From: Cryptobacterium curtum DSM 15641
Lineage (GTDB): Bacteria; Actinomycetota; Coriobacteriia; Coriobacteriales; Eggerthellaceae
Reading direction: 5' to 3'
NCBI RefSeq assembly: GCF_000023845.1
Contig: NC_013170.1
Span: 1,094,501-1,158,500 of the forward strand
Length of the DNA: 64,000 bases
Made by a program: the position numbers and the translations under genes. The first letter of the stretch is position 1. The number at the start of each line of letters is the position of its first letter. Shown piece after piece: positions 1-64,000 of the stretch. The notes under the pieces are model-generated. The model worked only from the letters and a program-made list of their open reading frames with translations. It did not search any database and had not been told where the DNA came from.

Positions 1-46
1 CTGGAGCCTGCTTCGTTGTAGGAATAATCGTCGCATCCGCTGCCAT
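1..46 (-). CDS. Start of next dcw-cluster gene (partial)
   Basis: An ATG on the minus strand at 44-46 begins four bases after the mraY stop and stays open to the window edge, giving MAADATIIPTTKQAP. Only 15 codons are visible, so the sequence itself does not identify the product. In the dcw clusters of related bacteria the gene after mraY is usually murD or ftsW; that is inference from gene order only. Confidence 0.5.
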   Translation of the reverse strand, partial: MAADATIIPTTKQAP

Positions 47-49
47 AAA

Positions 50-1096
50 CTATCCCGCCATCACAAGAGTTTCAATGAAGTACAGGAAAAAGCCAATGGC
101 AGCTAGTGTGCCGGAAATGATCCAAAAGCGAATGACAACCTTCACTTCGCTCCAGCCCTTCTTTTCGAAGTGATGGTGCAAAGGTGCCATCAAGAACAAG
201 CGCTTCTTTGTCCGCTTGTAATGAATAACCTGCAGCATGACTGAAATTGCCTCAGCAACAAACAGCCCACCAATAATCAAGGAAACGACTTCGGTCTTCG
301 TAACGACCGCTAAGCAACCAAGTGCGGTTCCCAGTGCAAGCGAGCCAGTGTCGCCCATAAAGATATCGGCAGGATACGCGTTGAACCAGAGAAAACCGAT
401 GCAGGCACCAACAAGTGCGCCAGCGAATACCGCCACATCAAGCATGTCAGAACGATACGCAATGGCAGCCATAACCATCATGACAACCATAACTGTACCA
501 GCGGCGAGCCCATCGAGTCCGTCGGTCAAGTTGACTGCATTACTCATTCCAGCAAGAAGCACGACCACAAAGATAAGGTAAAGCCACGGGATCGAAATAC
601 CACCAGCCAATGGCACTACCGTCGTTACCACGCCTAAATCGATACGAGCAATAAACGGTATTGATACAACCGGTTCGATGCCAAGTACATTGACAGCTGC
701 CAGACAAAAGGCAATGGCTATCGCAAACTGCCCAATGAGTTTTGCCTTAGGGGTCAACCCAAGTGAGCGATGCATAACAACCTTTGAAGCGTCGTCAAGA
801 AGACCAAGTGCCCCCGTTGCCAACGTCGCCACAAGTAAAAGCCATTGCGCGGGTGACCCTTGTCCAAGAATCAGCGCAGCGACCACCAAGCCCACAAGCA
901 TAATGACACCACCCATAGTAGGTGTCCCCTGCTTAACCAGGTGCGTTTGTGGGCCGTCGTCACGGACCTGCTGTCCAATATGATCGCGACGCAACAGCCG
1001 AATGAATGCCGGTGTTAATACCATCACAACCGCGGCGGCAATGATAACGGCCAGAAGTAAAATGGCACTTGGATACGACGAAAAGAATGGGAACAT
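50..1096 (-). CDS. mraY: Phospho-N-acetylmuramoyl-pentapeptide transferase MraY
   Basis: MraY transfers phospho-MurNAc-pentapeptide from UDP to undecaprenyl phosphate, making lipid I at the inner face of the membrane. The 348-residue protein is a polytopic membrane protein of normal family length. It carries the LLDDASK segment (the catalytic Asp-Asp region), the MGDTGSLALG motif, and the PLHHHFEKKGW histidine motif near the C-terminus. It follows murF by one base and is followed at once by another gene start, so it is co-transcribed within the dcw cluster. The identification is secure. Confidence 0.97.
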   Translation of the reverse strand: MFPFFSSYPSAILLLAVIIAAAVVMVLTPAFIRLLRRDHIGQQVRDDGPQTHLVKQGTPTMGGVIMLVGLVVAALILGQGSPAQWLLLVATLATGALGLLDDASKVVMHRSLGLTPKAKLIGQFAIAIAFCLAAVNVLGIEPVVSIPFIARIDLGVVTTVVPLAGGISIPWLYLIFVVVLLAGMSNAVNLTDGLDGLAAGTVMVVMMVMAAIAYRSDMLDVAVFAGALVGACIGFLWFNAYPADIFMGDTGSLALGTALGCLAVVTKTEVVSLIIGGLFVAEAISVMLQVIHYKRTKKRLFLMAPLHHHFEKKGWSEVKVVIRFWIISGTLAAIGFFLYFIETLVMAG

Positions 1097-1097
1097 A

Positions 1098-2555
1098 CTA
1101 TTTCACCAGGCCTTTCACAACAGCTTCAAGGCCAACCGAATGAGATGCCTTCACCAAGATGCCGTCGCCAGCATTAACAAGAGAAACAACCTGATCAAGT
1201 GCCGCAGAAGCATCAGTCACACAGATAGCCGCGTCTTCTGGCATGCCTGCCGCAACAGCCGCGCGGGCAATACCGCAGGCGAGCGAACCGACACAAATTA
1301 TCAGATCGATCGGCAGTGAAGCAACGAGTGAACCGATGCGCGCATGAGCTTCCTCAGCCGTATCACCAAGCTCGCCCATATCACCCAACACGGCGATATG
1401 ACGGCCAGCAAAGTGCATCGCTGCAAAGGAACCGAGCGAGGCCTTCATTGAATCGGGATTAGCGTTGTAGGCATCGTCAACAACCACCACGCCAGAGGCT
1501 GTGCGCACAACCCGTCCCCGACCATCAAGAGAAGTAGCTTTCTCAAGGGCATCAACAATAACCGATGCACTCAAGCCAACCTGTGATCCCACTGCAGCAG
1601 CGGCGGTGGCATTGTGCACGTTATGCAGGCCGGCAAGCGCTAAATGGACTGATGCGGTACCCGTTGGTGTATGCAGTGTGAAGCGCGCACACCCCGCTTC
1701 GTCAAGTTCAATATCTGAAGCAAATGTAGAAGGTACCTCAATACCATCTTGCGCTGCATATGAAGCAGGTTCCTTGCCCGATCCGTCAAAGAAAAGTATC
1801 TCAACGCCGCGTTCATCAGCAGATCCATACGCAGGCAACATACTGGCAAAATCGTCAGAGGCGTTAATAAAGGCGATCCCAGTATTGGCTTTAACACCGG
1901 CAATAATTTCAGCTTTTGCCCGTGCAATGCCGTCGCGACTGCCTAAAAGTTCGATATGACTTTCACCAACGTTAGTAACAAGCGCCATGTCAGGCCGCAC
2001 GAATCGACAGAGCGATTCAATCTGCCCGCGACCGCGCATACCCATTTCGACAACAACAAACTGCGTGTCTTCCTCGGCGCGCAAAAGCGTAGCGGGAACA
2101 CCTAATTCGTTATTTTGATTTCCCTGCGTTGCCACAACCGACCCAGCACGCGCAAGCACATCGCGCACGAGGTTCTTTGTTGTGGTCTTGCCGCTTGACC
2201 CCGTGATGGCAATAACACTACCCGACAGGCGGCTTCGCCAAGCAGCTGCCAGGTCCGTAAATGCAGTAAACGTATCCTCAACACACACGATGGCTGCACC
2301 ACTGCGCTGCGCACACAAGGTAAGCGCTTCATCAGGTGAGCGCATCACAAGAAGGCAGGCAGCACCCGCATCAAGCGCATTGATACAAAAGTCGAACCCA
2401 TCATGACGCTCGCCGGGAAGCGCCACATAGAGACACCCCGGTTGCACCTGACGAGAATCCCAGGTGAAACCAGCAACAAGTGATTCTTCATGAGCAGGCG
2501 GCACAACAAGCATCCCACCCGTAAAACGGGCAATATCCGAAGCTGACAAGCGCAT
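1098..2555 (-). CDS. murF: UDP-MurNAc-tripeptide--D-Ala-D-Ala ligase MurF
   Basis: MurF adds D-Ala-D-Ala to the UDP-MurNAc-tripeptide in the cytoplasm, the last soluble step of peptidoglycan precursor synthesis. The 485-residue protein has the Mur-ligase layout: an N-terminal UDP-binding domain, a central ATPase domain with the P-loop GSSGKTT at residues 119-125, and a C-terminal domain containing VVDDAYNANPDSM. The gene lies between murE (12 bases away) and mraY (one base away), so it sits inside one operon. Confidence 0.97.
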   Translation of the reverse strand: MRLSASDIARFTGGMLVVPPAHEESLVAGFTWDSRQVQPGCLYVALPGERHDGFDFCINALDAGAACLLVMRSPDEALTLCAQRSGAAIVCVEDTFTAFTDLAAAWRSRLSGSVIAITGSSGKTTTKNLVRDVLARAGSVVATQGNQNNELGVPATLLRAEEDTQFVVVEMGMRGRGQIESLCRFVRPDMALVTNVGESHIELLGSRDGIARAKAEIIAGVKANTGIAFINASDDFASMLPAYGSADERGVEILFFDGSGKEPASYAAQDGIEVPSTFASDIELDEAGCARFTLHTPTGTASVHLALAGLHNVHNATAAAAVGSQVGLSASVIVDALEKATSLDGRGRVVRTASGVVVVDDAYNANPDSMKASLGSFAAMHFAGRHIAVLGDMGELGDTAEEAHARIGSLVASLPIDLIICVGSLACGIARAAVAAGMPEDAAICVTDASAALDQVVSLVNAGDGILVKASHSVGLEAVVKGLVK

Positions 2556-2567
2556 AGGAAAGACTCC

Positions 2568-4052
2568 TTACCGACTGCCGAAAGCGTTTTCCAACTCTTC
2601 GCCAGCCACTTCGGCATCAGAAAAGTGAATGGTTTCAGTGGCGAGTATTTGATAATCCTCGTGCCCTTTTCCAGCTACCAGAATTGCATCCCCCGTATTT
2701 GCGAGCGCAATAGCACGGGCAATAGCTTCACGGCGATCGGGATGTACTTCAAAGCGCTCAGAAGCGCTTTCCATCCCCTCGAGGATGTCACTAATGATGG
2801 CATCAGGGTCTTCGCTCCGTGGATTATCGGAGGTTACCACGGCGAAATCGCCGCTGAGAGCCGCCTGCCCCATCAAGGGACGCTTAGTAGCATCGCGATC
2901 GCCGCCACAACCGAATACAACGATCACGCGACCGTCTGTCAAGTTCGCAACCGCTGAAATTGCCTTTCGCAAGGCATCAGGTGTGTGAGCATAATCAACA
3001 AATACTGAAATGCCGCCATCGTGAACAGCAGAGATTCGCTGCAAGCGGCCAGGTACCTGCGGCGATTCAGACAGAGCTCGCAAGACCACTTCAATAGGAA
3101 TACCCAACTCTAAGCCAATGCCAAGAGCAAGCATGACATTCGACACATTGAAACGCCCGACCAGTGGATAGGTCAGCGAATATTCTTGCCCCCGTACATC
3201 AAGAACAACATCGGTGTGAGTGGTAGCGTACTTTACGCTTACCGGATGAATCTGAGCCGCTGGATCAAACCCAACGGAAAGAATACGGTCGCCCGCTGCC
3301 GCACAACGACGCAGCAGTTCCTGACCCCATTTGTCATCGATACAGATAACACGACGCGCAGGATAGTCCGACGAGAAAAGCAGTGCTTTCGCTTCAAAAT
3401 ATGCCTCGAACGTCTTGTGATAGTCCAGATGATCCTGCGTTAAGTTTGAAAACGCGGTAACGGCAAAATGCGTACCCCACGTACGTTCAAGGTCGAGCGC
3501 GTGTGAACTTACTTCCATGGCCACTGTATCGCAACCGGCATCACGCATACGAGCAAATAAGTGCTGCAAATCGACCGATTCAGGTGTCGTGCGCTCGGCA
3601 TGTTCCAAGCGCCCCGCAATACGGTTGCCTACCGTGCCAATAACACCGGTTGTTCGGCCAGCAACCTCCGCGATGTGTTCAACGAGATATGTCGTAGTTG
3701 TCTTGCCGTTCGTGCCGGTAATACCAACAAGATGGAAATCAGTCGACGGATGCCCATAGAAATTAGCAGCGGCGGCGGCCATAGCGCGACGAGTGTCGGA
3801 AACGATTATTTCCACCACGTCAGTTGCATCGGCAAGGTATACCTTGCGTTGTGCCACGATAACGCGGGCGCCATGATCAATGGCATCCTGGGCAAATGAG
3901 TGCCCATCGACGTTGGTACCGACAATGCAGAAAAACGCATCGCCTGCTGTAACAGCATCGCTGCGATAAGCAATGCCGCTTACCGGTTCATCGGCGTTTC
4001 CTAAAAACGTGCAATCGATGCCTTCGAATAGTTCCCTGCAGGTCATAGCCAT
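2568..4052 (-). CDS. murE: UDP-MurNAc-L-Ala-D-Glu ligase MurE (probably diaminopimelate-adding)
   Basis: MurE adds the third residue of the stem peptide. The 494-residue protein shows the ATP-binding P-loop GTNGKTT at 113-119, the lysine of the EAKALLF segment near residue 222 that is carbamylated in this family, and DNPR at 409-412. In characterised enzymes DNPR goes with meso-diaminopimelate rather than lysine, so a DAP-type wall is likely but not proven. A Shine-Dalgarno AAAGGA lies just before the ATG. The gene follows ftsI by 12 bases. Confidence 0.96.
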   Translation of the reverse strand: MAMTCRELFEGIDCTFLGNADEPVSGIAYRSDAVTAGDAFFCIVGTNVDGHSFAQDAIDHGARVIVAQRKVYLADATDVVEIIVSDTRRAMAAAAANFYGHPSTDFHLVGITGTNGKTTTTYLVEHIAEVAGRTTGVIGTVGNRIAGRLEHAERTTPESVDLQHLFARMRDAGCDTVAMEVSSHALDLERTWGTHFAVTAFSNLTQDHLDYHKTFEAYFEAKALLFSSDYPARRVICIDDKWGQELLRRCAAAGDRILSVGFDPAAQIHPVSVKYATTHTDVVLDVRGQEYSLTYPLVGRFNVSNVMLALGIGLELGIPIEVVLRALSESPQVPGRLQRISAVHDGGISVFVDYAHTPDALRKAISAVANLTDGRVIVVFGCGGDRDATKRPLMGQAALSGDFAVVTSDNPRSEDPDAIISDILEGMESASERFEVHPDRREAIARAIALANTGDAILVAGKGHEDYQILATETIHFSDAEVAGEELENAFGSR

Positions 4053-4064
4053 GAATAGGGTCCT

Positions 4065-5810
4065 TTACTGTGCAGTAATTTTGTAACGATTGATAGCGAA
4101 CGACATTATATCCTTAAAGGCCGAGGCAGTCGAAGCGTCACCAGGAACTTCCGTTACCCCTACAAAACAGACGAGTTTCGAGGTCGAAGCGGGAATATAC
4201 CCGATAAAGCTAATGTTATACCGGTCTGATGCATACCGTCCCGAGTCGTCAGTGTATTGGGCCGTTCCGGTCTTACCCGCTGGCTTAAATCCTTCAATTT
4301 GCGCCTTCTTACCCGTTCCTTTTGCCACGACTTCCTGAAGCATGCCTTCAAGGGGTGCGAGCGCTTCGGTATTCTCGAAAATCTGGCCTTCTTCCCACGA
4401 AGAGGCGTTTTGACTATCAGGCGTGTTCCCTGATAGTAGGAAGTGCGGTTGATACGCTACCCCACCATTAGCAAGGGCACCATAAAACCGTGCCATCTGC
4501 AGTGGTGTTACTGTTAAGCCCTGGCCAAAGCTGACATTGTAGGATTGAATAGTCGACCACGTGCTTACATCGGTGCAATAACCAGCAGATTCTCCGGGGA
4601 AATCAATGCCGGTTGCTTCAGTTAAGCCATATGCTTGAATCTTATGATAGAGCTGCCTAAATCCCAATTGTTTGGCAGCAAGCGACGTACCAATATTCGA
4701 TGAACGAGCAAGTATCTGTGTCAAAGTCATCGTTTCGCTCGCCCGGTCATGAGCATCAGTGACCGTATACTCGTCGGCAGGCAAGCTTGAAGGACAATAC
4801 AGCTCGCTTTCCGGAGAAAGAACTCCCGCTTCGAGAATAGCTGCCATTGTCACGCCCTTGAAAATGGATCCCGGTTCATATGCCACACTAATCGGCATAA
4901 GAGAAGTTGAACCTTCTTTAACCGAAGAGCGATCCTCTGGATTTAAATACGGCGTCGACGCACAAGCAATTACCTCGCCGGTCGCGCCATCGTAGAGTAA
5001 TGCATCGCCCCGTTTTCCTGAAAGCTCGCTGACTTCCTTAGTGAGGCGTGTTTCGAGCCGCTCTTGCATATCAACATCAAGAGAAACCACGATGTCTTTG
5101 CCGTCTTGCGCTTGGCGCACCTCGGTCAACCCACCCGCTACCGCGTATCCATTTCCGCCGCGTTCGATGCGCATTTCACCGCTTGTACCAGCAAGAGTCT
5201 CGTCATAGTAAAGTTCAAGACCAGAAACGCCTTTGCCGTCAACATCACACAGCCCAATCACCTGACCGGCAACCTGACCATAGGGGTACACGCGCTTTGA
5301 ATCGGCAAGGAAATAAATACCTGCTAGCTTCATATCCTTTATACGCACAGCAGTATCTTTATCGGCTTTCCGATATATATAGGCAAAGGATGAATCTGAT
5401 TTTGAAAGCGCATCGATATAGTCGCTTGCCGTACCGCCGAGCTCGCCTGCAAGAAGGTTTGCGTCACCCTCTGGGTCGGTTACTTCACTGGGATTACAAT
5501 AAATTGTTGTGGCATCAATTGTTGTCGCAAGTACTTTCCCATTGCGATCATAAATTGTGCCGCGTTTAGCCTCTACCTGTACTGTTTGTGTGCGAGACGC
5601 AATTGCTTCAGCGGCATTATCAGGCCCAATAATTAACGATAAATAGGCTAATCTAAAAACACCAACAAGAGCTACTAAGGCAAACAATATGAGTATAAAA
5701 GTAACGCGTGAACCCGAAGCAGGCACAAGCGCTGCCGTTTCATCAAACTGGTGTGAGTGGGAAACCCGCGACGATGCGCGTGGATACCGACTTGACGGAC
5801 GGGAGGCCAT
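4065..5810 (-). CDS. ftsI: Class B penicillin-binding protein (FtsI/PBP3 type)
   Basis: A septal transpeptidase that cross-links peptidoglycan outside the membrane. A cytoplasmic tail rich in Ser/Arg (1-34) is followed by one membrane anchor (about 35-62), a dimerisation/linker region, and the transpeptidase domain. All three active-site motifs are present: SIFK at 315-318 (Ser315 nucleophile), SSN at 370-372, and KTGT at 513-516. There is no C-terminal PASTA domain. Its place between ftsL and murE in the dcw cluster supports the division-specific role rather than an elongation PBP2. Confidence 0.94.
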   Translation of the reverse strand: MASRPSSRYPRASSRVSHSHQFDETAALVPASGSRVTFILILFALVALVGVFRLAYLSLIIGPDNAAEAIASRTQTVQVEAKRGTIYDRNGKVLATTIDATTIYCNPSEVTDPEGDANLLAGELGGTASDYIDALSKSDSSFAYIYRKADKDTAVRIKDMKLAGIYFLADSKRVYPYGQVAGQVIGLCDVDGKGVSGLELYYDETLAGTSGEMRIERGGNGYAVAGGLTEVRQAQDGKDIVVSLDVDMQERLETRLTKEVSELSGKRGDALLYDGATGEVIACASTPYLNPEDRSSVKEGSTSLMPISVAYEPGSIFKGVTMAAILEAGVLSPESELYCPSSLPADEYTVTDAHDRASETMTLTQILARSSNIGTSLAAKQLGFRQLYHKIQAYGLTEATGIDFPGESAGYCTDVSTWSTIQSYNVSFGQGLTVTPLQMARFYGALANGGVAYQPHFLLSGNTPDSQNASSWEEGQIFENTEALAPLEGMLQEVVAKGTGKKAQIEGFKPAGKTGTAQYTDDSGRYASDRYNISFIGYIPASTSKLVCFVGVTEVPGDASTASAFKDIMSFAINRYKITAQ

Positions 5811-5818
5811 CGCCGCGC

Positions 5819-6274
5819 TTAAGAAGCAGCCCGAGAGAGGCTTGCGGACAGGGAAAGATTACCAGCGCTGTCAAAAGCAACAACATCGCGTGAAAGGGTT
5901 ATCTGTTCTGCAACAGGACTTTCTGCCATGCCAAGCTGTGTCGCCCGTTCATGTATGTGCCCCTGAGAAGACAAGGTGCATTGTTGCACTGCTAAAGCGG
6001 CATTTGCTGAACGCATCGACTTCACTTCAGCGCTCATGTCCTGTTGGCTGATTTGCGTGCTCACGGTTGCGGCAGCAAGACCAACACGCACACAGGAAAG
6101 AGCAATAAAGGCAAGAAGCGCAACAAGGATAATACCCGTTGCCTTCGCAACGAAAGGAGAAGCAACAGGCGCAGGACGAGTGCCGGGTACGACACGTACC
6201 TGACTTGCGCGACGCGGACGCGCTACCGCTTGATCATATGTGTCAAGACGATATGCGCGGGCACTGCTTGCCAT
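5819..6274 (-). CDS. ftsL: FtsL-like septum formation protein
   Basis: The 151-residue protein has a basic cytoplasmic head (1-43), one membrane segment (about 44-68, ATGIILVALLAFIALSCVRV) and a short extracytoplasmic helical region rich in Gln, Ala and Ser, the bitopic layout of FtsL/DivIC proteins that form a complex with FtsI. Sequence conservation in this family is low; the call rests on topology and its invariable position between rsmH and ftsI. The ATG has a strong Shine-Dalgarno (GAAAGGGGAAAG). The gene is eight bases from ftsI. Confidence 0.8.
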   Translation of the reverse strand: MASSARAYRLDTYDQAVARPRRASQVRVVPGTRPAPVASPFVAKATGIILVALLAFIALSCVRVGLAAATVSTQISQQDMSAEVKSMRSANAALAVQQCTLSSQGHIHERATQLGMAESPVAEQITLSRDVVAFDSAGNLSLSASLSRAAS

Positions 6275-6338
6275 TGTCTTTCCCCTTTCTATTTTTTATA
6301 TCCGACCAATATCGTCGGCAAATCTCCCAATAGTAGTT

Positions 6339-7304
6339 CTAAAGCTTTTCTGCGACACGCAGCTTTGCACTGCGAGCACGCGGATTACGCTCTATTTCTT
6401 CTGGCGTCGGCAAAACGGGCTTTCGCGTGATTACTTTGATTATCGGCACATTTCCACATACACATACTGGTAAGTCTGGTGGACAGGTACAGCCACGCGA
6501 GAAGCGCAGGAATGTTTCCTTTACAATGCGGTCTTCAAGCGAGTGATAGCTGATTACCGCCAGGCGACCTCCGGGAGCAAGCCAACGTATAGCCGCCTCT
6601 AATCCTTGCTGTAAGACGTCTAATTCAGAATTAACCTCTATGCGAAGAGCCTGAAATGTTCGCTTTGCGGGATGTCCCCCTGAACGACGCGCCGATGCGG
6701 GAATAGCTGCCTTGATGATGTCAACAAGCTGATCGCTTGTTTCTATACGAGCATGAGTACGTGCTTGCACGATAAAATCAGCGATGCGCGTAGCCCACCT
6801 CTCATCGGAATAAGTGCGGATGATCCGGGCGAGATCTGCTGCGTTGTAAGTGTTGATGATCTCTGCTGCGGTTAGGGTTGATTTACCCGGATCCATTCGC
6901 ATATCCAACGGCGCTTTCTCTTTGAAAGAGAAACCGCGTGATGGCGTGTCAATCTGCACCGAAGATACCCCCAAGTCGAACAGAAATGCGTCGACTGAAG
7001 GAATGTCCGCTTGAAGGAGGAGTTCATCCATATCGCCAAAGTTGCCACGGAGCAAGCAAAGTTCGGGGCGTTTGTCAGTAGGAAGAGCCAGAAGCCGAGT
7101 TCGTGCGGCAGTAAGTGCCACTTCATCCTGGTCGATACCCACAAGCGTTCCGGCTGTTTGAATATGCTTGGCCGCTTCTATGGAATGCCCTGCCCCACCA
7201 AGCGTTGCATCGACGTAGGTGCGCCCCGTTTCAAGACGTAAGTAATCGAGGCATTCGGTAAGCAGAACTGGTATATGCCGATATTCGTTTGTCACCGCGC
7301 TCAC
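6339..7304 (-). CDS. rsmH: 16S rRNA (cytosine-1402-N4)-methyltransferase RsmH
   Basis: RsmH methylates N4 of C1402 in the decoding centre of 16S rRNA using SAM. The 321-residue protein begins HIPVLLTECLDYL and has the SAM-binding loop DATLGGAGHS, the DLGVSS motif, RGFSF, RRSGGHPAKRTFQALRIEVN and AVISYHSLEDRIVK, all hallmarks of the family. The start is a GTG nine bases after the mraZ stop with a poor ribosome site, so translation is probably coupled to mraZ. Confidence 0.96.
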   Translation of the reverse strand: MSAVTNEYRHIPVLLTECLDYLRLETGRTYVDATLGGAGHSIEAAKHIQTAGTLVGIDQDEVALTAARTRLLALPTDKRPELCLLRGNFGDMDELLLQADIPSVDAFLFDLGVSSVQIDTPSRGFSFKEKAPLDMRMDPGKSTLTAAEIINTYNAADLARIIRTYSDERWATRIADFIVQARTHARIETSDQLVDIIKAAIPASARRSGGHPAKRTFQALRIEVNSELDVLQQGLEAAIRWLAPGGRLAVISYHSLEDRIVKETFLRFSRGCTCPPDLPVCVCGNVPIIKVITRKPVLPTPEEIERNPRARSAKLRVAEKL

Positions 7305-7313
7305 GCCAAGGGC

Positions 7314-7742
7314 CTAATCGCTGAACAGATCCGAAAAATCGACGCTGTTCAAGAACTCGTCCCAACGCTTTGCGTTCCAGATCTCAAGGTGGTCATCGTT
7401 GCCCGTAAGCACGACTTCCTTATCGAGGCCCGCTTCGGCGCGCATATCGGCTGAAAGACCAATACGACCCGAATTGTCCACTTCCACGTCGCGAGCACGA
7501 GCATTCAATGCACGGCGCAGCGCAACATGGCGTGAACTGGTGGGCTTGTAGCCGCCTTCACTTTCAAAGAACGAATTAACCCACATGCTGAACGAATCAG
7601 GTTCGAACACATAGAGGCATTCTTTCTTTGGAGAAAGCGTCACCTTGAGGTTCTTCGGAAGCACTTTACGAAAAGCAGAGGGCATGGAAACACGGCCTTT
7701 TGCATCAAGTTTGTGATGATGCTCGCCAACCAGCTCAGTCAT
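7314..7742 (-). CDS. mraZ: Transcriptional regulator MraZ
   Basis: MraZ is a DNA-binding ring protein of the AbrB-like double-SpoVT fold that represses its own dcw operon in E. coli. The ATG at 7742 was chosen over an in-frame start 51 bases upstream because it gives the family N-terminus MTELVGEHHHKLDAKGRV, has the Shine-Dalgarno GAAAGGGGG, and leaves the TGGGA boxes upstream untranslated. The protein is 142 residues, with the second SpoVT half starting around SSRHVALRRAL. It is the first gene of the dcw cluster here. Confidence 0.95.
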   Translation of the reverse strand: MTELVGEHHHKLDAKGRVSMPSAFRKVLPKNLKVTLSPKKECLYVFEPDSFSMWVNSFFESEGGYKPTSSRHVALRRALNARARDVEVDNSGRIGLSADMRAEAGLDKEVVLTGNDDHLEIWNAKRWDEFLNSVDFSDLFSD

Positions 7743-7782
7743 GCCGCCCCCTTTCGTATCGAGCTTCTGCGATGACATTCTA

Positions 7783-7797
7783 TCCCACTTCATCCCA
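7783..7797 (-). promoter_or_regulatory. MraZ box pair upstream of mraZ
   Basis: On the minus strand the sequence TGGGATGAAGTGGGA gives two TGGGA boxes separated by exactly five bases, 41 bases before the mraZ ATG. In E. coli MraZ binds TGGGN repeats spaced by five bases upstream of mraZ, so this is a good match to the known autoregulatory operator. Binding is inferred. Confidence 0.75.
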
Positions 7798-7943
7798 CTT
7801 CACAAGACAACCATGACACTAAATTGCAAATTCATGCCCTTTGACCGGGAAAAATAGCATGTCTTACTCGCTGTGGAAGCTAGATAATGAATACAGGAAA
7901 ACTAGACCGCTATATATTGTGTTACAAGGAGTTATAAAGAATG

Positions 7944-7958
7944 TGGGATGAAGTGGGA
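7944..7958 (+). promoter_or_regulatory. Second MraZ box pair, opposite orientation
   Basis: The same 15-base sequence TGGGATGAAGTGGGA occurs on the plus strand, seven bases beyond the xerD stop and about 200 bases upstream of mraZ. It is inverted relative to the pair at 7783-7797, with 146 bases between them. Two identical copies flanking the mraZ promoter region suggest a looping or double-site operator; this is inference. Confidence 0.6.
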
Positions 7959-7964
7959 CGTAAT

Positions 7965-8873
7965 TTACCGCCGCGCACGCGGATGGGCGCTGCGATACTC
8001 TTCCTGAAGATGAGTTTGCTGGACATGGGTATATATCTGCGTTGTCGCAATATCTGAGTGGCCCAACATATCTTGGATAATTCGCAGGTCGGCACCGCCC
8101 TCAAGCAAATGAGTTGCACACGAATGACGCAGTGTATGAGGATGGAGGTTATCAATCCCCACACGTAATCCCGCATTACGCACGATACGGTGAACACTCT
8201 GCCGCGTTAGCCGACTACCACGCGCATTCAGAAATACCGCCATAGTAGAAGTTCTACCCGCGCGAGCCAGAACCGGTCTGCCGTGTTCAAGATAGTCACA
8301 CAGCGCCTTTTCGGCGGTGCCAGCAAGCGGAACTATCCGTTCTTTATCGCCTTTGCCACGTACCAATAAAACACCATCGTCAGTATTCACTCTATCAACG
8401 TCGAGCCCGCAGAGTTCACTTGCACGCAGCCCGCATCCATAGAGAACCTCTAATAGAGCTCGATCGCGAAGATCAACCGGCCTATCGCCAATGGATGAAT
8501 CCAGAAGTCGCCCAACCGTGTCGATGCTCAATACATCGGGAAGCCGTTGCGGCTTTTTCGGCAATGAAATAAGCGAAGCAGGATTCTTTGAACAGCGTCC
8601 ATCCACTTCCAAAAACCGGTGAAAGCTTTTGATTGACGACAGGGCCCGCGCGCGCGAAGTAAGAGCAAGACCCTGGTCTTTCAGGGACGATTCAAAGGCA
8701 ACGATATTGTCGCGTGTTATGTGCGACCAAGAAATAGCGGTACCGGCCGGTTGCAATGACGCAAGAAATTCAACATAGCGCGTTAAGTCGTGTTCATAAG
8801 CACGCACCGTTGAGGTAGCGGCACCCCGCTCGACCCTCAAGTAAGAAAGAAATTCCCGTACGGTATCATCCAT
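7965..8873 (-). CDS. xerD: Site-specific tyrosine recombinase XerD/XerC
   Basis: A Xer recombinase, which resolves chromosome dimers at dif. The 302-residue protein has the N-terminal core-binding domain (residues 1-90, VREFLSYLRVERGAATSTV) and the C-terminal catalytic domain. The catalytic residues are visible: Arg in GLRASELCGLD, HTLRHS, the LGH of MLGHSDIATTQIYTHV, and the Tyr nucleophile in that same segment. The ATG at 8873 gives the family N-terminus MDDTVREFL. A 21-residue upstream extension is possible but does not look like protein. Whether it is the XerC or XerD member cannot be settled from one gene. Confidence 0.9.
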   Translation of the reverse strand: MDDTVREFLSYLRVERGAATSTVRAYEHDLTRYVEFLASLQPAGTAISWSHITRDNIVAFESSLKDQGLALTSRARALSSIKSFHRFLEVDGRCSKNPASLISLPKKPQRLPDVLSIDTVGRLLDSSIGDRPVDLRDRALLEVLYGCGLRASELCGLDVDRVNTDDGVLLVRGKGDKERIVPLAGTAEKALCDYLEHGRPVLARAGRTSTMAVFLNARGSRLTRQSVHRIVRNAGLRVGIDNLHPHTLRHSCATHLLEGGADLRIIQDMLGHSDIATTQIYTHVQQTHLQEEYRSAHPRARR

Positions 8874-9025
8874 AGCATCAGTATACGTCTTCTTGATAAA
8901 ACCGTATGCTACCTGGCACTCGTGAACCAACAACACACCAGCAATAGACAGGCAGCGGTGATAAAAGCGAACACACGATAAACATTGATGGCTTGCTACA
9001 AACAGCTCAGAAAACAGCAGAAATC

Positions 9026-9093
9026 TTATGCTATGGCTCTCGTGAAGCTATAAATCTAGTGAACCTATGATTCTAGTAAACCTATGGCTCTAG
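9026..9093. repeat. 17-bp tandem repeat, four copies, at the 3' end of pyrG
   Basis: Four consecutive 17-base units (9026-9042, 9043-9059, 9060-9076, 9077-9093) share the pattern TRAACCTATGGCTCTAG, with substitutions growing away from pyrG. The stop codon of pyrG lies in the last unit, so the repeat appears to have expanded from the gene's end into the spacer before xerD. Confidence 0.75.
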
Positions 9094-10688
9094 CGAACCT
9101 GCAGTGCAGCGGCAACGAACCCTTTGAAAAGTGGATGGGGACGCGTGGGTCGGCTTTTGAATTCCGGATGTCCCTGACTGGCAACAAACCAGGGGTGATT
9201 GGGTAGCTCCACCATTTCGACGAGTCGACCATCAGGTGATTCCCCTGATATAACAAGACCCGCTTCAACAAGACATGCACGATACGCATTATTAACCTCA
9301 AAGCGGTGACGATGTCGTTCGTATATAATTTCCTGCCCATAGATTTGCGCGGCGCGCGTATCGGGCACCACCTTGCAGGGATAAGCACCTAGCCGCATGG
9401 TGCCGCCCTTATCTTCAACATCTTCCTGTTCGGGCATAAGATCGATGACTGGATGCATCGCATCAGCATTAAATTCGGTTGACGTCGCATTCGCAAGTCC
9501 GGCTACATTGCGGGCAAATTCGCACACTGCCGCTTGCATACCCAGACAAATTCCCAGATAGGGGACATTGTTCTCACGTGCATATCGGGCTGCTTGAATC
9601 TTCCCTTCAAATGCACGCTGTCCAAAGCCACCCGGCACTAAAATGCCCTGCATACCAGCTAATGTTGACGCAACATTTTCAGCGGTTACCGCTTCCCCGT
9701 CGATAAAATGAATATTCACCGCTGTGCCGTTCGCGACACCGGCGTGCCCTAATGCTTCGTTCACTGAAAGATACGCATCAGGCAGGCTCACGTACTTTCC
9801 CACAATAGCGATATCAACGACGTCTTGACACGCTGCCTTTGCGTCAAGAAACGACTGAAGTGGAGAAAGGTCAATCGACGGACAAGGAAGCTGCAAACAG
9901 GCAAGAACTTTCTCGTCGAACTGCTGTGCATGAAGATGTAAGGGCACTTCATAAATACTTGGTGCGTCGATGCAAGAAAGTACTTGTTCACTCGCAACAT
10001 CACAGAACAGAGCGATCTTTTCACGTACGGCAAGCGAAACGTCGTGATCGCTGCGGCAAACAATAAAATCAGGCTGAACGCCCAAAGAACGTAATTCTTT
10101 TACTGAATGCTGAGTCGGTTTTGTTTTTACTTCGTGAGCTGCGCTGATGTAGGGCACGAGTGTGCAATGAATAAATGCTGTATTGCCAGGACCGCATTCC
10201 TTGCGGAATTGGCGGGCGGCTTCGATGAAGGGTTGTCCTTCAATATCGCCGATCGTACCGCCAATTTCAACGATAACGATATCGGCTTGTGTATGGTCGC
10301 TAACGCGGCGCAGACGTTCCTTGATTGCTTCAGTTACATGGGGAATCACCTGTACGGTGCCGCCAAGAAAATCACCCCGCCGCTCGCGCGCAATAAGCGT
10401 CTGGTAAATGGAGCCCTGCGTAAAGTTAGAAGCACGTGTCAGGTTTTCATCAATAAAGCGCTCGTAATGCCCTAAATCAAGATCGCCTTCATGGCCATCT
10501 TCAGTTACAAACACTTCACCGTGCTGAAAAGGACTCATCGTGCCCGGATCAACATTAAGATACGGATCCATCTTCTGCATAGTTACTTTGTACCCGCGCG
10601 CCTTCAACAAATGTCCAAGCGATGCAGCAGTAATGCCCTTACCCAGCGAAGAAACAACGCCGCCGGTTACGAAGATGTACTTTGCCAT
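9090..10688 (-). CDS. pyrG: CTP synthase
   Basis: PyrG converts UTP to CTP using ATP and glutamine. The 532-residue protein has the N-terminal synthetase domain ([21 protein letters not shown]-loop, [23 protein letters not shown]) and a C-terminal class I glutamine amidotransferase domain with nucleophile Cys in YLGICLGMQ and the HPEF histidine region. The ATG at 10688 gives the standard N-terminus [10 protein letters not shown] and is preceded by AGGAG at a good distance. The stop codon sits in a 17-bp tandem repeat. Confidence 0.97.
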
Positions 10689-10999
10689 GATGCTCCTGAT
10701 TTCGCGCTTGCTATACGGCATTATTCTAGTCATGTACGAAAGGTAGCACATGGGCGACTGCAGAGGTTTTCAAAATCGAAACAAAGAATAATGCGCTCGA
10801 TCTACTTCGCCTGCAGTGTTGCAGTTACTTCATCTACAGATGCGCATGTAATCTGCAACTTTACATTGCTTAATCGCCAACTGATATCTACTTTGCCGAG
10901 GATGTTAGACACGTTTCGACTTCATGCGCGTACAGATGATTTCGAATCCATTGTGCAAAGAGGTTTTGGAACCAATCAACAAGCCTATTGAGGTTTTAG
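10689..10999. other. 311-base spacer between nadK and pyrG
   Basis: This spacer has no clear gene. A short minus-strand frame at 10802-10912 (GTG start, 36 codons, beginning MSNILGKVDI) has no ribosome site and is not called as a gene. In some actinobacteria recN sits near nadK; no recN sequence is visible here. Confidence 0.4.
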
Positions 11000-11905
11000 C
11001 TAGTCAACAGGCTCTGTATGTTCGAAAAATGTCGTACGCAGTAGTGTGTAGAAGCTTTCCCCTTGATAACGCAAGAGAATGGTCGGTTCAGGTCCACGTT
11101 GCACACGCAGGCGCTTAATTGGTGCTGGAAATTCCACTGCTAAGCCATCGACAAACAACTGTGCTTCGTGGTCGCCACGCGTGTCTCCTAAAGTCAGTTC
11201 AACAATGTCATGCGGGTCGGTAACCACCGCACGAGCAATAAGAGAATGGGGAGCCACGGGCACCACCACAAGACCGCGAAAATTTGGTGCAACAAGCGGT
11301 CCGCCAGCAGAAAGCGCATAGGCAGTTGAACCAGTAGCAGTGGATATCACCATGCCATCACCGCGTACCGTTCCTACTAACGAGCCACTAATAGAAAGCT
11401 CGCAATCGATCATCCATCCTAAAGCACCCCGTGTCAGTGCCGCTTCATTTAAAGCAAAGAGGCACCGCGATATGGCGAAATCATCATCTATCGATGCATC
11501 AGCATCACCAGCGCACATTGATTCATACTGATCGTCATCATCGCCCTCGCACTGCACGAAGATACGAAGATTGGTACGCTCCTCTGCCACCGTGTCACCT
11601 GCTAGTGCCGCGGCACTAGCAGCCACCACACCCCCTTGATTACCATTTGCAAGAAATCCTAGATGACCGTAGTTGATACCAAGAATCGGCACTCGTGAAT
11701 ACCTGATCATCTTAGCCGTACGCAGAATCGTTCCATCACCACCGAGAGCGACTGCCATATCAAACGAAGAGGCAATAATGCCCTCAGGATCTGCTGCATC
11801 AGCCAGCGTAAATTCAATATCCTGTGAGCTCAGATATGCTCCTAGCATAAGCGACGCATCAATCGCTGCGGGGCTTTCTGCATTTCTCATAATGAGAATG
11901 CGCAT
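11000..11905 (-). CDS. nadK: NAD kinase
   Basis: NadK phosphorylates NAD to NADP. The 301-residue protein has the GGDGT motif in VALGGDGTILRTAK and the NYGHLGFLA segment that follows it, then the glycine-rich TGSTAYALSAGGPLV region, all diagnostic for the family. The ATG at 11905 is preceded by GCAGGAGG, a strong ribosome site, which decides against a start 57 bases upstream. A Asp/Glu-rich stretch (about 140-155) is an insertion compared with typical enzymes. Confidence 0.95.
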   Translation of the reverse strand: MRILIMRNAESPAAIDASLMLGAYLSSQDIEFTLADAADPEGIIASSFDMAVALGGDGTILRTAKMIRYSRVPILGINYGHLGFLANGNQGGVVAASAAALAGDTVAEERTNLRIFVQCEGDDDDQYESMCAGDADASIDDDFAISRCLFALNEAALTRGALGWMIDCELSISGSLVGTVRGDGMVISTATGSTAYALSAGGPLVAPNFRGLVVVPVAPHSLIARAVVTDPHDIVELTLGDTRGDHEAQLFVDGLAVEFPAPIKRLRVQRGPEPTILLRYQGESFYTLLRTTFFEHTEPVD

Positions 11906-12076
11906 AGCAACCTCCTGCAAAACGGGGAAATGGTGCCGAACTAGTATAATCCAATCGCCCACCCCTCTTAACGGAGGGCTGTTTTCAACGGGCTGTTTTT
12001 CTTGCGTCTAGCAACTGGACATCCAGAAAAACCCCGTTGATGCTGCTACTATCGTTTTCGTTTGCAGAGAAAGGAA

Positions 12077-13696
12077 ATGCCGATTCCCGTGGCAAGCGAG
12101 CAACAGGACAGCGTTATTAAGAACACTGGTCTTATGACCGCCGGAACGATGCTTTCACGCATCTCGGGGTTACTACGTACGTGGGCAATGGCATTTGCAC
12201 TTGGCAATACGGTGCTCACCAGCGCCTATCAGGTTGCTAATAACCTGCCTAATGTACTCTACGACCTGGTTGCGGGTGGATTTTTGGCCACCGCATTTCT
12301 TCCTGTCCTCTTGCTGCAGAAAGCGCGATATGGCTGGCGTGGACAAAACCGCTATACCTCGAATATCCTCAACATTACCCTGATTTTACTCGGGGCACTT
12401 TCCTTGATTTCCTGTATTTTTGCTGATCAGGTGGTATCTACCCAAACTTTTACCGTCGGCGATTCCGCTGAAGTTCACCAGCAAACAGTTATTTTCTTTC
12501 GTATCTTTGCTTTTCAGATACTCTTTTATGGCCTCGGTGGTGTTATCACGGGCGTATTAAATGCAGGGCGGTCGTTCTTTTTAACGTCGATCGCCCCTGC
12601 TCTTAACAATATTGTTGTTATTCTTTCATTCGCCGTCTATGTGCCATTGTCAACCGTATATCCTGATGCAGCCATTATTCTGATTGCTGTCGGCACAACG
12701 GCAGGTGTGGCAGTACAATTTGGTATTCAGATTCCCGCTCTTATTAAGTCGGGATATCGGTGGCAACCCTACATTGATCTGCGCGATCCTTCGATTGTAG
12801 AAACTATTAAAATTGCCCTCCCTTCACTTATCTACATCGTCGCAAATCTCGTCGCCTATACCTTCCGCAATGCATTCAGCCTAGTAGCAGCCGATAACGG
12901 CCCTTCGGCACTCGCCTATGCATGGATGTGGTATCAGTTACCCTATGGCGTTGTGGCGGTTTCGTTATCGAGCACTATGTTCACTGAAATGAGCGAAGCA
13001 GCAGCGCAAGGCAAGATGACAGCCTTCGCACAACATGTCGTGCGGGGTCTTTCAGGTACCGCCTTTATGATAGTACCCCTCACTGGTCTTTTATTTGTAC
13101 TCGCAACGCCCATCTTCCATCTATTCCATGCGGGTGCCTTCACCCTAGATGATGTCGAGCAGATCAGTAGCTTATTCCGCCTGTGGGTACTCAGCTTGCC
13201 GATGTACGCTATCGGTATGTACATGTACAAAGCCTTTGCGTCAATTCGCCGACTCATGAGCTTTGCAATTGCCAATTGCGCGCTCGTTGTTGTGCAACTG
13301 GCACTCTATGCTGTGTTGTGTGATCCGAACGTCTTGGGACTTTACGGCATTCCCGCTGCTGATATGGTCTACTACGTAGCGCGAGCAGCTATTTCTTTAG
13401 TTCTGCTCAAGCATTACGTACCTGAGGTGCGCTACAGTCCCTTCTGGACAACGACAATACGCGTAATCGGAGCCAGTATTATTGGATCGGGCATTGCGTT
13501 TATAGGCCTTATGTTTACCGACAGCTTTGGTGTTGGAGGTAGTGGCGCTACAGGCATTGGCTATGCCCTATTCCAGCTCTGCTTCAACGGTGGAATTGGA
13601 ATTGTTATCACTTTTGCCCTCACCCGACTCTTTCGCGTTCGTGAATTTGAGGCACTTTCTCGTTTGCTCAGCCGTGTAAAAAACCGCCGCTCCTAG
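12077..13696 (+). CDS. murJ: Lipid II flippase MurJ (MviN family)
   Basis: MurJ flips lipid II across the membrane for wall assembly. The 539-residue protein is very hydrophobic with about 14 membrane segments and the MviN/MurJ signature near the start (MLSRISGLLRTWAMAFALG, then NLPNVLYDLVAGG). The ATG at 12077 follows AGAAAGGA closely; a TTG 15 bases upstream is possible but has no ribosome site. It lacks the long C-terminal pseudokinase extension found in mycobacterial homologues. It is transcribed alone, divergent from nadK. Confidence 0.93.
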   Translation: MPIPVASEQQDSVIKNTGLMTAGTMLSRISGLLRTWAMAFALGNTVLTSAYQVANNLPNVLYDLVAGGFLATAFLPVLLLQKARYGWRGQNRYTSNILNITLILLGALSLISCIFADQVVSTQTFTVGDSAEVHQQTVIFFRIFAFQILFYGLGGVITGVLNAGRSFFLTSIAPALNNIVVILSFAVYVPLSTVYPDAAIILIAVGTTAGVAVQFGIQIPALIKSGYRWQPYIDLRDPSIVETIKIALPSLIYIVANLVAYTFRNAFSLVAADNGPSALAYAWMWYQLPYGVVAVSLSSTMFTEMSEAAAQGKMTAFAQHVVRGLSGTAFMIVPLTGLLFVLATPIFHLFHAGAFTLDDVEQISSLFRLWVLSLPMYAIGMYMYKAFASIRRLMSFAIANCALVVVQLALYAVLCDPNVLGLYGIPAADMVYYVARAAISLVLLKHYVPEVRYSPFWTTTIRVIGASIIGSGIAFIGLMFTDSFGVGGSGATGIGYALFQLCFNGGIGIVITFALTRLFRVREFEALSRLLSRVKNRRS

Positions 13697-13795
13697 AAGC
13701 GAAATAGGCAACTACACCCATAAGACTATTGATATCGCGCAGAGTAACAAGAGTAGCAGTTTTTCAACAAGGCCTTTTACTGCATACCATCCTGC

Positions 13796-14281
13796 TTATA
13801 AACACAAATCAACCAGAGGGGCTTTAAGCAGCGCAGCAAGAGATTCCGCATTAACGATAATCTGTTCGCCCCGTTCTCCAGCACTTAAATAAATAGAATC
13901 GAATAGTATCGCTGTCTCATCAATAAACGTTGGAAACTGCTTCTTCATGGCAAGTGGACTACATCCGCCACGAACATACCCCGTCACATCCCTCAGCTCT
14001 CGTAATGGCAACAACTCGACGCGCTTATCACCCGCCGCACGAGCTACTTTTTTCAGATCGAGTTCACAGGCAGTAGGAATACAGCATACAAGGTATCCTG
14101 TGTGCTCTCCAACAAGAACTAAGGTCTTAAAGAGACGTGCTGGATCCTGCTTGAGTTGACTAGCCACGTGCATGCCAGACAGATCGTTTTCATCGACCAC
14201 ATATGATGCGGTTTCGTAGGCAATCCCCGCCGCTTCAAGCTGACGCATGGCGTTTGTCTTGTGTATCTTTTCCCGTTTCAT
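13796..14281 (-). CDS. ybaK: Cys-tRNA(Pro)/Cys-tRNA(Cys) deacylase YbaK/EbsC family
   Basis: YbaK removes cysteine mis-attached to tRNA-Pro. The 161-residue protein has the family pattern: KTLVLVGEHTGYLVCCIPTACELDLKKVARAAG followed by RDVTGYVRGGCSPLAMKK. The ATG at 14281 gives the N-terminus MKREKIHKTNAMRQLEAAGI, typical of the family. It is a single-gene unit convergent with murJ. The exact amino-acid specificity cannot be read from the sequence. Confidence 0.9.
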   Translation of the reverse strand: MKREKIHKTNAMRQLEAAGIAYETASYVVDENDLSGMHVASQLKQDPARLFKTLVLVGEHTGYLVCCIPTACELDLKKVARAAGDKRVELLPLRELRDVTGYVRGGCSPLAMKKQFPTFIDETAILFDSIYLSAGERGEQIIVNAESLAALLKAPLVDLCL

Positions 14282-14293
14282 ACAAGCAGTGTA

Positions 14294-14326
14294 GCGCGAA
14301 AGCGCTTGCCGCGAAATCCCTCCCAC
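14294..14326. repeat. Copy of local palindromic repeat upstream of ybaK
   Basis: The segment GCGCTTGCCGCGAAATCCCT and its flanks match the inner arm of the larger repeat at 14756-14862. It lies just upstream of ybaK and is a partial third copy of the family. Confidence 0.55.
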
Positions 14327-14478
14327 TCAAGACGTGGTGCTCTGTAGACGCAGAGCTATCGCGAAGTATGTACCATGTACCGCTGAATCGCTTTCACCGA
14401 GAAGCCTATCGATAGGTGTTTCCGGTTAGTGTTCGTTATAACAGGTTTGCGCAATGTAATCAGTTACGTCTGCATTAG

Positions 14479-14507
14479 TTGACGGACAGCAAGGCGCCCG
14501 TTACACT
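14479..14507 (+). promoter_or_regulatory. Promoter of tRNA-Gln
   Basis: TTGACG at 14479-14484 and TACACT at 14502-14507, separated by 17 bases, form a good vegetative promoter. A start around 14514 would give a 41-base leader before the tRNA. GTTGAC...GTCAAC also forms an inverted repeat around it. Confidence 0.75.
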
Positions 14508-14554
14508 AGTCAACCGCGCCATGCAACGCTGTAGCGGCGCATCTTCTTACAGCT

Positions 14555-14628
14555 TGGGCCATCGTCCAATGGCAGGACTCTGGTTTTTGGTACCAGCTAT
14601 GTAGGTTCGAATCCTGCTGGCCCAGCCA
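14555..14628 (+). tRNA. tRNA-Gln (anticodon TTG)
   Basis: A 74-base cloverleaf with encoded CCA. The acceptor arm pairs TGGGCCA with TGGCCCA, the discriminator is G, the anticodon stem is CTGGT/ACCAG with loop TTTTGGT (anticodon TTG), and the T arm contains GGTTCGAATCC. It has its own promoter upstream and is flanked by palindromic repeats. Confidence 0.96.
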
Positions 14629-14645
14629 CTAAAGATACCTCTAGT

Positions 14646-14727
14646 TTTCCTTTATCCATAAAGGTCATAGGTGGAATGGGTGCAGCGGTTGCCACGAAAT
14701 CCCTTCTGCCCGAAGCCTAAGATACAT
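14646..14727. repeat. Palindromic repeat copy A after tRNA-Gln
   Basis: Shares the order TAAAGGTC, GGTGGAA, GGGTGCAGCGG, ACGAAATCCCTT and GATRCATAGC with the longer copy at 14756-14862, but has lost most of its central arm and its closing stem is imperfect. Confidence 0.65.
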
Positions 14728-14755
14728 AGCACAGCAACACACACTTCTTGCTGGG

Positions 14756-14862
14756 TCTTCCTTGTCTGTAAAGGTCTCGGGTGGAAGGGTGCAGCGGCTA
14801 TCGCGAAGCGCTTGCCGCGAAATCCCTTCCACCCGGTACCCAACCTTGTAGATGCATAGCGC
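14756..14862. repeat. Palindromic repeat copy B (large cruciform)
   Basis: GGGTGGAAGGG at 14779-14789 pairs perfectly with CCCTTCCACCC at 14824-14834, and CGGC/GCCG inside extends the structure. Together with copy A and the fragment at 14294-14326 it forms a small REP-like family around the tRNA-Gln gene. No open reading frame with coding character is present. Confidence 0.7.
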
Positions 14863-14878
14863 AAAAGCCTATTACGCA

Positions 14879-14902
14879 AAACGCACTCCGAAGAGTGCGT
14901 TT
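14879..14902 (-). terminator. rplA terminator with UUCG tetraloop
   Basis: A perfect 10-bp stem (AAACGCACTC / GAGTGCGTTT) closes a loop that reads TTCG on the minus strand, i.e. the very stable C(UUCG)G tetraloop, followed by TTTTG. It lies about 100 bases after the rplA stop and ends the secE-nusG-rplK-rplA region. It could also work on the plus strand (GCGTTTCTT). Confidence 0.8.
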
Positions 14903-14998
14903 CTTATGCGGATAGCTGCTTTATCGGCAGCTTATATGTCCCCTGCTGCTCTCATGTCACGCAAGACCGAGTAGCAACTGGAAACAATTAGAAAAGCT

Positions 14999-15715
14999 TT
15001 AAGCTTCCTGCGATTCGGTATAGTTGCGGGTTACACTCGAATCAATAGCGATCCCTGGACCCATTGTGGATACTACCGTAATCGACTTCACGTATTTACC
15101 CTTGGAGGAAGACGGCTTCATACGCAGAATCTCGTCATAGACAACGCCGTAGTTTTCGGCCAGTTGTTCAGCGGTAAAGCTTGCCTTACCAAGAACAACA
15201 TGAGTAATACCGTAACGATCGGCGCGATATTCGACACGGCCACCCTTCAGTTCGGTGATTGCTTTGGCAACATCGTTTGTTACCGTACCGAGCTTAGGGT
15301 TAGGCATCAAGCCACGAGGGCCAAGCACCTTACCTAAACGACCAACCTTAGCCATCTGATCCGGAGTTGCAATAGCAGCATCAAAATCGATTTTGCCGCT
15401 CTGAATATCAGCAACCAAATCGTCAGAACCAACGATATCAGCACCAGCTTCACTGGCGGCGCGAGCTGCTTCACCTTCGGCAAATACCGCTACGCGAACC
15501 GTCTTGCCGCTACCATTCGGCAGGCTTACCGTACCGCGCAGCTGCTGATCGGCTTGGCGTGTATCAATACCAAGACGGAAATGGCCTTCAATGGTTTCAT
15601 CAAACTTAGCAGTCGCAAGTTCCTTCACCAGCTGAAACGCCTCTAAGGGAGCATAGAGCTTTCCAGCTTCAACTTTTTCAGTAGCGGCCTTTTGTTTCTT
15701 TGTTAGTTGAGCCAT
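14999..15715 (-). CDS. rplA: 50S ribosomal protein L1
   Basis: The 238-residue protein of the L1 stalk, which binds 23S rRNA and helps release deacylated tRNA; in many bacteria it also represses its own rplK-rplA mRNA. Family segments [12 protein letters not shown] and [20 protein letters not shown] are clear. The ATG at 15715 gives [10 protein letters not shown] and excludes an unlikely 22-residue leader. It follows rplK by 90 bases. rplJ, rplL and rpoBC do not follow, as a terminator does. Confidence 0.97.
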
Positions 15716-15805
15716 GATACATTCCTTTCGTGGTGCTAACGGGTAAAACACCCTCCCAGCAAGTGCGTGACACTCGGTCACGCGGCGGGTTGATTAATAC
15801 TCAAT

Positions 15806-16297
15806 CTATTGCTTTTCAGCAAGCATCGCAGCAACCTTGCGCGACGCGGTATAGACCTTCTTTGGTGCACGACCTTCGATCGTAACGCCCATAGAACGTG
15901 CCGTGCCAGCAACAATCTCCATAGCAGCCTCAATGCTGTTGGCGTTGAGGTCGGGCATCTTAATTTCAGCAATCTCACGCAACTGAGCTTCGGTGAGTTC
16001 GCCTACCTTTTGCAGTTGCGGAATGCCCGAGCCACCCTTAATGCCGAGCTTTTCTTTAATAAGCACAGCAGCTGGCGGCGTCTTGCAAATAAACGTGAAC
16101 GACTTGTCCTCGTATACAGTAATTTCTACCGGGATAATCGTGCCGGACTGATCCTGCGTTTGAGCATTAAATGCCTGGCAGAACTGCATAATGTTGACAC
16201 CCTGAGCGCCCAAAGCCGGACCAACGGGAGGTGCAGGATTTGCCCCACCAGCCGGGATCTGTAGCTTTACAAAACCCGAAACCTTTTTATCAGCCAT
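15806..16297 (-). CDS. rplK: 50S ribosomal protein L11
   Basis: L11 forms the GTPase-associated centre with 23S rRNA and is the target region of thiopeptide antibiotics and of stringent-response sensing. The 163-residue protein has [30 protein letters not shown], the proline-rich family N-terminus. It is longer than the usual 141-143 residues at its C-terminus ([22 protein letters not shown]). A 145-base hairpin-rich leader separates it from nusG. Confidence 0.97.
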
Positions 16298-16350
16298 GGT
16301 AAAAGCTCCCTTTCAGCTGAAACCTTTTATTTCACTATCTATCAACAAGC

Positions 16351-16452
16351 CTTCACGCGAGAAGCCCCTGTCCACGAGGGCACATGAAAGCGTGTCTTTC
16401 ATATATTCGCCCACCCTGGCAGGTGGGAAGCGCCTTTTGAGGTTAGAGGCGC
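16351..16452 (-). promoter_or_regulatory. Hairpin-rich leader of rplK-rplA
   Basis: Five inverted repeats follow one another between nusG and rplK: 16351-16364 (CTTC/GAAG), 16364-16381 (GCCC/GGGC), 16384-16402 (ATGAAAG/CTTTCAT), 16410-16427 (CCCACC/GGTGGG) and 16430-16452 (GCGCCT/AGGCGC, overlapping the nusG stop). The place matches the L1-controlled leader known from other bacteria, but the structure was not compared with a known L1 site. Confidence 0.55.
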
Positions 16453-16979
16453 GTTACCTGGTCGAAGGAAAGTTCTACTGGCGTTTCACGACCAAAGATA
16501 GAAACAAGTACCTTCACCTTATTTGCTTCAGGCGAAACCTCTGAGACCACACCATCGAAGTCCGCAAGAGGCCCTGAAACAACCTTAACGGTCTGACCTT
16601 CAGCAAGATCCGACGTAACAACCGCCTTGCGCGTATCAGCATGATCAGTGCGCTTCATGATCTTGTTATACTCTTCGCGCGTCAGCGGTGCAGGATTAGC
16701 CTGACTGCCCACAAAACCAGTTACGCCCGGAGTGTTGCGCACAGCAGCCCAACTGCGGTCGTCCAATTCCATACGCACGAGAACATAGCCAGGAAGTACC
16801 TTCTTGTCAGATTCAACCCGACGTCCGCCATCCTTGATCTCGGTGACAGTTTCCATGGGAATCTGAATATCGAAGACATTATTTTCGAGACCCATCGTTT
16901 CGATGCGACTCTCCAAATTCTTCTTCACCTTGTTCTCATAGCCGGAATAGGTGTGAAGCACATACCATTTTTTAGCCAT
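16443..16979 (-). CDS. nusG: Transcription elongation/termination factor NusG
   Basis: NusG binds RNA polymerase and links it to Rho or the ribosome. The 178-residue protein has the NGN domain (KWYVLHTYSGYENKVKKNLESRIETM, then PGYVLVRMELDDRSWAAVRNTPGVTGFVG) and a C-terminal KOW domain (EGQTVKVVSGPLADFDGVVSEV). It starts six bases after secE, the common secE-nusG pairing, and is followed by the rplK leader. Confidence 0.97.
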   Translation of the reverse strand: MAKKWYVLHTYSGYENKVKKNLESRIETMGLENNVFDIQIPMETVTEIKDGGRRVESDKKVLPGYVLVRMELDDRSWAAVRNTPGVTGFVGSQANPAPLTREEYNKIMKRTDHADTRKAVVTSDLAEGQTVKVVSGPLADFDGVVSEVSPEANKVKVLVSIFGRETPVELSFDQVTRL

Positions 16980-16985
16980 AGTGCC

Positions 16986-17420
16986 TTACGCCCCCAAAGA
17001 AGAGAAAGCGAGCAGTACCGGAGTAACTACCCAGTTGTCTAGAACGAATACAAATACGCTAAAGAAAACGAGGGCAGCAACTACCACACCACTCCACCGC
17101 AGTACATCCTGACGAGTGGGCCAGGTTACCCGCTTCATTTCCGAGCGCACCTGAGCAATAAACCCAGATTTTTTCTCGGCCTTTCGTGCGGTCTTAGCAG
17201 ACTTAGCTGCCTTGCCCGATTGAGAAGAAGCAGCAGGTTCAGAAGACTTTGCCTTCTTTGCGCGGTTGAACAGCCCCCCTTGAGAGGATTTCTCAACCGA
17301 GTTGACAGACGTCGAATCTTCGGCTGCCGTCATCTCAGCCGGCGCAGCGGCATTGCCGGCTTTTCGCTCGGCACGGCGCGCTGATGCCTTAGCACGTTGC
17401 GTCTTTGACTTCTTTGCCAT
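16986..17420 (-). CDS. secE: Protein translocase subunit SecE, with long basic N-terminal extension
   Basis: SecE clamps SecY in the translocon. The conserved part is at the C-terminus (about 85-144): QVRSEMKRVTWPTRQDVLRWSG followed by one membrane segment. The first 80 residues are a Lys/Ala/Ser-rich, probably disordered extension, much longer than in the 60-residue forms of many bacteria. The ATG at 17420 sits six bases from AGAAGG and is preferred over an ATG two codons earlier that touches the ribosome site. Confidence 0.92.
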   Translation of the reverse strand: MAKKSKTQRAKASARRAERKAGNAAAPAEMTAAEDSTSVNSVEKSSQGGLFNRAKKAKSSEPAASSQSGKAAKSAKTARKAEKKSGFIAQVRSEMKRVTWPTRQDVLRWSGVVVAALVFFSVFVFVLDNWVVTPVLLAFSSLGA

Positions 17421-17507
17421 CTTCATCCTTCTGACATCTCAAGGCAGATTAAAACAGGCGTCTCTAAACGCCAAACAAGCAGCTTTCTCAAGCTGCTCGT
17501 AACAAGC

Positions 17508-17584
17508 TGGCAGGCCAGGAGGGACTCGAACCCCCAACATGCGGTTTTGGAGACCGCCGCTCTACCAATTGGAGCTACTGGCCT
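17508..17584 (-). tRNA. tRNA-Trp (anticodon CCA)
   Basis: A 77-base tRNA including encoded CCA. Acceptor arm AGGCCAG/CTGGCCT, discriminator G, anticodon stem GCGGT/ACCGC with loop CTCCAAA (anticodon CCA). It lies between rpmG and secE in the same orientation, the usual rpmG-tRNA-Trp-secE-nusG order of many bacteria. Confidence 0.97.
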
Positions 17585-17599
17585 ATTATGCCGTTCCTC

Positions 17600-17749
17600 T
17601 TAACGAGTCTCCCTATGCAGGGTGTGATGTCCACACCATTTGCAATACTTCTTAAACTCGATACGATCGGGGTTGTTCTGCTTGTTCTTCTTGGTCGTGT
17701 AGTTACGGCGCTTGCATTCAGTGCAGGCCAGAGTGACCAATGTACGCAT
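17600..17749 (-). CDS. rpmG: 50S ribosomal protein L33
   Basis: A 49-residue protein, [19 protein letters not shown]..., with two CxxC pairs (CTEC and CKWC), so it is the zinc-binding form of L33. The ATG at 17749 is preceded by AAGGAG. A longer reading frame upstream is not coding. It follows tuf and precedes tRNA-Trp. Confidence 0.96.
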
Positions 17750-17810
17750 ACTTAAGCTCCTTATAGCCAATAATCGTCGAACTTGAAATCGCACATATTC
17801 GTCAAGCAAA

Positions 17811-17839
17811 GGGATGGACGCCCAAAAGACGCCCATCCC
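17811..17839 (-). terminator. Possible terminator after tuf
   Basis: GGGATGG at 17811-17817 pairs with CCATCCC at 17833-17839 across a 15-base loop and is followed on the minus strand by CCCTTTGCTT. It lies 26 bases after the tuf stop. The thymine run is short, so it may only attenuate. Confidence 0.5.
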
Positions 17840-17864
17840 CTCAAGCAATTACCCAGTGAAGGAG

Positions 17865-19067
17865 CTACTTGATGATTTCGGTTACGCGGCCGGAACCAAC
17901 CGTACGACCACCCTCGCGGATGGCGAACTTGAGGCCTTCCTCCATGGCGACCGGGTGAATAAGTTCGCCCTTGATCTCCACGTTGTCGCCAGGCATAACC
18001 ATCTCGGTGCCCTCGGGCAGATGAACCACACCAGTGATGTCGGTGGTGCGGAAGTAGAACTGCGGACGATAGCCGTCAAAGAACGGAGTATGGCGGCCGC
18101 CTTCTTCCTTGGTCAGAACGTAAATCTGACCCTTGAACTCAGTGTGCGGAGTAACGCTACCAGGCTTGCAAAGAACCTGACCGCGTACTACTTCTTCGCG
18201 CTTGATGCCACGCAACAGAGCGCCGATGTTGTCGCCAGCCTCAGCTTCGTCGAGCAGCTTACGGAACATCTCAACGCCGGTGCAGGTGGTCTTCTGCGTT
18301 TCGCGAATACCCAGAATCTCGAGTTCATCGCCTACATGCAGAACGCCGCGCTCGACACGACCCGTTACAACAGTACCACGACCAGGGATGGTCATAACAT
18401 CCTCGATAGCCATCAGGAAGGGCTTTTCGGTGTCGCGGGTCGGAGTGGGGATCCACTCGTCAACGGCATCCATAAGCTCCCAGATCTTATCCTGCCATTC
18501 TTTTTCGCCCTCAAGAGCCTTCAGGGCAGAACCGCGGATGATCGGAGTTTCGTCTCCGGGGAAGTCATATGAGCTAAGCAGATCACGAACTTCCATTTCA
18601 ACAAGCTCGAGGAGCTCTTCGTCGTCGACCATGTCGCACTTGTTCAGGAAGACAACGATGTAGGGCACGCCAACCTGACGAGCAAGCAGGATGTGCTCAC
18701 GCGTCTGAGCCATAGGACCGTCGGTAGCAGCGATAACCAGAATAGCGCCGTCCATCTGAGCAGCACCGGTGATCATGTTCTTGACGTAATCGGCATGGCC
18801 GGGGCAGTCAACATGAGCATAGTGACGTTTGTCAGTTTCGTATTCGATATGAGCAATCGAAATGGTAATGCCGCGCTCGCGCTCTTCAGGAGCCTTATCG
18901 ATATCCTCAAACGCGGTAAAGTCGGCATGAGCAGTGCCATGAGACCCGTCGTTGCTGGACAGGGTCTTGGAAATAGCGGCAGTCAGCGTTGTTTTGCCGT
19001 GGTCAACATGACCGATAGTGCCGATATTTACATGCGGCTTAGTACGCTCAAACTTTTCCTTAGCCAT
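17865..19067 (-). CDS. tuf: Elongation factor Tu
   Basis: EF-Tu delivers aminoacyl-tRNA to the ribosome as a GTP complex. The 400-residue protein has the G motifs GHVDHGKT at 19-26, DCPG at 87-90 and NKCD at 142-145, and the C-terminal domain with [14 protein letters not shown]. The ATG has AAGGAGG upstream. It follows tRNA-Tyr, tRNA-Thr and tRNA-Met and probably shares their promoter at 19577-19605, like the tRNA-tufB unit of E. coli. It is not in the str operon, where fusA runs straight into rpsJ. Confidence 0.99.
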
Positions 19068-19165
19068 TGAAATCCTCCTTCAATGTGGGCGCCTCTCTGC
19101 GGCGCTGGGAATGCGGGTTAAAAGGCTTCCTCTTTATACAGGTAAAGGGAAACCGACATATCTCA

Positions 19166-19242
19166 TGGTAGCGGTGACTGGATTCGAACCAGTGACGCCA
19201 CGGGTATGAACCGTGTGCTCTAACCAACTGAGCTACACCGCC
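19166..19242 (-). tRNA. tRNA-Met (anticodon CAT), probably elongator
   Basis: A 77-base tRNA with encoded CCA; anticodon stem CACGG/CCGTG with loop TTCATAC (anticodon CAT). The G1-U72 pair, GGCGGTG start and variable region resemble elongator tRNA-Met; it lacks the three G-C pairs in the anticodon stem expected for initiator tRNA. A lysidine-modified tRNA-Ile2 cannot be formally excluded. Confidence 0.9.
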
Positions 19243-19334
19243 ATGGGAATCAATGTGCTGAATGCTGATAGAATCCAACCAATGGCATGGTGACCCGATA
19301 CCAACAGAATCCATCAAAAACAGCGAACAGATGA

Positions 19335-19410
19335 TGGAGCCCGCGACCGGACTTGAACCGGTGACCTCTTCGTTACCAACGAAGTGCTCTACCGACTGAG
19401 CTACACGGGC
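19335..19410 (-). tRNA. tRNA-Thr (anticodon GGT)
   Basis: A 76-base tRNA with CCA. Acceptor GCCCGTG/CGCGGGC (one wobble), anticodon stem CTTCG/CGAAG with loop TTGGTAA (anticodon GGT), T arm GGTTCAAGTCC. It is five bases from tRNA-Tyr, so the two are processed from one transcript. Confidence 0.97.
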
Positions 19411-19415
19411 AAAGA

Positions 19416-19500
19416 TGGTGGGCGCGCTAGGATTCGAACCTAGGTAGGCAAAGCCAACGGGTTTACAGCCCGTCCCCATTAACCACTCGGGCACACGCCC
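19416..19500 (-). tRNA. tRNA-Tyr (anticodon GTA)
   Basis: An 85-base class II tRNA with a long variable arm and CCA. Acceptor GGGCGTG/CGCGCCC, anticodon stem ACGGG/CCCGT with loop CTGTAAA (anticodon GTA). It is the first gene of the tRNA-tuf unit; the promoter lies about 80 bases upstream. Confidence 0.97.
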
Positions 19501-19576
19501 ATCTTTATTGCTTGACTTGTGCAATTTTCAAGCTGCGTGCTTAACTGACAAGGGTCTCTTGTCAGCAAGCATAGGA

Positions 19577-19605
19577 ATAATACGCTACGACCGAAACGCT
19601 GTCAA
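19577..19605 (-). promoter_or_regulatory. Promoter of the tRNA-Tyr-Thr-Met-tuf unit
   Basis: On the minus strand a consensus -35 TTGACA (19600-19605) and -10 TATTAT (19577-19582) are separated by 17 bases. The palindromic element at 19611-19630 sits five bases upstream of the -35. Confidence 0.85.
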
Positions 19606-19610
19606 CGGGC

Positions 19611-19630
19611 GACACGCCCCCGGGCGTATC
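19611..19630. promoter_or_regulatory. 20-bp palindrome upstream of the tRNA-tuf promoter
   Basis: GACACGCCCCCGGGCGTATC is a nearly perfect palindrome (half sites GAYACGCCC, two-base centre). Almost the same 20 bases occur upstream of rpsL (47307-47326) and rplB (37611-37630). Probably a regulator binding site; the regulator is unknown. Confidence 0.6.
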
Positions 19631-19686
19631 TTCATCGTTCCTTCGTTCATGCAGGTAGATAAAGAATAACCACGCAGCAAAGGAAG

Positions 19687-21249
19687 TTACTTCAACTGCG
19701 CTTCATAACGATCAAATTCATCAAGCACACTTTGCTCGGGAGTAGCGGTAACAAGCGACACCACTACAAGTGCCACCAGTGCCAAAACGAAGGCCGGAAG
19801 GAGCTCGTACACACCAAATACCCCACCGAGTGGCTTGATGAACGTATGCCAGATCAACACCGTGGCCGCACCCGTGATCATACCCGCAAGCGCACCCTGT
19901 TTAGTCGTGCGCTTCCAATACAAACTCGCCAGCATTAACGGACCAAAGGAAGCACCAAAACCAGCCCACGCATACGACACCACCTGGAAGATCGATGAAT
20001 CCTGGTCGAGTGCAATCACAATACCAAACAGCAATACAACCACAAGCGTAATACGGGCAACGATCATCACTTGTGTGTCAGTAGCATCGCGACGAATAAG
20101 CCCACGATAGATATTTTCCGCGACGGCCGAACCCGATATCAGCAAATACGACGAAGATGATGACATCGATGCCGCAAAAATGCCCGATACCACTAACCCA
20201 CAGATAAATGAGGGAAGAATCATCTGCGACAGAATAATAAAGATACTCTCGGCAGCCGATTGCGTCAGAAAAACACCTGGCAGTACCGCACGACCAACAA
20301 GCCCGATGCAAAGCGCGCACGCCATGGAAACCACGCACCATACCGTTGCAATGCGACGTGACATCTTAATATCGTCAGCACTTCGAGCACTCATAAACCG
20401 CACGAGCACCTGCGGCATGCCGAAATACCCTAAACCCCATACCAGTCCGGACACAATCGTAATGAGTCCGTAGTCCTTTGCATCGCCGAACTGCGGAATG
20501 GAATCAACTACCTGCTGTAAGCCATTTGTATCAAGTATGGGAGAGGCTGTTTGCGTCCCCGAAAGAAAACCGGGTATTTCTTTAAGAAAGGCCACCGTGT
20601 TTTCAACACCACCCGCCTGCACAACCGAGCCCACAAAAACAATGGCAAGTGCACATATCATGATAGTGCCCTGCACGAGGTCGGTTGTGGAAACAGAAAG
20701 GTACCCCCCAACGAAAGTATACAAGAACACAATAAGCGCACCGAGCACCATCATCGTGGCGTAGTCAAGACCGAATAGCGTGGTGAACAGCTTGCCAACT
20801 GCCACAAAACAGCTGCCGACATAAATGCTGAAGAATACGATAATGATCAGCGCCGCAATGGTCATCAGAGTGTTCTTGTGATCGTGAAAACGGTTTGAAA
20901 AGAAGTTCGGCAGCGTAATTGCGTTACCCGCAACTTCTGAATACACTCGCAGTCGTCGGGCAACAAGTAGCCAGTTCAGATAGGTGCCAATCGCCAGCCC
21001 AATAACCGTCCAGAGGACCTCTGATGCGCCCGTAAAATACGCCACGCCCGGTATACCCATGAGCAGCCACCCAGACATGTCGCTTGCTTCAGCCGATAAA
21101 GCTGTTACCCAAGGCCCCAAAGAACGACCACCGAGAAAATATGCCTCGGTAGATTTATTGGCACGTTTCGCGTATACGAAACCAATGATCACCACTGCAA
21201 TAAAGTAGATGAGCATTGCGAACAATACCCAAAAGTCGCTCTTAACCAT
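19687..21249 (-). CDS. putP: Sodium/proline symporter PutP (SSS family)
   Basis: Imports proline with sodium. The 520-residue protein has the expected ~13 membrane segments and the PutP pattern RSLGPWVTALSAEASDMSGWLLMGIPG, followed by LNWLLVARRLRVYSEVAGNAITLPNFFSNRF and a C-terminal GALAGMITGAATVLIW. The ATG at 21249 gives MVKSDFWVLF; an open frame of 56 more codons upstream does not look coding. It is transcribed alone. Other SSS substrates are possible, but the similarity to PutP is strong by eye. Confidence 0.88.
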   Translation of the reverse strand: MVKSDFWVLFAMLIYFIAVVIIGFVYAKRANKSTEAYFLGGRSLGPWVTALSAEASDMSGWLLMGIPGVAYFTGASEVLWTVIGLAIGTYLNWLLVARRLRVYSEVAGNAITLPNFFSNRFHDHKNTLMTIAALIIIVFFSIYVGSCFVAVGKLFTTLFGLDYATMMVLGALIVFLYTFVGGYLSVSTTDLVQGTIMICALAIVFVGSVVQAGGVENTVAFLKEIPGFLSGTQTASPILDTNGLQQVVDSIPQFGDAKDYGLITIVSGLVWGLGYFGMPQVLVRFMSARSADDIKMSRRIATVWCVVSMACALCIGLVGRAVLPGVFLTQSAAESIFIILSQMILPSFICGLVVSGIFAASMSSSSSYLLISGSAVAENIYRGLIRRDATDTQVMIVARITLVVVLLFGIVIALDQDSSIFQVVSYAWAGFGASFGPLMLASLYWKRTTKQGALAGMITGAATVLIWHTFIKPLGGVFGVYELLPAFVLALVALVVVSLVTATPEQSVLDEFDRYEAQLK

Positions 21250-21365
21250 GGGAACCACTTTCCGAAAAGGTTTGCAATGGCATCGGATTATACCGTTATT
21301 CGTACCAATACTGCGAGCAAAGAGCTTTAGAATATGCAAGAAGTTCTTCATTGAAAGGAAGCGGT

Positions 21366-22655
21366 ATGCCCTATACCGATATGACTGATGTAGCACTACA
21401 AAACGCGCTTGTAACACAGCAAAGCCGTCTTCAAGCCTTTACTCAACGCGAGCTTTCGTTGAATATGGCGCGTGGTAAACCGTCATCTGCGCAGCTTGAT
21501 CTGTCCTTAGCACTGCTTGATACGCTTTCCTCCACGTCTGATTACTATGCCGAAGATGGCACCGATTGCCGCAATTATGGCGTACTCTACGGATTGCCCG
21601 AAGCACGTCGTCTTATGGCAACACTGCTTGACGACGACCCTGAGCATGTCCTTGTCGGTGGTAATTCAAGCCTGAGTATCATGTACGACCTGTTAGCTGA
21701 ATTCTGGCTGTTTGGCACTTTGGGTAGCGCACCCTGGAACACCCTCCCAAAAGTAAAATGGCTCTGCCCCGTTCCTGGTTACGATAGACACTTTGCCATC
21801 ACCGAATCGTTTGGCATGGAAATGATTCCCGTACCATTGAGTGATGACGGCCCCGACATGGATCTTGTTGAGACACTTGTTTCCGATGATGACACCATTA
21901 AAGGCATCTGGTGTGTGCCCACCTATTCCAACCCCTCAGGCATAACCTATTCCGATGACACCGTGCGCCGATTAGCCGCCATGAAATGCGCTGCGGAAGA
22001 TTTTCGCATTCTGTGGGACAACGCCTACTGCGTTCACCATTTGTTTGATGAAACGGATACACAAGAACACGTCCTTGATATTGCACGAACTTGCCTGCAA
22101 GCAGGTAACCCCCATCGCGCCTGCAAATTTGCCTCTACCAGCAAGATAACGTTTCCTGGTGCAGGCATCGCAGCTATGGCAGCAAGCGAGCAAGTTTTGG
22201 CTGAGGTGGCATCCCATATGGGCGTGCGTACGATCGGCTACGACAAGCTCAATCAGCTTCGTCATGTGCGTTTTTTGCAAGATGCGCACGGTATTGCCAC
22301 CCATATGAGCAAGCACGCCGCCCTTATTCGACCTAAGTTTGAACTTGTGTGGTCGATGCTTGAAAACGGCCTGAAAGACACCGATTGCACGTGGACCAAG
22401 CCACGCGGGGGCTACTTTATTTTGTTTCAGGGGCCACAGGGTACCGCACACCGTATCGTAGAACTGGCAGCAAGCGCTGGCGTGAAGCTAACGGCGGCCG
22501 GTGCCCCCTTCCCCTTAGGTATCGATCCAAATGATGCGTTTATACGCCTTGCTCCTACCCTACCAACTGAAGATGAACTGAAGAGCGCTCTTGAAGTTTT
22601 TATCTGCTGTGCGCAGATTGCCTGTATCGAAGCAGAACTCGCGCAACGCGCATAG
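21366..22655 (+). CDS. PLP-dependent aminotransferase, MocR-like/aspartate aminotransferase subgroup Ic
   Basis: A fold-type I aminotransferase of 429 residues. It has the internal-aldimine Lys260 in FASTSKITFPGAG, the N of YSNPSG (189), D218-N219-AY, and an N-terminus (LNMARGKPSSAQLDLS) typical of the actinobacterial group in which a subgroup Ic aspartate aminotransferase was characterised. Substrate is therefore probably aspartate/2-oxoglutarate, but this is inference. The ATG at 21366 follows AAAGGA at good spacing and is preferred over a TTG 15 bases upstream. It is divergent from putP. Confidence 0.82.
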   Translation: MPYTDMTDVALQNALVTQQSRLQAFTQRELSLNMARGKPSSAQLDLSLALLDTLSSTSDYYAEDGTDCRNYGVLYGLPEARRLMATLLDDDPEHVLVGGNSSLSIMYDLLAEFWLFGTLGSAPWNTLPKVKWLCPVPGYDRHFAITESFGMEMIPVPLSDDGPDMDLVETLVSDDDTIKGIWCVPTYSNPSGITYSDDTVRRLAAMKCAAEDFRILWDNAYCVHHLFDETDTQEHVLDIARTCLQAGNPHRACKFASTSKITFPGAGIAAMAASEQVLAEVASHMGVRTIGYDKLNQLRHVRFLQDAHGIATHMSKHAALIRPKFELVWSMLENGLKDTDCTWTKPRGGYFILFQGPQGTAHRIVELAASAGVKLTAAGAPFPLGIDPNDAFIRLAPTLPTEDELKSALEVFICCAQIACIEAELAQRA

Positions 22656-22977
22656 CATCGAATAAATCGACACTAAGCCTGAGCAGCCCCTAGCGCACAT
22701 CAGTGGTTGTGTCCACTCCACAGCCTGAACCGCTCCTGAGCCCTTCTATTCTTGTGCTCAGTTACGTTCCTAAGCTCAACACTCTATAGTTCGAAGGACC
22801 TATGGTTCGTGTAATTTGTGCTTACCTATTGCTCGAAACGATACGAATGCCTCCGTTCTCCCAAAAGGCAGTACGGAGGCATTCTTTACTATCCAGAAAA
22901 GCTGTTTCCACAGTACAAACAGCAGACACTTTACGATACGGCTTGCTACGATAAACCCTTCAAGCCGTGTACATCAT
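22656..22977. other. Convergent spacer, 322 bases
   Basis: No gene is seen. The only clear element is the strong hairpin at 22845-22887. The stretch before it (22700-22820) holds short words repeated around GCTC and CCTATGGTTC but no convincing structure. Confidence 0.5.
22845..22887 (+). terminator. Terminator after the aminotransferase
   Basis: GAATGCCTCCGT at 22845-22856 pairs perfectly with ACGGAGGCATTC at 22873-22884, followed by TTTACT. It lies between two convergent genes and may serve nifJ from the other side as well. Confidence 0.8.
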
Positions 22978-25900
22978 CTACGATTCAGCGTAGAGATCCT
23001 TCATCCTTTCAAGATGGCGCCAGCGTTCCATTGCAGCCTGTTCATTGCGTTCGAATAGCTCTTCGGCTCTCTCGGGGAACTCACGAGTAAGACGACTATA
23101 GCGCGCTTCATTCATCAAGAATTCGCGATACCCACCTTCTGGCGCTTTCGAATCGAGCGTGAACTTTTTACCAGCTGGTGCTGATGGATTGAAACGGAAC
23201 AAGTTCCAATAGCCGCAATCGACAGCGTGCTTCATTTCCACATGGCAGTTCTTCATGCCACCCTTAATTGAATGCATCTCGCACGGCGAATAGCCCACAA
23301 TCAGCGACGGACCAGGGTATGCCTCAGCTTCAAGAATGGCTTTGATGGTCTGTGCTGGCTTGGCACCCATAGCCACCTGAGCAACATAGACATAGCCGTA
23401 ATCAATAGCCAGTTCAGCCAAGCTCTTCTTTTTAATATCTTTGCCTGCTGCAGCAAACTGAGCAACCTGACCGATGTTTGACGCCTTTGATGCCTGACCG
23501 CCCGTGTTGGAATACACCTCGGTATCAAACACGAAGACGTTGACGTCCTCGCCTGATGCGAGCACATGGTCTAAGCCGCCGTAGCCGATATCGTATGCCC
23601 AGCCGTCGCCACCAAAGACCCACACGCTCTTCTTGGTGAGAAATTCTCGATGCTCAAGCGTTTGACGCGCAAGCTGACCGAGGTTGCTATCAGCATTCTG
23701 AACCATTTCAAGTTCGGCAATATAGGCTGCCGCTGCTGTTTTTGATTCATCCGCAGAATCGCGTGCTTCCAACCAGGCCTGTGCGGTTTGCGCGAGTGCT
23801 TCAGATGCATCAGGTGCCAAGACGATTGCTTCAGCGCGAGCGGCTTGTTCGCGACGCACCGCTTCGTGGCCCATAAGCATGCCGTAGCCAAACTCGGCGT
23901 TGTCTTCGAACAGCGAATTTGACCAGGCTGGCCCATGACCGTTGGCATCGGTTGTATACGGAGAAGTGGCTGCTGGATTACCCCAAATAGACGAGCAGCC
24001 GGTTGCGTTAGCGATATACATACGGTCGCCAAAGAGCTGCGTGACCAGACGAGCATATCCCGTTTCCGCGCAGCCTGCACAGGCACCCGAGAATTCAAGA
24101 AGCGGCTTCTTAAACTGGCTGTCTTTAACTGACGTTCCTTCTATTTCTGGTTTAGCGGCAACCTTATCGACGCAGTAATCAAATACTGCCTGCTCAGCCA
24201 GCTCTTCTTCAACAGGTACCATCGACAACGCATCGGTGGGACATTGCGTTACGCACACTTCGCATCCCATGCAGTCAAGCGGCGAAACGGCAAGCACATA
24301 GGTGAGCCCCGCTGCCTTCTTTCCCTTTGCGGGAATGCCCTTAGTGTGAGTGGGTGCACCCGTCAGTTCGGCTTCGGTTAGGGCAAAGGGTCGTATTGTT
24401 GCATGCGGGCAGACGAATGAGCAGTTGTTGCACTGAATGCAGGTGTCAGCATCCCATCGGGGAACCGAAACGGCTACCCCGCGCTTCTCGTACGCAGCCG
24501 CGCCGAGCGCATACTGTCCATCAGCATGATTGGCAAACGCGGATACCGGAAGTGAATCGCCTTCCATACGACCAACCGGTTGCATGATTCCTTCGACCAT
24601 TCTAACAAGCTGCGGATTGCCCGCGAGTTGTGGCTTTTCGGCCATATCAGATGCGTCAGCCCATGCCGCGGGCACATCAAGGTGTTGGTAGGCAGTTGCT
24701 CCGGCATCAATTGCCCGATGGTTCATATCGACAACGTCTTGGCCCTTTTTCAGGTATGAACGCGTGGCAGCATCTTTCATGTAGCGAATAGCATCTTCTT
24801 GCGGCAGCACTCCTGCGAGTGAGAAGAATGCTGACTGCAGAATAGTGTTTGTGCGCTTACCCATACCGATCTCACGCGCTAAATCGATGGCGTTGATCGT
24901 ATAGAGCTGCACATTATTGCGCGCAATATAGCGCTTTGCTTTTGCACTCAAGTGTTCCGCAAGCTCTTCGGGAGTCCACTGACAGTTAACCAGGAAAATA
25001 CCGCCCGGCTTGACGTCGTAGACCATCGGAAAGTCTTTGATTACATAGCTGGGATTATGGCACGCGACAAAGTCAGCCTTATTAATGTAATACGGACTAC
25101 GAATCGGTGAAGCGCCAAAACGCAGATGACTGATTGTCGTACCGCCTGTTTTCTTCGAATCATATTGGAAATAAGCCTGCACATACTTGTCAGTATGATC
25201 GCCAATAATTTTGATTGAGTTCTTGTTCGCGCCAACAGTTCCGTCGCCGCCCAGTCCCCAGAATTTGCATTCGATCGTACCGGGAGCTGCCGTACTGGGG
25301 CAGTCAGCATCTTCAGGCAACGACAAGTGCGTCACATCATCGACGATACCCACCGTAAATTCCGGCTGCGGCTTGTCTTTTTCAAGCTCACGGAAAATCG
25401 CAAAGGCCGATGCAGGGGGTGTGTCCTTCGACCCCAAGCCATAGCGTCCGCCCACCACAATCTTATCGGTTACACCTTCGCGCATAAGGGCATTAACAAC
25501 ATCGAGATACAGCGGTTCGCCCACCGAACCCGGCTCTTTTGTGCGATCCATGACGGCAATTTTTTTGACTGTTGCGGGCAGAGCCTCCACAAACTTCGCT
25601 GACACAAAGGGGCGATAGAGCCGCACCTTAACAAGCCCAACTTTTTCGCCTTGAGCGCACAGGTAATCAATAACCTCTTCGATAACATCGCAGAACGAAC
25701 CCATCGCCACAATGACACGATCAGCATCAGGCGCACCATAATAGTTGAACAGCCCATAATTGGTACCCAGTCGGTCGTTAACCTTTTGCATGTATTCTTC
25801 GACAACCGCTGGCAGTGCATCGTAGACACCATTGCAAGCTTCACGATTTTGGAAGAAGATATCGCCATTTTGATGGCTGCCACGCATCGAAGGATGCTCA

Positions 25901-26529
25901 GGATTGAGGGCATGATCGCGAAAAGCACGAACCGCTTCCATATCGCACATTGCTGCCAAATCATCGTAATCCCATACGGCAACCTTTTGCACTTCGTGCG
26001 ATGTGCGAAAGCCGTCAAAGAAATTCAAAAACGGAATACGGCCCTTGATGGCGGCGAGATGCGCAACGGCCGATAGGTCCATTACTTCTTGCACGTTGCC
26101 TTCGGCCAACATTGCAAAACCCGTTTGACGACACGCCATAACATCGGAATGATCGCCAAAAATGTTCAGCGCATGGGTAGCCACCGTACGGGCACTCACA
26201 TGGAAAACACTTGGCAGCTGCTCGGCGGCAATCTTATACATATTGGGAATCATGAGCAGCAGACCCTGAGAAGCAGTATATGTCGTCGTAAGAGCACCGG
26301 CGGAAAGTGATCCATGTACGGTGCCAGCAGCGCCACCTTCCGACTGCATTTCACAAACACGTACCGTAGTGCCAAAGATATTCTTTTTACCTTGAGCGGA
26401 CCATATATCGACATAGTCAGCCATGGGACTCGATGGGGTAATCGGGTAAATACCCGCCACCTCGGTGAATGCGTAGGAGACATACGCTGCCGCGTTGTTG
26501 CCATCCATCGACTTAAATTCTCGTGCCAT
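22978..26529 (-). CDS. nifJ: Pyruvate:ferredoxin (flavodoxin) oxidoreductase
   Basis: Oxidises pyruvate to acetyl-CoA and CO2, reducing ferredoxin or flavodoxin; central to anaerobic energy metabolism. The 1183-residue single-chain enzyme has all domains in order: N-terminal pyrimidine-binding domain (VAYAFTEVAGIYPITPSSPMADY in outline), the gamma-like domain around GLGGDGTVGANKNS, two [4Fe-4S] ferredoxin motifs (CIQCNNCSFVCP and CMGCEVCVTQCP), and the thiamine-diphosphate domain with GDGWAYDIGYGGLDHV and NTGGQASKAS. AAGGAG precedes the ATG. Monocistronic. Confidence 0.97.
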   Translation of the reverse strand: MAREFKSMDGNNAAAYVSYAFTEVAGIYPITPSSPMADYVDIWSAQGKKNIFGTTVRVCEMQSEGGAAGTVHGSLSAGALTTTYTASQGLLLMIPNMYKIAAEQLPSVFHVSARTVATHALNIFGDHSDVMACRQTGFAMLAEGNVQEVMDLSAVAHLAAIKGRIPFLNFFDGFRTSHEVQKVAVWDYDDLAAMCDMEAVRAFRDHALNPEHPSMRGSHQNGDIFFQNREACNGVYDALPAVVEEYMQKVNDRLGTNYGLFNYYGAPDADRVIVAMGSFCDVIEEVIDYLCAQGEKVGLVKVRLYRPFVSAKFVEALPATVKKIAVMDRTKEPGSVGEPLYLDVVNALMREGVTDKIVVGGRYGLGSKDTPPASAFAIFRELEKDKPQPEFTVGIVDDVTHLSLPEDADCPSTAAPGTIECKFWGLGGDGTVGANKNSIKIIGDHTDKYVQAYFQYDSKKTGGTTISHLRFGASPIRSPYYINKADFVACHNPSYVIKDFPMVYDVKPGGIFLVNCQWTPEELAEHLSAKAKRYIARNNVQLYTINAIDLAREIGMGKRTNTILQSAFFSLAGVLPQEDAIRYMKDAATRSYLKKGQDVVDMNHRAIDAGATAYQHLDVPAAWADASDMAEKPQLAGNPQLVRMVEGIMQPVGRMEGDSLPVSAFANHADGQYALGAAAYEKRGVAVSVPRWDADTCIQCNNCSFVCPHATIRPFALTEAELTGAPTHTKGIPAKGKKAAGLTYVLAVSPLDCMGCEVCVTQCPTDALSMVPVEEELAEQAVFDYCVDKVAAKPEIEGTSVKDSQFKKPLLEFSGACAGCAETGYARLVTQLFGDRMYIANATGCSSIWGNPAATSPYTTDANGHGPAWSNSLFEDNAEFGYGMLMGHEAVRREQAARAEAIVLAPDASEALAQTAQAWLEARDSADESKTAAAAYIAELEMVQNADSNLGQLARQTLEHREFLTKKSVWVFGGDGWAYDIGYGGLDHVLASGEDVNVFVFDTEVYSNTGGQASKASNIGQVAQFAAAGKDIKKKSLAELAIDYGYVYVAQVAMGAKPAQTIKAILEAEAYPGPSLIVGYSPCEMHSIKGGMKNCHVEMKHAVDCGYWNLFRFNPSAPAGKKFTLDSKAPEGGYREFLMNEARYSRLTREFPERAEELFERNEQAAMERWRHLERMKDLYAES

Positions 26530-26779
26530 TACCCTCTCCTTCAGAAAGACGCCCTACTCTGCCACCTACAGACAGGAATAGCGCCCATGCCTCTCTCTCG
26601 TATCTCAAATCCTATCACGCAGGCAGCCGACACGCGCCGAGCGATATACCACGGCGCTCGCCATCGGTGAATGGGGTATTTCTTGAAATATCGGTGAAGG
26701 AGTCGGCACGATCCATACGTACTAAGCTTGCAGATGAGCCAGCGGCACACCTGCAAGCCATACCGTTAAGCAACCTGGT

Positions 26780-27409
26780 CTACAGGCCAAGCTTTTCGAC
26801 GACATCGTCGAATACGACCTGCTGATCGCGGTCGCCATCGATTTGCACGAGCAGGTCGCTGCCTCGATAGTAATCGATAAGCGGTGCCGTAGACTTCTCA
26901 TATACCTCAAGACGATTACGAACTGTCGCTTCGTTGTCATCAGCGCGCTGATACATGTCGCCACCGCACACCGGACACTGTGCACCGTCGGCAGTTGATC
27001 CAATATGCCCACACGACGAACAGGTACGACGAGAGGTCAGGCGACCCACGATTACCTCAGAGTCAACGTCAATAAGCAAAGCGGCATCAAGAGGACGAGA
27101 AAGTGAAGCGAGCATGCCGTCGAGAGCAACCGCTTGAGTTGTGGTACGAGGAAACCCGTCTAAGATGACACCAGCAGTAGTATCAGGCTGCTGAATTCGT
27201 TCCTTCATGAGGTCAATAATCAAATCGTCGGGAACCAAATCGCCCGCATCCATATAGGTTTTTGCCTTGACGCCAAGTGGCGTCTGATCGCGCACGGCTG
27301 CACGGAGAATATCACCCGTTGAAATATGGCAGAGGCCGAATTTCTCCACGAGCTTTGCTGCCTGTGTGCCCTTACCTGCACCCGGAGCACCCAACAGAAC
27401 GATGTTCAT
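26780..27409 (-). CDS. adk: Adenylate kinase
   Basis: Interconverts 2 ADP with ATP and AMP. The 209-residue protein has the P-loop GAPGAGKGTQ (8-17), the AMP-binding segment HISTGDILRAAV, GFPRTTTQA, and a long LID with four cysteines (CSSCG and CPVCGG), so it is the zinc-LID form. In relatives adk directly follows secY; here it lies 1.3 kb downstream with a cupin gene on the other strand between them. Confidence 0.96.
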   Translation of the reverse strand: MNIVLLGAPGAGKGTQAAKLVEKFGLCHISTGDILRAAVRDQTPLGVKAKTYMDAGDLVPDDLIIDLMKERIQQPDTTAGVILDGFPRTTTQAVALDGMLASLSRPLDAALLIDVDSEVIVGRLTSRRTCSSCGHIGSTADGAQCPVCGGDMYQRADDNEATVRNRLEVYEKSTAPLIDYYRGSDLLVQIDGDRDQQVVFDDVVEKLGL

Positions 27410-27636
27410 AATCGATTCCTTTCATTACTGCGCAACGGTTCGGATTTTACCAAAGCAGCGCGCCCGCAGATTCGAGGAGCGGTGAACGTCACGCCACCGT
27501 CATCGAAGGGGTATCTCACACCGCTGGTGTTTGCACCCCGCAAATAACTGTTTCGTTGTCAAAGCAACATGACCAATGTGAAAAACGCGCTACTATCATC
27601 AATGAGAAATAAATACGACAGGCAGGTGATTTATCT

Positions 27637-28296
27637 ATGGCTCAGAAAATAGGAACGGTATTTTCCATTGCACAAGACAACCCACCCGTGCCCGGATGCA
27701 CGGTATCTTCCATTGTTTATGCAGCTGAAGCGGGGTCGGTGCTGTACTTTTCGCTTGCCCCGCAGACCGATATCAGTGCAGAAACCTATGGCTACCATAA
27801 GCTGATCCATGTTGAATCAGGAGCGCTGAGCGTTTTTACCCACGCGGGAGAGCACTGGGATGTGTCTGAGGGCCAAGTTATCCTCACACCGACAGACATT
27901 CCGGTTGGCATGCGATCAACCGAAGGATGCGTGTATACAGAAATCGAAATACGAAAGGAAACCGCGATGAACGACGTATTGAAACCAGGCGAAGTGCTCA
28001 AGCTTGCTGATCTCCTCCCCTATCAGGAAGGCAAGATCGTCAACATGGACTTGGCACATAACGACACCATGAAATTTGTTCTCATGAGTTTCGATGCCGG
28101 GTGCGGGCTCTCTGAACATTCTGCCCCTGGAGAAGCCTTGATTTTCGCTCTTGATGGCGAAGGCATCATCGGTTACGAAGGTCAAGAGCATGTTATCAAG
28201 GCAGGCGAGAACTTCAAGTTTGCGAAAAATGGCAAGCACTATGTAAAGGCAGAAAAGCCGTTCAAGATGGGCCTGTTGTTGTTGCTTTCAGAATAA
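27637..28296 (+). CDS. Double-cupin protein
   Basis: A 219-residue cytosolic protein with two beta-barrel cupin halves: residues 10-105 (ending HVESGALSVFTHAGEHWDVSEGQVILTPTDIPVGM) and 120-219 (FDAGCGLSEHSAPGEALIFALDGEGIIGYEGQEHVIKAGENFKFAKNGKHYVKAEKPFKM). The second half has the His and Glu of a metal site (SEHSAPGE). The second half begins MNDVLKPGEVLKLADLL, like stand-alone anaerobe cupins, so the gene looks like a fusion or duplication. The function is unknown. It sits between secY and adk, transcribed in the opposite direction. Confidence 0.8.
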   Translation: MAQKIGTVFSIAQDNPPVPGCTVSSIVYAAEAGSVLYFSLAPQTDISAETYGYHKLIHVESGALSVFTHAGEHWDVSEGQVILTPTDIPVGMRSTEGCVYTEIEIRKETAMNDVLKPGEVLKLADLLPYQEGKIVNMDLAHNDTMKFVLMSFDAGCGLSEHSAPGEALIFALDGEGIIGYEGQEHVIKAGENFKFAKNGKHYVKAEKPFKMGLLLLLSE

Positions 28297-28354
28297 GTAA
28301 GGGAAAGCAGTCAGAGCAGAGAAGCAGGGCAAAGAACAAAAGCATGTCTGATAG

Positions 28355-28387
28355 AGGGGCGCATGACGCAAGTCGGTGCCCCTTTTT
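28355..28387 (+). terminator. Terminator of the cupin gene
   Basis: AGGGGC (28355-28360) pairs with GCCCCT (28378-28383), followed by a run of five T, 60 bases after the cupin stop. Confidence 0.75.
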
Positions 28388-28546
28388 ATGTCCAAAGGCT
28401 ACACGCTTACTTAATAGAGAAGTCGCTCTCGAAACTATCGCGTATTCATTTGGCGCAAATAGGGTGTGAGACCTCTTGGTATAGCGGCTACTGAAGGCAA
28501 AGGTAGACAGCAGACGAACGGCCAGTAGATCATAACGTTAAATAAG

Positions 28547-28580
28547 AAGGCTGGCTTCGGGTACTTCCAAAGCCAGCCTT
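28547..28580. terminator. Bidirectional terminator, likely for secY operon
   Basis: A perfect 11-bp stem AAGGCTGGCTT / AAGCCAGCCTT with a 12-base loop. On the minus strand it is followed by CTTATTT, 133 bases after the secY stop, and on the plus strand by TTGTGTT. It would end the rplB-secY transcript before the cupin and adk. Confidence 0.7.
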
Positions 28581-28712
28581 TTGTGTTAAGCCCATTTCGC
28601 TTCGTCAGTCGCTCTAACGAAGTAACCACTATCTCTTAAAAGCAATAAACACATGCCTGCCGCTCACAGCTACTTTACTGCGCCCAACTGCCTTATAGAG
28701 TTTCTTGAGTAC

Positions 28713-29996
28713 CTACTTAAAGAAACCGTCGTAGTTGTACATCTTCAGCTGCGATTCAATCTTACTCATCGTATCAAGCGCAACGCCGATCATAATAAGG
28801 ATCGACGTGCCGCCAAATGTTTGAATAAGCTGGTTATTCGTAAACACAAAGAGAATGGATGGCACAACCGCAACCGCACCGATAAACATAGCGCCAGGAA
28901 GCGTTACGTGGCGGATAACATTCTTGATATAGGTCACGGTCGCTGAACCAGGACGAATACCAGGGATAAAGCCGCCTTGCTTGCGCAGGTTATCGGAAAG
29001 CTCTTCGGGATTGAACACCATCGACGTATAGAAATAAGCGAAGAAGATGATCAATCCGAATGTCATGATCCAGTTCAGCCAACCACTTGAAATCGCATTT
29101 GCAAAGACTTCAAGCCAGTCAACATTGAACAGAGCAGCAATCTGAGCGGGGAAATAAATTAAGCAACTCGCAAAGATAATGGGAATAACGCCCGCGGCAT
29201 TCACCTTCAGTGGAATGTAAGTGGACTGCCCGCCCATCATTTTACGACCCTGCACGCGTTTCGCGTAGCTTACCGGGATACGGCGCTGCGCGCGCTCCAT
29301 GAAGATAATCGCCGGGATGCAAATAGCAACCACAACGAGAATCAGCAACGTGATAGCCAGCCCCATACCAGCATCATCTTGGCTCGTTCCACTCGAGAAA
29401 ATAGCTGATGGAACACGAGAGACAATACTCGTAAAGATGATAAGTGACATACCATTACCGATGCCGCGCTGCGTAATAAGCTCGCCCATCCACATGATAA
29501 AGGCGGTGCCAGCTACCAGAGTAAACACGATAAGAATACTGGTAAGGGCATACGGTACTTGGTCAGAAAAGACCACGCCATAGCGAGCAGACTGGAACAG
29601 CAGCAGGTAACCAACCGCATTGAGCAGGCCCAAAGCAAGGGTCAGCCAACGAGTGGTCTGCGTGATCTTTTTACGGCCCGGTTCACCCTCTTTAGCCCAG
29701 CGTCCGACCGCAGGTACAACACCCTGCATAAGTTGCATGATGATTGAAGCGGTAATGTAGGGCATGATACCCAGCGCAAAGACACTGAAGTGAGACAGGG
29801 CACCACCGGAAAACACGTCAATCATCGTCATAGCCGCACCACCCGCTTGCTCGTATGCCTGAGCGAACGAAGCGAAGGGAATGCCCGGTACCGGGATAAA
29901 TGATCCAAGACGGTACAGGGCAAGAATTGCCAGCGTAAAGAGAATCTTGTTGCGTAGCTCCGGTACTTTAAATGCTTCTACCAGGGACTTTAGCAA
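28713..29996 (-). CDS. secY: Protein translocase subunit SecY
   Basis: SecY forms the protein-conducting channel. The 427-residue protein has ten membrane segments and family segments [28 protein letters not shown], and the cytoplasmic loop around [23 protein letters not shown]. The start is TTG, overlapping the rplO stop (TTGCTAA), which implies translational coupling to rplO; the resulting N-terminus [21 protein letters not shown] fits other SecY proteins. It is the last gene of its transcript. Confidence 0.97.
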
Positions 29997-30439
29997 GGCA
30001 GCTCAACCTTTCCTCCGGCTGCCTCAATCTTCTTGGCAGCACTTGCGGAAACCTTATCAACCTTAACCGTAAGGGCCTTCGTGATTTCACCGTCACCGAG
30101 AACCTTCACGAGCGCATCCTCGTGCTTGATAATGCCTGCTGCAACTAAGGCTGCATTATCAATAACAGAACCCGCCTCGAATTTAGCTTCGAGACGCGAC
30201 ACGTTGACGGGCACATATTCTACGCGATTAATATTGCGGAAGCCCGGGAGTTTAGGCAGACGCATATACAGAGGAGTCTGACCACCCTCGAAACCGGGAC
30301 GCTTACCGCCACCAGAACGAGACTTCTGGCCATTCAAACCACGACCAGCAGTTTTACCCTTACCAGCTGCATGACCACGTCCAACACGTGTACGCTGCTT
30401 GCGCGAACCCGCTGCCGGGGTGAGATCCTTTAGTTCCAT
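29990..30439 (-). CDS. rplO: 50S ribosomal protein L15
   Basis: 149-residue L15 with the basic glycine-rich N-terminus ([31 protein letters not shown] in outline) that threads into 23S rRNA. ATG at 30439 with AAAGGAG upstream. Its stop overlaps the secY TTG. A 175-base hairpin chain separates it from rpmD, unusual for the spc operon. Confidence 0.96.
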
Positions 30440-30462
30440 AAGTGCACTCCTTTTGCGCTGAT

Positions 30463-30599
30463 GCACGACACATACCGTCGTGCCTGCTGGCAGCTCGCCG
30501 CCAGCTAACTACCATTGTGGCTTTCAAAAAGCCACAGGGCAGGTAAGCCATTTGTATAGCTCGCCTGCCCCACCCCGCACGGGAAAACGTACCATGCGG
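30463..30599 (-). ncRNA. Chain of five hairpins between rpmD and rplO (structured leader)
   Basis: Five inverted repeats lie end to end: 30463-30483 (GCACGAC/GTCGTGC, perfect), 30486-30505 (GCTGGC/GCCAGC), 30516-30536 (TGTGGCTTT/AAAGCCACA, perfect), 30537-30570 (GGGCAGG/CCTGCCC) and 30575-30599 (CCGCA/TGCGG). Almost no base is left unpaired between them. They end 23 bases before the rplO ATG. An autoregulatory or processing role is inference. Confidence 0.6.
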
Positions 30600-30614
30600 A
30601 GAAATTACCTTACT

Positions 30615-30806
30615 TTAAGCCTCGGTAACCTCAACCAGATGCTTGACCTTAAAGATCATGCCGCGGGTTGATTCGTTATCAGGCAGATCGCGTTCTTTAC
30701 CGATACGGCCAAGACCCATACCTTTAAGAGTACGTTCTTGCGTGGCGGGACGGCCGATCGTGCTACGAACCTGCTTGACATGAAGCATTTTTTGCTTGCT
30801 CGCCAT
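30615..30806 (-). CDS. rpmD: 50S ribosomal protein L30
   Basis: 63-residue L30 (KMLHVKQVRSTIGRPATQERTLKGMGLGRIG...), normal length for bacteria. The ATG at 30806 follows GGAAGGAG in the rpsE tail, four bases after the rpsE stop. It is followed by the hairpin chain. Confidence 0.95.
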   Translation of the reverse strand: MASKQKMLHVKQVRSTIGRPATQERTLKGMGLGRIGKERDLPDNESTRGMIFKVKHLVEVTEA

Positions 30807-30810
30807 GCTG

Positions 30811-31332
30811 CTACTCCTTCCAGCCATAAATCTTGCTTACCGATAAGCCGCGGCGTGCTGCAACGTCCTCAGGGCTTTCCATAGCCTTGAGTCCCTCGGC
30901 GGTTGCCTTAACAACATTCATCACGTTGTCGGTGCCCAGCGACTTAGCAAAGACGTCTTTTACGCCAGCGAGTTCCATGACAGCACGGGCAGCACCACCA
31001 GCGATAACGCCTGTACCAGGAGTTGCTGGCTTGATGAGCACACGCCCTGCGCCATACGTCCCAATGATTTCATGAGGGAGCGTACCCTCAGCAGTCAGCG
31101 GAACCTTAAACATGTTCTTTTTTGCGTCTTCAATACCCTTGCGAATAGCAACAGGCACTTCCTGGGACTTGCCCATGCCAATGCCCACATTGCCGTTGCC
31201 GTCGCCAACAACCACCAAAGCAGTGAGGCCAAAACGACGACCACCCTTGACTACCTTGGAAACGCGGTTGATATAGACGACACGTTCCTGCAGTTCAGGC
31301 ACGTCGGACTGATGTTCTTGCTTACGAGCCAT
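30811..31332 (-). CDS. rpsE: 30S ribosomal protein S5
   Basis: 173-residue S5 with the double-stranded-RNA-binding N-domain ([45 protein letters not shown] in outline) and the C-terminal fold with [27 protein letters not shown]5 takes part in decoding fidelity. AGGAGAGG precedes the ATG. It follows rplR directly in spc order. Confidence 0.97.
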
Positions 31333-31343
31333 TGTACCCTCTC

Positions 31344-31712
31344 CTAGAATTTCAAGCCTGCTTCGCGGGCTGCCTCGGCCAAAGCCTTAACACGCCCGTG
31401 ATACAGATGGCCGCCACGATCGAAGACGACCTCGGTAATGCCGGCTTCAATGGCTTTCTTGCCAATGATTTCGCCCAAGACGCCAGCGCCTTCGACGTTT
31501 GCGCCGCTCTTACCCGTTGCCTTGAAATCAGGGCCAAGAGTAGAGACTGCGCAGAGCGTCTTGCGATCGACATCGTCAACGATCTGAACATAGACATTGG
31601 AATTGCTGCGCGTAACACACAGACGAGGACGAGCAGACGTACCAAATACCTTGCCGCGAACACGGGTGTGACGGCGACGTAAGCTTGCTTGCTTTTTCTG
31701 AAGCTTCTTCAT
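31344..31712 (-). CDS. rplR: 50S ribosomal protein L18
   Basis: 122-residue 5S rRNA-binding protein with [36 protein letters not shown]. The ATG at 31712 with AAGGGAA upstream is preferred to one five codons earlier. Gene order rplF-rplR-rpsE is standard. Confidence 0.95.
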
Positions 31713-31733
31713 AACGATTCCCTTCACCCGCTG

Positions 31734-32276
31734 CTATTCGGACTTGGCAGCTTTGCCAAGCTTGCGACGGACATGTTCGCCTTCATAGCGGATACCCTTG
31801 CCCTTGTATGGTTCGGGCTTGCGCCATGCGCGCACATTGGCAGCGATTTGGCCAACAGCTTCTTTACTTGGACCCTTGACAAGGATCTCTGTCGGACTGG
31901 GTACCTCAAAGACAATGCCAGCGGGCGGTTCGATAACAACAGGATGGGAAAAGCCCAACTGCATTTCAAGATTCTTGCCCTTAAGCGCCGCACGATACCC
32001 AACGCCTACCAGTTCAAGCTTTTTGCTGAAGCCTTCAGAAGCGCCGATAACCATGTTGTGAATTAGGGTACGTGTCAGTCCGTGAAGGCTCTTAGCTTCA
32101 CGTGAATCGTCAGGACGGGAAACGATAATGGAATCGCCTTCCTGGCTAATACTCATAAGAGGGTTAAATGAACGAGTCAATTCACCCTGCTTGCCCTTGA
32201 CGGTAACGGTATGACCGTCAATCTTGACATCGACACCCGAAGGGACGACGACAGGTTGTTTACCGATACGAGACAT
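31734..32276 (-). CDS. rplF: 50S ribosomal protein L6
   Basis: 180-residue L6 with its two repeated domains; family segments MSRIGKQPVVVPSGVDV and the C-terminal GPSKEAVGQIAANVRAWRKPEPYKGKGIRYEGEHVRRKLGK in outline. A strong ribosome site (AAGGGAG) precedes the ATG. Confidence 0.97.
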   Translation of the reverse strand: MSRIGKQPVVVPSGVDVKIDGHTVTVKGKQGELTRSFNPLMSISQEGDSIIVSRPDDSREAKSLHGLTRTLIHNMVIGASEGFSKKLELVGVGYRAALKGKNLEMQLGFSHPVVIEPPAGIVFEVPSPTEILVKGPSKEAVGQIAANVRAWRKPEPYKGKGIRYEGEHVRRKLGKAAKSE

Positions 32277-32291
32277 ACTATCGCTCCCTTC

Positions 32292-32690
32292 TTACCAAAT
32301 GTAGGCGATGACTTCACCGCCGATGCCCTTTTTGCGAGCATCGCGATCGGCCATTACGCCAGCGGATGTAGAGATAACAGCAGTACCGAGGCCGCCAAGC
32401 ACGCGAGGCAGCTCGTCTTTACCTGCATAGATGCGCAGACCAGGCTTGCTGATGCGCTTAATACCGCGAATAGTGCGTTCCTTCTTTTCGCCGTATTTCA
32501 GCGTAATCTCAAGGATATCGCGCGGCTTGGCCGGTTCAATTTCATAGCCGGCAATATAGCCCTCTTCGCGCATGATGCGGGCGATCTCAACAAGCTTCTT
32601 GCTTGAAGGCATCGACACCGTATCCTTGCCTGCAGAGTGAGCGTTACGCACGCGCGTAAGCATATCTGCAATGGGGTCATTCATGCTCAT
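32292..32690 (-). CDS. rpsH: 30S ribosomal protein S8
   Basis: 132-residue S8 ([23 protein letters not shown]...; C-terminus [22 protein letters not shown]). The ATG at 32690 lies six bases after AAAGGAGC; a second ATG two codons later would also fit. In E. coli S8 represses the spc operon through its mRNA; no such site was identified here. Confidence 0.96.
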
Positions 32691-32795
32691 TGTTGCTCCT
32701 TTAACTCGTGATGAGTCGAAAATGCGGTTCATCGACACCCTTGGCGCCGATGCCTCCATTAACGGCACACCTGATAAAACGAAAGCTTCTCGGGC

Positions 32796-32981
32796 CTACC
32801 ACGATGCTTTCGTCACACCAGGAAGTTCGCCCTTGTTTGCCAGCTCGCGTAGGCACACGCGGCACAGACCGAACTTGCGGTAGTACGCGCGGGGACGGCC
32901 GCAACGGCTGCAGCGATTATGCTGGCGCGTCGAAAACTTCGGCTCGCGCTTCGCTTTGGCGATCATCGATTTCTTAGCCAT
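32796..32981 (-). CDS. rpsN: 30S ribosomal protein S14, zinc type
   Basis: 61-residue short S14 with CxxC-x12-CxxC (CSRCGRP... CRVCLRE), the zinc-binding form, encoded inside the spc operon. AAGGA precedes the ATG. A 105-base spacer follows before rpsH, longer than usual for this pair. Confidence 0.96.
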
Positions 32982-33024
32982 TCAAATCCTTCTTTCTTCA
33001 ACCGGCTTATATAAGCTCAGTCGC

Positions 33025-33567
33025 TTAATCCGTAAACGGGAAACCCAAGGCGTCGAAGAGAGCCTTGGCAGTCGCGTCATCTTCAGCAGTAGTAACGAAG
33101 GTAATATCCATACCGCGGGTGCGGTCGATTTTATCGTAGTCGATCTCGGGAAAGATCAGCTGCTCGGTAATACCCAGCGTGTAATTCCCATGAGAGTCAA
33201 AACTCTTGGGCGAAATACCGCGAAAGTCGCGAACGCGTGGCAAGGCTGTTGCAAGCAAGCGATCGAGGAATTCCCACATACGGTCGCCACGCAGGGTTAC
33301 CTTACAGCCAATAGCCTGTCCTTCACGCACATGAAAACCAGCGATGGATTTCTTAGCACGTGTGATCATAGGCTGCTGACCGGTAATAACACGCATGTCA
33401 GAGATAGCAGCATCGAGCAACTTCGAGTCGCCAGCTGCAGCACCAACACCCATGTTTACTACGATCTTTTCAAGACGCGGTACCTGATTGACATTAGTCA
33501 AAGACAGATCAGATGCCAGCTTCGGCACAATTTCGCTCTGGTACCTTTCTTTCAAACGAGGAGTCAT
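33025..33567 (-). CDS. rplE: 50S ribosomal protein L5
   Basis: 180-residue 5S rRNA-binding L5 ([14 protein letters not shown]..., [21 protein letters not shown]-like [15 protein letters not shown]). The ATG at 33567 stands nine bases after GGAAGGA; an ATG three codons upstream touches the ribosome site and is less likely. A 119-base hairpin-containing spacer separates it from rplX. Confidence 0.95.
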
Positions 33568-33594
33568 AGTTTGCATTCCTTCCGATGATTTGAA

Positions 33595-33635
33595 CGCAGG
33601 ATTACCGACCCTGCGTCCCCCACATTTTGTGAGGG
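33595..33635 (-). promoter_or_regulatory. Paired hairpins in the rplX-rplE spacer
   Basis: CGCAGG/CCTGCG (33595-33615, perfect 6 bp) is followed at once by a second stem at 33617-33635 (CCC-CAC / GTG-GGG with one mismatch). They lie 28 bases upstream of the rplE start. A weaker version of the hairpin chains in front of rplO and rplK. Confidence 0.45.
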
Positions 33636-33686
33636 TCATAAGCTCACGGCACCCAAAGAGCGCCCTGAACGTGTTGCACAGCGCTG

Positions 33687-34004
33687 CTAATCGATATCAG
33701 CGCCGCACTTTTTGCAAACGCGAATCTTTTTACCGTCTTCGCGCTTGATGCTAAAGCGTGTTGCCTTGCCACATTTGGGGCACACAAGTGCCACGTTCGA
33801 CACGTGGATAGGTGCTTCAATGTGACTTAAGCCACCCTGCGGGTTAGCCTGCGTTGGACGCTGGGCCTTTGTGACCATGCCAACCTTTTCTACCACGACG
33901 CGATTGCGCTGAGGGAGCGAGCGGATGACAGTTGATTCAACGCCCTTGTCCTTGCCGGCAAGAACCTTGACCTTATCGCCCTTTTTGATATTCATTGTGG
34001 TCAT
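33687..34004 (-). CDS. rplX: 50S ribosomal protein L24
   Basis: 105-residue L24 with the KOW motif ([22 protein letters not shown]) and an unusual-looking but common CxxC pair set near the C-terminus (CPKCGK ... CKKCGAD), suggesting zinc binding. AAGGAGGG lies eight bases before the ATG at 34004. Confidence 0.96.
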
Positions 34005-34018
34005 TTGCGCTTCCCTCC

Positions 34019-34387
34019 TTACAGCGTCTCAGGTGCCAGAGACACGATTTTCATGTACTTTTTGTCACGCAGTTCGCGAGCGACCGGCCCGAAAATACGC
34101 GTGCCGCGCGGTGCGCCTGATGCGTCGATAAGGACGCAGGCGTTTTGGTCGAAGCGGATGTAGCTACCGTCAGAACGGCGTACTTCCTTCTTCTGGCGGA
34201 CTACCACGCATCGGACAACTTCGCCCTTCTTCACCTGGCCGTTGGGGATAGCTTCCTTAACGCTACAGATGATGACATCACCAAGGCCTGCATAGCGGCG
34301 CTTTGAGCCACCCAGAACCTTGATGCACTGCACCTTGCGAGCGCCGGAGTTATCGGCCACTGCGAGCATGGTTTGCATCTGAATCAT
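34019..34387 (-). CDS. rplN: 50S ribosomal protein L14
   Basis: 122-residue L14, the most conserved r-protein fold ([37 protein letters not shown] in outline). Sits between rpsQ and rplX in standard order. Confidence 0.97.
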
Positions 34388-34427
34388 TGATTAAACCTAC
34401 CTTCTCGTTGAGTTCGCACGAGGCAAA

Positions 34428-34688
34428 CTACTTGGCCTTCTCCACGATCTCAATAAGACGCCAGTGCTTCATCTTTGACAGCGGCCGCGTCTCCATGATG
34501 CGGACCGTGTCGCCAAGACCGGCTTCATTGTTCTCGTCGTGTGTATGGAACTTCTTCGTGGTCGTCATCATCTTGCCGTAGACACGATGCGGTTTACGCT
34601 CTTTGACTTCAACGACGCACGTCTTATCGCCAGAAATGCTCACCACGAGGCCCTGGCGAACTTTGCGAGAGTTTCGTTCTTCACTCAT
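34428..34688 (-). CDS. rpsQ: 30S ribosomal protein S17
   Basis: 86-residue S17 with [20 protein letters not shown] and the [20 protein letters not shown] segment. It binds 16S rRNA as an early assembly protein. The gene is 35 bases downstream of rpmC. Confidence 0.96.
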
Positions 34689-34723
34689 GCTTCGCTCATA
34701 ATCCTTTCAGTTCGCTCTTGGTC

Positions 34724-34918
34724 TTAAGCGGAGAGCTCACGGGCGCGCATCTCGGTAAGGATGCGTGCGATGTCTTTCTTTACCTGCTTAACGCGCGAGG
34801 TGTTATCCAGCTGGCTGGTGGCCATCTGAAAGCGGAGGTTGAACAGCTCGGCACGAGCTTCCTTCAGCTTAACCTGCAAATCGTCAGCAGAGAGCTCACG
34901 GATCTCACTTGCCTTCAT
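34724..34918 (-). CDS. rpmC: 50S ribosomal protein L29
   Basis: 64-residue coiled-coil L29 at the exit tunnel ([36 protein letters not shown] in outline). Its ATG overlaps the rplP stop as TAATG, so translation is coupled. Confidence 0.96.
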   Translation of the reverse strand: MKASEIRELSADDLQVKLKEARAELFNLRFQMATSQLDNTSRVKQVKKDIARILTEMRARELSA

Positions 34919-35340
34919 TATTTCTGACCCTCCGTTTCGCGGGTAACAATCTTGCACTTGATCGGCAGCTTGTTGATGGCCAGGCGGCAAGCTTCTTTGG
35001 CAGTCGCCTCGTCAACGCCGCCAATCTCGAACATGATGCGACCGGGCTTAACCACGGCCACCCACCCTTCAGGGTTACCTTTACCTGAACCCATACGAGT
35101 TTCAGCCGGCTTGCTCGTGATTGGTTTATCAGGGAAGATGGTGATCCACACGTGGCCGCCACGCTTCATTTGACGGGTAATAGCAACACGGGCTGCTTCG
35201 ATCTGGCGGTTTGTAATCCAATGAGCTTCAAGAGCCTGGATACCCCATTCGCCATGATTGAGCCGTGTGCCACCCTTGGCACGACCCTTCATAGAGCCGC
35301 GCTGCACCTTGCGGTGCTTAACACGCTTAGGTACGAGCAT
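34918..35340 (-). CDS. rplP: 50S ribosomal protein L16
   Basis: 140-residue L16, near the A site ([32 protein letters not shown] in outline; C-terminal [13 protein letters not shown]). The stop is one base from rpsC-side start geometry: it abuts rpsC upstream with no gap and overlaps rpmC downstream. Confidence 0.97.
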
Positions 35341-36048
35341 TTACTTATTCCCCCTATCGTTATTGCGACGACGGTTCGGGCGAGAGCTGGTTCCTTCAAG
35401 TGCAGGCTCAGGAAGTTTCTGACCTGGCAGCACTTCGCCGTGATAGACCCACACCTGCACACCAATAGCACCCATCTGAGTGTTGGCGGTGGTGAAGCCA
35501 TAGTCGATCTTGGCACGCAGGGTATGCAGAGGCACACGGCCTTCGCGATACCATTCGCGGCGGCTCATTTCGGCACCGCCCAGGCGACCAGCACACTGAA
35601 TACGGATGCCCTGAGCACCACTTTTACGCGCGGACTGAACAGCCTTGCGCATCGCGCGGCGGAATGCCACACGGCCTTCAAGCTGCTCGGCAACGGACTG
35701 AGCAATAAGGTTTGCATCAAGCTCAGGACGCTTGATTTCAATAACCTCAACGCTAATCGGACCGTCGGCAACCTGAGAGAGCTTCTTGCGCAGCGTGTCG
35801 ATCTCGGCGCCTTTCTTGCCGATTACCACACCGGGGCGCGCAGTCGTAATAACAACTTTGATCTTGTCGCCAGCGCGCTCGATCTCTACCTTAGAGACGG
35901 CGGCACGGGTGAGATATCCATCAAGGAATCGACGAATAGCCAAGTCGTTTTCGAGGGTCTTCGCGTAGTCCTTATCGGCATACCAACGGCTACGCCAGTT
36001 CTCGATAACACCGATACGGAAGCCGGTGGGGCTGACTTTTTGTCCCAT
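35341..36048 (-). CDS. rpsC: 30S ribosomal protein S3
   Basis: 235-residue S3 of the mRNA entry channel with KH domain (VVITTARPGVVIGKKGAEIDTLRKKL) and C-terminal domain (IRIQCAGRLGGAEMSRREWYREGRVPLHTLRA). The ATG at 36048 gives MGQKVSPTGFRIG; the 41-codon open extension upstream overlaps rplV and is not coding. A basic tail (SSRPNRRRNNDRGNK) ends the protein. Confidence 0.97.
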   Translation of the reverse strand: MGQKVSPTGFRIGVIENWRSRWYADKDYAKTLENDLAIRRFLDGYLTRAAVSKVEIERAGDKIKVVITTARPGVVIGKKGAEIDTLRKKLSQVADGPISVEVIEIKRPELDANLIAQSVAEQLEGRVAFRRAMRKAVQSARKSGAQGIRIQCAGRLGGAEMSRREWYREGRVPLHTLRAKIDYGFTTANTQMGAIGVQVWVYHGEVLPGQKLPEPALEGTSSRPNRRRNNDRGNK

Positions 36049-36052
36049 GTGT

Positions 36053-36394
36053 TTATGCCTCCTCTCGGGTAGAAACGATAACGGTGATATGACTCGTACG
36101 CTTGCGGATGCGAGCTGCTGAACCCTTAGCACGGGGACGAATGCGCTTGAGGGTTGGACCCTCGTCCACATAGGCCGCTTTTACATAGAGTTGAGCGGGA
36201 TTAGCCTGATGATTATGTTCGGCATTCGCAACAGCCGAATTCATAACCTTTTCGACATCCTCGGCGATAGCACGGGTCGTGAATGCGAGGACCTCACGAG
36301 CGCGCACAATATCCTTGCCGCGGATCTGATCGACAACGACACGCGCCTTACGAGGAGAGACGCGCACATAGCGAGCAACTGCTTTAGCTTCCAT
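36053..36394 (-). CDS. rplV: 50S ribosomal protein L22
   Basis: 113-residue L22 lining the exit tunnel ([28 protein letters not shown]... ; loop [27 protein letters not shown]). Four bases separate it from rpsC. Confidence 0.97.
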
Positions 36395-36408
36395 GTTCTA
36401 TCCTCTCC

Positions 36409-36669
36409 TTATTTCTTGGCGTGACCGCGGAATGTGCGGGTTGGCGCAAATTCACCAAGCTTGTGACCAACCATAGACTCGGTAATGTATACCGGCACAT
36501 GCTTGCGTCCATCGTGTACAGCGATGGTATGCCCTACCATCTCGGGGAAGATGGTGCTCGAACGAGACCAGGTCTTCACAACATCCTTCGTACCAGCCTC
36601 GTTCATCGCATCGATGCGGCTGAGAAGGCGGGGCTCCACAAAGGGGCCTTTTTTCAAACTTCTGCTCAC
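36409..36669 (-). CDS. rpsS: 30S ribosomal protein S19
   Basis: 86-residue S19 of the 30S head ([19 protein letters not shown]..., [30 protein letters not shown] in outline). Standard place between rplB and rplV. Confidence 0.97.
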
Positions 36670-36695
36670 AGTGATAACTCCTTAACGCCTCTGCG

Positions 36696-37526
36696 CTACT
36701 TCTTGCGACGACGGATGATCAGGCGACTCGAAGCCTTCTTCGGGTTGCGCGTACGATGACCCTTCGTGGGAACACCCCAGGGGGACACAGGATGACGACC
36801 AGAAGTCTTGTTCTTGCCTTCGCCACCGCCATGAGGATGGTCGACCGGGTTCATAACAGTACCGCGGACAGTCGGGCGAATGCCAGCCCAGCGATTGCGG
36901 CCAGCTTTACCAATTTTGATGTTGGAATGATCGGCGTTGCCTACTTCACCAACAGTTGCGCGACAGGTAAGCAGCACGCGACGCATTTCGGATGAGGGCA
37001 TACGCAGGATAGCGTACTTGCCTTCTTTACCCATAAGCTGAATGCTGGTACCCGCTGAACGTGCCAAAGCAGCACCGCGGCCCGGCTGTAGTTCAACCGC
37101 ATGAATAAGTGTACCAACGGGAATAGCCGAAAGCGGCAGAGCATTGCCGGGCTTGATGTCGGCATCAGCGCCAGAGAGCACCGTGTCGCCCACCTTGAGA
37201 TCGCGCGGCTGTAAGATGTAGCGCTTCTCGCCATCGGCATAGTGCAGCAGCGCAATACGAGCACTGCGGTTTGGATCGTATTCGATTGTTGCAACTTTGG
37301 CAGGAACGCCATCTTTGTTGCGTTTGAAATCAATAATGCGGTAACGGCGCTTCGCCCCGCCGCCCTGATGGCGGGTGGTAATGCGACCATAGTTGTTGCG
37401 ACCGGCCTTTTTAGGCAGCGGTCTCAACAGCGACTTTTCCGGCTTGTCGCAGGTGATTTCCGCAAAATCGGAAACCGTCTGGAAGCGACGACCGGGACTA
37501 GTCGGCTTGAACTGCTTGACTCCCAT
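36696..37526 (-). CDS. rplB: 50S ribosomal protein L2
   Basis: 276-residue L2, needed for peptidyl-transferase assembly, with [15 protein letters not shown] and the C-terminal [15 protein letters not shown] containing the conserved histidines. In most bacteria rplB follows rplW; here it is the first gene of a separate transcript with its own promoter at 37656-37684, because two unrelated genes and a terminator lie upstream. Confidence 0.98.
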
Positions 37527-37610
37527 TTCTTTCCTTTCTGCTTCTTTTCGTGGCGCTCGATCGCCGCTTAACGTGCAGCCGGGAGAACTGACGTTTACGA
37601 CTCCGAACTA

Positions 37611-37630
37611 ACCACGCGTCCGGGTGTATC
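37611..37630. promoter_or_regulatory. 20-bp palindrome in the rplB leader
   Basis: ACCACGCGTCCGGGTGTATC matches the elements at 19611-19630 and 47307-47326 at 15-16 of 20 positions. Here it lies about 20-40 bases downstream of the presumed transcription start, not upstream of the -35, and 85 bases before the rplB ATG. Confidence 0.55.
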
Positions 37631-37655
37631 CATCCACCCATAGACGCAAAGAGGT

Positions 37656-37684
37656 ATTATAACCGCTTGGAAATGCCACGACAA
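37656..37684 (-). promoter_or_regulatory. Promoter of the rplB-secY operon
   Basis: Minus strand -35 TTGTCG (37679-37684) and consensus -10 TATAAT (37656-37661) with a 17-base spacer. The leader before rplB would be about 120 bases. Confidence 0.85.
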
Positions 37685-37746
37685 GAAAATTACTCAGTGT
37701 GAAGAGAGCCCATAGAACGCCCATAAACCGTCCGCAGTGATGGGGT

Positions 37747-39444
37747 ATGATGCATTTCATGGATACCGCTTCACCCGCACAATCGCGCCTCACCGATGTC
37801 GCGGATGAGACGAACACCCCCTTACCTGTTGCTATCTTTGGTGCGTCAGGAAATCAAACGATTTCACCTGAAGAACTGGGTCGCGCACATCTTGCTGCCT
37901 TCAATGCGCTTGAAAAACAGCTAGGGCACCGATGGCGCTGCACCGAATCAAATACCAAACAGCCAGATGCAGCGACAGATAATGCAACAACATCGTGCAC
38001 CATAACGCCATCAGGAACTGCAACAGCACCAACAGCATCAAATGCAGCTGCACTATCATCGACGGCGACAGGATCGGTTGTTATCCAGCCAACATCAACT
38101 GCGACATCATCAACGACTGCACTATCAGCAGGCATACCTCTGCGTAAAGCGGCATACCCAGTAGTTCTTGTTCTGCATGCGTCAGTTGGCTCGGGACATC
38201 GCAGCGCCGCGGTCGCCATTGCCCAAGCACTTGAAGAAATCCGTCAGATGCAAACCGACAATACGGCTGAGAGCGAGACAGATGCCGTACAATCGCCTTC
38301 GCTACCGTCAAATTGCCGCATCGTGGTTATTGACATACTGGCTTGGGGTGCGCACGTCTTCGACGGCAATAAATATGCAACGGGTTTTACCGGGTCAACT
38401 CGTCCTATCTATGACTTAATCTGGCGCTACACCTTTACTGGACGTGCGCTGTGGGGTCAGGGTACTTTTCTCAACTATCTTCTTTGGAGCAAGTTTACCC
38501 GTTACCTCGCCTATATCAATCCACTCGCTGTTGTCGCAACACATATTATGGGTGCCAATATGGCAGCTGGTGGACGCATTATTAACCGACAAAGTTTCCC
38601 CCTTATCTGCGTGCCTACCGACTACGAAACTGAGGGTCTTTGGCCTCACCGCGCTGCTGACTGCTTCTGTGTGGGCACTGAATCGATGGCTGAAACGCTG
38701 CGTGCACGCAAGGTAGACGAAGCGCGTATCGCCCTTACTGGCATTCCAACGCGTCTCGACTTTTGTCGCACCTATGACACCGACACCGCACGCAATCGGC
38801 TGGGGCTTCCTCGCGATAAAAAACTCATACTCGCCTTGGCAGGCGCTACCCTCCCCCAACCGTATGTCAATCTGCGTCGTATTCTCAATGCAACCCTTCC
38901 GGTGTTTGCTGCCCACCCTGATTTTCACCTGGTAATGGTCTGTGGACGCGATAGCACCTATGCTGACGGGGTGCGCTCGCTGTGTCGCGCGCTGCACCTG
39001 TCGAATGTCACCGTTATGGAATATGTTGAAGGCATGGCAGAGCTCATGGCTTCAAGCAACTTAATTATCACCAAGTCAGGTGGGCTAACTGTGACAGAAT
39101 GTCTCTGCGCGAGCACGCCGATGATACTTGTTGGTCGTGCCTATGGACAGGAAAAAGCTAACGTTAATATGCTCACCAGTAACGGTGCTGCCATGCATGT
39201 AACTACCTCGCGCGAGCTTATCGATGTGCTAAATTCCATCGACGCTCACCCTGAACGTATTGCCGGTATGGTCATGAATGCCAATTTGCTGCGCTTGCCG
39301 AATGCGGCGCTTGATGTGGCACGTAAAACCGCAGCGCTCGCAAAAGCCCCCGCCAAAAATCGCCTGGGACATATCCCCCGCCGTCCCGGCCCACTAGCTC
39401 TCTTCTCGTTTTATTGGGGCGATAAGCCAGCACATATTCGCTAG
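37747..39444 (+). CDS. Glycosyltransferase, MGDG synthase/diacylglycerol glucosyltransferase-like (GT28)
   Basis: Probably adds a sugar to diacylglycerol or a related membrane lipid on the cytoplasmic face. Residues 137-300 match the MGDG-synthase N-domain (VLHASVGSGHRSAAVAIAQAL, GSGH at 148-151; CVPTDYE; FCVGTESMAETL), and the C-terminal GT-B domain has ITKSGGLTVTECLCASTPMILVG. The first 136 residues are unusual: about 66-130 is a Thr/Ser/Ala-rich low-complexity stretch with no family counterpart. The ATG at 37747 has no clear ribosome site; one at 37759 is an alternative. It lies between the halves of the S10 operon. Confidence 0.8.
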   Translation: MMHFMDTASPAQSRLTDVADETNTPLPVAIFGASGNQTISPEELGRAHLAAFNALEKQLGHRWRCTESNTKQPDAATDNATTSCTITPSGTATAPTASNAAALSSTATGSVVIQPTSTATSSTTALSAGIPLRKAAYPVVLVLHASVGSGHRSAAVAIAQALEEIRQMQTDNTAESETDAVQSPSLPSNCRIVVIDILAWGAHVFDGNKYATGFTGSTRPIYDLIWRYTFTGRALWGQGTFLNYLLWSKFTRYLAYINPLAVVATHIMGANMAAGGRIINRQSFPLICVPTDYETEGLWPHRAADCFCVGTESMAETLRARKVDEARIALTGIPTRLDFCRTYDTDTARNRLGLPRDKKLILALAGATLPQPYVNLRRILNATLPVFAAHPDFHLVMVCGRDSTYADGVRSLCRALHLSNVTVMEYVEGMAELMASSNLIITKSGGLTVTECLCASTPMILVGRAYGQEKANVNMLTSNGAAMHVTTSRELIDVLNSIDAHPERIAGMVMNANLLRLPNAALDVARKTAALAKAPAKNRLGHIPRRPGPLALFSFYWGDKPAHIR

Positions 39445-39795
39445 GCAACAAACCTGCGTCTACCACTCGGTAATAAACTGCCTGCCGTGTTGAAGGGATA
39501 CGATAGTATTCCGCCCGAGCACGACAAACCTGTATATCAAATCCTGTACCTATCTGCATCTATTCACTCGTCAATAAACTCGCTTGCCGCATTGAAACGA
39601 TACTGGTGAGTTTATTCGCTCAAGATAACGACCTCGGACTCTCTATCTCAACGCTCGCGTATAGGTATCCTGCGGTAAATAACAAACAGCCGTAAGCGCA
39701 CATAAAAGGGCCAGGTTCTCGAAGGAACCCGGCCCTTTCGCCATCGTCTGCCTGATGTTTGTGGAGGGACAAGCAGAGAGGCCTATTGAAATTGC
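39445..39795. other. Convergent spacer with direct repeat, 351 bases
   Basis: No gene is seen. It contains a 37-bp imperfect direct repeat (39465-39501 and 39566-39603, sharing ACTCG, AATAAACT, TTGCCG and TTGAA in order), a 9-bp perfect inverted repeat AATAAACTC/GAGTTTATT (39573-39616), and the bidirectional terminator at 39704-39740. Confidence 0.55.
39704..39740. terminator. Bidirectional terminator between glycosyltransferase and flavoprotein
   Basis: AAAGGGCC-GGTTC pairs with GAACC-GGCCCTTT (one A/C mismatch) around a six-base loop. On the minus strand it is followed by TTTTAT, a good tract for the flavoprotein gene; on the plus strand by TTTCG. Confidence 0.8.
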
Positions 39796-41667
39796 TTACA
39801 AGACTTCCTGACCAGTAGCAAGCTTGCCAGCAACACGACCATGCGTCATAGCCATACCGATAGAGTTGCCCGCAAATGGTGTAGCATAACCGGTACCATA
39901 CCGTCCACCAAGGCAGTTACCAGCAGCCCAGAGACCACCGATAGGCTTATTGTCCGTATCGACAACTTCAAGGTCTTCATTGCATACCACGCCTGCCAAC
40001 GTTACCAAACCTGCTGATGCAGAACGGTCGTTCATGCTTGAAGAAGCGTAAAACGGCGGGGTGTCGACCGCTTGCATGAAAATGGGATCTTTGCCGTACT
40101 GGGTGTCCTCGCCAGCTGCGCAAAGTTTGTTGTAATCCTCAACGGTCTTCAGAAGGTTCTTCTTGGCGTCGCCCTCGTAGCCAATGAGATCACACAATTC
40201 TTCAAGCGTATTAGCAGCATATACAGTCGATGCCATACGTTCGGCAATTGTGCAGGTACGGCACGTGCCACCGTTTGGATCGCCCACTGGCACGTTAGCC
40301 ATATCTTCTTTGAGCTCTTCGTAGTAAACCGGGCGACCATAGTTTGGTGCACCGTGGTCGAGCGAAGCATTCTTCATGGTTTCATACCACTTTGCGTCCG
40401 TGATAGTGGTAATGGGACCCTTTGGCTGCTGAAGGCTCATCGGCCACGCCGCCAGCGTTTGCGCTTCGTTCATGTACCGCTTGCCGTCAGCATTAACCCA
40501 CAGATACGCACTCGTACCCCAGGGGCCGCCACCACCGCCACCCATGCTCATAACCGGACGCGGTGAAGGTTCCATCATGCCACCAACCCAGCACGCCATC
40601 TTATGACCGGTGCCATCGCTTGTGGAAAAGCCCTTGACATCATCAGGCCCTTTGCCAGCACGCGCAGCCCATTCTGAAATCTCGGTATTGAGATTCCAAA
40701 CCATTTCGCCATTAGCGGCATAGTCACCAGTGCACAGAATGACGCCAATCTTGGTGTTGTATTGAACAATTGAGCCATCACCCTTCTTGGCAATAAGGCC
40801 ATTAACCTTGCCCGATGAATCCTGTGTCAGCTTGACCGCCGTGGTTTCGAAGTGCCAATCGACACCAAGATCCTGACCAGCAAGAATAGCAAACTGCTGG
40901 AATTCATCGAGACGGCTAAATGCAGCAACGCCGTTGAATGTTTCATGCTGAATGGGTCCCATAAACTGCGCAACTGCAGCCCAGCTTTTGTAACCGCCAC
41001 GCACCATAGGATAGGTTACTGGTCCATCCGCTGCGATACCCGGCACCTGAACAATCAGCTGTGATGGATCCATGGGAGAAATAGCCGGATCAGCTGTTTC
41101 TGTTACCTTAATACGGTCGTTTGGCCAGGTGATCATATTGGCAGTATGGTCAAACATCTCACCAGAATTCGCCACGAACTTACGAATAATCTCGGCATTG
41201 CCACGTCCGTTCGTACGTTTAACAAACTCAGCGGTTACCTCACCTACATCATAAGGACCGAAGCCCTGATTAATAAGCCATTGGCTGTTGACATGGCCAA
41301 TGTCTTCGCCCTTTACCTTGCGATTTGCTTCCGCCACCGTTTCAATAACGATAACGCTTGCGCCGCCTTCAGCCGCAGCCAGTGCTGCCTGGATACCAGC
41401 ATGGCCACCACCTGCAACAAGTACATCGCAGTCAAATGTTTGGGATGGATTCGCTGTCTCAGGTGCTTCGCCCAGCCAGTCACTCGAGCACATATAACCC
41501 TTTGGTGCTGAACTTGTCGTCTTTATGTCGGCGGTCTTATCGGCAGCTGACTTGGGAGAGGAGCAACCTGACAGTGCGCTTGCAGATGCAGCACCAACTG
41601 CTGCAATACCGCCTAGCTTGAATAGGTCGCGACGCGAAATACCCGCGCGTGGCTTTGTGTCGTCCAT
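39796..41667 (-). CDS. Tat-exported FAD-dependent reductase (fumarate reductase flavoprotein-like), lipoprotein
   Basis: A 623-residue flavoprotein that probably reduces an organic acceptor outside the membrane. The N-terminus is a Tat signal (SRRDLFK at 11-17) ending in a lipobox LSGC (Cys35). The FAD dinucleotide motif is VAGGGHAGIQAALAA (about 84-98), and the C-terminus GGRYGTGYATPFAGNSIGMAMTHGRVAG binds FAD. No FMN-binding domain is present, so electrons must come from a separate donor. The substrate cannot be read from sequence. AAAGGAGG precedes the ATG. It sits in the gap of the S10 operon. Confidence 0.85.
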   Translation of the reverse strand: MDDTKPRAGISRRDLFKLGGIAAVGAASASALSGCSSPKSAADKTADIKTTSSAPKGYMCSSDWLGEAPETANPSQTFDCDVLVAGGGHAGIQAALAAAEGGASVIVIETVAEANRKVKGEDIGHVNSQWLINQGFGPYDVGEVTAEFVKRTNGRGNAEIIRKFVANSGEMFDHTANMITWPNDRIKVTETADPAISPMDPSQLIVQVPGIAADGPVTYPMVRGGYKSWAAVAQFMGPIQHETFNGVAAFSRLDEFQQFAILAGQDLGVDWHFETTAVKLTQDSSGKVNGLIAKKGDGSIVQYNTKIGVILCTGDYAANGEMVWNLNTEISEWAARAGKGPDDVKGFSTSDGTGHKMACWVGGMMEPSPRPVMSMGGGGGGPWGTSAYLWVNADGKRYMNEAQTLAAWPMSLQQPKGPITTITDAKWYETMKNASLDHGAPNYGRPVYYEELKEDMANVPVGDPNGGTCRTCTIAERMASTVYAANTLEELCDLIGYEGDAKKNLLKTVEDYNKLCAAGEDTQYGKDPIFMQAVDTPPFYASSSMNDRSASAGLVTLAGVVCNEDLEVVDTDNKPIGGLWAAGNCLGGRYGTGYATPFAGNSIGMAMTHGRVAGKLATGQEVL

Positions 41668-42206
41668 AATCTTATCCTCCTTTGATTGTTTGACCCCTCC
41701 ATAGACTTACTGTACGTGACAAACGCACATCCTCTTTGTGCAAGCAATCACGGCACTATGCCAACAGTAAGCTATAGCTCCCTCAAGCTTACCCGCTTTT
41801 CGGAAGCGGCGGTATCGCCCAAATAGGGTAAAAGGGCAAGAAGAGGGTATCGCGCTTACGGCAGGTTCTTTGTTTACGCATCGCGTTTTTGGGTGAGTTG
41901 CTGCACTATTGCCTGATAAATGGATGGATTTCTGCCCTATTACCCGATAGATACTCCCTTACCAGCCAAGCACAGCATATCTAGGCAGTTCATGCCGAAA
42001 CAACCATCGATAAAGGCCTTTCGATAGCTATGGAACACTATATGTAAAGCTGTTTATGTTCAAACAACCGTCAACACAGACCTTTTGATAGCTGAAAACA
42101 GAGCCAGAGGTCTGCCCAACAAAAAAACGGCGCCCGCTTCTGCGGACGCCGCACCAAAATAGCCACGTATAACCGAATGTACCGGTTTAAGCTCAGTGGG
42201 ATTTTG
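41668..42206. other. Upstream region of the flavoprotein gene, 539 bases
   Basis: No gene is seen. It holds a 32-bp direct repeat (41998-42029 and 42062-42093, 26 of 32 identical, starting AAACAACC and ending GATAGCT, 64-bp period), smaller repeats of the type CTATTRCCYGATARAT around 41907-41951, and the rplW terminator. The repeats may be binding sites for a regulator of the flavoprotein. Confidence 0.5.
42121..42152 (-). terminator. Terminator after rplW, ending the str/S10 transcript
   Basis: Minus strand: 11-bp stem GCGGCGTCCGC / GCGGGCGCCGT (two G-T pairs), loop AGAA, then seven T. A textbook Rho-independent terminator 55 bases after the rplW stop. Confidence 0.93.
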
Positions 42207-42494
42207 TTAGTTGGCAGCAAACAGCTCGATGCTATCGCCTTCAGCCAGGGTAACCATGGCTTTTTTCCAAGAACGGGTTTTACCCATGTGGAAACGAACG
42301 CGCTTTGGCTTCGGCTTTACATTGAGCGTGTTGACCTTCTTGACCTTGACATCAAAGATAGCTTCAACAGCCTGAGCGATCTCTACCTTATTTGCTGATT
42401 TAGCCACTTCAAAGGTGTATACATTCTCGCTCATCTTATCGTAGCTGCGCTCAGAGATAACCGGGCGAATAATAACCTCGCGGGGATCTTTCAT
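42207..42494 (-). CDS. rplW: 50S ribosomal protein L23
   Basis: 95-residue L23 at the tunnel exit, docking site for trigger factor and SRP (PREVIIRPVISERSYDKMSENVYTFEV; NTLNVKPKPKRVRFHMGKT). Its ATG directly abuts the rplD stop. It is the last gene of its transcript; rplB, its usual partner, lies 4.7 kb away. Confidence 0.97.
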   Translation of the reverse strand: MKDPREVIIRPVISERSYDKMSENVYTFEVAKSANKVEIAQAVEAIFDVKVKKVNTLNVKPKPKRVRFHMGKTRSWKKAMVTLAEGDSIELFAAN

Positions 42495-43118
42495 TTAAGC
42501 GAGCACCTCCTCGATGCGGGAAAGGGCCTCAGCGGTAAAGATGAGTGCCTTATTATTAACAAAATCATAGGTATTGCCAGCCATAACGGGAATAACCTCA
42601 ACATTGGGCAGGTTGCGGAACGCCAGATAGGTGTTCACATCTTCGTTACCAATAACCAGCGTTGTGCGACCCGTTATTCCCAGCGCCTTCAGTGCCGCTG
42701 CAGCAGACTTGGTCTTCGGCTCTTCAAAGCCAAATGAATCAACCACAAACAGCTCGCCATCGGCCAGCTTAGCAGACAGCGCAGAGCGCATAGCAAGCTT
42801 GACCTCTTTGTTGTTCACGCGGAAAGCGTATGAACGAGGATGTGGACCGAACACGGTGCCACCGCCACGCCACTGAGGAGAACGGATGGAACCCTGGCGG
42901 GCACGACCGGTGCCCTTCTGACGCCACGGCTTTTTGCCGCCGCCCCGAACCTGGCCACGTGTCAGCGTGTCGTGAGTGCCCTGGCGCCATGATGCGCGCT
43001 GAGCACGGACTACCTGGTGCATCACGTGAACATTCGGCTCGATGCCGAATACGCCGGCGTTGAGGTCGCGTACTTCGACCTTCTTACCGCTGACGTCCTT
43101 CACTTCGATATTTGCCAT
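42495..43118 (-). CDS. rplD: 50S ribosomal protein L4
   Basis: 207-residue L4 with a tunnel loop (RGGGKKPWRQKGTGRARQGSIRSPQWRGGGTVFGP in outline). In E. coli L4 represses the S10 operon; whether it does so here, with the operon split, is unknown. Confidence 0.97.
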   Translation of the reverse strand: MANIEVKDVSGKKVEVRDLNAGVFGIEPNVHVMHQVVRAQRASWRQGTHDTLTRGQVRGGGKKPWRQKGTGRARQGSIRSPQWRGGGTVFGPHPRSYAFRVNNKEVKLAMRSALSAKLADGELFVVDSFGFEEPKTKSAAAALKALGITGRTTLVIGNEDVNTYLAFRNLPNVEVIPVMAGNTYDFVNNKALIFTAEALSRIEEVLA

Positions 43119-43139
43119 AATCTATAACTCCTTGAGGTC

Positions 43140-43760
43140 CTAGGCCAGGCGCACGCGGACCATGGCATTCTTGCCACCGGGCACCGCACCCTTGACCAAA
43201 ATAAGGTTCTGCTCTTCGTCGATTCTGACCACGTCGAGGTTCTTCACGGTTACCGTGTCAACACCCATGTGACCGGGCAGACGCAGACCCTTGAACACAC
43301 GCGACGGTGTCGCGCACATGCCCACGGAACCCGGTGCACGATGGAAGTGCGCACCATGGCCACCTGGGCCACCGCGGAAGTTGTAACGACGCATAACACC
43401 GGCAAAGCCTTTACCCTTAGACGTAGCGGTAACGTCAACTTTCTTTGCATCAGCAAAGAGGGAAACGGTTACCTTTTCGCCCAGGCTGTGCGCAGAGGCA
43501 TCCTCAACACGCACTTCGCGCAGATGACGAACGGGGTCAACACCCTGCTTGGCAAAGTGGCCACCCATAGGGCGGTTTACCTTTTGGGGCTTGATCGCGC
43601 CGAAGCCGAGCTGAACGGCTTCGTAGCCGTCGGTCTCCTTCGTCTTCAGCTGGCAGATGGTGTTCGGCGCAGCTTGAATGACGGTGACGGGAACCACTTC
43701 ATCGTCTTCGGAGAATATCTGGGTCATGCCCAGCTTGGTTCCATAGATAGCGTTGATCAT
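43140..43760 (-). CDS. rplC: 50S ribosomal protein L3
   Basis: 206-residue L3 ([16 protein letters not shown]...; [32 protein letters not shown] in outline). It is an early 50S assembly protein near the peptidyl-transferase centre. Order rpsJ-rplC-rplD is standard. Confidence 0.97.
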
Positions 43761-43774
43761 ACGTGCATACCTCC

Positions 43775-44083
43775 CTACAGCTTGATCTCAATATCGACGC
43801 CGGCGGGAAGGTCCAGACGCATAAGGGAGTCCACCGTATTAGGGGTGGGTTCAAGAATGTCGATCAAGCGCTTATGGGTGCGCATCTCGAACTGTTCGCG
43901 CGAGTCCTTATCCACATGCGGGCCCTTGACGACGCAATACAGATTGCGCTCGGTCGGCAGGGGAATGGGGCCGGATACCTTAGCACCAGTCTTCTGGGCA
44001 GTGTCAACAATGAGCTTCGTGGACTGGTCCACAATCTCATGGTCATAGCCCTTCAGGCGGATGCGAATCTTCTGATTAGCCAC
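43775..44083 (-). CDS. rpsJ: 30S ribosomal protein S10 (NusE)
   Basis: 102-residue S10, also the NusE partner of NusG in coupling ([65 protein letters not shown] in outline). It follows fusA by 43 bases with no separate promoter visible, so str and S10 genes form one transcript. Confidence 0.97.
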
Positions 44084-44126
44084 TGAATTTACCTCCGTTT
44101 ATAAGCGTTGCGCTCGCCCTGTGGGC

Positions 44127-46229
44127 TTAAGCGTTACCGCCAGCCTTGCTAATGATCTCATCTGCCACGTTCTTGGGAACCTGTTCATATGAGTCGAACT
44201 GCATCGTGTAAGATGCGCGACCCTGAGTTCCCGAACGCAGGTCAGTTGCATAGCCGAACATTTCGGACAGGGGCACCTTGGCGTTGATAACCTTAGCGTT
44301 ACCGCGATCGCCCATGCCCTGAATCTGGCCGCGACGGCTGGACAGATTGCCCATGACATCGCCCATGTATTCTTCAGGAGTCTCAACTTCCACTGCCATC
44401 ATTGGCTCAAGGATAACTGGGTTGGCTTTACGCAGAGCATTTTTAACAGCCATAGAACCAGCTACCTTAAAGGCAGCTTCGGACGAGTCAACTTCGTGAT
44501 ATGAACCATCGACAAGCTGAACCTTAATATCGACAACGGGATAGCCAGCCAGCACACCATTGTTGATGGCTTCCTGAATGCCTTTATCCACCGAGGGGAT
44601 GTATTCCTTGGGGATAACGCCACCCACGATATTGTTTTCGAATTCGTAGCCGGCACCAGCTGGCTGCGGAATAAGGTTGATAACAGCATCGCCGTACTGA
44701 CCACGTCCACCAGACTGGCGCACGAACTTGCCCTGCACGTTATCAACTTCAATCGTGGCGGTTTCACGATAGGCAACCTGAGGTTTGCCTACGTTAGCAT
44801 CAACCTTAAATTCGCGCAGGAGACGGTCAACGATAATCTCTAGATGGAGTTCGCCCATACCAGCAATAATGGTCTGACCCGTTTCTTCATTCGTATGAAC
44901 GCGGAACGTGGGGTCTTCCTCAGCTAGCTTTTGCAGAGCAACGCCCATCTTATCCTGCTCGGCCTTTGTCTTCGGCTCGATAGCAACATCAATAACAGGA
45001 TCGGGGAATTCCATCGATTCAAGAACGATTGGATTGTCCTCGTCGCACAGCGTATCGCCTGTGCCGGTATTTTTGAGGCCCACAACGGCCACGATGTCGC
45101 CAGCAGAGCACTTTTCAACATCGATACGCTGGTTGGAATTCATTTCCAGCAGACGACCGATGCGTTCCTTCTTGCCCTTAGCGGCATTCAAAACATACGA
45201 ACCAGCATCAAGCGTGCCCGAATATACGCGCAGATAGGTAAGCTTACCGACAAACGGGTCAGTCATGATTTTAAATGCCAAGGCAGCGAACGGTGCAGAC
45301 GCATCAGAAGGACGGCTGTCTTCTTCGCCCGTATCAGGGTTAGTACCCTCGATTGCGGGAACATCAAGCGGACTCGGCAGGTAATCGACCACGGCGTCAA
45401 GCAGTTCCTGCACGCCCTTGTTCTTGTACGCAGAACCCACAAAAACCGGGTTGATCTGATTTGCAATAGTGCCTTTGCGTAGAGCGGCCTTCAGTTCCTC
45501 AACGGAGATATCTTCCTCCATGAGGACCTTTTCCATGAGGTCGTCGTCGCAATCGGCAGCCGCCTCAAGCAGCTCTTGACGATACAGTTCAGCATCGGCC
45601 TTGAATTCGTCAGGAATTGCATCCATCGGCTCGGGATAGGTCATACCCTTATCGTCGGCTTTGAAGTCCCAGGCCGTCATCGTGACCAGGTCGATAACGC
45701 CCCAGAAGCCATCTTCAGCTCCCATAGGAACCTGTGCCGCAACAGCTTTAGCGCCCAGACGGTCACGCATGGTGTCAATAGCGTGGAAGAAATCGGCGCC
45801 AACGCGGTCATACTTGTTGATGAACGCGATACGCGGTACACCATAGCGAACGGCCTGACGCCAAACGGTTTCAGACTGAGGCTGAACGCCAGCAACTGCG
45901 TCAAATACCGCGACTGCACCGTCAAGCACGCGCAGCGAGCGCTCTACTTCGGCGGTAAAGTCAACGTGACCCGGAGTGTCAATAATCTGAATGCGGTATT
46001 CTTCTTTATCTTTTTCCCAATAGCAGGTAGTAGCAGCAGACGTAATGGTTACGCCACGCTCCTGCTCTTGAACCATCCAGTCCATCGTAGCGGCACCGTC
46101 ATGCACCTCACCGATTTTGTGTGTCTTGCCGGTGTAGTACAGAATGCGCTCAGTCGTGGTGGTTTTACCGGCATCAATGTGAGCCATGATGCCGATGTTA
46201 CGAGTATTTTTAAGGGTGTTTTTCGCCAT
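44127..46229 (-). CDS. fusA: Elongation factor G
   Basis: EF-G drives ribosomal translocation and recycling with GTP. The 700-residue protein has AHIDAGKTT at 16-24, DTPGHVDFT and NKYDR in the G domain, and the domain IV/V segments ([36 protein letters not shown]). It follows rpsG in classic str order, but tuf is absent downstream. Confidence 0.98.
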
Positions 46230-46243
46230 CTGCTACCGCCCTC

Positions 46244-46714
46244 TTAGAAACGGTAGTGCGAGAACGCACGGTTAGATTCGGCCATCTTGTACAGATCCTC
46301 ACGACGCTTCACTGATGCGCCCTGATTCTCGGCAGCATCCATGATTTCGGCGGCAAGGCGCTGCTTCATGGTGTGTTCTTTGCGCTTGCGAGAAAACTCA
46401 ACCATCCAGCGAATGGCAAGCGTAGTGGCACGACGGGAATTAACTTCCATCGGAACCTGATAGGTTGCGCCACCAACACGCTTCGGCTTAACCTCCAGCG
46501 TGGGGCGGACATTATCCATAGCCTTTTTAAAGACAGACAGGGCATCTTCACCGGTTTTTTCAGCCACGATGTCGAATGCACCATAGACGATACCTTCGGC
46601 CGTAGACTTCTTACCATCAAGAAGAACCTTATTAATCAGCTGGGTGACCAGCCGGTTGTTATAAACTGCATCCGCCTGAATTTCACGGCGGGTTGCTGCT
46701 GCACGACGCGGCAT
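46244..46714 (-). CDS. rpsG: 30S ribosomal protein S7
   Basis: 156-residue S7 that nucleates the 30S head ([40 protein letters not shown] in outline; C-terminal [14 protein letters not shown]). Standard length and place. Confidence 0.98.
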
Positions 46715-46752
46715 ATAACTTCCTTTCGTTTACTACCTAGAAAAGCGTTTGC

Positions 46753-47127
46753 CTAGTTCTTAGGCTTCTTGGCGCCGTAACGGCTGCGAGCCTGCTTACG
46801 GTCGTTAACCGGTGCGCAGTCGAGCGCAGCACGGATAACCTTATAGCGGACACCAGGAAGATCCTTTACACGGCCACCGCGAATGAGCACCATGGAGTGT
46901 TCCTGCAGGTTATGACCTTCGCCCGGAATATAGGCGGTCACTTCCATGCCGTTAACTAGACGAACACGCGCTACTTTTCGCAGAGCAGAGTTCGGCTTCT
47001 TCGGAGTAGTGGTGTATACACGTGTGCATACACCGCGCTTCTGGGGATTTCCCTTCAACGCCGGGGTCTTCTTCTTTTCGACCAAATTACGGCGGCCCTT
47101 GCGGACCAGCTGGTTGATAGTAGGCAA
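46753..47127 (-). CDS. rpsL: 30S ribosomal protein S12
   Basis: 124-residue S12 at the decoding centre. The streptomycin-relevant lysines are the sensitive type: Lys43 in [11 protein letters not shown] and Lys88 in [13 protein letters not shown]. First gene of the str/S10 transcript; AAAGGAGTG precedes the ATG after a leader of about 140 bases. Confidence 0.98.
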
Positions 47128-47274
47128 GTTTCACTCCTTTTTACTGCTGCGGCTGTACTGACACGCTTCGAAGCGGTTAGTACGGCCGACCATCACCTTC
47201 ACATCAAACCTCTCTCATGTGCGTTCAGCTGATGCGCACACTAAAGAGCACCCTCGATAAGGGCGCGATCAGCA

Positions 47275-47304
47275 ACTCTAGCACCCATGAAACCAGTCTG
47301 TCAA
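47275..47304 (-). promoter_or_regulatory. Promoter of the rpsL operon
   Basis: Minus strand -35 TTGACA (47299-47304, consensus) and -10 TAGAGT (47275-47280) with an 18-base spacer. The palindrome begins two bases upstream of the -35. Confidence 0.7.
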
Positions 47305-47306
47305 AC

Positions 47307-47326
47307 GCCACGCATCCGGGCGTATC
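47307..47326. promoter_or_regulatory. 20-bp palindrome upstream of the rpsL promoter
   Basis: GCCACGCATCCGGGCGTATC matches the element at 19611-19630 at 16 of 20 positions and has the same place relative to a TTGACA -35 box (two bases upstream, versus five). Confidence 0.6.
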
Positions 47327-47447
47327 TATTCGAGAAAACCGACATTTTGCCTGATAGAAAACGAAGAAACCTGCTTTATGGCAAAAACCTTCCCACACCT
47401 GCGCAGAATCTTCACGTAAACGTCCGCTGCACGCGCACAGGCAACCA

Positions 47448-47467
47448 GATGCCGAGATGTCGGCATC
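47448..47467. promoter_or_regulatory. Inverted repeat upstream of sdaA
   Basis: GATGCCGA and TCGGCATC pair perfectly across a four-base centre, about 95 bases before the sdaA start, and a third GATGCCG follows at once. Possible operator for sdaA. Confidence 0.4.
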
Positions 47468-47559
47468 AGATGCCGCTTAGCAGCCACTATCCGTCTGTGA
47501 TTAAGAAAAAGTGCCACTATGATACATAATGAACGCTTACATGGCAGAGAGTGAGCACT

Positions 47560-49185
47560 ATGCAGGACCTTCATATATCAGATGTTTTGGGGCCCATTAT
47601 GATTGGCCCTTCATCAAGTCATACTGCTGGCGCACTACGTATCGCTATGATGGCACGCCGTCTTTCTACATCAATTCCAACCGCTGTTGAATTTCGATTG
47701 TATGGTTCCTTTGCTCATACATATCGCGGACACGGAACCGACCGAGCACTGGTCGGCGGCATACTTGGCATGGACCCTGATGACCTGCGTATCCGCAATT
47801 CGCTGCAGCTCGCGCAGGAAGCAGACATAGAGGTAACCTTCACTCCCCTTCCTGATGCGCCCTACGACCATCCGAACACGGTTGATGTGGTGATGAGCGA
47901 CGCGAGCGGATCTGAAACGATTGTGCGAGGTATTAGTATTGGTGGCGGGGCGGCAACGCTCACCCGTATCAACGGTGTTGATGTCAATATCACCGGTGAA
48001 TGTACCAGCGTTATCATTCAGCAGCGTGACACCGTTGGCGTGCTCGCACACATCACGCAAAGCATTAGCCATATTGGCGGCAATATCGCCACCCTCCGCT
48101 GCTATCGTGAACAACGCGGCGAAACAGCCTATACCGTACTTGAAGTGGATGGGTCAGTTCCTATTTCAGTATGCGAAGCCATTATGGGACATCCCGGTAT
48201 TATGAGTATTCGCGTTATACCTGCTGCTGGCGGATCCACTGCAAACACAACAAATAAGCCTGATGAAGCAGCTGCCGAACGCTTCCGAACACTTGATTTT
48301 CCTACCGCGCACGCGCTTCTGGAATACTGCACCGCGCATTCTCTTACCATTGCGCAGGCTTTTCGCGCACGAGAGGAAGCGCTTGGTGCCTCCCACGGTG
48401 AGTCGACCGATATCGATGGTTACCTTGATCGCGTGCTCGCAGTGATGCGCGCAGCAGCCACCGAGCCAGCCGAACAGCCTATTACCGCTATGGGCGGCCT
48501 TATTGGGGGCGAAGCACGCAAACTTGTCCTCAGACAGCAATCTGGCAAAGCACTTATTTCGGGACAATTGGCTCGCGCGGCACGCTATGCCATGGCGGTA
48601 CTCGAAACGAATGCCGGCATGGGCTGCATTGTTGCCGCCCCTACCGCAGGGTCGTCAGGAGTAATCCCCGGCACCCTTCTTACCCTGCAAGATGAATGCG
48701 GATTCTCTGATGAAGACATGCGTGAAGCGCTGCTCTGCGCCGCAGCAATTGGCTACCTTATTACGCGTAACGCTACCGTATCGGGCGCTGAAGGCGGCTG
48801 CCAAGCCGAAATGGGGTCGGCAGCAGCCATGGCGGCAGCAGCAGCAACTCAGCTAGGAGAAGGCAGCCCAGCCCAATGTTTTGACGCTGCCGGCAATGCC
48901 ATTGCCAACATGCTTGGTTTGGTGTGTGACCCCATTGCAGGCTTGGTGGAAGTTCCCTGCCAGAAGCGCAACGCTTCCGGAGCGGCTAATGCCCTTATTA
49001 GCGCCGAGGTTGCTCTTGCTGGTGTAGTGAATCTCGTCGACTTCGATCAAACGGTCGATGCGATGTTCCATGTCGGCCGCTCGCTTCCCTTTGAGCTACG
49101 CGAAAGCGCTCTGGGAGGAATGGCCGCCTGTCCGGCAGCTTGCGAATGGTGTGAAGGATTCCGCAAGCGCGCTGAAACAAAGTAG
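47560..49185 (+). CDS. sdaA: L-serine dehydratase, iron-sulfur type, single chain
   Basis: Deaminates L-serine to pyruvate with a [4Fe-4S] cluster. The 541-residue chain fuses the beta part (residues 1-215, DVLGPIMIGPSSSHTAGALRIAMMARRL in outline), which includes an ACT-like segment (about 150-215), to the catalytic alpha part (GCIVAAPTAGSSGVIPG, GAEGGCQAEMGSA, LVCDPIAGLVEVPCQKRNA). The C-terminal AACPAACEWCEGF carries the tail cysteines seen in bacterial enzymes. Pyruvate formed here can feed NifJ. The ATG at 47560 is the likelier start; a GTG nine bases earlier is possible. Confidence 0.93.
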   Translation: MQDLHISDVLGPIMIGPSSSHTAGALRIAMMARRLSTSIPTAVEFRLYGSFAHTYRGHGTDRALVGGILGMDPDDLRIRNSLQLAQEADIEVTFTPLPDAPYDHPNTVDVVMSDASGSETIVRGISIGGGAATLTRINGVDVNITGECTSVIIQQRDTVGVLAHITQSISHIGGNIATLRCYREQRGETAYTVLEVDGSVPISVCEAIMGHPGIMSIRVIPAAGGSTANTTNKPDEAAAERFRTLDFPTAHALLEYCTAHSLTIAQAFRAREEALGASHGESTDIDGYLDRVLAVMRAAATEPAEQPITAMGGLIGGEARKLVLRQQSGKALISGQLARAARYAMAVLETNAGMGCIVAAPTAGSSGVIPGTLLTLQDECGFSDEDMREALLCAAAIGYLITRNATVSGAEGGCQAEMGSAAAMAAAAATQLGEGSPAQCFDAAGNAIANMLGLVCDPIAGLVEVPCQKRNASGAANALISAEVALAGVVNLVDFDQTVDAMFHVGRSLPFELRESALGGMAACPAACEWCEGFRKRAETK

Positions 49186-49195
49186 AATCGCTCCC

Positions 49196-50359
49196 ATGCA
49201 TATCACCGTACCGTTTCTGCAGCACCATACCCACCGTAATCTTCCCGTCATCCGTCCTACCGCTACAACTGAAGTGGCAGGTCTGCGGGTTGCACTGCTG
49301 AATATTGGATTCACCATATCGGTGGCGCTTTCCATTGCGATCACCGTGGTCATATCGATAAACGCCGCGCAAACCGCGAATGGCTTAAGCCCTATGCAGC
49401 TGGTACCGATGATTATTTATCTGATATTAATGACCGCTAATGCTATCGGATGCCTCGCAATTGCAGTCTTTGATTACAACACCCATATGCATGAAGCCCG
49501 CCTCGTTGCACGTGCAACAATGGCGAGTCTTTTCGCAAGCGTGGTGCTCGGAATTATTCTTTCGGGTTTAAGCGTATTCTTCCTGCTGTATGTCTTTCAA
49601 TTTGTTTGCCTGGTCACCTTCCAAACCTATACCGACTCTCAGCTTGCCCGCAATCGAACCTTCGATGCGCCCTGGCACACCGATGCCGACCCTCTGCGGC
49701 GTGAATACATTCCATTAAACTTTTTCAATATCTTCTGGGTATTTCTGATTGCCTCAATCATGGGGCTTCTTGTTGAAACGATTTATTTTGCCATCGTCTT
49801 CGGCAGTTATCCCGACCGCGCGGGCTTGCTCTGGGGCCCCTTTTCGCCGATCTATGGCTTCGGCGCTACTTTGATGACCATTGCACTTAATCGTTATTGG
49901 AATCGCAGCACCCTTATTATTTTTCTCGTAGCGGGAATTATTGGCGCAGCCTTTGAATTTTTCACGAGTCTCTTTATGGAAACAGCCTTTGGTATTGTGG
50001 CTTGGAATTACACTGGCACATTCCTTAATATCCAAGGGCGAACGAACTTTGCCTTTTTCTGCGCCTGGGGGTTTCTTGGTCTTGTATGGATCAAGCTGTT
50101 TTTACCGAATGTGCTTAAGCTGGTCGACGCTATCCCGGTTAAATGGCGCATTACACTTACATCGCTAGCCGCTTTGTTCATCGCGGTTGACGTCACCATG
50201 ACACTGCTAACGCTTGATTGTTGGTATCAACGAACGTCAGGAAAACAGCCAGAAAATGCCATCGAACTATTCTGTGCCGAGCATTATAACAACGACTATA
50301 TGGCGCATCGCTTCGAATCGATGAATCTCGATCCAACACGCGCCGAGCGCATCGGATAG
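49196..50359 (+). CDS. Polytopic membrane protein with CmpB-type (PF06541) domain
   Basis: A 387-residue membrane protein. Segments of about 20 hydrophobic residues occur near 27-50, 66-88, 100-125, and then a second block from about 180 to 340 with FNIFWVFLIASIMGLLVETIYFAI, RAGLLWGPFSPIYGFGATL and AWNYTGTFLNIQGRTNFAFFCAWGFLGL, characteristic of the putative ABC-transporter type IV/CmpB family. It has no ATPase partner nearby, so a transport role is unproven. It starts ten bases after the sdaA stop and is probably co-transcribed. Confidence 0.75.
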   Translation: MHITVPFLQHHTHRNLPVIRPTATTEVAGLRVALLNIGFTISVALSIAITVVISINAAQTANGLSPMQLVPMIIYLILMTANAIGCLAIAVFDYNTHMHEARLVARATMASLFASVVLGIILSGLSVFFLLYVFQFVCLVTFQTYTDSQLARNRTFDAPWHTDADPLRREYIPLNFFNIFWVFLIASIMGLLVETIYFAIVFGSYPDRAGLLWGPFSPIYGFGATLMTIALNRYWNRSTLIIFLVAGIIGAAFEFFTSLFMETAFGIVAWNYTGTFLNIQGRTNFAFFCAWGFLGLVWIKLFLPNVLKLVDAIPVKWRITLTSLAALFIAVDVTMTLLTLDCWYQRTSGKQPENAIELFCAEHYNNDYMAHRFESMNLDPTRAERIG

Positions 50360-50442
50360 TTATTCGGATGATTATCTAGGATGTCAAGATAGGTCTTCAG
50401 ATGACCAGTCGGGATATCGCAGTAAACCTTCTGGTTACTCAA

Positions 50443-50475
50443 TAACGGTGCTTTATGTATATGAGCACACCGTTA
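50443..50475. terminator. Possible terminator between convergent genes
   Basis: A perfect 8-bp stem TAACGGTG/CACCGTTA with a 17-base loop, 84 bases after the plus-strand membrane gene and 24 bases after the minus-strand one. It lacks a clear T tract. Confidence 0.4.
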
Positions 50476-50498
50476 AATGCTACGCAGTAGACCCTAAA

Positions 50499-50804
50499 CT
50501 ATTTAATAACGTCAACGGCTGCCGTACGCCGCGCAGCACGCAGCGCGTCGAGCTTGCGGTTGCGCACATAAACGGCAAAGCAAATAAGCACCGCGACCAA
50601 GTTGATAACGTAGACAGCAAGCACCCAATTCAGCGACCCTGAAGCAAACTTCGCAGCAATGCCAGCAATATAACCAAAGGTAATAAGCGCGATAAACTGC
50701 CAGCTAGAGCCTGCTGCAGTACGCGACTTAAATGCCTTATACGCATTCATAGGCCAAGATAGACCGAAACAAATCATCATAACGGCCTCTAAAATTTCAG
50801 CCAT
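50499..50804 (-). CDS. Small PQ-loop/SemiSWEET-like membrane protein
   Basis: A 101-residue protein with three membrane segments (about 5-22, 36-55, 62-82) and a basic C-terminus. The first segment runs into WPMNAYKAFKSRTAAGSSWQF, similar to the PQ-loop pattern PxxxxxxKxxxxxGxS of SemiSWEET-type transporters, which dimerise to move small solutes. The family assignment is tentative and the substrate unknown. It is a single gene. Confidence 0.6.
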   Translation of the reverse strand: MAEILEAVMMICFGLSWPMNAYKAFKSRTAAGSSWQFIALITFGYIAGIAAKFASGSLNWVLAVYVINLVAVLICFAVYVRNRKLDALRAARRTAAVDVIK

Positions 50805-51023
50805 GTTGTCACTTCCCTTGTATGTGAATCCCTGTATGGTTTTAGCCTACAACCGCTCGTTTCTTATACGAGGTGATTCGTGAAAGGAACACAGAGGGAA
50901 CTATATTCAACAAAGAGTCTGGCGAGCGATATAAGCAAAATAAGCCAGGGTAACAACTAATTTCTCACACCCGATAAGCAGCCTGCGCACTACAATCAAG
51001 GTATATCGAAAGGGTGATGCCTT

Positions 51024-51461
51024 ATGTCGTTTGAATATCATCGTATCTTTGCCGCACTTGACGGCACCGACGCACAACTGACTGTCGCTGAACGTGCACT
51101 CACCTTAGCGCGCGAGAATGGCGCTCACTTGCGGTTTGGCCATGTAGTGGATGCCGTACCTGCTGAAGCAAGCGTGACCGATTACGAAAGACTGTGCGAA
51201 GAATCAAAGTTGCGTATGGAAGAAAAACTGGCCAGTGTTTTAACTGAAGCACATGAAGCACGTGAAATACCCGAAGCCGAACTAGTTGTTATGGCAGGAT
51301 CGGTAGTCGATGTGCTTGACCGTGACCTTATTAGCCCCTTTGAACCAGACCTTGTTATCTGCGGCGCACGCGGCCTTTCAAAAATCGCCTATGCCTTTAT
51401 TGGAAGCGTGAGCACACATCTCGTGCGCACCCAAAAATGCGACGTACTCGTCGTAAAGTAG
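51024..51461 (+). CDS. Universal stress protein (UspA family, ATP-binding type)
   Basis: A 145-residue single UspA domain. The nucleotide-binding pattern Gx2Gx9GS is complete (GARG-LSKIAYAFI-GS), so it should bind ATP, unlike E. coli UspA itself. Function in stress survival is known for the family but unspecified here. Its transcription unit is isolated. Confidence 0.88.
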   Translation: MSFEYHRIFAALDGTDAQLTVAERALTLARENGAHLRFGHVVDAVPAEASVTDYERLCEESKLRMEEKLASVLTEAHEAREIPEAELVVMAGSVVDVLDRDLISPFEPDLVICGARGLSKIAYAFIGSVSTHLVRTQKCDVLVVK

Positions 51462-51475
51462 AGCAATAAAGACAA

Positions 51476-51499
51476 TGCCCCGATTGAATAACCGGGGCA
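51476..51499. terminator. Hairpin between uspA and ppaC
   Basis: TGCCCCG pairs with CGGGGCA across a ten-base loop, 14 bases after the stress-protein stop and 75 bases beyond the ppaC stop (convergent). No T tract follows on either strand. Confidence 0.5.
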
Positions 51500-51573
51500 C
51501 TGATAGCGAAATGCTTCTGCGCAACAGCGCAATCTGTTGGACAATAAGAACTCTTGGCGAGGAAAGCTTCAAC

Positions 51574-52509
51574 CTATTGCGCAGCAAGAATAGGGGCAGC
51601 TACCTGCTTTTTACGAGAAAGCACACCTGGCATCCAAACAGCCGATGAACTATCAATAGAGAAGACCTTATCAACAAGGGTATGATCACCCTCAACAATA
51701 AAGTTACTGCCCTCATTCAAAATGTCGGTTACGAGCAGCAGCACAAAATCATACCCATGTTCACTGATAAGCGAGCGCATATACGCACGTGCTTCGTCTT
51801 CGCGCTTCATTGCTGCTGGCAGATCGACCGTTTCGTGCTGGGCAATTAGCACCGTACCGCCAGCAACTGCGAATTCCTTGGCATCGGCACCAACATACGT
51901 TTCTATAGCGAGGTCTTCTTCGCGTCCTCGGCAGCGGAACAATTCTTGACCGAATTCCACATGATTCTTGCCGGTAATGCCTTCGAGATAGGCAATAACT
52001 TCTTCGTCTACCTTTGTTGCCGTTGGCGACTTCAAAATAACCGTATCAGTCAGAATGGCGCTTAACAACACATTTGCAATACCAACAGGCATGTCGATAT
52101 CATGCCAGCGATAAAACATTGCAACCACCGTGGCCGATGAACCCCAGGGAAACACAGACATATAAATGGGCGCCGACGTGGTGACATCACCAATACGGTG
52201 ATGATCAACAATGCCCACAACCTCAGCTTCCGTTAACCCATCGACCGCCTGGCTCAATTCATTATGATCAACAAGAATAACCTTGTCGCCTTCCCCCACC
52301 CGCTCGATCAATTCAGGTACAGGAATGCCATTTTCCGCAAGATTCCATTCAGTTTCAGGCGGCAGCGAACCAAGGCGAACCGGCTGGTATTCCGCATCCT
52401 CACCGCGACGGCGCGCGAGTTCATTTTCAAAGTATGCGAGGCCGATTGCAGCGGACACAGCATCGTTATCGGGGTTTTTATGCCCCACGATAAGAATCTT
52501 GTCAGCCAT
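51574..52509 (-). CDS. ppaC: Manganese-dependent inorganic pyrophosphatase (family II)
   Basis: Hydrolyses pyrophosphate. The 311-residue protein is a DHH-family enzyme: VGHKNPDNDA near the start (His10, Asp14, Asp16 metal ligands), DHN at 81-83, DHH at 102-104, and the substrate-binding SRKKQ at 298-302. There are no CBS/DRTGG regulatory inserts, so it is the short constitutive form. The gene follows pcrA by 26 bases and may be co-transcribed with it. Confidence 0.95.
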   Translation of the reverse strand: MADKILIVGHKNPDNDAVSAAIGLAYFENELARRRGEDAEYQPVRLGSLPPETEWNLAENGIPVPELIERVGEGDKVILVDHNELSQAVDGLTEAEVVGIVDHHRIGDVTTSAPIYMSVFPWGSSATVVAMFYRWHDIDMPVGIANVLLSAILTDTVILKSPTATKVDEEVIAYLEGITGKNHVEFGQELFRCRGREEDLAIETYVGADAKEFAVAGGTVLIAQHETVDLPAAMKREDEARAYMRSLISEHGYDFVLLLVTDILNEGSNFIVEGDHTLVDKVFSIDSSSAVWMPGVLSRKKQVAAPILAAQ

Positions 52510-52535
52510 GGAAGGTCCTTTCTCTTGTACGTCTC

Positions 52536-55061
52536 TTACGAGATTTTGACGATAGGAGCGTAGTCTTTCAACAATTTTTTAACCGATCCCGTCTTAGCAA
52601 AGCGGATGGAAAGGGTATCGCCATCCACCTTGATAACCTTACCACGTCCGAATACTTTGTGGTCAACCGTATCGCCTTTAGCAAACGACATACCGGCTGC
52701 TTCTTTACGATGAGCCGCAGCGGTGGGTGTGCGCTTGCGTGAAGACGAACCCGAAGCACTTGAAGTGCCAAATACGCGACCGTGACCGGCTTCAGCTCCA
52801 CTGCCTGAAATGCCGCGACGGCTACCGCGCTTTTCCCAGCCGGTACCGGAAAATCCAGCCGACCCAAGACCGCTTGTATGGCGCAGCTCGGCAGGGATCT
52901 CAGCAAGAAAGCGCGAGGTTGGATTGGCTTGTGTTTGTCCAAACAGCTTGCGGTTGGAGGCGCAGGTAATATAGAGCTGTTTGCGAGCACGCGTGATAGC
53001 AACATACGCAAGACGACGCTCTTCTTCAACGCCGGTTGCATCGTTAATGCTGTTCATATGGGGAAAAATAGTTTCTTCCATGCCAGCGACGAATACGCAA
53101 TCAAACTCAAGGCCCTTCGCCGCGTGAACGGTCATCAGGGTAACTGCCGTGCCATCGTCGCTCATCGTATCCAGGTCGGTACGCAAAGCGACCCATTCGA
53201 TAAAGTCAGCTAATGAATCGCCCGAAAGTACACGCACGGGCGCTGCCATATCAGCTGCCGTGCCCATATTGGTGCCCGCAGGAGCTTCGGTATTGAATTC
53301 CTCTGCAGCAAGAAAGGCTGTGCTGTGATTCGCATTGGTGTCTGCGCTGGTCTCTTCTGCTGTAGCTAAAGAAGCCGTGGCGACATTCGCTTGCACCTCT
53401 TGTTGTTGTCGCTCTTGTTGCTGATCTTGCTCTTGGTCTTGTGCCTCTTCGTTAAGAGAAGCGGCCGCTATCGGAGCAGCATAGTGGGCTTCGTCAGCGT
53501 CATGCGTGGCAGTAAATTCGTCAACAACGCCAAGAAACTCTTTGATATTCTCAACGCGACCAAGGTCTTCATCGGTACCCGAATTCTCAAGCGCACGCAC
53601 CATACCGCTTCGCTCGAGGATCATCTCAACTATGCGGCGCAACTCCCCCGTCCACGTAGCAGCTTCAGAAAGAAGGCTCGTAAATTGCCCGAGCGCCGTG
53701 CGAGTAGACAAGCGCACCGATTCGTCAGCTATCGTTAGCTGCGCGGCTTCTAAAAATGTACAGTTATTACGCGCAGCACATGCATCAATCAGCTCTATTG
53801 TTGTTTTGCCAATACCGCGCCGCGGAACGTTAATAACCCGTTTAGCAGCCATGTCGTCAGCGGGATTTACCACCAGGGTCAGATATGCCATGACATCGCG
53901 AATCTCAGCACGATCGAAGAATCGGGTGCCCCCCACAATACGATACGGCACGCCAGCACGCAGCAACATATCTTCCAGCATACGACTCTGAGCATTGGTG
54001 CGATAAAACAGCGCTATCTGGTTGTAGCTCGTACCCTGCGTATGACGTCGCTCAATTTCACCGGCAATCCAACGTCCTTCGTCACGTTCATCGGACGCCA
54101 TATACACGTGGATTTTGTCGCCCGTATCGCCCGTCGGCACCAATCGCTTGCTTTTACGATTTACGTTATGGGCAATCACCGCATTGGCAGCATCGAGAAT
54201 CGTGGCGGTCGAGCGATAGTTCTTTTCCAGCTTGACGGTACGCGTTTGCGGATAGTCCTGTTCAAACTCAAGAATATTACGAATGTCAGCACCACGCCAG
54301 CTATAGATCGATTGGTCATCGTCACCCACAACCATAATATTCTTGTGCCGAGCGGCCAGAAGCGTCGTAATTGCGTACTGCGCATGATTTGTATCTTGGT
54401 ATTCGTCAACCAGCAGATAGCGAAACCGCTCCTGATACGCTTCAAGCACATTGGGATGATGCTTGAACAACAACCAGGTATACATAAGCAGGTCATCGAA
54501 ATCGAATGCGTTAGCCTGATGCAAGCGCTTCTGCAATTCGTGATAGACACGTGCCGCAACCAAAGCGATAGGGTCAGATGCTCGCTGGTCAAAGGCATCG
54601 GGAAGAATCAGTTCGTTTTTTGCCGAGGAAATACGATTGCGCAACGCGTTTACCGGAAAGCGTTTCGGATCGATATCAAGCTGCGCCATGATGTCCTTTA
54701 TCAGGCGTTTGCTATCGTCGTCGGCGTAGATCGTGAAATTTTTCGTGAAGCCAATTACCTCGGCATTTGCCCGCAAAATACGCACACACATGCTATGGAA
54801 GGTGGACACCCACATACCGCGTGCCGCTGGACCCACCAACGCACCAAGACGTTCGCGCATTTCGGCGGCCGCTTTATTCGTAAACGTAATCGCGAGGATT
54901 TCCCATGGAGCAACGCCCAAATCTTCGATCATATGCGCAATGCGGTACGTCAGTACCCGCGTCTTACCTGATCCAGCACCGGCAAGCACCAAAAGTGGAC
55001 CCTCGGTAGTCATCACTGCTTCATGTTGTTCAGGGTTGAGAGTTTCCAGATCGAGCGCCAT
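52536..55061 (-). CDS. pcrA: ATP-dependent DNA helicase PcrA/UvrD, with low-complexity insertion
   Basis: A superfamily 1 3'-5' helicase of repair and replication. The 841-residue protein has motif I GAGSGKT (28-34), Walker B DEYQD (219-223), DDQSIYSWRGAD, motif IV-VI segments (TVHAAKGLEFD; RRLAYVAITRARK) and a C-terminal RNA-polymerase/DNA-binding Tudor-like tail (GDTVDHKVFGRGKVIKVDGD in outline). About 90 residues (520-612) between the two parts of domain 2B are an acidic, Gln/Ala/Thr-rich insertion not seen in Bacillus or E. coli homologues. Confidence 0.95.
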   Translation of the reverse strand: MALDLETLNPEQHEAVMTTEGPLLVLAGAGSGKTRVLTYRIAHMIEDLGVAPWEILAITFTNKAAAEMRERLGALVGPAARGMWVSTFHSMCVRILRANAEVIGFTKNFTIYADDDSKRLIKDIMAQLDIDPKRFPVNALRNRISSAKNELILPDAFDQRASDPIALVAARVYHELQKRLHQANAFDFDDLLMYTWLLFKHHPNVLEAYQERFRYLLVDEYQDTNHAQYAITTLLAARHKNIMVVGDDDQSIYSWRGADIRNILEFEQDYPQTRTVKLEKNYRSTATILDAANAVIAHNVNRKSKRLVPTGDTGDKIHVYMASDERDEGRWIAGEIERRHTQGTSYNQIALFYRTNAQSRMLEDMLLRAGVPYRIVGGTRFFDRAEIRDVMAYLTLVVNPADDMAAKRVINVPRRGIGKTTIELIDACAARNNCTFLEAAQLTIADESVRLSTRTALGQFTSLLSEAATWTGELRRIVEMILERSGMVRALENSGTDEDLGRVENIKEFLGVVDEFTATHDADEAHYAAPIAAASLNEEAQDQEQDQQQERQQQEVQANVATASLATAEETSADTNANHSTAFLAAEEFNTEAPAGTNMGTAADMAAPVRVLSGDSLADFIEWVALRTDLDTMSDDGTAVTLMTVHAAKGLEFDCVFVAGMEETIFPHMNSINDATGVEEERRLAYVAITRARKQLYITCASNRKLFGQTQANPTSRFLAEIPAELRHTSGLGSAGFSGTGWEKRGSRRGISGSGAEAGHGRVFGTSSASGSSSRKRTPTAAAHRKEAAGMSFAKGDTVDHKVFGRGKVIKVDGDTLSIRFAKTGSVKKLLKDYAPIVKIS

Positions 55062-55095
55062 GGATCCCTTTCATCAATCTATTTTCGTTATACAA

Positions 55096-55133
55096 GCGAC
55101 ACCGCACAGAAAGCGAGGGCCACCGCAACCGAT
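55096..55133 (-). terminator. Terminator after the luxR-CM-DAHPS operon
   Basis: GCGAGGGC pairs with GCCCTCGC across a loop of about 15 bases in the spacer between pcrA and the DAHP synthase gene; on the minus strand it is followed by TTTCTG. About 110 bases after the aroF stop. Confidence 0.6.
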
Positions 55134-55243
55134 GTGCCCTCGCTTATGTTCTTCGCTATTAACGATACCGCAGAGTCAGACAATCAACTAACCAAACGGA
55201 AAGACTGCGATAATTCCACGCAAGCCGCCTGTATCAGCAGCGC

Positions 55244-56092
55244 TTAGACAATCCGCTTGCCAAATACCGCAGCAATTTCGCGCAAGTCGGCCAGAAGATC
55301 AAGGAATTGATCGGGGGTCAACTGCTGCGCGTTATCAGACTTCGCATGCGCCGGGTCGGGATGAACCTCGATCATAATCGAGTCACAACCAGCAGCAATA
55401 GCGGCGCGGGCAAGCGGCGGTACCAAGTCGCGCACACCTGCTGGATGGCTGACATCAACGCAAATAGGAAAGAGACTCTGCTTGTGAATAACTGGCACCG
55501 CTGAAATATCCAAGGTAAAGCGGGTAGCCGTCTCAAAGGTGCGCAGACCACGTTCGCACAGCACCACGTTATCGTTGCCCTTCATGGTGATGTAATCGGT
55601 AGCCGATAACCATTCGGAAATGCTGTTAGCCAAACCGCGCTTGAAAAGCACCATCTTGTGCGATGTAGCTGTAACCTCGCCAACGTTCTCGAGCAGGCTG
55701 AAATTCTGGCAGTTACGCGCCCCAATCTGGAGACCGTCAACATAAGAATGAACCATTTCGCAATGGGCTGAATCCATGACTTCAGTCAGCGTCTTCAGAC
55801 CATACTTTCCGCCGTACTCATGCATAATCTGCAGGCCTTCTTCACCAAGACCCTGGAATGAATGAGGATTGGTACGTGGTTTGAAAGCACCACCGCGGAT
55901 CCACGACAAGCCCGCAGAAGCAATACAGCGCGCAACCGTTTCAAACTGCTCGGGCGATTCTACTGCACACGGCCCTGCATAAAGCGTAATCTCATCAGTG
56001 CGCGTACCATAATCAGGAAGACCCTTCACCCCTTTAAGCTTTGTTTTTGCTGATGGAGCTTCTGAAGTGCTACCTGCTGGAGTGTCAGTCAT
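55244..56092 (-). CDS. aroF: 3-Deoxy-7-phosphoheptulonate synthase (DAHP synthase, type I beta)
   Basis: First step of aromatic amino-acid synthesis: PEP plus erythrose-4-phosphate. The 282-residue catalytic domain has GPCAVESPEQF, WIRGGAFKPRTNPHSFQGLG, KRGLANSISEWL and CVDVSHPAGVRDLVPP, typical of the I beta subgroup. It lacks the N-terminal ferredoxin-like or chorismate mutase regulatory domain, which is instead encoded by the separate overlapping gene upstream (ATGA, four-base overlap). Confidence 0.93.
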   Translation of the reverse strand: MTDTPAGSTSEAPSAKTKLKGVKGLPDYGTRTDEITLYAGPCAVESPEQFETVARCIASAGLSWIRGGAFKPRTNPHSFQGLGEEGLQIMHEYGGKYGLKTLTEVMDSAHCEMVHSYVDGLQIGARNCQNFSLLENVGEVTATSHKMVLFKRGLANSISEWLSATDYITMKGNDNVVLCERGLRTFETATRFTLDISAVPVIHKQSLFPICVDVSHPAGVRDLVPPLARAAIAAGCDSIMIEVHPDPAHAKSDNAQQLTPDQFLDLLADLREIAAVFGKRIV

Positions 56093-56370
56093 CGTGCAGG
56101 CACCTCCTTCATGACCTTTAAGATAGCGGAGTAAATTTCGCGCAGATTGTCATCATAGAGTGGGCCATCGTTATAACTTCTGACCCGCTCGAATATTTCT
56201 TCTTCGCGGCGCGGATCAAACAAACCCATATGCGCACCCGGCTTGAGCTCGCGAATAGCAAGCGACTGCTCGGCGCGACGATTCAACAGATCGACCAGCT
56301 GGCGGTCGATTGCATCAATCTGCGTGCGATGATCTTCGATTTTTGCAACGTTATCTTCCTGTGCAGGCAT
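56089..56370 (-). CDS. Chorismate mutase (AroQ class)
   Basis: Converts chorismate to prephenate. The 93-residue all-helical protein has HRTQIDAIDRQLVDLLNRRAEQSLAIRELK, with the Arg and Lys of the AroQ active site. It overlaps the luxR-type gene by 20 bases and DAHP synthase by four, so all three are made from one message. In some bacteria a stand-alone AroQ binds DAHP synthase and makes it feedback-sensitive; the same could hold here. Confidence 0.88.
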   Translation of the reverse strand: MPAQEDNVAKIEDHRTQIDAIDRQLVDLLNRRAEQSLAIRELKPGAHMGLFDPRREEEIFERVRSYNDGPLYDDNLREIYSAILKVMKEVPAR

Positions 56371-57802
56371 GATTCGTCCTTTCCTCGGATGCGCCTATGA
56401 TAGCAAATAGTTCATGGCGACTATGCACACCGAATTTACGATAAATATGGTTGATATGAGCCTTGATAGTACCTGCGGCCACAAACAGTTCGCTTTCCAT
56501 GTCGGGAACGCTCTTATTGCGTACCATCAGCTGCAGCACCTCTTCTTCGCGCGGGGTCAAACCATGTGCTCGCGACAAATCCGATACTCGCAACGCCGTA
56601 TAACCCATTGCGTCCGTTTCGTCGTCGCCAAACGCCGTTGACGTAATGCCCCACCGAGCCGACAAATTGCGCTCACTGGCAAACACCACAACGAAGATGG
56701 CAATTAACGCAAGCGTCATCACGGTGAACACAACTTCAGCGACTGAAGAGGCAGCGCGCGCCGACACGAGCGCACCAAAACCCCAACCAGCAAGTTCTAC
56801 CACATAGCGGATGCCGCGTTCGATGCCATTAAGCCATACGGCACTGATGCCAAATCGGTACGTAATGTTGCTCATAATAAGCATGATGAACATGGACAGC
56901 ATGGTATATCCCGCGTCATAGCACAGTGCCATAAGCTGTGGATTACCCGAGGCCCACGGAGACACCAGTAAAAAGCCCACAATAAAGAATGGAAATGCCA
57001 GCTGGTAGACCGTGTCGAAATTAAACCAGCGTGCCTGCGAAAAGACGCCGGCAACCACCAGAGCACAAACCGCCATCGCACCGACAACATTACCCGCCAG
57101 AAGCGCCTGTGCGGGAAAGGCGCCAAAACCACCGGCAAAAGTGCAAACCGACATAAGTAGAATAGGCTTCCATGGAAACACCCGCTTCGCATCTCGTTTG
57201 GGCGGTGCCGGTCGATCGGCATGTTCAAGTCGCTCCATGCTCATGCGCACCTGCACCAGCGAAAGTAGGGGTAGCGCTATAGCAAAAAAGGATAGATACG
57301 CTGGGTGTAAGCCCATAAACAGCCATTTCAAGAATTCGCCAGCGAAGATGGCAAGCGCATGATAGACCGCCACACGCATCGGGTTAATGGAGCCGTAAAA
57401 TTCTGCCCACATAAGGATAAGTACCGCCAAGCCCGCACCAGCACATACCAGACCAATTGTCTTTGCGACATCAGGTAAAACATTCCCGTTCTGTGCCAGC
57501 AGCAACACCGAGCCACCCACCATAAGCAGCGCGCAGGTAAACCGCATCGGACGGTTAGCCCACAGCGGCGTAATGCGCGCAGCAGCAAACGCAAGCGCAA
57601 ACGACGCTAGGCCGATAGCTCCTTCAAAAAGAAAGTAATCAAACGTTCCGACGCTTTCAAAAACGTCGTACCGAAAGAAAATAGCGAGCCACGCGCGGTA
57701 TGCTGCCACACCCAAAAACACGAGCGGAACGGCAACCAGGCGTTGAATAACCTTTATTGTTCGTCGGCGCAGCGACAAAGCAGAATCGCGTCTTTCTTTC
57801 AT
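56351..57802 (-). CDS. LuxR-family regulator with N-terminal polytopic membrane domain
   Basis: A 483-residue protein: about twelve hydrophobic segments from 20 to 395, then a C-terminal LuxR helix-turn-helix (LTPREEEVLQLMVRNKSVPDMESELFVAAGTIKAHINHIYRKFGVHSRHELFAII, about 420-475). Such membrane-tethered LuxR proteins are abundant in Eggerthellaceae and are often next to flavoprotein reductases; the divergent flavoprotein at 58154 is the likely target. What the membrane domain senses is unknown. The ATG at 57802 follows GGAGGGG; an ATG four codons upstream is part of that site and is less likely. Confidence 0.88.
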   Translation of the reverse strand: MKERRDSALSLRRRTIKVIQRLVAVPLVFLGVAAYRAWLAIFFRYDVFESVGTFDYFLFEGAIGLASFALAFAAARITPLWANRPMRFTCALLMVGGSVLLLAQNGNVLPDVAKTIGLVCAGAGLAVLILMWAEFYGSINPMRVAVYHALAIFAGEFLKWLFMGLHPAYLSFFAIALPLLSLVQVRMSMERLEHADRPAPPKRDAKRVFPWKPILLMSVCTFAGGFGAFPAQALLAGNVVGAMAVCALVVAGVFSQARWFNFDTVYQLAFPFFIVGFLLVSPWASGNPQLMALCYDAGYTMLSMFIMLIMSNITYRFGISAVWLNGIERGIRYVVELAGWGFGALVSARAASSVAEVVFTVMTLALIAIFVVVFASERNLSARWGITSTAFGDDETDAMGYTALRVSDLSRAHGLTPREEEVLQLMVRNKSVPDMESELFVAAGTIKAHINHIYRKFGVHSRHELFAIIGASEERTNHACTGR

Positions 57803-58153
57803 ATCCCCTCCCATCGTTATGATACCGACCGCGTTTGAAGTGGCAAGGTTATTTCAGGGTTACGAATTTAACCGCCCTTCTATCTAGAAATAGGTGCACG
57901 AAAAAGCTACGGTGAATACGCTGGTCAGGGGAGACTAGCACTACAAAACATCTGGTGTAGTTATCTGCTGGTAGATAAAAGTAGGTGAAAGGACATCTGC
58001 TTGATAGTTTGCCGTCAAATACACAGTTATCCAGTAGCTACTGGCACCGCGAGGGAAAACCCTCTGAGGTAACCAGCAGCCGGGTGCGTCAGATGCACGG
58101 CCATCCAGTAACTACGAGCAGCCAGATGAAAATCACACAGGGAGGGAATCATC
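57803..58153. promoter_or_regulatory. Divergent regulatory region between luxR and flavoprotein
   Basis: A 351-base region with candidate operators: TTATCT-GCTGGT-AGATAA (57961-57978, perfect arms), ACTACA/TGTAGT around 57940-57962, and two near-direct copies of ATCCAGTARCTAC (58031 and 58103). No gene is seen. Confidence 0.5.
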
Positions 58154-59965
58154 ATGAAAGATCTTTCGCGTCGTTCGTTTATTACTGCGGGCGCACTTGC
58201 TGCCGTGGGTAGCGCCGCCGCACTTGCCGGTTGTGCACCTAAATCAGGCAGCAAAACCGCAAATGCCGGATCGGATGGAGCTTGGGTCGGTCACGGCATC
58301 GGCAAGCACGGCGACATGGATATCGAAGTGGTTACCGAAGGTGGCTCTATTACCCGTATCAACGTGCTCAAGTCGCGCGAGACGCAAGGCATGGGCGATG
58401 TCGCTATCGATGAATTGTCGCAGCTTATCGTTGACAATCAAACGCTTAACGTGGATACCATATCCGGAGCAACGCTAACAAGCATGGCGTTTTTAACGGC
58501 TGTTAGCGATGCGCTCGATCAGTCGGGCGCGCAATCCTCCAACTGGAAAAAGCGCGATCACGCACAGCTGAAGTCGAACCAGGATATCCCCTCTCAAGCC
58601 GATGTTGTTGTCATTGGCGCTGGTGGCGCAGGCTTTGCAGCCGCTATCACCGCTGCTAATGCTGGTAAGAAAGTTGTACTGCTTGAAAAGCTTGGCGTTG
58701 TCGGTGGTGACACATCGCTTTCTGGCGGTGAAATGGCCGTACCAGGCAACTGGATTCAAGTAACTGATGGCGTTGCTGACTCCCCCGCTTTGCTGGCCGC
58801 CGACATGTTAAAGGGTGGCGATAACGTAGGCGACCCTGCTTTAGTGGATGTTATTGCACAAGGGGCACTTGATTCATCGCAATGGCTCACCTTTGAGGGC
58901 GGTGTTTCCTGGGAACATGACCTCTTGTTCTTTGGTGGACATTCCGTCAAACGCTCTATTATTCCTCGTGGACACACGGGCAGCGAAATGATCGTTAAGC
59001 TTGCTGCACGAGCCGATGAAATCGATAACCTGACCGTAATTCGCAACATGCGTGTGACCAGCCTTTCCACCGATGCCGCTGGCGCGGTAAGCGGTGTGAC
59101 AGCTGAAAACCAAATTACAAAGGAAACCACAGCCATCACGGCACGGGCTGTCGTGCTTGCTTCAGGCGGATTCGGAAGCAACGTTGACATGCGCGTGAAA
59201 TACAACCCTGATATGGATAGCAAAATTCTTTCGACCGATAGCGTCGGCGCCACCGGCGATGGTTTAACCATGGCGAGCGCCATCGGAGCAGATCTTATCG
59301 ATATGGAATACATCCAGACATATCCCACCTGCGACCCAGAAACTGGCGCTTTGTTGTATGTGGATGACATGCGCCTAGAAAGCCGCGCGATCATGGTAAA
59401 TAAGGAAGGCGTGCGCTTTGTCGAAGAACTGGGACGGCGCGATGTACTGTCCAACGCTATCAAGAACCAAACTGGTGGTATGGGCTACATGCTGTGGAAC
59501 CAATCAGCAGCAGATGAAACCGGCCTGCTAGTACAACATGAAGACGAATACGAAAATCTCGAGAGCCGCGGCATTATCGTGAAGGGCGATACCCTTGAAG
59601 AAGTTGCTGGTCACTTTGGTATTGATGCTTCTGCCCTTAAAGCAACGGTTGAACACTGGAACGACATGTGCGCACAAGGTGCCGATGAAGATTTTGGCTA
59701 TCGCGACAAGATGACTCCCATTGAGGGCGGCCCATATTACGTGAATTCATACAAGCCCGCTGTGCACTACACCATGGGTGGACTGCATATTAATACCGAT
59801 GCACAGGTGCTTGACTCCGCGGGTAATCCTATTGCTGGTCTCTTTGCGGCCGGTGAGGTTGCCGGTCATAAGATGGGCACCAACCGCTTAGGGTCATGCT
59901 CGATGGCAGACATCTATACCTTCGGTCGCATTGCTGGCTCACAAGCTGCTGCGTATGTTGGGTAG
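58154..59965 (+). CDS. Tat-exported FMN/FAD flavoprotein reductase (fumarate/urocanate reductase-like), lipoprotein
   Basis: A 603-residue extracytoplasmic reductase. Twin-arginine signal SRRSFI (5-10) and lipobox LAGC (Cys27). An FMN-binding domain (about 45-125) contains SGAT with Thr107 as the likely covalent FMN attachment (DTISGATLTS). The FAD domain starts with VVIGAGGAGFAAAI (155-160 GAGGAG) and ends AGEVAGHKMGTNRLGSCSMADIYTFGRIAGSQAA. FMN relays electrons from membrane donors to FAD, where an enoate-type substrate is reduced. The actual acceptor is unknown. AGGGAGG precedes the ATG. Confidence 0.88.
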   Translation: MKDLSRRSFITAGALAAVGSAAALAGCAPKSGSKTANAGSDGAWVGHGIGKHGDMDIEVVTEGGSITRINVLKSRETQGMGDVAIDELSQLIVDNQTLNVDTISGATLTSMAFLTAVSDALDQSGAQSSNWKKRDHAQLKSNQDIPSQADVVVIGAGGAGFAAAITAANAGKKVVLLEKLGVVGGDTSLSGGEMAVPGNWIQVTDGVADSPALLAADMLKGGDNVGDPALVDVIAQGALDSSQWLTFEGGVSWEHDLLFFGGHSVKRSIIPRGHTGSEMIVKLAARADEIDNLTVIRNMRVTSLSTDAAGAVSGVTAENQITKETTAITARAVVLASGGFGSNVDMRVKYNPDMDSKILSTDSVGATGDGLTMASAIGADLIDMEYIQTYPTCDPETGALLYVDDMRLESRAIMVNKEGVRFVEELGRRDVLSNAIKNQTGGMGYMLWNQSAADETGLLVQHEDEYENLESRGIIVKGDTLEEVAGHFGIDASALKATVEHWNDMCAQGADEDFGYRDKMTPIEGGPYYVNSYKPAVHYTMGGLHINTDAQVLDSAGNPIAGLFAAGEVAGHKMGTNRLGSCSMADIYTFGRIAGSQAAAYVG

Positions 59966-60011
59966 ATAACAAGGTATAGACAACGACCTTAGTGTTAGTT
60001 GCCGTTTGGCG

Positions 60012-60401
60012 TTAGTCACCGAATTCTGCGGCTGTTAAAAAGCCAGGTGGTGGACCCATCCTATTCGGATCGCGACCATCCCAGGCGCAAGCATTCATAT
60101 CAACGCGCCCGTCAGAAAGAAACGTAACGCCCTCAGCTTCTAACAGCTTGCACTGGGCATCCGCGCCACCAAACGCGAAACCCGGCGCAAGCGACCCATC
60201 TTTGAACACCACCCGGTGACAGGGAACACCGCCTGCAACACCAGGGCTTGAATGCATCGCAAAACCGACGTAGCGCGCCTTTTTCGGCTCGCCAATTAGG
60301 CGCGCAATCTGCCCGTAGGTAGCCACTTTCCCTCCAGGGATACGACGCACCACATCAAATGCACGCGTAAAGAAATCACCGTTAGATTCCATCGCCGTCA
60401 C
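60012..60401 (-). CDS. MGMT-family alkyltransferase domain protein
   Basis: A 129-residue single-domain protein of the O6-alkylguanine-DNA alkyltransferase fold: RIPGGKVATYGQIARLIG, ARYVGFAMHSSP (Arg finger), and the active-site motif VPCHRVV with the alkyl-accepting Cys retained. Many proteins of this short type are alkyltransferase-like and have Trp or Ala in that place; this one keeps Cys and could be an active repair enzyme despite lacking the N-terminal domain. The GTG at 60401 has GAAGGG at good distance; an ATG nine bases later is possible. Confidence 0.85.
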   Translation of the reverse strand: MTAMESNGDFFTRAFDVVRRIPGGKVATYGQIARLIGEPKKARYVGFAMHSSPGVAGGVPCHRVVFKDGSLAPGFAFGGADAQCKLLEAEGVTFLSDGRVDMNACAWDGRDPNRMGPPPGFLTAAEFGD

Positions 60402-60540
60402 TCATCCCTTCACTCACGCTACCGTTAGCTTACTGCTGGTTTCGGTGATTAGTTCGCCAGATTCTGAGCTCATGTTCCAGCCAGCCTTACGGCTTCACTA
60501 ATGAACAATCCCAAGACCGAACTCATTTTCTGTCTAGTTC

Positions 60541-61449
60541 TTAGAATAACCCGATGGCTTTTGCCCCAAAGTAACCGAGCACCACAACACCAACAACAAT
60601 GCGATACCAACCGAATGCCGTGAAGTCGTTGCGTTTGATATACCCCATCAAGAACTTGATCGAAATAATCGACACGATAAACGCCGTTAAGACGCCTACC
60701 ACCAACACCACAATTTCTGTCTGCGTCATGGCAAGTCCACCCGCAAGAAACTTCAGCGTCTTTACCAGGCCCCACCCAAACATGATTGGAATAGCCAAAA
60801 AGAACGTGAACTCAGCGGCTGCCGTGCGTGAGCAGCCAAATAGCATGCCGCCGATAATCGTAGAACCGCTGCGGCTTGTGCCCGGAATAATAGCCAGACA
60901 CTGAAAGAGGCCAATCTTAATTGCGGTTGGAATATCAATATCGTCGACCGTCTCAACGCGGAAAATACTGCCCGACGGCGACGTCGTCGGACGTGCATGG
61001 CGTCCATCGACTGCGGCGACTACCTGATCTTCTAGACGGCGGTTGCGGCGCTCCATAACAATAAAAACGATACCATAAATAATAAGGGCTGAAGCAACCA
61101 CAACCGCGTTGTAGAAGTGGTCGTGCACCCAGTCGTCCAGCAAAAGCCCCACAATAGCAGCGGGGATACATCCAATAACGACCATACCCCAAAGACGCCA
61201 CGTAGCCCGCCTGCCTTCAGGTGTCTTCGTGCGGGAAAACGGATTGAGCTTATGGAAGTACAAAATAATGACAGCTAGGATGGCACCGATCTGAATAACA
61301 ACTAAGAAAAGAGCAAGAAACTGCTCCGACACGTTGAGCTTCAGAAACTCATCAACAAGAATCATGTGACCTGTCGATGAGATGGGCAGCCATTCGGTCA
61401 CGCCCTCAACAAAACCCAAAAACAGGGACTTCAGCACTTCAATAATCAT
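60541..61449 (-). CDS. uppP: Undecaprenyl-diphosphatase UppP (BacA)
   Basis: Dephosphorylates undecaprenyl pyrophosphate so the lipid carrier can be reused in wall synthesis, and confers bacitracin tolerance. The 302-residue membrane protein has GFVEGVTEWLPISSTGHMIL (catalytic Glu region) and PGTSRSGSTIIGG, both needed for activity in the family. The ATG at 61449 gives the normal N-terminus MIIEVLKSLFLGF. Length is slightly above the usual 270 because of an insertion near 145-175 (RRNRRLEDQVVAAVDGRHARPTTSP in outline). Confidence 0.95.
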   Translation of the reverse strand: MIIEVLKSLFLGFVEGVTEWLPISSTGHMILVDEFLKLNVSEQFLALFLVVIQIGAILAVIILYFHKLNPFSRTKTPEGRRATWRLWGMVVIGCIPAAIVGLLLDDWVHDHFYNAVVVASALIIYGIVFIVMERRNRRLEDQVVAAVDGRHARPTTSPSGSIFRVETVDDIDIPTAIKIGLFQCLAIIPGTSRSGSTIIGGMLFGCSRTAAAEFTFFLAIPIMFGWGLVKTLKFLAGGLAMTQTEIVVLVVGVLTAFIVSIISIKFLMGYIKRNDFTAFGWYRIVVGVVVLGYFGAKAIGLF

Positions 61450-61792
61450 AGCTTGTTCACCTATCACACTGTATCTACCAAGCTCTACCAAGCAAAATGG
61501 TGGCTCCTACCCTATCATCCACTTGCTCTACCCAAACAACAAGTACTAAGACATTCGGGAAACTTTCAAAAGCGAAACGCATTGGCCGAGTAATATCAGC
61601 CACACTGTGCTGCCGTCTTAATCGCGCTTTGTATTGGTCCACTTTCAAAAAGTTCAAGAAACTACTTGCACATCTTAGTTTACAGCGTTAACATACAGCG
61701 CGTTATCATATGTTAACATTGTTAACATATCCAATAACCGTAGATATGTATGACGATGGCGCTGCCAACACGGCATCCACAAAGGAGTTTTT
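61450..61792. other. Divergent region uppP / ABC exporter, 343 bases
   Basis: No gene is seen. It includes the 23-bp palindrome at 61708-61730 and possible -35/-10 elements for the ABC genes (TTTACA at 61679 and TATCAT at 61704, but with a long 19-base spacer). Confidence 0.45.
61708..61730. promoter_or_regulatory. 23-bp perfect palindrome, probable TetR operator
   Basis: ATATGTTAACA, one central T, then its exact reverse complement. It lies 63 bases before the ABC ATPase start in an operon whose third gene is a TetR-family regulator, so autoregulation is likely. An extra GTTAACAT half-site occurs at 61687-61694. Confidence 0.75.
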
Positions 61793-62725
61793 GTGATTGA
61801 TATAAAGAAGAGCTCCCCCGCTCTACAACTGCACGCCGTACAAAAGAGCTACGGGGGCCACCAGGTACTGCACGGTATAGATCTCGAGGTTTCGTGCGGT
61901 CAAATACTCGGTCTTCTCGGACGCAATGGCGCCGGTAAATCGACCTTAATAGAAATACTCTGCGGACTGAGGCGGGCAGATTCCGGGTCGATATCCGTTT
62001 GTGGAATGGACCCCGCAAAAGAATCAATCGGTCATCTTATTGGCTACGCTCCGCAAGATCTGGGAATCTACCCTGACCTTACCGTCGAAGAAAACCTTAC
62101 GTACTACGGACAACTCGAAGGACTTTCGCGGAAACGCTCTCTCACACGAGCATCCGAAGTGATGGAGTTGTTGGGGCTTGAAGATGAAAAGACCAAGCGG
62201 GCTCGACACCTCTCTGGCGGACAGAAAAGAAGACTGCATTCAGGCATGGCCATCATGCACGAACCCAAGGTTGTCTTCATGGACGAACCAACAGTAGGTG
62301 CCGACGTCGAGGCTCGTAGTCGCATTTTGCATGCCATACATTCCCTTGCTGAAAACGGCGCGGCAATCATCTACACCTCACACTACCTGGGCGAATTTGA
62401 GGAACTCAACGCAGATATTGCCGTTTTGAACAACGGACGCATTGTCGTGGCGGATACGCTTGATGCGGTGATTGCCACCTATGCACAAAGTTCAGTAAGC
62501 GTGCGTTTCTCAGAAGCTGTTCCTTCTATTGAAGATTGGCAGAGTAACGGAACAAAGCTGACCAAAAAAGGCAACACCAGCAACGCGGGACGTGCCATTG
62601 CAAAGCTCCTTTCAAATCCCGCTCTGAGTAACAACAATCTTGAAGACGTACAGATATCCCATGCAAGCCTGCAAAACGCTTATCTATCCATTGTCGGAGA
62701 GGAAACAGATAATGAAAACGCTTAG
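61793..62725 (+). CDS. ABC transporter ATP-binding protein (multidrug/DrrA type)
   Basis: The 310-residue ATPase has Walker A GRNGAGKST, signature LSGGQKRRL, Walker B VVFMDEPTVGAD and the H-loop HYLGEFEE, with a C-terminal extension typical of DrrA/CcmA-like exporters. The start is GTG with AAAGGAG five bases upstream. It overlaps the permease gene by 14 bases. Substrate unknown; export of a drug or peptide is the usual role. Confidence 0.9.
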   Translation: MIDIKKSSPALQLHAVQKSYGGHQVLHGIDLEVSCGQILGLLGRNGAGKSTLIEILCGLRRADSGSISVCGMDPAKESIGHLIGYAPQDLGIYPDLTVEENLTYYGQLEGLSRKRSLTRASEVMELLGLEDEKTKRARHLSGGQKRRLHSGMAIMHEPKVVFMDEPTVGADVEARSRILHAIHSLAENGAAIIYTSHYLGEFEELNADIAVLNNGRIVVADTLDAVIATYAQSSVSVRFSEAVPSIEDWQSNGTKLTKKGNTSNAGRAIAKLLSNPALSNNNLEDVQISHASLQNAYLSIVGEETDNENA

Positions 62726-63485
62726 GAAATTCTTAGCAGTCGTTCGACTGAATATTCGTCTTCAACTTATGGATCCAACTTCAACCCTGCTTCTCACCGT
62801 TATCCCTCTTGTTTTGATACCGTTTATGGAACCCGCTTTTAAGTCTATGCTTCTGGCGGATGGTTATACAAACGTCACTGGAGCAGAACAAGCTATGCCT
62901 GGTATGGCGGTACTTTTCTCGTTCCTCTCGGTGCAAACCATTATTCAGTCTTTCTTCCGCGAATACACCTGGGGTATGTGGCCGCGCCTCGAAGTGTCCG
63001 CGACCTCTCATGGTGTCATACTGGCAGGAAAAGCCCTTGTAGCTTTTCTTATTCAGTCGGTACAGGTATTGGCAGTTCTGGCGCTGGGAGCTCTTATTTT
63101 TGGCTATCGACCCACTGGAGATACTGGCGCGCTCATTCTCGTGATTCTCTCATTTGCTGCAGTGCTTGCCGCCTTAGGTGTCACGATTGCCCTGTGGGCA
63201 CCAACAGAAGATATAGCTCTGTCTCTTTCCAACATTGTGGGCATGCTTGCAGCAGGAATCGGCGGTTCGTTTTGCACCGTATCGAGCTTTCCCGAATGGG
63301 CTCAGGCAGTATCAAAATTCTCGCCAGCTTATTGGGCTCTTGACGCAGTTCATGCGGTCAGTTTGGATGGCGCTGGCGTGTCTGGTGTACTGCCTCAAAT
63401 CGGTATGCTTGGCGTGTTCCTTACAATACTCGTTGCCCTTGTGGTGATACAATTCGCAATCAAGAAAGGTCTGCAGTCGCGTTAA
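62712..63485 (+). CDS. ABC-2 type transporter permease
   Basis: A 257-residue membrane protein with about six hydrophobic segments: near 20-38, 60-80 (AMPGMAVLFSFLSVQTIIQSFF), 100-125, 135-160, 168-190 and 228-250. It partners the ATPase encoded just upstream, with which it overlaps. The ATG at 62712 is in the tail of the ATPase gene. A TetR regulator follows 16 bases after its stop. Confidence 0.88.
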   Translation: MKTLRKFLAVVRLNIRLQLMDPTSTLLLTVIPLVLIPFMEPAFKSMLLADGYTNVTGAEQAMPGMAVLFSFLSVQTIIQSFFREYTWGMWPRLEVSATSHGVILAGKALVAFLIQSVQVLAVLALGALIFGYRPTGDTGALILVILSFAAVLAALGVTIALWAPTEDIALSLSNIVGMLAAGIGGSFCTVSSFPEWAQAVSKFSPAYWALDAVHAVSLDGAGVSGVLPQIGMLGVFLTILVALVVIQFAIKKGLQSR

Positions 63486-63501
63486 ACGAAAAGGGAAGAC
63501 T

Positions 63502-64000
63502 ATGCCTGACGAGATGCCGAGCGAATCGCCTAAAAGCAAAAGCCGCACGCTCTCGAAGGATAAGATCTTCTCGATGGCACTTGCTCTTGTAGACGAAGAG
63601 GGTCTGTCTTCCCTTTCCCTTCGAACTCTGGGAAAACGATTAGGTGTTTCTCAAACTGCCTTTTATCGGCACGTGCCTGATAAATCAGCACTGCTCGAAG
63701 GGGTTTCTGAAAAGGTCTGGGAACTCGCCCTCGAGCACTTTCTTTCAGATATTTCGCAGGAAACGCAGGTATCAAGCCGCGCTTCACAATATACACCAGC
63801 ATCAGGCCACGTTTCACAAGACACACCGGCGTTGATTCACTCTTCGCAGGATGCATCGGCATCGAATCACACTTCACAAGACACATCAGCAGCGCATCAA
63901 GCCGACTGGAAAAGCTACCTTCGCATCTATGCGCGAACGCTTCATGCCACACTTCTTGAGCATCCCAACGCTATCATACTGGTGCTCACGCACCCCATTT
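63502..64000 (+). CDS. TetR-family regulator (partial, cut by window end)
   Basis: At least 166 residues. An N-terminal helix-turn-helix (about 17-65: LSKDKIFSMALALVDEEG, then LGVSQTAFYRHVPDKSALL) is followed by the start of a TetR_C domain. Between helix 4/5 (ALEHFLSDIS) and DWKSYLRIYARTLHATLLEHP lies a 50-residue insertion made of five 10-residue repeats (see repeat at 63751-63900). AAAGGGAAG precedes the ATG. As the third gene of the operon it most likely controls the ABC exporter through the palindrome at 61708-61730. Confidence 0.88.
   Translation, partial: MPDEMPSESPKSKSRTLSKDKIFSMALALVDEEGLSSLSLRTLGKRLGVSQTAFYRHVPDKSALLEGVSEKVWELALEHFLSDISQETQVSSRASQYTPASGHVSQDTPALIHSSQDASASNHTSQDTSAAHQADWKSYLRIYARTLHATLLEHPNAIILVLTHPI
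63751..63900 (+). repeat. Five 30-bp tandem repeats inside the TetR gene
   Basis: Units at 63751, 63781, 63811, 63841 and 63871, each exactly 30 bases, encode ISQETQVSSR, ASQYTPASGH, VSQDTPALIH, SSQDASASNH and TSQDTSAAHQ. SQ is invariant and xSQDTPAxxH is the consensus. The repeat is in frame, so copy-number change would lengthen or shorten the protein without breaking it. Confidence 0.85.

What the first reader, a model, noticed from the sequence alone, without database searches (positions are those of the whole stretch)
30463..30599. Five back-to-back hairpins between rpmD and rplO
In the middle of the spc operon, where spacers are normally a few bases, 137 bases fold into five consecutive stems with almost no unpaired linker, three of them perfect. 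No T tract follows, so it is not a simple terminator. A new r-protein leader (ligand L15, L30 or SecY regulation), an RNase site or a transcript stabiliser are candidates.
Basis: partly seen in the sequence, partly recalled or inferred. Interest (0 to 1): 0.6.

Follow-up and report, generated by a model that had tools for sequence, protein, structure and literature searches.

The report
Conserved RNA leader before gene rplO
Two of the five hairpins form a conserved RNA structure placed just before the gene for ribosomal protein L15 across most Coriobacteriia; it is absent from the public RNA-family library and probably acts as a feedback switch by which L15 limits its own synthesis.

Summary
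The hairpins are real, on the minus (mRNA) strand (z -6.2). The two nearest rplO, H4 (30486-30505) and H5 (30463-30483), belong to a conserved RNA motif: AGUY, a covarying stem capped by the near-invariant loop GGCGAGCN, a hairpin of free sequence, GCGA, Shine-Dalgarno, rplO ATG. A covariance model finds it in 137 of 296 sampled genomes of the class, essentially once per genome. All 80 listed exact GTDB-wide matches (of 104) lie 33-81 nt upstream of rplO. Covariation is strong: 91% of cells pair against 75% shuffled; 192 double-sided changes against 65. Outside the class the phylum sample gave only four weak hits inside coding genes. Rfam 15 has no match and the papers read name no such leader. 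H1-H3 are not conserved in sequence. The only ribosomal-protein gene common to all leader operons examined is rplO, so the likeliest ligand is uL15 acting as a translational feedback repressor; ligand and mechanism are inferred. Some lineages lack the motif, with rpmD-rplO spacers of -1 to 12 nt.

The parts
30463..30483 (-). H5: 8-bp hairpin of free sequence, second conserved element of the leader
   Evidence: fold; all 6 modelled pairs of this helix change on both sides across 89 sequences
30486..30505 (-). H4: recognition hairpin GCUGGC-GGCGAGCU-GCCAGC with near-invariant loop
   Evidence: the part of the spacer that finds relatives by BLASTN; loop conservation in 130 sequences; stem covariation
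30506..30510 (-). conserved unpaired AGUU(A) element before H4 (AGUU in Eggerthellaceae, AGUC mostly elsewhere)
   Evidence: column counts over 130 sequences
30448..30460 (-). AGCGC (AGCGA in most relatives) followed by AAAAGGAG, the Shine-Dalgarno of rplO
   Evidence: sequence and spacers of relatives
30448..30515 (-). whole match to the class-wide leader model R1 (44.9 bits)
30517..30535 (-). H3: hairpin upstream of the leader core; relatives often carry an unlike hairpin at the same place
   Evidence: fold; 60 of 75 long spacers fold with z below -1.5 there; not conserved in sequence
30536..30571 (-). H2: long interrupted hairpin, seen only here; its inner arm holds TATACA (30559-30554), at the distance where many family members have TATAAT
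   Evidence: fold; -10 spacing in relatives; no promoter or terminator passes the scan here
30573..30601 (-). H1: hairpin after rpmD, seen only here
   Evidence: fold; no conserved counterpart found
29993..30439 (-). rplO (uL15), the gene directly downstream
   Evidence: ORF; protein matches in 58 of 60 relatives
28713..29996 (-). secY, next gene, behind rplO in all loci whose gene order was examined
   Evidence: TIGR00967; gene order
30615..30815 (-). rpmD (uL30), upstream gene
   Evidence: TIGR01308

Best explanation
The spacer carries a ribosomal-protein leader RNA specific to Coriobacteriia. Shown: H4 and H5 form a conserved covarying RNA structure, essentially once per genome, just upstream of the rplO start codon, with near-invariant loop and single-stranded letters typical of a protein-binding site. 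Inferred: free uL15 binds H4 with its flanking AGUY and GCGA elements and hinders initiation at the adjacent Shine-Dalgarno and AUG, so that rplO, and the coupled secY, are repressed when uL15 exceeds rRNA. No terminator-like structure lies between motif and gene and the Shine-Dalgarno is not sequestered by default, so control at translation is likelier than attenuation. In many Eggerthellaceae a sigma-70-like promoter, sometimes with a terminator before it, has been set between rpmD and the leader, making rplO-secY a transcription unit of its own; in most other families the leader appears to be an internal element of the long spc transcript.
For: Class-wide occurrence at one position; exact-motif scan of 84,980 species genomes, 80 of 80 matches checked at 33-81 nt before rplO. 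Covariation: 91.3% of cells paired against 75.2% in shuffles, 11 of 14 pairs with double-sided change, 192 such cells against 65, covariation score 0.372 against 0.138 (0 of 500), slid controls 18-61% paired; independent anchor-based count in 130 sequences. Loop GGCGAGC near-invariant while stem letters change. rplO and secY are the only genes behind the leader in every locus examined: in the window and G003 just these two, in G012, G028 and G008 with adk, in f11, f12 and f15 followed further on by map, infA, rpmJ, rpsM, rpsK, rpsD; since the motif stays with rplO and does not appear elsewhere in those genomes, S4 is disfavoured and uL15 favoured. No terminator; Shine-Dalgarno unpaired probability 0.53 against 0.50 shuffled. 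A TAnAAT-like -10 element in 31 of 62 family members, mostly about 40-54 nt before the leader, against 2 of 63 in other families.
Against: No ligand or expression data were available. The leader model finds no match in the organism's own 16S or 23S, and the shared heptamer GGCGAGC is no more frequent there than chance (P = 0.22), so binding-site mimicry is not shown. Neither a stable switch conformation nor a sequestered Shine-Dalgarno is predicted. The downstream rule for naming the ligand is uncertain: secY is always there too.
Confidence: 0.6

Rival explanations
1. Same leader, different protein ligand: S4 (rpsD) or another protein, with rplO-secY as an early point of control over the downstream genes.
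For: In f11, f12 and f15 rpsM, rpsK and rpsD follow in the same gene run; own 16S holds an exact GGCGAGC in the 530 region near the S4 site (site from general knowledge).
Against: In the Eggerthellaceae loci examined and in the window the rpsD block is not behind rplO-secY, yet the leader stays with rplO and gives one match per genome. The heptamer match is not significant.
Confidence: 0.12
2. Conserved translation-initiation or mRNA-stability element without a specific protein ligand, for instance an enhancer of rplO translation or a processing boundary inside the long spc mRNA.
For: H5 is a hairpin of free sequence right before the Shine-Dalgarno and lineages can lose the element; unlike hairpins recur upstream.
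Against: The near-invariant GGCGAGCN loop and AGUY and GCGA letters over the whole class imply specific recognition; a stabiliser would need shape only.
Confidence: 0.2
3. A cis-RNA sensing something linked to SecY or secretion rather than to the ribosome.
For: secY is next in every locus examined.
Against: rplO, not secY, is directly downstream; no motif was found in front of other genes.
Confidence: 0.05
4. Chance or mutational hairpins (dispersed repeats, terminator remnants).
For: H1 and H2 have no conserved counterpart.
Against: Single copy in the genome, no U tract, class-wide covariation of H4-H5. Remains possible for H1 and H2 only.
Confidence: 0.02

Closest known systems
Ribosomal-protein leaders (r-leaders), e.g. 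the L31 Coriobacteria and L17 motifs of Eckert and Weinberg 2020 (PMC7247131)
   Same: Structured, covarying RNA in front of an r-protein gene in one bacterial class; ligand named by downstream gene
   Different: None of their 20 motifs is upstream of bacterial rplO (their eL15 is the archaeal protein); no Rfam 15 match
S8 operator in the E. coli spc operon (at rplE)
   Same: Regulatory RNA inside the spc operon, acting at translation, in the middle of the transcript (reviewed in PMC10931766)
   Different: Other position (rpmD-rplO), other sequence, other bacteria; S8 is encoded upstream of this element
Intrinsic terminators and dispersed palindromic repeats
   Same: GC-rich inverted repeats between genes
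   Different: No U tract at H1-H5; single copy; conserved loop letters

Membership tests
Ribosomal-protein leader | Consistently located directly upstream of an r-protein gene | tested here: met
   80 of 80 exact GTDB matches checked lie 33-81 nt before rplO; class search
Ribosomal-protein leader | Conserved RNA secondary structure with compensatory changes | tested here: met
   11 of 14 pairs change on both sides, 91.3% paired, slid controls 18-61%
Ribosomal-protein leader | Lies in the transcribed 5' UTR (mapped start site or RNA-seq) | not testable with these tools
   Only promoter-like sites upstream in many Eggerthellaceae; no transcript data
Ribosomal-protein leader | Binds an r-protein encoded by the operon and lowers expression | not testable with these tools
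   needs binding and reporter assays
Ribosomal-protein leader | Resembles the ligand's rRNA site (present in some leaders, not all) | tested here: inconclusive
   R1 finds nothing in own 16S or 23S at E up to 1; GGCGAGC occurs twice, chance P 0.22
Known Rfam 15 family | Score above the gathering threshold of any of 4227 models | tested here: not met
   on the window; on five relatives, one sub-threshold Spot_42 match elsewhere
Intrinsic terminator | GC-rich stem followed by a T run | tested here: not met
   none in 30430-30830
Dispersed palindromic repeat (REP-like) | Many copies per genome | tested here: not met
   one full copy; the best partial match lies in a coding gene

The most novel reading that the evidence does not exclude
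A previously undescribed, class-wide RNA family that is the first bacterial leader controlled by uL15, sitting inside the spc operon and, in Eggerthellaceae, joined to a new promoter so that the operon is split at rpmD/rplO and SecY supply is tied to uL15 feedback.
Probability: 0.5. Interest if true: 0.7.

Novelty: new member of a known kind. Interest (0 to 1): 0.6.

Why it matters
[quoted passage not shown] subtilis and other species is described as unknown, and regulation of its last genes, including secY, as unclear (PMC10931766). This gives a defined RNA of about 65 nt, with loop and stem changes already sampled by evolution, in gut genera such as Gordonibacter, Adlercreutzia and Paraeggerthella, which makes that question directly testable and adds uL15 as a candidate autogenous regulator.

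Tried and rejected
Copies elsewhere in the genome: only a 26-nt partial match inside a PriA-like coding gene (gene name mine). Terminator and promoter scans of the window: none. Rfam at relaxed threshold: none. Matches outside the class: four weak ones, all in coding genes. Helix closing AGUU with AAGC: not supported, letters next to GCGA do not follow. Long-range pairing of AGUU with rplO codons 2-3, suggested: complete in 45 of 66 Eggerthellaceae-like sequences but not kept in the same register in the others, so not claimed. rRNA mimicry: inconclusive. Default sequestration of the Shine-Dalgarno: not seen. Literature on the rRNA contacts of uL15 gave nothing usable.

Full report
What is there. 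The window lies in a 1,617,804-bp single-contig genome; size and gene content fit Cryptobacterium curtum (Eggerthellaceae, Coriobacteriia), a name I infer from memory (lineage). The spc operon runs on the minus strand. Linkers are 1, 0, 11 and 2 nt. No intrinsic terminator or consensus sigma-70 promoter passes the scan and no Rfam family matches.

Which part is conserved. A BLASTN of the spacer against 100 related genomes mainly hits with one 25-30 nt stretch, H4, at 86-100% identity and, for the strong matches, just upstream of rplO. Spacers from relatives show one architecture: AGUY, a hairpin with loop GGCGAGCN, a hairpin of free sequence, (A)GCGA, AAGGAG, ATG. H1, H2 and H3 have no sequence counterpart, though many relatives have an unlike strong hairpin directly before the leader core, where H3 is here (60 of 75 long spacers with z below -1.5).

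Distribution. A covariance model built from 15 sequences finds the motif in 137 of 296 genomes of the class at E up to 0.1, one place per genome but for one second weak hit without rplO (L155). Among the weak matches one lies away from the rplO start (L139). The motif occurs in the own family, in some sister families and in many families outside the own order, so it is probably ancestral in the class. Sampled loci from families f2, f3, f4, f5, f7 and f10, and one genus of the own family (L178), have rpmD-rplO spacers of -1 to 12 nt, with no room for it. Two further genera of the family have long spacers with a degenerate motif or none (L036, L179). In a sample of 296 genomes of the phylum, hits outside the class number four, are weak, and lie in coding genes. 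An exact-pattern scan of one genome per species for 84,980 species returned 104 stretches; the 80 listed bear titles of Coriobacteriia or their families and genera, or unresolved Actinobacteria, Actinomycetes or bacterium, bar one labelled Aeromicrobium, and all 80 sit 33-81 nt upstream of rplO.

It is an RNA. On an alignment of 89 distinct leaders, 91.3% of cells form standard pairs against 75.2% in shuffles; 192 cells carry double-sided changes against 65; the covariation score is 0.372 against 0.138, with 0 of 500 shuffles reaching it; sliding the partners by 1-3 columns leaves 18-61% paired. The alignment was fitted to the structure, which favours it, and relatedness is not corrected for, so I also counted H4 pairs from an anchor without any structure model: 120-129 of 130 sequences pair at the six stem positions with C-G/U-A and other exchanges, while loop letters stay nearly fixed. 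The seventh pair, G-U in about half of the sequences, is a mismatch in most of the rest and should be read as part of the loop. H5 folds better than shuffled sequence in nearly all cases (mean z -2.3).

How it most likely works. Near-invariant loop and single-stranded letters on a covarying stem point to specific recognition by a protein. Gene order narrows the ligand: behind the leader come rplO and secY in every locus examined; further genes differ by family (genes named by sequence signatures there; rpmD, secY and adk in the window by NCBIfam). rplO is the only r-protein gene common to all, and the motif does not move with rpsD, so uL15 is the best candidate; this is inference by a rule like that used by Eckert and Weinberg (PMC7247131). 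No terminator lies between leader and gene and the Shine-Dalgarno is about as open as in shuffled sequence (0.53 against 0.50), so I favour repression of translation by bound protein over attenuation. In Eggerthellaceae half of the leaders have a TAnAAT-like element, mostly 40-54 nt upstream, against 2 of 63 in other families, and some spacers carry terminator-like hairpins with T runs before it (e.g. L016, L020). In the window only TATACA (30559-30554), inside H2, sits at that distance, without a -35, so a promoter there is uncertain.

Known or new. Rfam 15 has no match for the window or, at this motif, for five relatives. The table of Eckert and Weinberg lists an L31 leader for Coriobacteria but none at bacterial rplO; the survey of 50 genomes (PMC11109978) does not mention rplO or L15 in its main text. 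The held library lacks most subscription journals, so an earlier report cannot be ruled out. As a kind this is an r-leader candidate; binding and regulation, the features that would complete membership, could not be tested here.

Noticed in passing
window 27637-28296 (+): A cupin-like ORF on the opposite strand lies between secY and adk, which in several relatives are adjacent, so the operon is interrupted here (cupin reading is mine; NCBIfam gave no family).
   Followed up: partly
G000:C1:1026784-1027406 (outside the window): Three adjacent pieces matching the 3' part of 23S rRNA, besides the two complete copies; a partial copy or remnant.
   Followed up: no
L269 (JADIIM010000025.1): A MAG titled Aeromicrobium sp. 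carries the Coriobacteriia leader; its contig length equals that of G134:C35, a genome of the class, so the title is probably wrong.
   Followed up: partly
Eggerthellaceae leaders, e.g. L008, L019, L027: A strong hairpin with GGCGYGCC arms recurs between the -10 element and the leader core in several genera; its role is unknown.
   Followed up: partly
window 30507-30510 and rplO codons 2-3: AGUU can pair with AACU at the start of rplO; complete in 45 of 66 Eggerthellaceae-like sequences, not kept in other families.
   Followed up: yes
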